Of a stretch of 35,229 nucleotides of DNA, positions 1-35,229 are shown piece by piece. The notes beneath the pieces are model-generated. The model saw only the letters and a list, made by a program, of their open reading frames with translations. It was not told the DNA's origin and made no database searches. How positions within the stretch are numbered: position 1 is the stretch's first letter; the number at the start of each line of letters is the position of its first letter. The position numbers were made by a program, and so were the translations under genes. Origin of the DNA: Planctomycetaceae bacterium (lineage in GTDB: Bacteria; Planctomycetota; Planctomycetia; Planctomycetales; Planctomycetaceae). The stretch is taken from NCBI GenBank assembly GCA_029243145.1, contig JAQWSQ010000105.1, positions 1-35,229 on the forward strand, written 5' to 3'.

Positions 1-3000
1 GATGGTGACGGAATTCCCGATCCGGTTGTTGCCGGGAATGTGACAGGTGGTAACACCAATCACGGCATGGCGTTTTATGCCAACAACGGTGGTCAAGTTT
101 ACCTACAAGCGGGTGCCTTGTCAGACTTCGTACAAGCCGACCCTCTGAGTCCTGTCTTCTTTAACACCTTCAGTGGTGATGGCGGGAATGGACTCCACAT
201 TGAAGCCAACTCCAATAACTCCAACGGTGGTCGTTCCAGCTTCATCGGTGGTACGATTCTCGCGAACAACTTCTCGAATCCCGCAGCCGGAGGAAACGGG
301 TTAGGAATCGTGGCGAACGGCCAAGGACTTCCAGGAGTCTCAACACCTTCCTTCATTGACTTCGGTAACACGGCTCAAATTGAAGGTGTAGCCGATGTCG
401 ATTTAGATGGAATCATTGAAAATACAATCGACCTCACAACACGCAACGCGGGAACGGGTGTCTTTGGGTTTGCTGGTTTGCAAAATTACTCCGGTGTGAT
501 TCGCGGCAACCTGTTTGATCGCCAGGCAAGTGGTAACGACGGTGCAGAAATCATCGTCACCAACTCAGCAGCCGATATTGACTTCATCGGGAATACTTTC
601 ATCGCCGATGAAGGAAGCAACGCCGCTGTGGGAGCCGGTATCAATGCCAGCCTCGTCGGTGGGACCGCTCCAAACCTCTATCAAAACTCTCAACTGGTCA
701 TGTCTGTCGGTGGAACAATTCCCGGGCAAGGCAACGTCTTTACTAACAACGGTGACGCGGGTGTGATCTTCACCACAGAAGGGTTCGTCGGTTCTCCCAC
801 ACGCCAGCAAGATCGGAGTTTTCTCTCGGTTCAGAACAACCTCTTTGAAGGAACCTTCGATAATGGAGCCGCGACCAATGTCTCACCCGATGGTGCTGGT
901 GTCTTTGTGCGACGCTCGGGAGCTTCGTTGTTAACCGCCGTCATCGGTGACGGCATGGCCAATAATCAAATGAACGGCAACATGTTTACTGGTAACGATG
1001 TCGGTGTGCAGGTGGTGGGTGCTGGTTCAGAACAATCGGCTTTGAACGATTTCGCCGCTTCGATGGTTTACATCGACGACAACATGTTTGACGCCAACGG
1101 AAACGGCATTCAGTACGATCTGACCGCGGACACCGTCATGCAGACATTTGTTGTAACCAACAGTCTGACGAATACGATCAATGATGCCATTCAAGTGAAC
1201 TCGGGTAACAACTCCTCCTTGGGGATGCCCGTCCAAGCCGTGAACGGTGAAGACCTCAACTTCGATAGCGTGCTTCAACCTTGGGAAGACGTCAACTTTG
1301 ATATGACGCTACAAGGAGCAGGACCGACCGTCCTGTCATCAGTCTTTGATTCAAACTTCATTCAAGGCTTTGGTGATGACGGGATTGATCTCAGCAACAC
1401 CTTCCAAGCCTTCCAGGATGTCCGCATCTCGGGTCGTCAACTGGACACGTTCGGTAATCAAATCCGCACCATCATCGATGGACAGGGAGCCGGCGATAAT
1501 GGTCTTGAAATCTCATCGTCCGGTAACCATGTTGTGCAGGGCGCTCCCGGAACAAACCTCTGGACAATTCGGGGTGTCGATATCTTGGATGTCGGGACCG
1601 ACGGTATTAACATCAATACGACATCTGGCCAGAACACCTTCTTCATTGGTTCGCCGGAAATTACCGGGAATCCCTTCGGTGGCCAATACGTGCGAGTTTG
1701 GAACTCGGGCGATGATGGTCTCGATGTCCTTTCCGATGGCAGCACCTCAGATAACTTCTTTATCAATAGCTTCATGACCACCATGAACGGTGACGACGGT
1801 GCCGTCTTCTTCCAAGATAGCGTAGCCGCTGTCGCCGTGAACATTACGAACTCTGTCTTTAATGAGAACGAAGGGAACGGTCTTCAAGCCGACATTCGTT
1901 CTATCTCGACATCTATTGATAATGTCTTCACTGCGGTCTACAACATCGGCACCGAAGATACCACGAGCAATGGCTCTGGAACAAACGAGGATAATGACGG
2001 CGTGAAGGGAACGATTAATGTCGCCACCTTCTCCTTTACCGATGAAGATAGCAACAACAACGGAATCCTTGATGGCGGAGAAGACACTAACGGAAACGGC
2101 ATCCTCGATGTCGGAGAAGATGTGACACTCACTGGTGGAACGACACCCGGCGTTGCCGGTAACACATTCAGCAATAACAACGAACAAGGCTTCTTCTTCC
2201 AGACATTGGCAGAAGGAATCGGTGGATCGTTAGCGGGTGCCATTACCTTATTGGATGGTGTCGCTCCAACTGATCCTCGTAACGTACAGGGATCTAACCA
2301 AAACGCAGGCGACATCTTCCCAACGGTTCAATTTGACGGTGAGAACGAAGCATTCATGCTTGCTAATGCTGCCACAACCAGTGTTAGTACGGCAACAGTG
2401 CTGAACTTTGTGAATAACCAGGTCACCGATAACGGTTCGCGTGCTGGGAACGCGGTTGACGGTATGGTGCTCCAAATTGGTACCAACACTCAACAAATTG
2501 CCTGGCTTGATGGTAACCTGTTCGGTGGTAACGAACTAGACGACTTGAGAACCCAAGTGGTTGTCTCTGCCAACCCACAAGCTTCGGGAACTCTTGGAAC
2601 TCCAAACCGAACGCGATTCGAGTACGATCCGGTCGCCTTCCTGGATATTTCAATGGGGCAAAACTACACGACTGGTCTAGGTGTTCCACCGACCATCGAT
2701 ACTGCGTTCAATGCACCTATGGGGCCAAGCACCTTAATCAACCCGAATGGCCTGAATGTGGGTAACTTTGGCGAATCGGCCTTCTTTAATATCGATGGTG
2801 AAACGACGGCTCTCTTCGGACGCACCGAACTGGGAGTGTTCACGAACAGCGATGTTGTGAAACCTGCAAACCGTCAGGCCATCGGGGTCTTCACCTTCTA
2901 CGATTCCGTGGGTAATGGTAGTAACTTACCACTCGGTAATGTTGGAGGTGCCAATACCTTTACCCAGTCCTTCGGTTTCTCGGGGGCGTTCACTGGTATC

Positions 3001-3096
3001 CTTGCTTTACCCGATACTGACAACACAACGGGAGCACTCATTCGGGCAGGCTTCGAGACACTTAACTTTGACAATGGCCCATTCATTATCCGATAA
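1..3096 (+). CDS. Large beta-helix-type surface protein, 3' end (5' partial)
   Basis: The frame is open from base 1 with no start in context, so the gene begins upstream; 1031 codons are visible and it ends in TAA. The translation is rich in Asn, Gly, Asp and Thr, with many irregular repeats of the form N-x-F-x-x-N-G/D-x-x-G, typical of right-handed parallel beta-helix (PbH1) proteins. The first visible residues, DGDGIPDP, and a duplicated stretch encoded at about 2047-2118 (two copies of N-G-I-L-D-x-G-E-D) resemble calcium-binding thrombospondin-type-3 or dockerin-like loops. Low Cys and Lys content and the repeats suggest a secreted or surface-exposed protein such as an adhesin or polysaccharide-binding protein. 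No catalytic residues can be assigned from this fragment. No C-terminal sorting signal such as LPXTG was seen. Family call moderate, function unknown. Confidence 0.75.
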   Translation, partial: DGDGIPDPVVAGNVTGGNTNHGMAFYANNGGQVYLQAGALSDFVQADPLSPVFFNTFSGDGGNGLHIEANSNNSNGGRSSFIGGTILANNFSNPAAGGNGLGIVANGQGLPGVSTPSFIDFGNTAQIEGVADVDLDGIIENTIDLTTRNAGTGVFGFAGLQNYSGVIRGNLFDRQASGNDGAEIIVTNSAADIDFIGNTFIADEGSNAAVGAGINASLVGGTAPNLYQNSQLVMSVGGTIPGQGNVFTNNGDAGVIFTTEGFVGSPTRQQDRSFLSVQNNLFEGTFDNGAATNVSPDGAGVFVRRSGASLLTAVIGDGMANNQMNGNMFTGNDVGVQVVGAGSEQSALNDFAASMVYIDDNMFDANGNGIQYDLTADTVMQTFVVTNSLTNTINDAIQVNSGNNSSLGMPVQAVNGEDLNFDSVLQPWEDVNFDMTLQGAGPTVLSSVFDSNFIQGFGDDGIDLSNTFQAFQDVRISGRQLDTFGNQIRTIIDGQGAGDNGLEISSSGNHVVQGAPGTNLWTIRGVDILDVGTDGININTTSGQNTFFIGSPEITGNPFGGQYVRVWNSGDDGLDVLSDGSTSDNFFINSFMTTMNGDDGAVFFQDSVAAVAVNITNSVFNENEGNGLQADIRSISTSIDNVFTAVYNIGTEDTTSNGSGTNEDNDGVKGTINVATFSFTDEDSNNNGILDGGEDTNGNGILDVGEDVTLTGGTTPGVAGNTFSNNNEQGFFFQTLAEGIGGSLAGAITLLDGVAPTDPRNVQGSNQNAGDIFPTVQFDGENEAFMLANAATTSVSTATVLNFVNNQVTDNGSRAGNAVDGMVLQIGTNTQQIAWLDGNLFGGNELDDLRTQVVVSANPQASGTLGTPNRTRFEYDPVAFLDISMGQNYTTGLGVPPTIDTAFNAPMGPSTLINPNGLNVGNFGESAFFNIDGETTALFGRTELGVFTNSDVVKPANRQAIGVFTFYDSVGNGSNLPLGNVGGANTFTQSFGFSGAFTGILALPDTDNTTGALIRAGFETLNFDNGPFIIR

Positions 3097-3133
3097 TTAT
3101 CGGAGTATGACTTGTTCATGATGAAAACTTCAC

Positions 3134-3171
3134 AACTCCCTCGATCATTCACTTGGCCGGGGGAGTTTTTT
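3134..3171 (+). terminator. Rho-independent terminator of the beta-helix gene
   Basis: A 7-bp stem AACTCCC (3134-3140) / GGGAGTT (3161-3167) encloses a 20-nt loop and runs into a T tract, 38 bases after the TAA stop of the large surface-protein gene. The long loop makes it weaker than a textbook terminator, but position and T-run fit. Confidence 0.65.
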
Positions 3172-3219
3172 ATGCGCGGTGTTGTATGAGTCTTGTCAGC
3201 AAAAGACTTGCGTTGATCG

Positions 3220-5019
3220 ATGTCCGGGCTTGATCTACAACTTGTCCTACACAGAAATGCATCCACCCCGACGAACCGACCCCGCATGAGTTCCGCGACA
3301 CTCACCAACAATCAACCCACCACGGTAATCCAGCAAAAGCTCGTTGGAGTTTTTCTCGTGGTCGGATTATTGATGCGTTGTAGTCGCTATTTGATGAACT
3401 TCCCCTTGTGGGAAGATGAATGTTTTTTAGCCGTCAATTTCATCGACCGCGGCTATCTCGAATTACTTGAGCCTTTACGCTATCACCAGGTCGCACCGGT
3501 TCTTTTTCTCTGGATCGAACTGACAACCGTCAAACTGTTTGGGTTCCATGAATTTGCCCTGAGAGCGTTCCCGTTCCTCTGTAGCATTGTTGGCTTGTTT
3601 CTGTTTCTCCATCTTGCCAAACGGTTGCTCTCTGGTTCTGCATTGGTGCTTGCTGTCGGTATTTTTGCCGTTTCTTATCCCAATATGCGGTATGCGGCGG
3701 AAGCCAAGCAATACGCCTCGGACATGTTAGCGGGCCTGATCTACTTAACGATGTGTGTCGAATGGTGGCGTGCATTTTCCTCGACTGACACAGCTAAGAC
3801 ACATTGTGCAAGTCGTTGGCTGTGGGCGCTGGTCGTCTTCACACCTGTTGCCGTTGGGCTTTCCTATTCGGCTGTGTTTTCCGCCGGAGCGGTTAGCTTG
3901 TTTGTGCTGATGACAATTATTAGTCGAGTGTCTACGAACCGCGATCCTGCTGTCAGTCTGCTCAGTTCTCTGTTTAGTCATCGACAACTACGTCTTTGGA
4001 CAGTTTACAATATCGCTTTGTTGGGTAGCTTTGCCGTAGTGTTACTGATTGCCGCTCAAGGACAGGCTTCTGCCGAGCTTGATTGGATGGGCCGCTACTG
4101 GAGCAACGCATTTCCTCCGTTGGGTACGCCTGCGGAACTTCCGCTATGGTTATTGGAGACTCATTGCGGACCGTTATTAGCGTTTCCTTTGGGTGGTCAC
4201 AATTTCGCCAGTACGTTCACGACGATTTGTGTTTTGATTGGCGTAATTGCTCTCGCTCGTCGAAATCGGATATTGGCCGTGTTGTTGTTAATGCCGGCCA
4301 CATTGCATCTGATTGCCGCCGCTTTGCAGCGTTATCCTTACGGAGGCCACTTCAAATTTTCGATGCATATGGCGGGGGTTATCTGCCTGTTAGCGGGTTT
4401 TGGAGCGGTGTTACTGCTAGACGCGATTGGGAAGCTCACTCGCACTCAACGATACACTCTCGCGGTGGCCACTGCTTACCTTTTGTTGGTTGGTAGCGGA
4501 ACTGTGATCCGGGATATCAGGTCTCCCTACAAAACGGAATCCGACATGCGTGCCCGAGCGTTTGCACAATGGTTCTGGTTTAGTACCTCATTCCAGGGAG
4601 AGTCTCTGTGTGTCGAAAACGATCTCGGCATCATTTTGACTCCCAAGGCACAAACCGAGTTGAGTTGGACGGCCATGTATTGGGCGAACAAAGCGATCTA
4701 TTCTTCTCAAACGGTGAATCATCTCGACGATTTGAAAGTCACACACAAAAGGCCGTTACGATGTGTGATCTATCGCGACCCCAAATTCAAATTCGATCAA
4801 TCCGCATTCGAAGATTGGATGTCAGAAATGACCTCCCGCTGGGAACTCGTTTCGACCGAGAAATATCCATTTCCTCGTTTCGCCAAATATCAGTCACATG
4901 CAGATCGTGATGATGCGCGAGCGGTCGATTACGCAGAGATTTACAAGTTTGTGCCCAAGTCAGCGAAGAACGAGGTTGAGTTCAGCGAAGACGACGAGAG
5001 TCCTGCTAAGCGTCGTTGA
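3220..5019 (+). CDS. GT-C type membrane glycosyltransferase (family 39-like)
   Basis: A 599-aa polytopic membrane protein. After a polar N-terminus there is a first membrane segment (about residues 42-56), then a luminal/periplasmic-loop motif PLWEDECF (about 64-71). Acidic residues at that place are the hallmark of GT-C transferases of the ArnT / protein O-mannosyltransferase type, which use polyprenyl-phosphate sugars. Around ten hydrophobic segments follow, up to about residue 430, and then a soluble C-terminal domain of about 165 residues. By family it would transfer a sugar from a lipid carrier to a lipid or protein outside the inner membrane; the substrate cannot be read. Start uncertain: the first ATG is at 3220, but a second in-frame ATG at 3286 also works and neither has a clear Shine-Dalgarno. 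It converges on the rhomboid gene, with only 4 bases between the stops. Confidence 0.75.
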   Translation: MSGLDLQLVLHRNASTPTNRPRMSSATLTNNQPTTVIQQKLVGVFLVVGLLMRCSRYLMNFPLWEDECFLAVNFIDRGYLELLEPLRYHQVAPVLFLWIELTTVKLFGFHEFALRAFPFLCSIVGLFLFLHLAKRLLSGSALVLAVGIFAVSYPNMRYAAEAKQYASDMLAGLIYLTMCVEWWRAFSSTDTAKTHCASRWLWALVVFTPVAVGLSYSAVFSAGAVSLFVLMTIISRVSTNRDPAVSLLSSLFSHRQLRLWTVYNIALLGSFAVVLLIAAQGQASAELDWMGRYWSNAFPPLGTPAELPLWLLETHCGPLLAFPLGGHNFASTFTTICVLIGVIALARRNRILAVLLLMPATLHLIAAALQRYPYGGHFKFSMHMAGVICLLAGFGAVLLLDAIGKLTRTQRYTLAVATAYLLLVGSGTVIRDIRSPYKTESDMRARAFAQWFWFSTSFQGESLCVENDLGIILTPKAQTELSWTAMYWANKAIYSSQTVNHLDDLKVTHKRPLRCVIYRDPKFKFDQSAFEDWMSEMTSRWELVSTEKYPFPRFAKYQSHADRDDARAVDYAEIYKFVPKSAKNEVEFSEDDESPAKRR

Positions 5020-5023
5020 AATG

Positions 5024-5809
5024 TTAATTCTGTCGCCAACGATCTCTCTGATCTGGTGTTGCCGATCCTGCTTGCGGGTTGGATTTGACGAAGAGTGTGA
5101 CTAAAGCCAGCCCCGCGATGAACCCACCGATATGGGCGGCATAAGCGACGCCTCCTCCCTCTTGACCGCTTGTTCCCAAGCCGCCGATGACCTGCATGAC
5201 AAACCACATTCCCACAACGACCCAAGCAGGTAATGTAATGACGACGCGAATGGCGATGACATGGACACCTCGTGTGGGATGTCTCATCAGATAGCCACCC
5301 AGCACGCCGGCAATTGCCCCGGAGGCTCCCAGACAAGGGACTAATGCGCTGGGGCCACCCGCGTTCAGTAACACATGCGATAAACCGGCAAGAATTCCGC
5401 AGAGTAGATAGAAGGCAAGATATCGACCATGTCCCATTTCATCTTCGATATTGTCCCCAAAAATCCACAGATACAACATATTCCCCAATAAGTGCATGAT
5501 GCCGCCATGCATGAACATGGCTGTCAGCAAGGTTCCCCAAACGGGAATGGGCGTCGGTTCGAGGCCCGGCATGAGATATACTTGGCCGGTGGCCGGATCC
5601 TCAATCTCTTCGGGATCGGTGACAATGTCCTGCCCGGTGACGATCTCTTTGGGCACGGTGGAAAATGCCATCGTGAACTTCTCGCCATGGGAGCCCGATT
5701 GCAGCAAGAAGAAAACTGCAATGTTGATGGCAAGTAAAGCGTAATTGACGACCGGCTTGATCGTTCGACCTCGATTGTCGTCACCGATGGGGAAGAAAAA
5801 TAATGGCAT
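5024..5809 (-). CDS. Rhomboid family intramembrane serine protease
   Basis: A 261-aa membrane protein with the rhomboid fold. It has a short N-terminal MPLFFFPIGDDN segment and a first helix, a long periplasmic insertion (about 40-90), then helices containing HGGIMHLLGN (101-110), the catalytic GASG motif (Ser163) and the catalytic His226 in AAHIGGF. The Ser-His dyad is therefore complete and the protein should be active, cleaving transmembrane substrates within the bilayer; the substrate is unknown. The frame extends upstream to 5953, but I chose the ATG at 5809: the N-terminus then matches the common planctomycete rhomboid start, a purine-rich AAAAGAGA lies just upstream, and overlap with the divergent MfnB-like gene is avoided. 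Confidence 0.9.
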   Translation of the reverse strand: MPLFFFPIGDDNRGRTIKPVVNYALLAINIAVFFLLQSGSHGEKFTMAFSTVPKEIVTGQDIVTDPEEIEDPATGQVYLMPGLEPTPIPVWGTLLTAMFMHGGIMHLLGNMLYLWIFGDNIEDEMGHGRYLAFYLLCGILAGLSHVLLNAGGPSALVPCLGASGAIAGVLGGYLMRHPTRGVHVIAIRVVITLPAWVVVGMWFVMQVIGGLGTSGQEGGGVAYAAHIGGFIAGLALVTLFVKSNPQAGSATPDQRDRWRQN

Positions 5810-5931
5810 GAAGTCTCTTTTCAGAATTCCACGGAATGTTTGAATGATTATAACCAAGACGTCGGGCAGCGAAAAGAAGGTGGTTGCGCAAACGACTCGA
5901 CAAGGCCAGTCTTGATAGCTATGTTGCTGAA

Positions 5932-6699
5932 ATGAATGAACCTGTGGAATCAAGTCTAATCATCAATTTGCCCCCGGTGGCTCCTCGTCTCCTCGTTAGC
6001 GTGCGCGATCTGGAAGAAGCACGGATCGCCCATCATGCAAACGTCGATTTGATCGATTTGAAAGAGCCTCACAAGGGTTCGCTCGGCATGGTTGAACTCT
6101 CGACCGCTCAACAGATCGCCGAAGAACTGCCCCAAGCCACGCTGAGCCTGGCTCTTGGCGAACTGGCCGAATGGAGGCAAAAAACATCCGTCTCACGAAT
6201 TCCAACGACTTTTCGATATCTGAAAATCGGTTTGACCGGAGAAGTCTCAAACAGCTATTGGCGGGAAGAGTGGCAATCATTCAGGAACAAAATCGACGCA
6301 GAGGCTGAGAAATCATTCCGCTGGATTGCCGTGGTTTATGCCGACTATGAGCTTGCGAAGAGTCCCACTCCCGACGTAATCATTGAGGCGGCTATCGAGA
6401 CGGGTTGCGCGGGAGTGTTGTTCGATACCTGGTCGAAACAGTCGGGGAGTTTGCTTGATCTGGTATCAGTCGAACAGTTAGAAAAATATCGAAAAGTGAT
6501 TCAGGCAGCGGGCTTATTGACGGCATTTGCGGGCAGCCTCCGCGAGACTCATTTGCCAACCGTAAGACCGATCGGAGCCGATATTATCGCGGTGCGCGGC
6601 GCGATCTGTGAAGAAAACAACCGAGTCGGGACGGTCTCTGCGTCTCGCATCAAAGCATTTCAGGACGTGCTGAAATCTCCTATTGGACAACCGGGGTGA
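5932..6699 (+). CDS. mfnB: MfnB-family (5-formylfuran-3-yl)methyl phosphate synthase (UPF0264/DUF556)
   Basis: A 255-aa TIM-barrel protein. The N-terminal RLLVSVRDLEEARIA segment, DLIDLKEPHKGSLG (about 39-52, with Lys44 as the expected Schiff-base lysine) and GVLFDTWSKQSG further on are the signature blocks of the MfnB/DUF556 family. In methanogens MfnB condenses two glyceraldehyde-3-phosphate molecules into the furan precursor of methanofuran. Members also occur in planctomycetes and methylotrophs, where they accompany tetrahydromethanopterin/methanofuran-type C1 metabolism. No other gene of that pathway is in this window. The frame is open back to 5884; I chose the ATG at 5932 because conservation begins shortly after it and it leaves a normal divergent gap to the rhomboid gene. 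No strong ribosome-binding site is visible. The 3' end converges on the beta-propeller gene. Confidence 0.8.
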   Translation: MNEPVESSLIINLPPVAPRLLVSVRDLEEARIAHHANVDLIDLKEPHKGSLGMVELSTAQQIAEELPQATLSLALGELAEWRQKTSVSRIPTTFRYLKIGLTGEVSNSYWREEWQSFRNKIDAEAEKSFRWIAVVYADYELAKSPTPDVIIEAAIETGCAGVLFDTWSKQSGSLLDLVSVEQLEKYRKVIQAAGLLTAFAGSLRETHLPTVRPIGADIIAVRGAICEENNRVGTVSASRIKAFQDVLKSPIGQPG

Positions 6700-6705
6700 T
6701 GATAT

Positions 6706-7767
6706 TCACTCCGCTTTTTTCTCTATGATGGCTTTCGCCTCGTCTTGAACGGCTTTCAGTTTTACCTCGTCTTTGGCAGCGGGCTTCGCTTTTTCGGCGG
6801 CCTTTTTTTCTTCTTCCTTCACAGGCGGTTTGATGGCGGCTGCAAAGACGATCTGTTTTCCGTTGCGGGTGTAACGAGGATTCGTGGCAATCATATGAGG
6901 GGGAAGATTGGGGACAGGTACCGGCTTGGCAGCGGGTTTGAGAGGCTCGATCGTGTAGAGACGGTGGATTTTTAATTCGGGATCGAGTTGTGAAAACAGG
7001 ATTTTCGATCCATCAGGATGCCAATCAAGAGACTCATGCACTCCGGTTGTTTCTTGCAGTAAAACGGGTTCTCGTTCGTCAATCACCTCGACTGCGTAAA
7101 TTCCAGTCGTTCGTTCGTGAGTAATCCCCTTGAATACAATATTGCGGCTATCGGGCGACCAGGCAAAGTTAAAATAGATAATGCGAAACGGGGACTTCTC
7201 TCCCTCGAAGACAATCCATTCATCTCCCTCGATAATGTCTAAGATTTTCAGATTGTAACTGTTGGAATAAGTTGCCCAGGCGAGTTTTTTTCCGTCAGGA
7301 GACCAAGCCGTCCCCCAACCTTTGGGGTCGAGTTTTGTGGCGGTTTCTTCGGGATTATCGACGTTGGCGACCCACACGCCGCGATCATCGTAACGGGAAT
7401 AAAAGAATCGTTTACCGCGCGGGGAAAGAGACGGGTTCAACCCTTTGCACAATTCTGTTTCTTCACCGGATTCTAAGTCCACGAGATAGACATTTGAAGA
7501 TGTGGCACGCTCTTTTTGCTCGGCATTAAAACCACTGAAAATCATCAACTGGCCATTTTCAGAGAACGAGGGAGAGCCTTCCGCTCGGGAGGTCGATTCT
7601 GGGAATAATCGCTTCGGATTTTTGCCATCGATATCTGCGATGTAAAGTTGGGACCAAGTTTGCAGTTTCAAACGGTCTTTTGAGAGAGCTTGATCTTGCG
7701 CCGACAATTGTCCTGTTGAGGTCAGATACGCCAGAAAAATGATGATAACGATGTATTTGTGGAACAT
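6706..7767 (-). CDS. Secreted TolB-like beta-propeller protein (PD40 repeats)
   Basis: A 353-aa protein with an N-terminal signal peptide (MFHKYIVIIIFLAYLTSTG, cleavage near SAQ). Next come repeated blocks of the PD40/TolB type: PSFSENGQLMIFSG, PSLSPRGKRFFYSRY, TAWSPDGKKLAWATYS, FAWSPDSRNIVFKG, DWHPDGSKILFS and PRYTRNGKQIVFAA. These six blades fit a TolB-like propeller. The C-terminal 45 residues are almost only Lys, Ala, Glu and Pro, and look like a flexible or coiled tail. The role is probably a periplasmic binding or scaffold protein; no enzyme motif is present. The frame extends to a TTG at 7812, but ATG 7767 gives a proper signal peptide. Confidence 0.75.
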   Translation of the reverse strand: MFHKYIVIIIFLAYLTSTGQLSAQDQALSKDRLKLQTWSQLYIADIDGKNPKRLFPESTSRAEGSPSFSENGQLMIFSGFNAEQKERATSSNVYLVDLESGEETELCKGLNPSLSPRGKRFFYSRYDDRGVWVANVDNPEETATKLDPKGWGTAWSPDGKKLAWATYSNSYNLKILDIIEGDEWIVFEGEKSPFRIIYFNFAWSPDSRNIVFKGITHERTTGIYAVEVIDEREPVLLQETTGVHESLDWHPDGSKILFSQLDPELKIHRLYTIEPLKPAAKPVPVPNLPPHMIATNPRYTRNGKQIVFAAAIKPPVKEEEKKAAEKAKPAAKDEVKLKAVQDEAKAIIEKKAE

Positions 7768-7984
7768 ATCTTCGATCTCAGAGATAACGATAACCGGTGA
7801 ACCCTTTTTCAAATCCTCGCCGAACTCTTTCTAGAACACAAGAACAGAATTTATCGGTTGAATGGCTGCATTTTGTGAGATCCCTCGAATTTCTCACCCC
7901 GAACGGGCTTTGCACTTCTGGCGTCAACAGTCACAATAGAGCGACAATTCAAACCCCTTCGTACTTTATAGCTTCTGAATACCG

Positions 7985-9757
7985 ATGACCACGCTGCTTG
8001 AACTCCGCGACGCCTTGAAATCATACGGCGGCCAAACTCTTCTTGATGAAGCCGAATTGACCCTGACTGATGAATATAAGGTCGGTTTTATTGGCCGAAA
8101 CGGTGCCGGTAAATCGACTCTCTGCAAAATTTTGCTGGGTAACGAGCAACTCGACTCGGGTGAATGCATCCGGCATCCGCATTTACGGCTCGGTTATTTG
8201 CATCAGCACGATCCGTTCGATCCGGGTGAATCGGCGATGGAATTTCTGATGCGTGACTCGGGGCAGCCCGATTATCGATGCGGCCAAGTGGCGGCTCAAT
8301 TTGAGCTGAAGAACGAACGCTTGGAATGTCCGTTGAAAGAACTTTCGGGTGGTTGGCAGACTCGTGTCAAATTGGCGGCGTTGTTATTACACGACCCAAA
8401 TTTGTTACTGCTCGACGAACCGACCAACTTTCTGGATTTGCGAACGCAGATTCTGTTGGAAAATTTTCTGCGCGATTTGCCCTTGGCGTGTGTGATTGTT
8501 TCCCATGATCGTTCATTTCTCAAAGCCACCTGTAAACAGACACTCGAACTGGCGAAAGGGAAGCTCACGATGTACTCGGGCGACATCGAAGCGTATTTGG
8601 AGATGAAGGATGAACAACGCGAACGAGACATGCGTTACAACGCCAACATTCGGTCTAAACAAAGACAGCTCAAAACATTCATCGATAAAAATAAAGCGGG
8701 TGCCAACACGGCTTCTCAAGCGCGCAGTAAAGCCAAACAACTCGCGCGTTTAGAGACGGTCGATATCGAACAATCGGAAGCAACCGTTTCGATTCATGTT
8801 CCCAGAGTCGAAGCCAGAAAAGGTTCGGTGTTACGATGTACCGACCTTTCCATCGGCTACGAAAAAGGGGAGCCGGTTGCTGAAAAAATTCATCTCGATC
8901 TCGAGTATGGCGAACGGATTGCCATCGTGGGAGACAACGGACAAGGAAAAACAACCTTCCTGCGAACAATCGTGGGATCGTTGCCTGAACTTGGCGGCAA
9001 TATCAAATGGGGGTACGGCGTCGACATCGGGACGTACGCTCAACATGTCTACACTTCATTGCCGAAAGACATGCGAGTTCTTGAATATTTGCAGGCTGAA
9101 GCGCTCCCCCAAACAACCACTCAACAAGTGTTGGAAGCGGCGGGAAGTTTTCTGTTTCGGGATGAACATTTGAAGAAACCGGTTTCGGTGTTAAGTGGGG
9201 GAGAACGGGCACGACTTTGCCTCTCAGGGATTATGCTGGGGAAATCGTCGGTCCTCATTCTCGACGAACCGGGAAACCACCTCGATGTGGAAACCGTTGA
9301 AGCACTCGCCGACGCGCTCAAGACTTACAAAGGAACCGTGATTTTTACGAGCCACGATCGACACTTCATGCAAAAAGTGGCAACGACGGTTGTCGAGGTT
9401 CGCGATGGGACCGTGGTGAATTATCCCGGCAGTTACGAAGATTACCTCTATCGAGTCACTAGAGAAGTCGAAGATGGTCAGCGAGACGCCTCCTCGTCAC
9501 CAAGATCACAAGGCCCCGCGACCATCGTAAAGCAGGCGGGCAAAGTGATCTATGAGACCTCGAAAGAGCAAAAAAAAGTCGAACGAAAAATTGAGAAACT
9601 CGATCAGCAACGGCAGAAAATCAACAAAGATTTTCTCGCAATGACGGATCACGAAAAAGCAGCCGAGTTGCAAACAGAACTCGATGCTCTTAATGACGAG
9701 ATCGGACAACTCGAAGAGCAGTGGATGGAGTTGCAATCCGAGCTGGATGACGTTTAA
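7985..9757 (+). CDS. ABC-F family ATPase (Uup/YheS-like)
   Basis: A 590-aa soluble protein with two ABC ATPase domains and no membrane segments. Domain 1 has Walker A GRNGAGKST (37-45), signature LSGGWQ (121-126) and Walker B LLLLDEPTNFLD (141-152). A charged helical linker follows (about 205-260, the ABC-F interdomain linker). Domain 2 has Walker A GDNGQGKT (317-324), signature LSGGE (404-408) and Walker B VLILDEPGNHLD (424-435). After about residue 500 there is a Lys/Glu/Gln-rich coiled coil like the C-terminal DNA- or RNA-binding arm of Uup. ABC-F proteins act on ribosomes (translation factors, sometimes antibiotic protection) or, in Uup, on DNA transactions. The subfamily cannot be fixed by eye. 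DEPGN in place of DEPTN in the second Walker B is a mild variation. Confidence 0.9.
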   Translation: MTTLLELRDALKSYGGQTLLDEAELTLTDEYKVGFIGRNGAGKSTLCKILLGNEQLDSGECIRHPHLRLGYLHQHDPFDPGESAMEFLMRDSGQPDYRCGQVAAQFELKNERLECPLKELSGGWQTRVKLAALLLHDPNLLLLDEPTNFLDLRTQILLENFLRDLPLACVIVSHDRSFLKATCKQTLELAKGKLTMYSGDIEAYLEMKDEQRERDMRYNANIRSKQRQLKTFIDKNKAGANTASQARSKAKQLARLETVDIEQSEATVSIHVPRVEARKGSVLRCTDLSIGYEKGEPVAEKIHLDLEYGERIAIVGDNGQGKTTFLRTIVGSLPELGGNIKWGYGVDIGTYAQHVYTSLPKDMRVLEYLQAEALPQTTTQQVLEAAGSFLFRDEHLKKPVSVLSGGERARLCLSGIMLGKSSVLILDEPGNHLDVETVEALADALKTYKGTVIFTSHDRHFMQKVATTVVEVRDGTVVNYPGSYEDYLYRVTREVEDGQRDASSSPRSQGPATIVKQAGKVIYETSKEQKKVERKIEKLDQQRQKINKDFLAMTDHEKAAELQTELDALNDEIGQLEEQWMELQSELDDV

Positions 9758-9869
9758 TTAGCCCAATTCGTGTGATTTCTTCCGGAATATCGCCATTCGC
9801 GCATTGAGGCAAGCCCTCTATAATTAAAGTCAAACACTGGCTTGCTCTCATGGATGGAAGAATCGCGAT

Positions 9870-11084
9870 ATGCGCGCAATGACACTCTTTCTCGCCTGCT
9901 TGGTAATCGGAACCAAGGTGGGGCCTCTGCCTGCTCAAGAGCGTGATCAGTTTTATGATCAACGCTTGGAGATGGTTCACACGTTTTTGATTCCTGAAGG
10001 GATCACAAACAAGCGGGTCGTTCATGCTCTCAAGACGGTCCACCGGCATGAGTTTGTCAGCCAGTTTCGACAAAAGTATGCCTATCATGACGTGGCCATC
10101 GAAATTGGATACGGGCAGACGATTTCGCCTCCCTACATCGTCGCCTATATGACGCAGGTTCTCGATCCACAACCTGACGACAAAGTGCTCGAAATCGGCA
10201 CCGGTTCGGGTTATCAGGCTGCCGTACTGGGCGAAATCTGTGATGAGGTTTATTCCATCGAGATTGTCGAGCAGTTGGGAGTGAAGGCTGGCAACAAATT
10301 AAAAGAGCTCGGCTACGACAACATTCATACCAAAGTGGGAGACGGTTATCTCGGCTGGCCCGAACATGCACCGTTCGACAAAATTATCGTGACTTGTTCC
10401 CCGGAGAAAATCCCCAAGCCTCTTGCCGACCAATTGGCAGAGGGAGGAAAAATGGTGGTGCCGGTCGGTGAGCGTTATCAGCAAGTCTTTTATTTGCTGG
10501 AAAAGCGAGACGGGAAACTGGTCGAGACCGAACTGATTCCCACGCTGTTCGTTCCCATGACGGGTAAGTCGGAAAAGAATCGAGAAGTCAGGCCGAATCC
10601 GCTCGCTCCCAAGATCGTAAATGGGTCGTTCGAACTTGATGACAATAAAGACGGCAAGCTCGACAGTTGGCACTATCAACGGCAGATGAAGTATCTGCTT
10701 TCGGGCGGATTGCACGGCGATCGTTGTGTCCGTTTTTTCAACCTGACACCCGGCCAACCGGCACAAGCCTTGCAAGGAATGGGAATCGATGGGCGAGAAC
10801 TGGGGACGATCCGATTGCAGGTCTCGGCAACCTTTGAAAATCTTCGACCCGGGACCAACGACTTTGAAAAACCGGGTTTGCAAGTTTTCTTCTACGATTA
10901 TCGTCGGAAATACATCACCGGTGAATTGGTTGGGCCTTGGACTGGGAACTCCCCCTGGCGTACCTACAAGAAAACGTTTTCCATTCCTCGCGATGCACGA
11001 GAAATGATTGTCCAAGTCGGAATCAACGGTGGCACGGGAAAGTTGATTCTGGATGATGTGCGGATGGAAGTCGAGAAACGCTAA
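9870..11084 (+). CDS. pcm: Exported protein-L-isoaspartate O-methyltransferase with extra C-terminal domain
   Basis: A 404-aa protein. Residues 1-22 form a signal peptide (MRAMTLFLACLVIG..., cleavage near PAQ). Residues about 30-225 are the PCMT domain: GQTISPPYIVAYM (82-94), the SAM-binding LEIGTGSGYQA (107-117), GDGYLGW, FDKIIVTCSPEKIP and GGKMVVPVG. The enzyme methylates isoaspartyl residues to start repair of damaged proteins. Bacterial Pcm is usually about 210 residues and cytosolic; this one is about twice that length. The added C-terminal half (about 245-404) starts NGSFELDDNKDGKLDSWHY and ends in LILDDVRME, the pattern of a carbohydrate-binding CBM4/9-like jelly-roll. Export plus this domain suggests a periplasmic or surface role, although SAM supply outside the cytoplasm is unclear. 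A second ATG at 9879 is possible. It converges on msrA with 6 bases between stops. Confidence 0.88.
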   Translation: MRAMTLFLACLVIGTKVGPLPAQERDQFYDQRLEMVHTFLIPEGITNKRVVHALKTVHRHEFVSQFRQKYAYHDVAIEIGYGQTISPPYIVAYMTQVLDPQPDDKVLEIGTGSGYQAAVLGEICDEVYSIEIVEQLGVKAGNKLKELGYDNIHTKVGDGYLGWPEHAPFDKIIVTCSPEKIPKPLADQLAEGGKMVVPVGERYQQVFYLLEKRDGKLVETELIPTLFVPMTGKSEKNREVRPNPLAPKIVNGSFELDDNKDGKLDSWHYQRQMKYLLSGGLHGDRCVRFFNLTPGQPAQALQGMGIDGRELGTIRLQVSATFENLRPGTNDFEKPGLQVFFYDYRRKYITGELVGPWTGNSPWRTYKKTFSIPRDAREMIVQVGINGGTGKLILDDVRMEVEKR

Positions 11085-11090
11085 CTGCTT

Positions 11091-11630
11091 CTACTTGGCG
11101 CGTTTGTCGGCAAAGCGTGTCCGAAATTTGTCCAGCTTGGGTTTGATGACCGCATTGCAATAGGGCTGTCCGCCGTTTTGCTGATAGTAGTCCTGATGGT
11201 ATTCTTCTGCGGGGTAGAATGTTGGCAGCGGTTCGATGAGTGTCACAATTGGACTGGCGAACTCATCGCTGGCGTCGAGTTCGCTCATGAGTTGTTGAGC
11301 CACATCGTTTTGCTGGTCATCGTGAGTGAAAATGATGGAGCGATATTGTGTGCCCATATCGGCACCTTGTTGATTGAGTGTTGTCGGATCGTGAGTCGCA
11401 AAGAAGATGGTTAGTAATTCACGATAAGTGATCTGATCAGAATCAAACTCCACCTGAATCACTTCCGCATGTCCGGTTGTTCCCGAGCAGATATCTTTGT
11501 AGGTAGGATTTTCCGTTTTCCCGCCTGCATAACCTGATGTGACTGATTTGACTCCGAGAACTTCCGCGTAAATGGCTTCGGTACACCAAAAACAACCACC
11601 ACCGAATGTCGCCAATGAACTGTCCGTCAT
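11091..11630 (-). CDS. msrA: Peptide-methionine (S)-S-oxide reductase MsrA
   Basis: A 179-aa protein of normal MsrA length. The catalytic motif GGCFWC places the nucleophilic cysteine at residue 13. Other family blocks are SVTSGYAGG, HAEVIQVEFD, THDPTTLNQQGADMGTQYRS and AEEYHQDYYQQN. The enzyme reduces methionine-S-sulfoxide in proteins and free methionine. There is no signal peptide, so it is cytoplasmic. ATG 11630 puts the catalytic Cys where it belongs. The gene ends in TAG, the only gene here whose natural end is TAG, which matters when judging the two in-frame TAG codons elsewhere in the window. It lies tail to tail with the isoaspartate methyltransferase gene; both repair aged or oxidised proteins. 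Confidence 0.95.
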   Translation of the reverse strand: MTDSSLATFGGGCFWCTEAIYAEVLGVKSVTSGYAGGKTENPTYKDICSGTTGHAEVIQVEFDSDQITYRELLTIFFATHDPTTLNQQGADMGTQYRSIIFTHDDQQNDVAQQLMSELDASDEFASPIVTLIEPLPTFYPAEEYHQDYYQQNGGQPYCNAVIKPKLDKFRTRFADKRAK

Positions 11631-11686
11631 AAGAATGCCTTCAGTAGGATTGATCTAAAATTGGTGCGTTTACAAAATTCGTACGT

Positions 11687-13096
11687 TCACATCGGGGCAA
11701 TGCGTGGGGAGCCCATATCGGTCGTCAAGCAGACATGCGCGTTAAAACTCTCTTCAATGAGCTGATGTTTGACTTTTTGGTGTTCTACAGAATCCCACAA
11801 GTCGTCGAACTCCCAAGGGTCGACCTGTAAATCGTAGAGTTCCCCCAGGTTTTTGTTGTGATACATGCAGAGTTTGTAGCGTTCGGTTCGATACATCGTG
11901 CCGAATGTTCCCGTACCGCCGGTGAAGAATGGGTCGAGCGCATCAAAGTATTCACTCCGCACAAATTTACGAAAATGTTCCGGATCGGCTTCACCCGTGA
12001 GCACCGGGATCAACGAACGTCCCTGCATATAGTCGGGTTGTTCGAGGCCCGCCAATTCGACAATCGTTGAGGTCAGGTCGAGCATTTCGACCAGACCGTC
12101 AGCTTTTAGGTCAGCTTGGAATTGCCCCGGCCAAGAGAAAATCAACGGAATGCGAACCAGGCCTTCATAAAAACGACACCCCTTGTACATCAAACCGTGA
12201 TCGCCGAGAGACTCACCGTGATCGCTGGTGAAAATGATCACAGTGTTTTCGCGCTGTCCAGTTTCATCGAGATAATCGAGGATGCGGGCGAACTGATCGT
12301 CGATTTGTTTGATCATGGCGTAGTAATCAGCCTGCTTACGAAACGCATTGTGTTCCTCAGGTGTTTTCAGATCATCTTGAAAGTCGAGGGAGGCCAGTTT
12401 TTGCTGTTGCTTGAGATCAGAATCACGAAAGTAAGGACCGGGCATTTGCTGCGGGTCAAACTGATCGGCATAGGATTTGGGAGGAATAAAAGGGGGATGC
12501 GGATCATAAATGTTGACGTTCAATAGCCAAGGTTCGTTCTGGCCTTCCTGCTGTTTGAGAAACTCCAATGAGCGTTCGGTTCCCCAAGTGGTCTGATGGA
12601 GTTCTGTGGGAACTCGTTCTTCGCTGCTGCGGAGCGTATCGAGTTCGCCACCCTGTTCTCGAACCCAGTCGGCGTAGTCGTGTCCCGATTCCCAATCGTC
12701 GCGCGGCGCGTGTGAGAATTTCCAATAACTGAAGCCATCACCATTGGAGAGTCTCGGTTCCGTTCGATGTCCCGAGCTTTGCAAGTGAAACTTGCCAATC
12801 ATCCCACACGTGTAGCCGTTCTCGGCGATCAGGTTGGTAATCACGGGAGGAAAAAGAGGGAACGTATCGTTGCCATTACGTGTATTGTGCAGTCGCGAAG
12901 GATACATACCAGTCATAAAGCTTGATCGACTTGGAGTACAGATCGGGCTTTGGCAGTAGGTATGTGTAAATGCAGTCCCCTCGTGGACCAATCGGTCGAT
13001 GGTCGGAGTGCGAACGTGAGGATTACCGAGAGCACCGATGGTGTCGAAGCGCTGCTGATCGGTACAATACCAGAGGATGTTGGGACGTTTATTCAT
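11687..13096 (-). CDS. Sulfatase (arylsulfatase/choline-sulfatase-like)
   Basis: A 469-aa alkaline-phosphatase-superfamily sulfatase. The N-terminal PNILWYCTDQQRFD block carries metal ligands, and CTPSRSSFMTG begins with Cys53, the C-x-P-x-R residue that is converted to formylglycine. VIIFTSDHGESLGDHGL supplies further metal ligands, and SWPGQF, LVEMLDLTSTIVELAG and the C-terminal LYDLQVDPWEFDDL are all typical. It should hydrolyse sulfate esters; the substrate is unknown. The N-terminus MNKRPNILWYC has no signal peptide, so unlike many planctomycete sulfatases it appears cytoplasmic. It diverges from the TTT transporter genes across a 144-bp gap that could hold both promoters; whether the transporter feeds this enzyme is inference only. 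The formylglycine-generating enzyme is not in the window. Confidence 0.9.
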   Translation of the reverse strand: MNKRPNILWYCTDQQRFDTIGALGNPHVRTPTIDRLVHEGTAFTHTYCQSPICTPSRSSFMTGMYPSRLHNTRNGNDTFPLFPPVITNLIAENGYTCGMIGKFHLQSSGHRTEPRLSNGDGFSYWKFSHAPRDDWESGHDYADWVREQGGELDTLRSSEERVPTELHQTTWGTERSLEFLKQQEGQNEPWLLNVNIYDPHPPFIPPKSYADQFDPQQMPGPYFRDSDLKQQQKLASLDFQDDLKTPEEHNAFRKQADYYAMIKQIDDQFARILDYLDETGQRENTVIIFTSDHGESLGDHGLMYKGCRFYEGLVRIPLIFSWPGQFQADLKADGLVEMLDLTSTIVELAGLEQPDYMQGRSLIPVLTGEADPEHFRKFVRSEYFDALDPFFTGGTGTFGTMYRTERYKLCMYHNKNLGELYDLQVDPWEFDDLWDSVEHQKVKHQLIEESFNAHVCLTTDMGSPRIAPM

Positions 13097-13240
13097 ATTT
13101 TTATTATCGCGGAGAGGTGACCGTTTCTCAACTCTGGAAGCTGTTAAGAAGCCCGATTCTGGATCTCCTACTCAGCTGGAAACGGATTTTCTGGTCTTCT
13201 TCTGGAATCGGATGCGGAAGACTCGCTACACTCAATCGTC

Positions 13241-14575
13241 ATGAAAGCCGCTCGCAAAGTTCGATTGACTACTCTCTGCCTCTTCATAGGTCTGCTATAC
13301 GGCTGCGCGCAGACGGAAGACTCGATGGACGCAACGTATCCTCAGCGTTCCATTAAAGTCATTGTTCCTTTTTCTGCCGGGGGCGGAAGCGACACATTCG
13401 CCCGAATTATACAGCGTGCCATCGAAGATCAGGAACTGCTACCGGAACCTCTCGTCATCGTCAATGTTCCCGGTGCGGGAGGAACCATCGGCTCACGCCG
13501 TGTGAAGGATGCTCGACCAGACGGCTACACACTATTATTACTACATGATGGCATCATGACCGCTCAACATTCGGGCCAAGCTGCTTACGGACCGGAAGCG
13601 TTTGAACCGGTTGCGGGGACCGGTGATGTGGGTTTGGTGATCGCGGTGGCTGACGATTCGCCCTATCTATCGCTGGAGGATTTGATGGAAGTCGTGATTG
13701 ATGAACCCGATACGATTCTGTTTTCGGCGAACCTGGGTGCTCCCGTTCATTTCGCCGGATTGATGCTCGAATCGGCTGCGACGGGGCAGGGGGAGGCAAG
13801 ATTTCGTTACGTCCAACATGGCGGTGGAGCAAAACGGTACGGCGCCTTGATTGGCGGGCATGCCGAGGTCTCGGCGTTTTCAGTTGCCGAGTATCAACAG
13901 TTTCGCGAAAGTGGGTTAAGGGCATTGGCCTATTGCGGCATCGAACCACATCCTGCCGTCGATGCGGCAACAGCCGACTCGCAGGGCTTCGATGTCGTCA
14001 GTCGCAATATGCAGTTTTGGTGGGCACCCAAGGGAACGTCGTCCTCACGCATTGAGTTTGTCGTGGGTGTCTTGAACAAGGCCATGGAGTCGGAGTCGGT
14101 CCAGAAGCAACTTGCCGAACTGCAGATTGATCCAGAAGTTCTCTCAGGTTCAGAATTACAAACTGAGCTTGCGGATCGGTCTGCACGTATTGCTGCTGTC
14201 TCGCAAAGACCAACGATTCCACTGCCCAATCTGCCCATGATGACCCTCGCGATCGTGTGTTTGTTGGGGATAGTGGTCGCGGGGCAATCCTGGAAGAAAG
14301 AAGCGATTCAGACTGTTAGTGAGTCAATCGAACGGCCCCCGCATGTCATTCGCTCAACTTTATTGACAATTTTGGCCACCACTGGTTATGTGTTACTTTT
14401 GCAATCGGAATGGTTCGATTTTCGCGTATTAACCTTTCTGTTCGTATTGGTGACGGCGCTCATAATTTCTGAACAACCAAAACGTCACTTGTGGTCAATC
14501 CTGGCAACATCGCTCGTGATGAGTGTGGGCTTACATGCTGTCTTTACCAAAGTCTTTGTCATTGATCTTCCCTGA
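13241..14575 (+). CDS. Fused TctC-type solute-binding protein / TctB-type membrane subunit
   Basis: A 444-aa protein with two parts. The N-terminus has a basic signal and a lipobox-like LLYGC (Cys22). Residues about 32-320 are a Bug/TctC periplasmic binding protein: YPQRSIKVIVPFSAGGGSD, VNVPGAGGTIGSRRV, PDGYTLLL and a C-terminal VQKQLAELQIDPEVLSG block. From about residue 325 there are four hydrophobic segments (MMTLAIVCLLGIVV; STLLTILATTGYVLLL; RVLTFLFVLVTALIIS; LATSLVMSVGLHAVF), matching the topology and size of TctB. Tripartite tricarboxylate transporters normally encode TctC, TctB and TctA as separate proteins and import carboxylates using an ion gradient. The tctA gene follows 15 bp downstream, so the locus is complete with only two genes. 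The fusion would tether the binding protein to the inner membrane, at odds with a lipoprotein sorted to the outer membrane. The solute is unknown. Confidence 0.85.
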   Translation: MKAARKVRLTTLCLFIGLLYGCAQTEDSMDATYPQRSIKVIVPFSAGGGSDTFARIIQRAIEDQELLPEPLVIVNVPGAGGTIGSRRVKDARPDGYTLLLLHDGIMTAQHSGQAAYGPEAFEPVAGTGDVGLVIAVADDSPYLSLEDLMEVVIDEPDTILFSANLGAPVHFAGLMLESAATGQGEARFRYVQHGGGAKRYGALIGGHAEVSAFSVAEYQQFRESGLRALAYCGIEPHPAVDAATADSQGFDVVSRNMQFWWAPKGTSSSRIEFVVGVLNKAMESESVQKQLAELQIDPEVLSGSELQTELADRSARIAAVSQRPTIPLPNLPMMTLAIVCLLGIVVAGQSWKKEAIQTVSESIERPPHVIRSTLLTILATTGYVLLLQSEWFDFRVLTFLFVLVTALIISEQPKRHLWSILATSLVMSVGLHAVFTKVFVIDLP

Positions 14576-14590
14576 AGTTGAACGTCTTCT

Positions 14591-16075
14591 ATGTCTGGAC
14601 TCCCCGAACTCATTTCCTTCATGTTGACTCCCACAGCACTTGTGCTGATGGCGGTGGGGACCTCCTTGGGGATTCTCGTTGGGGCGATCCCGGGATTAAC
14701 GGGGGCGATGTTGATTGCCCTTTCGCTACCGTTGACCTTCGCGATGGGAGGCGATCCCGCGTTGGTGTTACTGATTTCCATGTACGTGGGATCGGTGAGT
14801 GGTGGACTGATCACGGCGACACTCTTAAGGATGCCTGGAACTCCAGCCTCGATGATGACCACTCTCGACGGTTACCCACTCGCCAAGGGAGGCCAACCAG
14901 GGCGAGCGTTGGGGCTGGGTATCGGAGCGTCACTTTGCGGAGGGCTCGTTTCGTGGGTGATTCTCGTCTTATTGTCTCAACCGATGGCGGTTTGGTCGAC
15001 GAAACTCGGAGCGTTCGATTTCTTTTCGCTCGTTATGATGGCATTAGTTTTGATTGCTTCGGTGGGAGGAACATCCCTCTCGCGCGGTTTGTTGTCGGGC
15101 ATGTTGGGCATTCTTGTCGCCATGCCGGGAGCTTCACCGGCGACGGGAGAGATTCGTTGGACGCTCGGTTTTCACACTCTCGATGACGGTTTCAAGTTGT
15201 TGCCTGTCTTGATTGGTCTGTTCGCAGTCAGCCAGATTGTGCATGAATTACTGACGCTTCATCAACCGGCAACGCGCGTGGATGCGGCTCAATCATCACT
15301 CGATTGGCGCTGGTCCGACTGGACACGCTATAAAATCAACTTGTTGCGTTCTTCTCTGTTGGGCACATTTATTGGGATTTTGCCCGGTATTGGTGCGAAT
15401 ATCGGCTCGGTCGTCGCCTATTCAGCCGCCAAAAACTCGTCGAAAACTCCCGAACAGTTCGGCAAGGGGAGCGAAGAAGGTATCATTGCGTCTGAAGCCG
15501 CCAATAACGCGACCGTGGGAGGGGCTCTCATTCCGCTAATTGCATTGGGAATACCGGGCAGTGTGATTGATGCGATTCTACTTGGGGCACTGGTCATTCA
15601 CGGCTTGCAACCGGGACCATTTCTGTTTGAAAATAATCCGCAGACGGTGGGTGTGATCATGGCGACGATGCTGTTCGCCAATTTGTTTATGTTCGGATTC
15701 TTGTGGTTGTTCGCCAAAAGACTCGCGGGGTTGGCGTCGTTGCCACGTTACATTTTGCTGCCCATTATTCTCACGTTTTGTGTGGTCGGATCCTATGCCT
15801 TGGCGAATCGCATGTTCGATGTTTGGGTGATGTTGGGGTTTGGGCTGGTGGGTGTCTTAATGGATCGCTGGAAAATTCCCGCCGCACCCTTTGTGATTGG
15901 GTTTGTGCTGGGACCGATTGCCGAAGAGCATCTCTCTGCCGGGTTGATGGAATCGGGGGGAAGCTATCTTCCTCTGATCACTCGACCGTTTTCCCTCGTG
16001 TTTTTGCTGCTCGCATTTTGCTTGTTGCTTTGGTCGCTCCGCAGTGTTCTCAGTCCGAAAGAACATCAACCATGA
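14591..16075 (+). CDS. tctA: TctA-family tripartite tricarboxylate transporter permease
   Basis: A 494-aa membrane protein with about 12 hydrophobic segments. It has the two TctA inverted-repeat signatures: GILVGAIPGLTGAMLIALSL near the N-terminus and GTFIGILPGIGANIGSVVAY in the middle. LLRMPGTPASMMTTLDGYPL, FGKGSEEGIIASEAANNA and ALIPLIALGIPGS are further TctA blocks. It is the large channel subunit that moves the carboxylate solute across the inner membrane with cations. It starts 15 bp after the TctC-TctB fusion gene and is surely cotranscribed with it. Length is normal for the family (about 500). The last codons converge on the kinase gene. Confidence 0.92.
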   Translation: MSGLPELISFMLTPTALVLMAVGTSLGILVGAIPGLTGAMLIALSLPLTFAMGGDPALVLLISMYVGSVSGGLITATLLRMPGTPASMMTTLDGYPLAKGGQPGRALGLGIGASLCGGLVSWVILVLLSQPMAVWSTKLGAFDFFSLVMMALVLIASVGGTSLSRGLLSGMLGILVAMPGASPATGEIRWTLGFHTLDDGFKLLPVLIGLFAVSQIVHELLTLHQPATRVDAAQSSLDWRWSDWTRYKINLLRSSLLGTFIGILPGIGANIGSVVAYSAAKNSSKTPEQFGKGSEEGIIASEAANNATVGGALIPLIALGIPGSVIDAILLGALVIHGLQPGPFLFENNPQTVGVIMATMLFANLFMFGFLWLFAKRLAGLASLPRYILLPIILTFCVVGSYALANRMFDVWVMLGFGLVGVLMDRWKIPAAPFVIGFVLGPIAEEHLSAGLMESGGSYLPLITRPFSLVFLLLAFCLLLWSLRSVLSPKEHQP

Positions 16076-16116
16076 ATAAAAGTTAGCGATCAAAGAGTTG
16101 GGTCAGTCAGCCAGAT

Positions 16117-17814
16117 TTATCGCATTAAGAACCAGGCAGTCCCCACGACCGCCGCGACAAACGCAATAGAGCAAGCCAAAGCCAATCGCGTGAATGATTT
16201 TTTTGTGGTCGGGTCGGGTTGTGTAGGATCAAGAATTCTGAAGCGATTGTCGAAGGAGATGACAATTTCATCGCCGTGCCAAAGCATTTGCTGAGAGACC
16301 TTCTTCTTGTTGACACGAATACCATTGGTGCTGTTGAGGTCGGTTATCGTCCACCACTGCCCTTCACGACGCAGTTCGCAGTGTTGTGATGATACGTCAC
16401 CTGCGGAAATTGTGAAATCACACGACGCATCGCGACCGATCACGAATCGGTCCTTTGTGAGACTCAACCGATGATTGTTTTCGAGATCCACTAAAATGGC
16501 AGTCGCATCGTTCTTCGGCAAAAAGTTCTCTGCCAGCTTTCCGGCATCGGCGGAGGCATCTGGAAGAACAAGATTTTGCTGCATCGTGTATAAGGGGCCT
16601 GTTTCGGATTCAATTTTTGTCTCCAGACTTTCGACTCTTTGATGAGCCACTTCCGCGATTTCGCTGACGGTGGCAGCTTTCGAGGAAAGCTGTGGACGGG
16701 GCCGACTGGGATTTTCGACCAATGACTTTTCGTGTGCCTGTTTGACACGTCGGCGGATTGTTCCGTTCACACTGAAGTCGAGAGGTTGAGATTCAGATAA
16801 AGGCGTCAGCACCCTGACCAATTCATTCATCGATTGGAATCGATTGTCGGGATTCTTCATCAGCAGTTTTTCAACGATCGCCGCAATTCGATCAGGAATA
16901 TCGGGGACCACCGATTTCACGGAAGGCGCTTTCTCTTGTCGATGTGCTCGAATTTTCTCGACACCGGTCGGTTTCACAAAGGGAAGGCGACCGGCGAGAA
17001 GATAGAACATCGTGCAGCCGAGACTATATTGGTCGGCGAGTGGTGTGACTGTTTGAGCATCAACCGACTGCTCGGGAGGAATGTAGTCAGGAGTGCCAAT
17101 GCAATCGTGCCCAAAAATCATGGACAACGAAAATTCAGAATCCGCCTGATCGGGGAGAAGTGCCAAACCAAAGTCGAGCAGTTTGACATCTCCCTGTTTG
17201 GTGACGAGGAGGTTTTCGGCTTTGACATCGCGATGAATGATCCCCAGATCGTGTGCGTGCTGAAGGGCAATTGCCGCTTGCCGCATATAATCACAAACTT
17301 GCGGCCAGGGAAGCGGGCCTTTCAATGCCAATAACTCCAGCAGGTTAATCCCACTGATAAACTCCATCGCCAGATAGCAAATCGCACCCGTATCATGAAA
17401 CTCAATGGTTCGCACAATATGCGGATGCTGTAATTGACGTCCCGCGTCGGCTTCGAGTTTCAAACGCAGCAGTATGCCAGTTTCATGACGATACTTCTCA
17501 TTTAAGACCTTCAATGCGACGAGCTTTTGAGATTCGATCTCTTCTGCAAGATACAATCGACCCATTCCGCCAAAACCGAGTAGTTCGAGAACTCGGTAAT
17601 GATCGATCAATAACCCACGCGCGCGGCCGCCGAGTAATTGTTCTGCCTGATAGCGGGTCAGTAGACCCTGTTTGATCAGACAGCGTGCAATCTCAGTTGG
17701 GTTTTCGATTGCCGTCAATTTATATTCTTCGACGGCACTGCGCAATGCGGGAGCGGAAAGCAAATTGCTTTTAGCCAGCAGTGTTAGAAATTGATCACGA
17801 TGAGTGACAAGCAT
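16117..17814 (-). CDS. Membrane-anchored Ser/Thr protein kinase with C-terminal FHA domain
   Basis: A 565-aa protein. Residues 1-70 are a helical lead-in with ARCLIKQGLLTRYQAEQLL, common in planctomycete kinases. The kinase domain (about 73-345) has the Gly-rich loop GFGGMG (80-85), ATP lysine Lys102 (VALKVL), catalytic HRDVKAEN (194-201, Asp196), DFG (214-216) and GTPDYIPPEQ. All key residues are intact, so it should be active. A variable linker (about 350-440) follows, then an FHA domain (about 455-525: FVIGRDASCDFTI, SSQHCELRREG, DLNSTNGIRVN) that binds phosphothreonine, and one C-terminal membrane helix (about 543-562) ending in LMR. It is therefore tail-anchored with kinase and FHA in the cytoplasm. 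Start: the frame reaches a TTG at 17844, but ATG 17814 is preferred; neither has a clear Shine-Dalgarno. No substrate or phosphatase gene is adjacent. Confidence 0.9.
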   Translation of the reverse strand: MLVTHRDQFLTLLAKSNLLSAPALRSAVEEYKLTAIENPTEIARCLIKQGLLTRYQAEQLLGGRARGLLIDHYRVLELLGFGGMGRLYLAEEIESQKLVALKVLNEKYRHETGILLRLKLEADAGRQLQHPHIVRTIEFHDTGAICYLAMEFISGINLLELLALKGPLPWPQVCDYMRQAAIALQHAHDLGIIHRDVKAENLLVTKQGDVKLLDFGLALLPDQADSEFSLSMIFGHDCIGTPDYIPPEQSVDAQTVTPLADQYSLGCTMFYLLAGRLPFVKPTGVEKIRAHRQEKAPSVKSVVPDIPDRIAAIVEKLLMKNPDNRFQSMNELVRVLTPLSESQPLDFSVNGTIRRRVKQAHEKSLVENPSRPRPQLSSKAATVSEIAEVAHQRVESLETKIESETGPLYTMQQNLVLPDASADAGKLAENFLPKNDATAILVDLENNHRLSLTKDRFVIGRDASCDFTISAGDVSSQHCELRREGQWWTITDLNSTNGIRVNKKKVSQQMLWHGDEIVISFDNRFRILDPTQPDPTTKKSFTRLALACSIAFVAAVVGTAWFLMR

Positions 17815-17978
17815 GGCGAATGCATTTAATGATAAGACACTCAACCAGTATATGTCAGAATTGGCAGATCTCTAGCAGAAAAATTTGAGAAATCGGAGGC
17901 TCTGAAGATAAGTGTTAAGGGGTTTCCCGTCAGCAGAGACCTCATGCTTCAGGCGGTTTAACCGTCAGTGAATGTCGC

Positions 17979-18938
17979 TCAAGCTGCAGCAGGATGCTTG
18001 GGCATCGAGATGGGGGTGGAAGTTGACTTGGCCATCTCGCGAAGATATTTCAGTCGGCCCGCTCGAATCGAAGTTTCCCATGTTTCACTATAATAAGAAA
18101 AGAACCAGGGTGTCGAACGCGGGCTGATCATCAGCACCGCATACAACCAGCGAAGTCGGCGTTGATGTCTTTGAATGGTGCGGGAGATCTCTTCTGGTTT
18201 GTCTCGATACCATTGCCACTCTTCACAAAGAAAATCCGGGTCGTCAGGCGGGAAATGATGGTTACTGTGACACTCATGGAAGCCATAAACTGTCAGTTCA
18301 GAGATCAGTGTTTTGAGGCATGTTTGATTATAATGGGCGACGAACGATTCGTCGGCATATCCAAATGCTTTTCCCTCACTTTGTAATCTTTGTCCCATCA
18401 TTAATTCACTGAAATGCCCATACATGGTCGGAAACCCGCCAACCTAATCCCAAGTGGTACGATCAATCAAAAACTCGCGTACAGAGATTTTTGATCGTGC
18501 GCTTTCTTTCCATCGTACAACATCGATATCAAACAGCCGCTGCTCCATCTCGCCAAACCGGTTTGCATTACCATTGTTACTGTTGCTGTTGATGCACTGG
18601 ACGCCTTGAGTTTTGGTCGCCTGAATTGCCGCCTCCACGCACTCCGGTTCGGCGAAGCAGTGACATTCTGTGAGATAGGGGTATTGCCCATGCGAGTTGG
18701 CGATAGCCGCATTATACATTTCATGATCTTGGTAATTATCACAAAACACGATGCGCACATCAGGATAGGCTGTTGTGATCTCATCAAGTTCTGGAGCCGT
18801 TTCCAAACACGCAACAATGATCTCATACGACTCATTCTCAAGTGTTTGATCACGAAACGATTTAATGCTTTTCATGTACTGATCGCGATGGTCGATCAGT
18901 GGAATAATAACAGAGGCGAGGAGTTTATGTTCAGTCAT
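17979..18938 (-). pseudogene. Family 2 glycosyltransferase interrupted by an in-frame TAG
   Basis: The frame from ATG 18938 to the stop at 17979 encodes 319 codons, with one internal TAG at 18446-18444 (codon 165). Upstream it reads SVIIPLIDHRDQYMKSIKSF, YEIIVAC and TECHCFAEP, the GT2 nucleotide-sugar fold with an E-x-H-type variant of the DxD site. Just before the stop is FLIDRTTWD and just after it VGGFPTMYGHFSELMMGQRL, together the usual GT2 acceptor-side block (W-D-x-VGGF). The downstream half continues with GYADESFVAHYNQT and LTVYGFHEC, as expected for the same protein. Only the single TAG breaks it; a one-base change would give Gln, Lys or Glu. It may be a recent pseudogene, a sequencing error or a readthrough gene. 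An ATG at 18425 could allow reinitiation of the C-terminal part. The frame extends to 19043. Confidence 0.8.
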
Positions 18939-19140
18939 AATTGAATTGGAAAAGTTAAGTGCAGTGATGGTTTTGTGTGACGAGAGAACCCGATCAGGGG
19001 CGAATCCTAGGTTGTTACCCGAGGGGGAACAAGAGGTATTCAAACAGCGTCCCCTCTGGCTTTGAAGGGAAAACCCTCATCGGGGAATCTCTCTCGCGGG
19101 TCTCGAAACCACAGTCAGCAGAGGGTTTCAAACCATAAAG

Positions 19141-19692
19141 TTAGTGATCGCAGAATTCGATCAACGTTTGCGTTTTGACGACGGCACAATTTTCGGGATA
19201 AGTGTGATAGGTGTGAATCAGAAAACTGTCGATTGTGATTTCTGTCCGCACGAGGCTGATTGGTCCGGGGGCAAATCGTCCTTGCCCCGGATATTCTCGC
19301 GCCAGACAAGCTCGACGAAAATCAGACTGTAACTCCTGGTGAAAGTTCAGGAAAATTTCGGAATCGAGACGCTCTAATTGAAAAGATGACTGATAACCAA
19401 TCAAATCATCGAACACCAATTCTGAGTCGCGGCTGCCGCAAACGGTGTGTTGCAATTCGAGCCCATGTTTGGGTAACGGATGACTTCGAGAACTCATCAC
19501 TTCGGAGATGAGAATATCTCCGTGCCGAAACTCAATGAGATGCCCGGCATCGTGGAGACGCACGACACAGGAGTAGTCATCTTCCGCGACGACCATTTCA
19601 TCGTGTCGCTGTATCAGTTCGGGATGGATTGGCCGGTTGTAGACGTGAAAAATCAGGTCGCCCACATCAGGTCGAGTGAATACAAGGCTCAT
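19141..19692 (-). CDS. DUF2617-like protein of unknown function
   Basis: A 183-aa soluble protein without signal peptide or membrane segment. It begins MSLVFTRPDVGDLIFHVYNR with PIHPEL next, then AGHLIEFRHGDILISEV, LELQHTVCG, YQSSFQLERLDSEIFLNFHQEL, and ends in FLIHTYHTYPENCAVVKTQT followed by LIEF. This pattern matches my recollection of the DUF2617 family, found in planctomycetes and actinobacteria, and the length is right. The biochemical role is unknown. The conserved His and Glu residues and the C-terminal C-A-V-V-K-T block could form a binding site, but that is a guess. It lies on the minus strand between the alkyltransferase gene and the broken glycosyltransferase gene. Confidence 0.7.
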   Translation of the reverse strand: MSLVFTRPDVGDLIFHVYNRPIHPELIQRHDEMVVAEDDYSCVVRLHDAGHLIEFRHGDILISEVMSSRSHPLPKHGLELQHTVCGSRDSELVFDDLIGYQSSFQLERLDSEIFLNFHQELQSDFRRACLAREYPGQGRFAPGPISLVRTEITIDSFLIHTYHTYPENCAVVKTQTLIEFCDH

Positions 19693-19827
19693 GAATCGCT
19701 CGGTCGAATATCAAATAATAAGAAACTATTCTAGGAGGTGGTAGGAACCGTTGGACAGTGTTGTTTTTCGATTTTGCGGTTTTTTTCCGCGTCTTCTGTA
19801 GACCTGTTCATGGGGTGGGGAATTCTC

Positions 19828-20382
19828 TTAGCAATTTGCTTCGAGATCCAGTATTCGCCGCTTAAAATCGACTCCGCCCGGAGCCGTAAACCCGCCCCAT
19901 TGTCCGCCTGAAGCCAACACCCGGTGACACGGAACCACAATCGGAGTGCGGTTTTGGGCCATGACATTCCCTACGGCACGCGCAGCTCGCGGTGATCCGG
20001 CCTGTTCCGCAACCTCGGCGTAGCTGAGTGTTTTGCCTATCGGGATTTTCCGAACCGCCTGCTGAACTTTTTTCTGGAACTCAGTCATGTGCCCGCTGGA
20101 CACTTTGTATCGTCTAAAATCAACGACCTCTCCAGAGGCAAAGCGTTCCAGGTCTTTTTTTAGGCGAGACGCCTCTTTCGAAAAAGCCGTTTCCGTTTCT
20201 GAGGGATTCTCCATCTCGCTGAGTTTCTGACGCAGTCTGCGTCGAGACGCTTGTTCCGAGGTGTCACCGATGGTGAGGGCGAGAACGGTCTCGTTCGACA
20301 TGGCGGACCCGAACCATCCCAGCTCGGTCGGAACAAAAGCGACTTCTATAATCTCCGTCAAGCACTCGGTTGAGACTGGCAT
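19828..20382 (-). CDS. ogt: Methylated-DNA--protein-cysteine S-methyltransferase (Ogt/MGMT)
   Basis: A 184-aa suicide DNA-repair protein. The active-site motif VVPCHRVLASGGQ gives acceptor Cys152, and Arg137-type residues (AARAVGNVMAQN) form the DNA-binding helix-turn-helix. IPIGKTLSYAEVAEQAGSPR is the conserved lead-in, and the C-terminus DFKRRILDLE matches Ogt. It transfers alkyl groups from O6-alkylguanine in DNA to its own cysteine. The N-terminal domain (1-90) is poorly conserved, with an unusual charged stretch of Ser/Glu/Arg. The frame extends to 20436; ATG 20382 is preferred because an AAGGA Shine-Dalgarno lies 9 bases upstream. It diverges from the hypothetical gene at 20493. Confidence 0.9.
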   Translation of the reverse strand: MPVSTECLTEIIEVAFVPTELGWFGSAMSNETVLALTIGDTSEQASRRRLRQKLSEMENPSETETAFSKEASRLKKDLERFASGEVVDFRRYKVSSGHMTEFQKKVQQAVRKIPIGKTLSYAEVAEQAGSPRAARAVGNVMAQNRTPIVVPCHRVLASGGQWGGFTAPGGVDFKRRILDLEANC

Positions 20383-20492
20383 TTCATGAAATCCTTGCGA
20401 GAGGTGTGTTCCCCGTGGGTTGGTCTGTCGGTACAATACGACATGGCGAATTGATTGAGTATCCCCGACTGATCCGTCGAAAGAAACCTTAT

Positions 20493-21236
20493 ATGCATTT
20501 CTACTCCACGTTAGCCGACGAATATTATACCAATATGCATCTTAATACCGAGATGCCACTTCCGACGGCTCGCGAAACGGTTCTTGATTTTTTTGGTCGG
20601 ACTCAAAAAACCTACCCCAGTATGCGGAATTTCTACACTCGTGAGAATGGGGATTTTGTCCTCGAAGAAGATAAAGACCGAGAATCTCACCGTTGGCTGT
20701 CTCTCGAACCTCGGCGCATTTGCAGTTCGCAAGTCAATCCTCCCACTCCCGATGAAGCCTTCGAGCAGCACTCCCTGATTCTGCAACTTGTGCCTTACAT
20801 GCTGTCGGTCTCACCGCTCGATTGCGAAGCACTCGATTACATGATCGGTTTCGACTTCACTTATCGTGGGAATCACGATGCATTGGTGGCCGAAGCGCTG
20901 GGCGTCGCCCCATCCATGGACAGTCTGATTGATATCCCCAATGCACAACCACTGAACTATGAACCGCAAGTCACTCTCAGTCTGACGGAAGATTGCCGAC
21001 TGCAAGCTCGCTTAATGATCGAAACTCGCACCAACGCGTACCAGGTCAAACGTGGAGACTTCCCGGAAGAACAACTCAGCGTCTTCTTTACGGTCCGACA
21101 GTACGGCAGTTTACTTTCCGAGGCGTCTTTCGAGGAAGAACTTCATCACCTGCGTATCAAGAGCGAAGAACTGCTGGAAGCACACGTCGTCGAACAAGTG
21201 CTCAAACCGCTCGCGCAAACCATCTCGCGGAAGTGA
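20493..21236 (+). CDS. Hypothetical protein, 247 aa
   Basis: I do not recognise this family. The protein is soluble, acidic, without signal peptide or membrane segment. Features: MHFYSTLADEYYTNMHLNTE at the start, VLDFFGRTQKTYPSMRNFYT, a central acidic FVLEEDKDRESHRW, SLDCEALDYMIGFDF-like hydrophobic strands in the middle, and a C-terminal SEELLEAHVVEQVLKPLAQT helix. The composition suggests a folded alpha/beta protein of about 28 kDa. No catalytic signature was seen. The frame is open back to 20370, which would overlap the divergent alkyltransferase start; ATG 20493 leaves a normal 110-bp divergent gap and is preceded by AAAGAAA. The gene is in good coding order, with codon use like its neighbours, so it is probably real. 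Confidence 0.7.
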   Translation: MHFYSTLADEYYTNMHLNTEMPLPTARETVLDFFGRTQKTYPSMRNFYTRENGDFVLEEDKDRESHRWLSLEPRRICSSQVNPPTPDEAFEQHSLILQLVPYMLSVSPLDCEALDYMIGFDFTYRGNHDALVAEALGVAPSMDSLIDIPNAQPLNYEPQVTLSLTEDCRLQARLMIETRTNAYQVKRGDFPEEQLSVFFTVRQYGSLLSEASFEEELHHLRIKSEELLEAHVVEQVLKPLAQTISRK

Positions 21237-21284
21237 CCGCAGCAGGTGAAGACCTTTCGCAGCCCTCACTATAACTTGATTCAC

Positions 21285-21700
21285 TCAACATTGATTCTGC
21301 CCCATCACCGCTCCGTTGTAAGCTCCCTGAACCATCACGAGTGCATTGCTTTCTGTCATTTGCCAGATGAGATCGGAATGCCCGCCATTCTCATCAACCA
21401 TTTTCAGCAATGTCCCGTCGTATTCATAGAGCCCTCCAAAAGCGAGCGACTTGGGACTCAGTCGATAGTGAGTCTCATCCACTTTTTCGAGAGTGACTGA
21501 ATGTTCGTGCTCATCGTTTTTTCCGGGAAAAATTTCCATTCCCCTGCAAGCTCGGTGAGAGGAGCCTCTTTTGCTGTTTCCACAACGGGCGACTCAGTCG
21601 CTGATTGCGTTTCAGTTTGAAGATCTTGAGGCGCCGTTTCAGTCGCTTGTTCGCAGCCCGTGTAAATTGCAGTACAGATGAGCAATAGTCAAAGCCTCAT
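21285..21700 (-). pseudogene. Small lipoprotein gene broken by TGA at codon 4 and a frameshift
   Basis: Reading from ATG 21700 gives M-R-L-TGA-L-L-L-I-C-T-A-I-Y-T-G-C, a textbook lipoprotein signal except for the TGA at 21691-21689 (TGG or CGA would restore it). The frame continues through a Thr/Glu/Gln-rich linker and LTELAGEWKFFPEK. It then shifts at a run of six A (minus strand; T6 at 21517-21522 on the plus strand). One extra A would join it to NDEHEHSVTLEKVDETHYRL, then SPKSLAFGGLYEYDG and a C-terminal NALVMVQGAYNGAVMGQ. The complete product would be a secreted lipoprotein of about 138 residues with a small lipocalin-like domain. Two lesions in one short gene point to decay or poor local sequence. 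A TTG at 21685 is the only start within the open part, and it lacks a proper basic N-terminus. Confidence 0.75.
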
Positions 21701-21904
21701 ATCGACGATCCGATCATAAATGTGAGTGGAATTTGAGCAAAAAAACCACTGCTGTGTATTCTTTTGTCCACAAGCAACCTACATGCGCATGAGCTTGCGT
21801 TCAAGCCCTGCTCTCGCGAAGAGCCCCGAAAGCTAGCCCAATTCCTGTCGATGTGAAAAGAAAGCGGAAAGGCTGATGCCGCCCGAGTCACGCAATAGTT
21901 GTGA

Positions 21905-22648
21905 TTATTGCTTCGCCTGATTGGCGACCGCTTCGGCGGCTTTCTTGGCGGCTTCTGGGTCACCGAGATAACCTTTGCTTACGACGTTCAAGTCGTCGTC
22001 AAAGTCGTACAGGAGTGGAATGCCGGTCGGAATGTTGAGGCCGGTAATTTCTTCTTCCGAAATGTCATCGAGATGTTTGACCAAGGCTCGCAAGCTATTG
22101 CCATGGGCGGCAATGATGACGTTTTCACCACGGTCCAAACACGGTTTGATGTTGGATTCCCAGTAAGGCAGGAAGCGGTCCAGAGTATCCTTGAGCGATT
22201 CGGTCGCCGGTAACTCTTCGGTCGAGAGATTCGCGTAGCGGCGATCATGTTTGGGGTGTCGTTCGTCTTCCGCGGGAATCGGTTCGGGCTGAATGTCGTA
22301 AGACCGACGCCATTTCAGAACTTGCTCTTCGCCGAACTTTTCTAAGGTCTCTGATTTGTTGAGTCCTTGAAGATTGCCGTAATGTTTTTCGTTTAATTCC
22401 CATGATCTAACGACTGGCAACCAGAGCAGATCCATCTCGTCGAGTGCAATCCACAACGTACGAATCGCACGCTTGAGAACCGACGTGAAGGCACGATCAA
22501 GTTCGATCCCTTCCGCTTTGATCAGTTCGCCGGCGACTTTCGCCTCTTCGCGACCTTGATCGGTCAAATCAACATCGGTCCAACCGGTAAATCGGTTTTC
22601 GAGGTTCCATTGGGATTGACCGTGACGGAGGAGAACTAACTTCGGCAT
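21905..22648 (-). CDS. gpmA: 2,3-bisphosphoglycerate-dependent phosphoglycerate mutase
   Basis: A 247-aa enzyme, the normal GpmA length. [20 protein letters not shown] carries the phospho-accepting His9 and Arg8. [29 protein letters not shown] (Glu87 as acid/base) and [14 protein letters not shown] (second catalytic His182) are all intact. It interconverts 3-phosphoglycerate and 2-phosphoglycerate in glycolysis and gluconeogenesis. The frame reaches 22786, but ATG 22648 aligns with the family start and has AAAGG 8 bases upstream. It is one of two glycolytic genes in the window, the other being the phosphofructokinase at 25.6-26.7 kb. Confidence 0.95.
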
Positions 22649-22805
22649 GATTGGGGCCTTTATTCTAATGTGAAGGCAATGATGACTATGAGTGATCGTC
22701 CACAGACGCGAGCCTGCAGGATGTGTTAAGTTGGGAATCGAGTGTACGATTTGATGGTACTTTACCCGATCAGACTCGACATGCAAACCGAACGGGAGTC
22801 TCCCA

Positions 22806-23441
22806 TCAAGACGGCATACAAAGCTCGACGGTCAGAAACTTCCAAGGCTCTTTCTGATAGAGTTCCGAGAGCAGAGTGAGTGTCGTCCAGCGGGTGGAAT
22901 GGGATTCGGCTTCAAACTTCGGTTTCTCGTGCGGCAGATTGGCGAGCAGTGATTTGCGGACAACCATCGCTCGCACCTTGCGAGTCCGCATTTCTCCCGC
23001 TGATTCCGAAGTCAGGCAAATGACATACTCTTCTGACTTCACCGGCAAACTCATATCTCGTCTTAAGAGTCCTTCTGCAAACTGTTCTGAAAGCTCATTC
23101 AAGACGGAGTTGAGATAGAACCAGTATTCGTCTTTTTCCAAAGGAAGTGTCGGATTCTCAGGTGTGGTCAATTTCGCGCTGGCGGTGACGCTTTCGGCCG
23201 CCACCTGATTGAGAAATACGTCTTCGCAACTTTTTTCGGACAAGGTCCGAATTTTGAGCACACCTTCATCGAGTGTATTCAAGGAAAAATTGAGACGACC
23301 GAGAAACTCACGCGTGCGCCATTCTCTACGAGCACGACGTTTCCCGAAGAACCAACCGGCTCCCATAAACAAGCCTGCCATCACGAACTTGATCCAGTGC
23401 TCGTTCAAATATTCAAAGAATAACTCGAACAGTTCACGCAT
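22806..23441 (-). CDS. Membrane-anchored hypothetical protein, 211 aa
   Basis: Not a recognised family. An N-terminal amphipathic start ([19 protein letters not shown]) leads into one hydrophobic segment (about 18-32) and a strongly basic stop-transfer [15 protein letters not shown], so the remaining 170 residues probably face the cytoplasm. The soluble part has an alternating strand/helix pattern ([52 protein letters not shown]) and ends in [11 protein letters not shown]. The long upstream frame (to 23648) is not needed; ATG 23441 has AGGA 9 bases upstream. It lies 88 bp downstream of the cytochrome gene on the same strand, so the two may be cotranscribed. No function is proposed. Confidence 0.7.
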
Positions 23442-23529
23442 TTCGAGATTCCTGACTGAACAGATTGTTGTGAAACGATGATGGACGACCGAAAACGCGG
23501 GAGACAAAATCACGAAGTGGTATGAGTGG

Positions 23530-24285
23530 TTATTCTTCGCGAAACTTCTTATGACAGGCTGCACACGAACGAGTCGCATTGCTATACAGATCGCGAGCCT
23601 TGTCGGTATCCTTCTCCCGAATGGCGTTGGCAATCGCCAGGAAGTCATCGTGCATCATCTTCGAAGCTTTCTGCCATTCGGCCATGTCGGCATCATCGAA
23701 TGCATAATCTTCATTGGCGTGTGTGGGGTAGGCTAAGATCGCGACCGTAACGGCATCCAGCGCGTCGGATTCAGGATCGCGCGAACGACGAACCGTTCGT
23801 TTCAAACCTTGATACAGATAGTTGACCTCTTCCATCATGTTGGGAAGATCGGTGACTTCATTCCAACCGATTTCTTGAAATGACCCAGTGATCTTCATCG
23901 CCGTGAGATTGGCTCGAACATTCTGTAACCCCGCTTCGGCATCAGCGAAGGACTCGGCCCCGGCAATTTTCTGACCGGCTGCACGAATGGCGAGAACATG
24001 CACTTCAGCCGGAACATCTTTGTATTGAGTCAATGCATGTGCGAGGACTGCGATGGCTCCTCCTTTGGAGGTGATCTTGTCACGAGTCAAATTGTCTTCA
24101 AAGCGTTTGGGGTCGTTGAGGAAATCTTCGGCCAGAGTCTCAGCATGCCGCTTGATGGCAGCCACCAATTGCTCAGAAGTTGCTGTCTTCTTCAGAGTCA
24201 TTTTCTCTTCAGGAGCCGCTCCCGAGAGCAGACAGAGAGCCGGTAACAGCAGGCACAATGGCCGTATTGATTGATGGAAACGCAT
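23530..24285 (-). CDS. Periplasmic cytochrome c'-like protein
   Basis: A 251-aa protein with a signal peptide (MRFHQSIRPLCLLLPALCLL, cleavage near SGA). It is almost all helix, with a single heme-binding motif at the extreme C-terminus, SCAACHKKF (Cys241, Cys244, His245). Heme attachment in the last helix of a four-helix bundle is the cytochrome c' layout, but at about 230 mature residues it is longer than the usual 130, perhaps a duplicated bundle with heme in the second half only. HANEDYAFDDADMAEWQKAS and DFLAIANAIREKDTDKARDL lie just before the heme helix. Roles in the family are NO or gas binding, or electron transfer. GAGG lies 6 bases before ATG 24285. The membrane-anchored hypothetical gene follows it on the same strand. 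Confidence 0.8.
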   Translation of the reverse strand: MRFHQSIRPLCLLLPALCLLSGAAPEEKMTLKKTATSEQLVAAIKRHAETLAEDFLNDPKRFEDNLTRDKITSKGGAIAVLAHALTQYKDVPAEVHVLAIRAAGQKIAGAESFADAEAGLQNVRANLTAMKITGSFQEIGWNEVTDLPNMMEEVNYLYQGLKRTVRRSRDPESDALDAVTVAILAYPTHANEDYAFDDADMAEWQKASKMMHDDFLAIANAIREKDTDKARDLYSNATRSCAACHKKFREE

Positions 24286-24551
24286 GAGAAGCCTCGTATT
24301 CGGTAAATTCAGGGTGGTATGACTCAGGGGAAATCTGCTGTAATTGTCTCCCGAGAGGCGGCAGCCTGTCAAGCAAATGCTCTTAGATGCCTTATTCTTC
24401 CTGTTTTTTTGGGAAATCCCGTAATCTGACCGAAACTCGGGCCGTTCAGCCGTGTTTGATCCTCTTATACGGGGATGCTTCCCGTCTGAAACAATCTCAG
24501 CAAATCACTCCGACTCGTTCGAGGCGGCCACACATTTTCAGGAGAGACACG

Positions 24552-25451
24552 ATGCAAAAATTGACCATTGCCATGCTGGGACTCGTTCTCTGCGTAGGCG
24601 CTTCATCCCTGATGGCTCAGGACGAAGAAAAGAAAAACGATTTCCGTAACAAATTGCTCGAAAAGTACGACAAAGATGGTGACGGAAAACTGAACGAAGC
24701 CGAGCGGGAAGCGGCTCGTGCCGAATTCACCAAGCAGGCACCGGCCACCAAGCCGCAAGATGCTCCTTCTCGCACTCGGAAGCCGATTGAGGGTGGGGAT
24801 AACCCTCAAGGTCGTCGTGGACCGAGCGAAGAAGAACGCGAAGCCCGTCGTGCCGAGTTTATGAAGAAATATGATAAAGATGGCGACGGAGAGCTTAGCG
24901 AAGAAGAACGTGACGCCATGCGGGCAGAGTTTGACAAACGACGTGAAGATGGTCGCGCTGCAATGCTCAAGAAGTACGACAAAGACGGCGACGGAGAAAT
25001 GAGCGAAGAAGAACGTACTGCTGCTCGTGAAGATATGCAGAAGAAATTTCAGGAAATCACCAAGAAATACGACAAAGACGGCAACGGTCGTCTCGAACGT
25101 GAGGAAATGGAAGCCGCTCGCGAAGCGGGTGCGTTTGAAGGGATGGCCTTCCCAGGTGGCCCCGGCGGTCCTCAAGGTCGACGTGGTCCCGGTGGCCCAG
25201 GTGGACCTGGCGATGAAGAACGTCGTGCCGAAATGATGAAACGTTTCGACAAGGATGGCGATGGTGAGTTGAATGAAGAAGAACGTGCCGCTCTTCGTGA
25301 AGAATTCGGTGGACGTCGCGGTGGTGATGGCCAAGGTGGACCTGAAGGTCGACGAGGCCAAGGTGGTCGTCCGGGAGAAGGTGGCCGTCGTGCACCGGGT
25401 CGTCCGGGTGAAGGCGAAGGTCGTCCTGAACGCCCCCGCCGTCCTGAATGA
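24552..25451 (+). CDS. Secreted five-EF-hand protein with Gly/Arg/Pro-rich linkers
   Basis: A 299-aa protein with signal peptide MQKLTIAMLGLVLCVGASSL (cleavage near MAQ). Five canonical 12-residue EF-hand loops lie at about 40-51, 108-119, 143-154, 174-185 and 233-244, of the form DKDGDGxLxEEE, all with Asp at positions 1, 3 and 5 (Asn at 5 in the fourth) and Glu at 12, so all should bind calcium. Between and after them are low-complexity PGGPGGPQGRRGPGGPGGPG and a C-terminal GRPGEG/RPERPRRPE tail, with a very high share of Arg, Gly and Pro. It probably acts as an exported calcium-binding or calcium-buffering protein, or as a component of the cell surface. ATG 24552 has AGGAGA upstream. The gene ends at a strong terminator. 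Confidence 0.85.
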   Translation: MQKLTIAMLGLVLCVGASSLMAQDEEKKNDFRNKLLEKYDKDGDGKLNEAEREAARAEFTKQAPATKPQDAPSRTRKPIEGGDNPQGRRGPSEEEREARRAEFMKKYDKDGDGELSEEERDAMRAEFDKRREDGRAAMLKKYDKDGDGEMSEEERTAAREDMQKKFQEITKKYDKDGNGRLEREEMEAAREAGAFEGMAFPGGPGGPQGRRGPGGPGGPGDEERRAEMMKRFDKDGDGELNEEERAALREEFGGRRGGDGQGGPEGRRGQGGRPGEGGRRAPGRPGEGEGRPERPRRPE

Positions 25452-25490
25452 AGTATTTGAGGCAGACCACTGTTTCAAGGCTACGAAAAC

Positions 25491-25513
25491 TTGAGATCAA
25501 TCAATGATCTCAA
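25491..25513. repeat. Perfect 9-bp hairpin after the EF-hand gene
   Basis: TTGAGATCA (25491-25499), loop of 5, TGATCTCAA (25505-25513). It lies 40 bases after the stop codon and just before the intrinsic terminator. It has no T tract of its own and may stabilise the transcript 3' end. Confidence 0.6.
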
Positions 25514-25534
25514 AGTCTTGTGACAGCAAAAAGT

Positions 25535-25571
25535 AAACCCGGCGAGATCGATCTCTCTCGCCGGGTTTTTT
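25535..25571 (+). terminator. Strong Rho-independent terminator
   Basis: A 13-bp stem (25535-25547 with 25556-25568; core ACCCGGCGAGA / TCTCGCCGGGT) with an 8-nt loop followed by a T run, 85 bases after the EF-hand stop. Being nearly symmetric with an A-rich left flank, it may also serve the minus-strand phosphofructokinase gene that ends at 25626. Confidence 0.9.
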
Positions 25572-25625
25572 CATGCGCTATCAATATTCTATCTACACAC
25601 CATTTTTATCACTGATCGAATTTTA

Positions 25626-26678
25626 TCACTGATAGAATTCGCCAATCTCGTTGATGATGTTGTCGCTGACGGTTCTCATCGTACCGACCGCTTCGGCCAT
25701 CGAGACGCCGACAATCTCATTCCCTTTGGCGGCGACCATCTTGCCCCACTGTCCATCCAAGACCAACCGGGCGGCGTGGATTCCCATGCGGGTTCCCAAA
25801 ATGCGGTCGAATGCGGAGGGTGATCCACCACGTTGCAAGTGGCCGAGGATGACGGAACGAGTTTCCCAATCGAGTCGTTTTTCAATGATCTCGGCAACGA
25901 TATCTCCCAAACCTCCCAGCGCGATATGACCGAAGTCGTCCACTTCGTGGTGTTTGGTGATATAGGCTGATTCGGTGCTGGAAAGTTTGGCACCTTCGCT
26001 GACCACGACGATGGCATATTTTTGGCCGTTATCACGTTTTTCCTGCAAGGTCTTGCAGAGGTGATCGAAATCGGCTTCTCTTTCAGGGATGAGAATGTAA
26101 TCAGCACCGACGGCGACACCCGAGTAGTAGGCAATCCAGCCAGCGTGGCGGCCCATCGTTTCAACGACCATCACGCGGCGATGAGATTCTGCCGTCGTTC
26201 GCAGTTTTTCGACAGATTCGACGACCGTGTTCACGGAGGTATCAAACCCGAAGGTCACGTCGGTACAACTGAGATCGTTATCGATGGTTTTAGGAACACC
26301 GACCGTTTTGAAGCCGCGACGTTGATGCAATTTGTTGGCGACACCCAAGGTGTCGTCACCACCGATGGCGATGAGAGCATCCAGCCCCAGGTTACTCATG
26401 GTTTCGATGACCTGATCAACGGGGCCTTCATCCTCTTCGTGCTTAAAGGGGTTGGTTCGTGATGACCCCAGTATCGTTCCACCGAGCGAGACGATGTGGC
26501 TGGTATTTTCTGGTGTGAGTACGGTGTAATCACCTTCCAACGCTCCACGCCAACCTTCCATCAAACCATAGACTTCGACGCCTTGATTATGAAGAGTCTG
26601 TACGGCACCGCGAATGACGGGGTTCAACCCTGGGCAGTCGCCGCCTCCGGTCAGCATGCCGACACGTTTAATATCCAC
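25626..26678 (-). CDS. 6-phosphofructokinase, probably pyrophosphate-dependent
   Basis: A 350-aa PfkA-superfamily enzyme: [19 protein letters not shown] at the N-terminus, [29 protein letters not shown] (GGDD at 106-109), [20 protein letters not shown] (129-148, catalytic Asp in TIDND), [13 protein letters not shown] and [14 protein letters not shown]. Two positions that decide the phosphoryl donor read Asp109 (the place of Gly104 of E. coli PfkA) and Lys130 (the place of Gly124). By family knowledge, Asp and Lys there block ATP and go with pyrophosphate as donor, so this is likely the reversible PPi-type enzyme of glycolysis. It starts with GTG at 26678, preceded by AAAGG at 9 bases. It is the last gene of the accB-accC run, 72 bp after accC. 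Confidence 0.88.
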
Positions 26679-26750
26679 TGTTAATACCTTTCTCGAAGAA
26701 ATGATTGCATCTTGTGCGTTTGATATCAGGTAAGGCTGAAATTGCTCAGC

Positions 26751-28103
26751 TTACGATTCCGTATCCGTGAAGGTTCGTTCCACCAGCGTGGTGTCCATTT
26801 TGCCATCCAGAAATGCGGAGTGTCTCAGAATTTCTTGCAGCAGCGGAATTGTGGTTTTCACACCTTCAATGGTGAATTCCCGCAAGGCACGTTTGAGTGT
26901 TGCGATGGACTCTTCTCGCGTGTTCCGATGGATGATCAGTTTGCCGATCATCGAATCGTAATACGGGCTAATGGTGTAACCTTCGTGGACGTGTGAATCC
27001 CAGCGGACACCGAAGCCACCCGGGACTCGCAGTTTCGTGATTTTACCGGGACAACCGCGGAAGTTGTTCTCTGGGTCTTCCGCGTTAATACGAACTTCAA
27101 TCGCCGATCCACTCGACTTGATGGACTTCTGGGTCATGCTCAGTTTTTCGCCGGCTGCGACGCGAATTTGTGCTTGGATCAAATCAATGCCCGTGACCAG
27201 TTCGCTCACAGGATGCTCGACCTGAATCCGAGCATTCACTTCGATGAAGTAAAAATTGTCGTCTGGATCGACGATGAACTCGACCGTACCGGCGTTAGTG
27301 TATCCTGCTTCTTTGATCAGACGGACGGCTGCTTTACAAATGTCTTCACGAACGGCCTCTGGCAAGTTGGGGGCCGGGCTTTCTTCGATCAGTTTCTGGT
27401 GTTTACGTTGTGTGGAGCAATCGCGTTCCCACAAGTGGAGAACTTTGCCGTGATTATCGGCCAACACCTGGACTTCGACATGTCTTGGTTTTTCGATGAA
27501 TTTTTCGAGGTAGACGCCGGCATTATTGAAGGCTTTTTCGGCTTCGTTGGCTGCCGCCTTGAGGCCGGTCTTCAAACTGATGTCGTTACGGGCGACCCGC
27601 ATCCCTTTACCACCACCACCGGCGGTTGCCTTGATGATGACCGGGTAACCAATTTCGTTGGCCACTTTGACCGCTTCATTTTCATTTTCAATGAGGCCGG
27701 CTGTTCCCGGGACGCAACTGACATTTGCGTTACGGGCAATTTCGCGAGCAGAAACTTTGTCGCCCAATTGTGCCATTGCCTGATGAGGAGGGCCAATAAA
27801 CTCGATTTTGCAATCGCGACAGACTTCTGCAAAATGAGCATTCTCTGCCAGAAAACCGTATCCGGGATGGATGGCCTGTACGTTCCCAATCTCGGCCGCG
27901 CTGATGATCCGGTTGATCATCAGATAGCTCTCGTTAGAAGGGGCCTTGCCGATGCAGTAAGCTTCGTCGGCCTGTTGAACGTAAATTGCATCTTTATCGG
28001 CTTCGCTGTAAACAGCGACGGTTTCGATGCCGAGTTCCCGGCAGGCGCGAATGATGCGTAAAGCAATCTCTCCGCGATTGGCGACCAAAATCCGCTCGAA
28101 CAT
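26751..28103 (-). CDS. accC: Acetyl-CoA carboxylase, biotin carboxylase subunit
   Basis: A 450-aa ATP-grasp enzyme of full length. [20 protein letters not shown] opens the biotin-carboxylase N-domain, [11 protein letters not shown] follows, and [18 protein letters not shown] is the Gly-rich ATP-binding loop. [40 protein letters not shown] and [11 protein letters not shown] carry the metal, bicarbonate and biotin site residues. It carboxylates biotin on AccB using ATP and bicarbonate, the first half-reaction of acetyl-CoA carboxylase in fatty-acid synthesis. It lies 102 bp downstream of accB in the same direction, the usual accBC order. The accA/accD transferase genes are not here. Confidence 0.96.
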
Positions 28104-28205
28104 ATCGTGTCTGATTCCGTGTTTGTGGTCAGTTTGCGACGAACGGTTGACTCAATAAAGAGTCCCGTTTGTGCGCGGTGATGTTATCTCAAAATCGCGT
28201 CTTAA

Positions 28206-28694
28206 TCAGGGTTGATAGCGAAATAGCGGTTGTCCAAATTCGACCGCATCACCATCTTTCACCAGCACTTCAACGATGGTCCCTGAAACTTCTGCTTCAA
28301 TCGGATTGAAGACTTTCATCGCTTCAATCAGGCAGACCGTAGTATCGGGGCTGACTTTCGCACCTTGTTTCACGAAGGCGGGATCATCGGGAGTCGGTGA
28401 AGAGTAGAAGGTCCCCACTGTCGGTGCCTTGATGACCGGACCTTCAGGAGCTGCTGCGGCTGCCGGCTCTCCACCTGCGGGAGCTGCCGGAGCGGGTGCT
28501 GCCGGAGCGGGTGGAGGTGAGGAGACTTGCTGCGGTACCATTTGCACGACTTCGGCAGGACCGCGTCGCAGTCGCCACTGCTCGTCGCCATTCCGCAGAT
28601 TGACTTCTGTCACATCATGATCTTCCATCATCTCGATGAGCTCTTTGAGCTTCTCAAGATCGAAGGACTGGTTGCCCGAACTGCTTTTCGACAT
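28206..28694 (-). CDS. accB: Acetyl-CoA carboxylase biotin carboxyl carrier protein
   Basis: A 162-aa protein. The N-terminal domain ([34 protein letters not shown]) is followed by a Pro/Ala-rich flexible linker (about 55-85). The biotinyl domain comes next, with the thumb [20 protein letters not shown] and the [15 protein letters not shown] site, where Lys127 carries biotin. Val after the lysine replaces the more common Met. It carries the carboxyl group between AccC and the carboxyltransferase. ATG 28694 is chosen because GAGG sits 9 bases upstream; another ATG at 28709 is possible. It is followed by accC and preceded by the Xaa-Pro peptidase gene, an arrangement also known in Bacillus-type accB loci. 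Confidence 0.95.
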
Positions 28695-28804
28695 TGATGT
28701 TGGCCTCATTCCGCGAACCGTGTGAGAGATCTCTCTGTACCGCGATCCGTAGGACCGCCGACCTCTGTAATTCTTCGTTAGAATGAGGGGTTATGCTCAG
28801 GATT

Positions 28805-29908
28805 TCAACCGATCAGCATGTCTTCGAGGGACTTCGGAACCGAGGTAAGAACTTCGTGCCCCTCTTTTGTGACTAATATGTCATCTTCGATGCGTATTCC
28901 GCCCCAGTCGGGGAGGTAAATCCCCGGTTCAACGGTCACCACCATGCCGGGCTCCAAAATATCGTCGGAAAGTGGTGAAAAACGCGGGTTTTCGTGGATA
29001 TTCAGGCCAATTCCGTGTCCCAGCCCGTGTCCGAAAAAGTCTCCATATCCTGCCTGATCGATCACCTTGCGAGCGGCTTTATCGACATCAGCACAGTTGG
29101 CACCGGGCCGAATTTTCTTGATGGCGGCTAATTGAGCCTTCAAAACCACGGAATAAATCTTTTCAAACTTTTTGGAAATCTTCTTCCCGGTGACATAAGT
29201 TCGCGTGAGATCGCTGCGGTAGCCCCCCGCACTTTCGGCTCCCCAGTCGGTCAGCAAAAGGTCGTTGTCAGACACCTTTAATTGTCCCGGTCGCGCGTGA
29301 GGCAATGCGGCCTGTAGACCGACCGCGATAATCGGATCAAATCCGACTCCCACCGCACCGAAACTCCGCATCGCATGTTCGAGATTGTGAGCAATCTCCA
29401 TTTCGGTTTGTTCGGGAAGTAAGGATGCTCGAATGACGGCATGTCCGCGCTGTGCTTGATCGACGGCGTCTCGAATTTCCTGAATCTCGGTCGCATCTTT
29501 GACGGCTCGCAAGTCGACCAGAACTCCCGGTAACGGAACGAGTTCGATGAGTTTTAATGTCGAGGAGAGATCGTGGAACGTGCTGACGGTGAGAGAATCA
29601 CTTTCATAGGCCAGTGTGTGAATTTTCGTCTTCTTCAGAACCTCTGCCGACGCAACCGAAATTTTCACCGTATTTTTACGGATGTGCATTTCGAGACCCG
29701 GACATTCATTTTCGATCTGCGTGGTGTATCGCGAGTCGCTAATCAGAATGCACTCTTTCGCCGAGATCAGCAGCCAGGTTGAGTCGCCTCGAAACCCGGT
29801 CAGCCAAGTGACATTCGTCTCGTTGGTGACAAGCATGCCACTCAGTTTTTCGGATTTCAGTTTGCGGAGAAGTTTTTTGCGTCGTGCTGCGTAAATATCC
29901 GTGGGCAT
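28805..29908 (-). CDS. Xaa-Pro peptidase (M24 family, PepP/PepQ-like)
   Basis: A 367-aa aminopeptidase-P-type enzyme. The N-terminal creatinase-like domain covers about 1-135 ([32 protein letters not shown]). The catalytic pita-bread domain holds all five metal ligands: Asp221 and Asp233 ([20 protein letters not shown]), His298 ([15 protein letters not shown]), Glu327 ([10 protein letters not shown]) and Glu341 ([11 protein letters not shown]). It should remove the N-terminal residue before proline, or split Xaa-Pro dipeptides. ATG 29908 is preferred to the TTG three bases upstream. It heads the minus-strand peptidase-accB-accC-pfk run with gaps of about 70-110 bp. No elongation factor P gene, often its neighbour elsewhere, is present here. 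Confidence 0.92.
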
Positions 29909-29973
29909 CAATCAATGGCCTGTCTGATGGGAGATGAAGTGAGTCGAAATGAAAGTGTTTAGCAACAGAAAGT

Positions 29974-30870
29974 TTACTTCCCGAGATAACCGCGAACGAG
30001 TAGCCAGTCCTGTGCTTGCTTGGGCCAGTTTTGTGTGCCGGCGATACTTTTTGCCAAGCCGACGCCGTGTCGCCCTTTTTCATAGAGATGTAATTCGCCG
30101 GGAACTCCTTTTTCTTTCATCGCCAGAAAAAACACCAAACTGTTCTGTGGTGGGACAGCCGTGTCTTCAAAGGTATGAAACAGAAAAACAGGGGGCGTCT
30201 CTTTCGTTACTTGTAATTCGTTGGACAAGGAACGAACGAGTGCTTCATCGGGTTCAGTTCCCAAGAGATTATTGCGCGATCCGCGATGCATAAAGTCTTG
30301 AGTAAACGTGATGACGGGATAGCACAGAATTCCGAAATCAGGACGACTGCTTTGTCGTTCGATAGGATCTTTGGAATTGACGTCTCCACCATCAAAATGA
30401 GTCACGGCCGTTGAACAGAGATGCCCACCCGCCGAGAATCCCATGATCCCCAATCGATTGGGGTCGACCCCAAACTCTTTTGCTTTTGCGCGAACGGTAC
30501 GAATGGCGCGTTGCAGATCGTTCAAGGGAATCGGATGTCGATAGGGGGCATGTCGGTAGCGAAGCACAAATGCCGTCACTCCGAATTCGTTAAACCACTC
30601 GCCAATCTGTTTGCCTTCGTGATCGAGGGCCAAGCCGCCGTAACCACCACCCGGACAAACCACGACGGCACAGCCATTCGGCTTTTCGGGTTTGTAGAGC
30701 GTCAGATTGGGACGATCCTTCTGCACCTCTCCCATCATGCCGGGAGCCCCCTCCGGCCAGAGCTGCATCACAGGACGTTCTTGGGCATCAGAAAATGAAC
30801 TCGTCCCGACAAGCACCGCGAACAGTAAACTGTGTTTGAATGTCAGAAAAGGTATGCCAAATCGCTGCAT
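29974..30870 (-). CDS. Secreted alpha/beta hydrolase (BD-FAE / acetylxylan-esterase-like)
   Basis: A 298-aa protein with a signal peptide (MQRFGIPFLTFKHSLLFAVL, cleavage near SDA). It then has the esterase/lipase fold: CAVVVCPGGGYGGLALDHEG (oxyanion loop), YRHAPYRHPIPLNDLQRAIR, nucleophile elbow GIMGFSAGGHL (Ser), FHTFEDTAVPPQNS (catalytic Asp) and YEKGRHGVGLA (catalytic His). The triad is complete. Proteins of this type deacetylate plant or algal polysaccharides such as xylan, or split small esters outside the cytoplasm. ATG 30870 has GAGGG 6 bases upstream and gives the signal peptide; the frame extends to 30972. The gap to the peptidase gene is 65 bp. Confidence 0.85.
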   Translation of the reverse strand: MQRFGIPFLTFKHSLLFAVLVGTSSFSDAQERPVMQLWPEGAPGMMGEVQKDRPNLTLYKPEKPNGCAVVVCPGGGYGGLALDHEGKQIGEWFNEFGVTAFVLRYRHAPYRHPIPLNDLQRAIRTVRAKAKEFGVDPNRLGIMGFSAGGHLCSTAVTHFDGGDVNSKDPIERQSSRPDFGILCYPVITFTQDFMHRGSRNNLLGTEPDEALVRSLSNELQVTKETPPVFLFHTFEDTAVPPQNSLVFFLAMKEKGVPGELHLYEKGRHGVGLAKSIAGTQNWPKQAQDWLLVRGYLGK

Positions 30871-31023
30871 GATAACCCTCGTTCGCCATTTGTGATTGTT
30901 GAGAAGAGTATTGATTCTGCCAACGACGATCTCGCAAAACAACACTCGATTCCTCGGAATCCCAATGAGCATTCAAGTTTGAAGTGATCATTATTAAATG
31001 TCCGATAGTCCCTGAGCCACTTC

Positions 31024-31040
31024 CCCCCTTACCAAGGGGG
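31024..31040. repeat. 7-bp palindrome CCCCCTT-acc-AAGGGGG
   Basis: A perfect GC-rich hairpin in the long gap between the hydrolase start and the DUF1501 gene. Such short C/G palindromes are common dispersed intergenic elements in planctomycetes and other environmental genomes; copy number here cannot be counted. Confidence 0.55.
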
Positions 31041-31128
31041 ATTACCGGACAAATAGCGAGCGACGATCATGCTGGGTTACGACTCGCTTCGCTCGTCTAA
31101 CACGAGCAGACTTCCGAGTACACGATTC

Positions 31129-31156
31129 TGCGTTGTTGTCGGCCTACAACAACGCA
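31129..31156. repeat. 11-bp palindrome with 6-nt loop
   Basis: TGCGTTGTTGT (31129-31139), loop cggcct, ACAACAACGCA (31146-31156). Perfect inverted repeat in the same gap, no T tract, so not a normal terminator. It probably belongs to a repeat family. Confidence 0.6.
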
Positions 31157-31244
31157 TTCACTTGTTCGTTTTATCCGTGAAATCCGCGTGATCCGCGGTT
31201 CCAACGCGTTGAATGGCTTTCGAGATCGCCTCTTGTGCTGACGC

Positions 31245-31269
31245 ACCCCGTTTGACGAGCAAACGGGGT
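31245..31269. repeat. 10-bp palindrome with 5-nt loop
   Basis: ACCCCGTTTG (31245-31254), loop acgag, CAAACGGGGT (31260-31269). Perfect inverted repeat, third in this gap. Confidence 0.6.
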
Positions 31270-31467
31270 TACGCATTTCGATCGCGTAGTTTGTTTTTCT
31301 CTGCGTCGCTGCGCCTCTGCGTGAGAAAGATTTCCTCTTCAAGAACAATCCTTAGTCGCTCATGCCGACACGGAGTATTTGACTGACCATCCACAACGCG
31401 TCTCTTCGTAAATCTCTCATCGGCGAAACTGGCCTTGCTTCTATCACTGCCGAGGATTAGAAACGCT

Positions 31468-32844
31468 TCAAATCAATTCCGAGATCGGTGTGCCGTGAGT
31501 CAGAATTGGCATCGGGCGACCGGTGTGATCGAAGAAGTGTTGCGACGGATCAACTCCCAAATGACGGTACACCGTGGCGAGCAAGTCGTTCGGTTCGAGT
31601 TTGCGGTCTTTGGCGTATTCGCCTTTGGCGGTCGTCGCGCCGATCACTTGTCCTGTTTTCGTGCCACCACCAGAAACCAGCACCGACATCGCACCGGGCC
31701 AATGATCGCGACCCGGCTGAATCACGCCCGATCTTGTTCCTTTTTGCGGATTCACGCGCGGCGTGCGTCCGAACTCACCGGACACAATCACCATCACGCG
31801 TTTATCCAAGCCGCGAGCGTAAATGTCTTCAATCAAGGCAGAGACGGCTTTGTCGAAAATCGGCAAGCGACCATTCATGTCGTCGTACAAGTGACCGTTG
31901 ACGGCGTGAATGTCCCAGTTGCCGGCAGAACCGGGAGTGCTCGGGTTCTGCATCTGCATCGTGACAAATGTCGTTCCCGCTTCCACCAAACGGCGGGCAA
32001 GCAGGGCACGTTGTCCCCATTTGTGGCGACCATATCGTTCGCGAGTCGCATCGTCTTCCTGAGCGATATCGAATGCTTCACGAGCTTTGTCGGAAGTCAG
32101 GATGCTCATCGCCTGTTCGTTGAATTCGTCCATTGCCGAGGCCGAATCGTTGAGATCGACTCCCCGTTTCATATTGTCGAAAGAGGTCAGCAAGCTCATG
32201 CGATCATTCAAACGGTCCCCTTGAAATTTGGCATGCAACGCCAAGTTCGGCACGTTGAACTTGTCTGAGTTGGGATCCGATGAAACCACAAATGGCAGAG
32301 CGGCTTCCCCCAGGTAAGAACTCCCGCCACCATACACTCGGTTGGCACTCGCCACATACGGCGGAACTCCACTGGTGTCGCCCGCTTTCAGTTTCCCGAT
32401 GATGGTCGGTAGTGTGGGGAATTGTGATGTCGGTTCGAGCGGTCGCAAGGGATCGCGTCCTGAAAGAAACCGTCCTGCTCCCCCCGCGTGATTGGCGAAT
32501 TTGTGAGAGATCGAACGGATGATCGTGAACTTGTCAGCCACCTTCGCATGTAGAGGCAGTTTCTCGCAAATGTCGATGCCGGGAACATTCGTCGGGATCG
32601 GATTGTATTCACCGCGATAGTCGCGCGGCGCCATCGGCTTCATGTCGTACGTTTCCAGATGACTCGGTCCCCCTTGCAGCCAGATCAAAATCACGGCTGG
32701 GTTGTCGGCGGTCGGTGCCGACGATTCCTTCGCCTGCGCGCGATGTCGCAACATGTCACTGAGACCTAGACCTCCCAAACCGAGAAAACCGGCTTGCAGG
32801 AATGATCGTCGTGATTGTGGTCCGGGGCAATAGATCGACTTCAT
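31468..32844 (-). CDS. DUF1501 protein with twin-arginine signal
   Basis: A 458-aa protein of the DUF1501 family, distantly related to sulfatases and alkaline phosphatases. The N-terminus SRRSFLQAGFLGLGGLGLSD is a twin-arginine (Tat) export signal. NPAVILIWLQGGPSHLETYD, PMAPRDYRGEYNPIPTNVPG, HKFANHAGGAGRFLSGRDPL, MVIVSGEFGRTPRVN and GRDHWPGAMSVLVSGGGTK are family blocks, with His/Asp/Gly residues that may bind metal. It is exported in folded form; the reaction is not established. In planctomycetes it usually sits beside a DUF1549/DUF1553 cytochrome-type gene, which is absent here. The frame extends to 32970, but ATG 32844 places the Tat motif near the N-terminus. Confidence 0.9.
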   Translation of the reverse strand: MKSIYCPGPQSRRSFLQAGFLGLGGLGLSDMLRHRAQAKESSAPTADNPAVILIWLQGGPSHLETYDMKPMAPRDYRGEYNPIPTNVPGIDICEKLPLHAKVADKFTIIRSISHKFANHAGGAGRFLSGRDPLRPLEPTSQFPTLPTIIGKLKAGDTSGVPPYVASANRVYGGGSSYLGEAALPFVVSSDPNSDKFNVPNLALHAKFQGDRLNDRMSLLTSFDNMKRGVDLNDSASAMDEFNEQAMSILTSDKAREAFDIAQEDDATRERYGRHKWGQRALLARRLVEAGTTFVTMQMQNPSTPGSAGNWDIHAVNGHLYDDMNGRLPIFDKAVSALIEDIYARGLDKRVMVIVSGEFGRTPRVNPQKGTRSGVIQPGRDHWPGAMSVLVSGGGTKTGQVIGATTAKGEYAKDRKLEPNDLLATVYRHLGVDPSQHFFDHTGRPMPILTHGTPISELI

Positions 32845-33338
32845 GGCGGGATCCGTGGAGAGATCAAATGGTGGGTCAATAACTGTTAGGGCTGTTAAGG
32901 TGGGATGATCGGGGCGGGCCCTACATATCAATCGCCATTGATAATACCAGAACTGTAATAGCGGTGTCAAAAAGAGTTTTGGGAGGTTTTGAGACTCATG
33001 GATCGCTTTCTTGGGGCAGCATTTTGCAGGAAATCCCTACAATACATTTGTGGAAGCGATGTTTGAGACGCGCGCAATATTGCCTGATCAAAAGGATCCC
33101 GATTAGGCAGTTCTCAAAATCGCGGCCTAGTTCGCGGAAGTTTGTAATTCTTGAAGTATTTCCAAACGCCTATCGCCATTGATGTTCGCTCGCATTGATC
33201 GTGACAGAATCGGGCAGGTCTTATCAAATCGGCATAAGAACTGCATTGTTGGTTTAGTTGTCTAGTCAGACATGTGTGTGCTCTCCACACAGAATTTCTA
33301 TTTTGAATTCTCAACTCATTCTTCAGGAAGAGGACACT
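32845..33338. other. Gene-free gap before the DUF1559 gene
   Basis: About 490 bases. Short frames occur on both strands (for example plus 32964-33182) but none has a start context or recognisable product. No tRNA fold, repeat or strong terminator was seen. It presumably contains divergent promoters for the DUF1501 and DUF1559 genes. Confidence 0.5.
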
Positions 33339-33341
33339 ATT
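33325..33341 (+). promoter_or_regulatory. Strong Shine-Dalgarno placed before an ATT codon
   Basis: AGGAAGAGGA (33325-33334), then four bases, then ATT (33339-33341), in frame with the DUF1559 protein. The spacing would be ideal for a start at this codon, which would encode a [12 protein letters not shown]-terminus. The nearest ordinary start is GTG at 33357, 22 bases after the purine tract. Confidence 0.55.
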
Positions 33342-34295
33342 TCACAGTCTCATCTTGTGCGCAGACAACGCGGATTTACTCTCATCGAATTACTGGTGGT
33401 CTTCGCGATTATCGCGGTGCTCGTCGCTCTGTTATTACCAGCCGTCCAACAAGCACGCGAAGCGGCTCGTCGGTCCAGTTGCAAGAATAACTTGAAGCAA
33501 CTCGGGCTGGCGATCCATAACTATCACGACACGCATTCCGTATTTCCTCCTGGAACAATCAACGCCGGAGAAAGTGGTTGCGACAGCGTTGGATTCACAC
33601 CGGGCGAATTGCGGAACCATACCGCTTATATGTTTCTGTTACCATTTTTGGATCAGTCTCCCTTGTATAATCAGATTGATTTCAGCCTGCCAACCGGTAA
33701 TTCTTATTTTGGGGCGTGTACTCCTCTCAGCTCATTCACGGAGCAAGTTGACGCCAACGGAGAACCGATTCTGGATCAGTTCATTTCCGTGTTTGTCTGC
33801 CCCTCGGACGATGGTCTAGACTATCGTCATTCACCGGGAACTGTTTACTCTTATCACCATGCCCGCCGAACATCATAGGGTCTCACTCAATGGACGACCG
33901 AGTACACTCTGGCAACCAGTTATAGAAACGATGGTAGCAGGAGCCGGACTCCTTGGGGCTTGAACGGTTCTGCCAAGTTCAGAGATTTTCAGGACGGCAC
34001 CAGCACCACAATTGCCTTGCTCGAAACTCCTATGGAAAAAACGTCCGCGAGTTACGGTCCTTTCTGGACAGATTTCTCACATACGTTCTGGATTGTTCCA
34101 ACTTATGGAATCAACAAGCCTTATACGGCCACCGACAAACGCCAATATGCCTGGCGAGCCGGAAGCTCTCACACAGGCGGAGCACAAGCGCTGCTCGGCG
34201 ATGGTGCAGTTCGATTCCTCAGCGAAAATATCGATCAGACCACTCTCAACAGCATTACTTCGACAAGAGGTGGTGAGGTCATCGGAGAGTTTTAA
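33339..34295 (+). pseudogene. DUF1559 pseudopilin-like protein with in-frame TAG
   Basis: One frame covers 318 codons with a single internal TAG at 33876-33878 (codon 180 counted from the ATT). The N-terminus [20 protein letters not shown] followed by [20 protein letters not shown] is the type IV pilin-like prepilin signal and helix of DUF1559 proteins. It continues [25 protein letters not shown] and VFVCPSDDG. After the TAG the frame goes on [54 protein letters not shown] and FLSENID, the standard DUF1559 C-terminus. Both halves are well preserved; only the stop interrupts them. No normal start fits the Shine-Dalgarno. It could be a recent pseudogene, a sequence error or a readthrough gene. 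DUF1559 proteins are abundant in planctomycetes and probably form pseudopilus-like or surface structures. Confidence 0.85.
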
Positions 34296-34316
34296 TTGGC
34301 TGAGTCAGCAAAAACG

Positions 34317-34350
34317 AAAACGAGAGAAACAGTTTTTCTCGTTGCATTTT
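34317..34350 (+). terminator. Terminator-like hairpin after the DUF1559 gene
   Basis: AACGAGA (34319-34325) pairs with TCTCGTT (34337-34343), followed by gcATTTTT. It lies 24 bases after the DUF1559 stop and is the first of two tandem hairpins. Confidence 0.6.
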
Positions 34351-34369
34351 TGGGATGAATAACTCAACT

Positions 34370-34402
34370 CACAGGGTCTAATATTGGACCCTGTGAATTT
34401 TT
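34370..34402 (+). terminator. Strong Rho-independent terminator or leader attenuator
   Basis: CACAGGGTC (34370-34378), 8-nt loop, GACCCTGTG (34387-34395), then AATTTTT. A perfect 9-bp stem with T tail, ending only 22 bases before the ATG of the lipoprotein gene. Transcripts from the DUF1559 gene would end here, or the element may control read-through into the lipoprotein gene. Confidence 0.85.
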
Positions 34403-34424
34403 GGATTCACGAAAGTTTTGAGAA

Positions 34425-34829
34425 ATGTTATCCACAAAATCATTCCTATTTACTCTGGCTGCTAGTGTTTGTTTGACAGTCGGCGCGGGTTGTGGAGGTT
34501 CAGCGGCAGACGACCTGCCCGAACTCGGTCTGGTCACCGGCGTCGTTACGCTCGACGGACAACCACTCTCAGAAGCGATGATTACGTTCGAGCCAACCAC
34601 GGGCGGTTCATTTTCCTCCGGCACAACGAACGAAACGGGAACCTACGAAGTGCTCTTTATCGCAGACCATAATGGGGCCGTGATTGGCACTCATAAAGTG
34701 ACCATCATCAAACACGATGGCGAAGCCGGCCCTAATCTGGTCCCCCTGAAGTACAACGACAAAACGACTTTAACAGCCGAAATCTCGGCCGGTGAGAATC
34801 AGAAGGACTTCCCTCTCGAATCGAAGTAA
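34425..34829 (+). CDS. Small lipoprotein with carboxypeptidase-regulatory-like domain
   Basis: A 134-aa protein. The signal MLSTKSFLFTLAASVCLTVG leads to a lipobox-like VGAGC (Cys23), then a Gly/Ser spacer and one beta-sandwich domain: GLVTGVVTLDGQPLSEAMIT, FEPTTGGSFSSGTTNETGTY and GAVIGTHKVTIIKH. This is the pattern of carboxypeptidase-regulatory-like (transthyretin-like) domains found in many small planctomycete lipoproteins that accompany DUF1559 genes. It should be anchored in a membrane by a lipid and may bind protein or sugar; no enzyme motif is present. ATG 34425 lies close behind a strong terminator, so its promoter may be inside or right after that hairpin, or it depends on read-through. 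Confidence 0.85.
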   Translation: MLSTKSFLFTLAASVCLTVGAGCGGSAADDLPELGLVTGVVTLDGQPLSEAMITFEPTTGGSFSSGTTNETGTYEVLFIADHNGAVIGTHKVTIIKHDGEAGPNLVPLKYNDKTTLTAEISAGENQKDFPLESK

Positions 34830-34846
34830 GCGAGAGAGTCGGGTGC

Positions 34847-34870
34847 CATGCCCTCGCCAGTGTGGGCATG
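34847..34870. repeat. 7-bp inverted repeat in the right-hand gap
   Basis: CATGCCC (34847-34853), 10-nt loop, GGGCATG (34864-34870). A similar GGTGCCATGCCC...GGGCATG element is, from memory, widespread in planctomycete intergenic DNA. Confidence 0.5.
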
Positions 34871-34911
34871 CGAATGAGAGCATCAGACAACGCAAGTGAT
34901 TGATCGAGGAA

Positions 34912-34929
34912 GTCAGGCAGGAGCCTGAC
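34912..34929. repeat. Perfect 7-bp hairpin GTCAGGC-AGGA-GCCTGAC
   Basis: Stem 34912-34918 with 34923-34929 and a tetranucleotide loop, no T tract. It looks like a dispersed palindromic intergenic element. A further small hairpin AGTGC-gcaa-GCACT lies at 34962-34975. Confidence 0.6.
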
Positions 34930-34951
34930 CTACAAAACTTGATCACAGCTT

Positions 34952-35227
34952 TCATCGCCGTAGTGCGCAAGCACTTCGGGTGGTCACAAGCCACATTGTG
35001 CGTCGGTCATCATTGAGCTGCCGGCGCGAGCCAGTCGGTCCCTGCGAATCTTCGGCGGGCGGCGCACCGCGAAGCGGAAGCCCCCGAAAGTCCTGCCAGG
35101 AACCGCTGTCAAACTTTGCGGGTTGGGCAAGATCTATCGGAGGTGACCGATTCAGTTTGGTCGACAGGTTCTCGTGTTCGAAGATGCGGCGGGTTTCATC
35201 GTTCGAGCCGTATTGATGAAACGCGAT
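34952..35227 (-). CDS. Possible 3' end of a gene running off the right edge
   Basis: On the minus strand one frame is open from the window edge to a TGA at 34952-34954, 91 codons, reading FHQYGSNDETRRIFEHENLS, KLNRSPPIDLAQPAKFDSGS, WQDFRGLPLRGAPP and on to LNDDRRTMWLVTTR. The first part has the composition of a real hydrophilic protein. The last 10 or so codons overlap a palindrome, so the true gene may have been altered or may end earlier. No family was recognised. Alternatively this is non-coding repeat DNA. Confidence 0.3.
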   Translation of the reverse strand: MAFHQYGSNDETRRIFEHENLSTKLNRSPPIDLAQPAKFDSGSWQDFRGLPLRGAPPAEDSQGPTGSRRQLNDDRRTMWLVTTRSACALRR

Positions 35228-35229
35228 GA

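Follow-up and report, generated by a model that had tools for sequence, protein, structure and literature searches.

A single in-frame TAG interrupts a family-2 glycosyltransferase-like gene in a planctomycete assembly with ordinary decoding machinery

What does a single in-frame TAG mean in a bacterial gene that is otherwise open from its start to its terminal stop? The question was raised by a family-2 glycosyltransferase (GT2)-like gene in the window, as we call the whole stretch of 35,229 nucleotides of a Planctomycetaceae bacterium that was analysed, and the original prediction gave three options: recent nonsense mutation, sequence error or amber readthrough. Re-reading the frame on the minus strand, from 18938 to 17979, gave the same counts as before, with 164 open codons, the TAG and then 154 open codons (Table 1); the start ATG lies at 18938-18936, the terminal TGA at 17981-17979, and the block around the TAG reads TTWD*VGGFPTMYG. 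From base composition alone, the chance probability of such open runs is approximately 5e-4 for the 164 codons and 8e-4 for the 154, but homology argues more decisively for one interrupted gene, because both halves align to intact homologues. The locus is single-copy in the environmental source assembly (5,225,740 bases in 232 contigs, completeness 97.61%) and its neighbours are ordinary: a TctA-type transporter and an FHA-domain kinase on one side, and a DUF2617 gene and an O6-methylguanine methyltransferase-like gene on the other.

Table 1. Features of the interrupted glycosyltransferase-like locus, in window coordinates.
Feature	Position	Strand	Observation
Family-2 glycosyltransferase-like gene with one in-frame TAG	17979..18938	-	Same frame open on both sides; 79% identity to the intact G002 gene; N-terminal half matches PF00535
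In-frame TAG, codon 165	18444..18446	-	Codon of congener G002 is GAA (Glu)
Upstream half, 164 codons	18447..18938	-	29/53 family invariant columns
Downstream half, 154 codons and TGA stop	17979..18443	-	24/53 family invariant columns
ATG, codon 172, seven codons past the TAG	18423..18425	-	Glu in 10/10 aligned relatives; possible restart site, most likely chance

The only close relative found was the congener G002, with a contig of which the window is collinear over about 21.5 kb. Its gene is intact, so that the TAG is premature by comparison with an intact orthologue, as in a pseudogene or nonsense allele, and its codon at this position differs from TAG by two bases. The protein alignment to G002 runs without a gap through the site, its sole gap lying near the C-terminus; this upholds the earlier statement that there is no indel and that nothing is missing at the TAG, and it rules out a frameshift or lost sequence there. 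Matches to the GT2 gene were found in six of 59 relatives (the source genome included) and in 32 of the 397 genomes of the class, and by this distribution the gene is dispensable at the scale of the class. Among the 33 matches listed from the 397 class genomes, the TAG occurs in one, the source gene itself, and there is just one further internal stop, a TGA in a weak match (E 7.9e-4). None of 24 aligned homologues carries a stop in the matched stretch and all have a sense codon at the site, where the residue varies among E, R, Q, K, D, A and S. The situation in which relatives all end the protein at this point, named beforehand as one that would count against an interrupted gene, therefore does not apply (0 of the 24), nor did we find, in the 33 listed matches or the 24 aligned homologues, a stop at the same place in several species, as would be seen for a conserved programmed readthrough.

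The stretch matched in the 24 homologues spans the site and is free of stops, which gives no support to two separate genes with the second starting past the TAG. The downstream half is not a separate conserved gene, because its ATG stands where all ten aligned relatives have Glu. The same ATG would be the starting point of a natural split gene, in which translation terminates at the TAG and restarts seven codons on, and the two chains assemble; the ATG is specific to this lineage, and a GGCGGG sequence ends nine bases upstream of it. However, GGCGGG belongs to coding sequence that the intact congener shares almost unchanged, chance alone can create a new ATG, the arrangement would be confined to one genome, and no split is seen among the 24 aligned homologues. 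We consider a split gene very improbable.

The assignment to the GT2 family is supported by the N-terminal half, which scores 23.8 bits against the PF00535 profile (cut-off 23.3), and by a profile of ten relatives, which matches solved GT2 enzymes such as chondroitin synthase (2z86/2z87) in its N-terminal part only. The family resemblance is nevertheless marginal, in that the whole read-through protein scores 22.2 bits, just under the cut-off; a second PF00535 search gave the locus 23.7 bits, over the cut-off. There are 18 PF00535 matches in the genome, that is, 17 besides the interrupted gene. Matches of the protein to NCBIfam models were far under their cut-offs, and a single-sequence AlphaFold model of the congener's protein had a mean pLDDT of 40.7 and was set aside. 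GT2 enzymes usually carry a DxD-type metal-binding motif; in the sequence alignment of the group, an invariant E91-x-H93 lies near the place expected for it. The alignment of ten relatives, which leaves out the window's own protein, has 53 invariant columns, distributed over both halves as given in Table 1, and because 24 of them lie past the TAG, a product of 164 residues should be inactive.

Comparison of the source gene with that of the congener by the NG86 method gave dN/dS values of 0.12/0.68 before the TAG and 0.13/1.40 after it. These pairwise values integrate over all the time since the two species separated and are therefore silent on the period after a recent stop; low values on both sides of the TAG would be expected just as much if the gene were functional and its assembled sequence had one erroneous base. 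Among the sites that nine distant relatives conserve, ten are changed only in the source gene and five only in the congener (one-sided p 0.15), and at invariant sites the corresponding numbers are five and two (one-sided p 0.23); neither excess is significant. Two of the changes at invariant sites, G155E and E172M, are no more than ten codons away from the TAG and each differ by two bases from the congener; two-base changes are seldom expected from single random read errors. Taken together, the changed conserved residues hint at a relaxed constraint, which would slightly favour a real mutation over a read error. Divergence from the congener, in blocks of 150 bases, is approximately 20-27% in the GT2 gene and its flank, compared with approximately 5-20% in most neighbouring stretches, with exceptions both ways. 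The start of the gene (18742-18938, minus strand) has a low synonymous divergence from the congener over codons 1-80: codons for unchanged residues differ in nine of 71 cases there (none of 15 in codons 61-80), compared with 61 of 167 afterwards, and this stretch is possibly a recombination tract.

Could the TAG be read as sense? The decoding machinery of the genome is ordinary. Release factor RF1 is present (prfA, 468.7 bits; cut-off 423.25), and the best match to PylS reached 24.6 bits against a cut-off of 178.15. No TAG-reading tRNA, with a CTA anticodon, was found among 44 Rfam tRNA matches checked with ARAGORN, in a survey that scored 150 of 184 first-look candidates in an incomplete assembly and that could miss a poor tRNA. 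The terminal stops of 334 sampled genes with an orthologue are TAG in 53, TAA in 115 and TGA in 166, and the genome has thus neither lost RF1 nor ceased to use TAG at the ends of its genes. Reassignment of the codon is ruled out by RF1, the tRNA set, PylS, the terminal use of TAG and the mixed types of lesion described below, and there is no evidence for TAG as a sense codon here. As an observation on the tRNA genes themselves, four tRNA-like genes (Tyr, Lys, Leu, Glu) stand in a row at L091 12704-13104 (G000:C86); two of them score lowest among the genome's Rfam tRNA matches, while the other genes of the contig look ordinary.

A part-time decoding of the TAG, by chance leak or by regulation, would still supply some full-length enzyme, and it would accord with an intact frame, with the low dN/dS past the TAG, with the variability of residue 165, at which many inserted residues could be tolerated, and with the argument, made in PMC7918605, that readthrough is frequent in bacteria. 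The features of the decoding machinery just given stand against it, as do the finding of the stop in one genome only among the matches listed, the role of TAG as an ordinary terminator, and the occurrence of TAA, TGA and indels among the other lesions of the assembly, which are in no way specific to amber. We regard functional readthrough of the GT2 gene as unlikely. Of the three options of the original prediction, then, recent nonsense mutation and sequence error are retained, with an otherwise intact frame and low dN/dS in both halves, and amber readthrough is left unsupported.

The window holds a second interrupted gene, of the DUF1559 family (PF07596), at 33258-34295 on the plus strand, with one TAG at 33876-33878, before and after which the frame is the same and open. 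Across the assembly, a single in-frame stop is found in five of 46 DUF1559 matches (three TAA and two TAG), the frames being otherwise open, and a sixth, weak match carries ten stops. DUF1559 genes with a single stop lie on G000 contigs C96, C117, C161, C220 and C221, and one of the stops falls inside a 16-letter protein block. Among the matches listed for other genomes, stops occur in at least two of 53 DUF1559 genes of the sister genome (TGA and TAG), in none of 67 in G001 and in at least one of 54 in G345 (TAG); the difference between five of 46 and the two of 53 listed for the sister gives a p value of 0.25. Internal stops were absent from the matched part of the 41 sulfatase matches listed for the source genome (of 107; counted by eye) and from that of its 18 listed GT2 matches.

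We also compared orthologous pairs from about 756 kb of the source assembly with those from 777 kb of the sister. Before curation, an event was recorded in 11 of 311 pairs in the source and in eight of 320 in the sister. Curation by eye removed from the source four events near the predicted start (codons 46, 46, 72 and 79) and one in a frame of 157 amino acids at 68% identity, and from the sister another six close to a predicted start (codons 47-87) and one that proved to be a piece of the broken glmS itself. Candidate lesions were left out of the count where the frame was short or doubtful (L106, L107 and L102). This gave six broken orthologues out of 311 in the source, one of them ambiguous, compared with one out of 320 in the sister (p 0.065), the latter being a TAG 30 codons before the end of its gene. 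The six are the GT2 gene, two neighbouring genes of contig C180, glmS, the C221 DUF1559 gene and the ambiguous C168 gene, in which an event was flagged at codon 58 in one scan and a TGA at codon 287 in others. Lesions are thus somewhat more frequent here than in the sister, and neither comparison is significant.

In the interrupted glmS (L114 5861-7718, G000:C144), codon 112 is a TAG and a 2-base deletion lies near codon 405. No other glmS match in this genome exceeds the curated cut-off, so that this copy is the only full-length one. It is changed at two residues that are invariant in the sequences of 19 relatives, compared with none in the sister. The PQQ-like propeller gene on C180 (L105 6631-10204, G000:C180) has two TGA codons at positions that are TGG in the sister, and a TAA close to its start, and the gene adjoining it has a 1-base deletion. 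Its other changes by comparison with the sister are six against four at conserved sites and two against none at invariant sites. Pooling the GT2, glmS and C180 genes gave 19 changes at conserved sites against nine (one-sided p 0.04), for genes that were chosen because they carry lesions.

Lesions of this kind bear most directly on the reading in which the contig simply carries a wrong base, through low coverage or strain mixture, and the organism itself has an intact gene. Isolated lesions of mixed type in other genes of the assembly, its only full-length glmS included, could reflect such a consensus problem, and the numbers of broken pairs and interrupted DUF1559 genes point the same way. The excess over the sister is, however, not significant in either comparison, and the listed sulfatase and GT2 matches are free of internal stops. 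Nor is the broken glmS decisive, because G005, a nearly complete relative in a single contig, has partial glmS matches only and no full-length one, so that loss of glmS may be tolerated in the family and the gene may be truly dispensable. Random errors should, moreover, add many changes, and the C180 gene has little excess; the indels in glmS and in the C180 genes lie outside homopolymer runs. A consensus error is a possible explanation that we hold to be somewhat less probable than not, and it and a nonsense allele are the two close remaining readings.

Our slight preference is for a real and recent nonsense allele of an accessory GT2 gene, which we think a little more probable than not: few genomes of the class have the gene, its divergence exceeds that of most neighbouring stretches, and two-base changes have hit conserved residues close to the TAG. 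According to this proposal, the single-copy accessory gene would have gained the TAG at codon 165 on this organism's own branch. Its translation would then end after 164 residues, keeping the sugar-nucleotide-binding half and losing the second, and the gene would most likely be a recently inactivated allele or young pseudogene in which the remaining frame has not yet decayed. The loss of function, its recency and the presence of the base in the cell are all three inferred. A broader proposal, that general translational readthrough lets the lineage tolerate isolated nonsense codons of all three types, so that the GT2, glmS and C180 propeller genes and several DUF1559 genes would still give some full-length protein, seems to us improbable, as does its narrower variant, a GT2 enzyme split with a restart at the new ATG.

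The locus matters mainly as a caution, in that recoding is weakly supported by a clean in-frame stop in an assembled genome, and several such stops occur in this one. If the stops are real, the lineage could be used as a natural system for asking whether isolated nonsense codons undergo readthrough or just do not persist for long. Our search of a library of open-access papers turned up none that treats this gene, TAG recoding in planctomycetes or a glycosyltransferase nonsense mutation in Planctomycetes. The closest parallels come from work on other genes. Isolated in-frame stops in conserved bacterial genes are described by Belinky et al. (2021; PMC7918605) as widespread and mostly short-lived, and the GT2 gene shares with the cases treated there a single TAG, an otherwise intact frame, a dN/dS well below 1 and an apparently young age; the focus of that study is on stops common to at least two species, whereas the GT2 stop is in a single assembly and is known from assembled sequence alone. 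In the Codetta screen (PMC8629427), a passage on yeast genomes, rather than on bacteria such as the planctomycete assembled here, puts apparent stop reassignments without a suppressor tRNA in some yeasts down to pseudogenes, and names transitions from TGG as a common and likely source of such stops; in-frame stops without a suppressor tRNA are found here also, and the two TGA codons of the C180 gene correspond to TGG in the sister. By comparison with these systems, the TAG in the GT2 gene looks like an ordinary instance of an isolated in-frame stop, in a broken or mis-assembled copy of the gene, and not like a new reading of the code.
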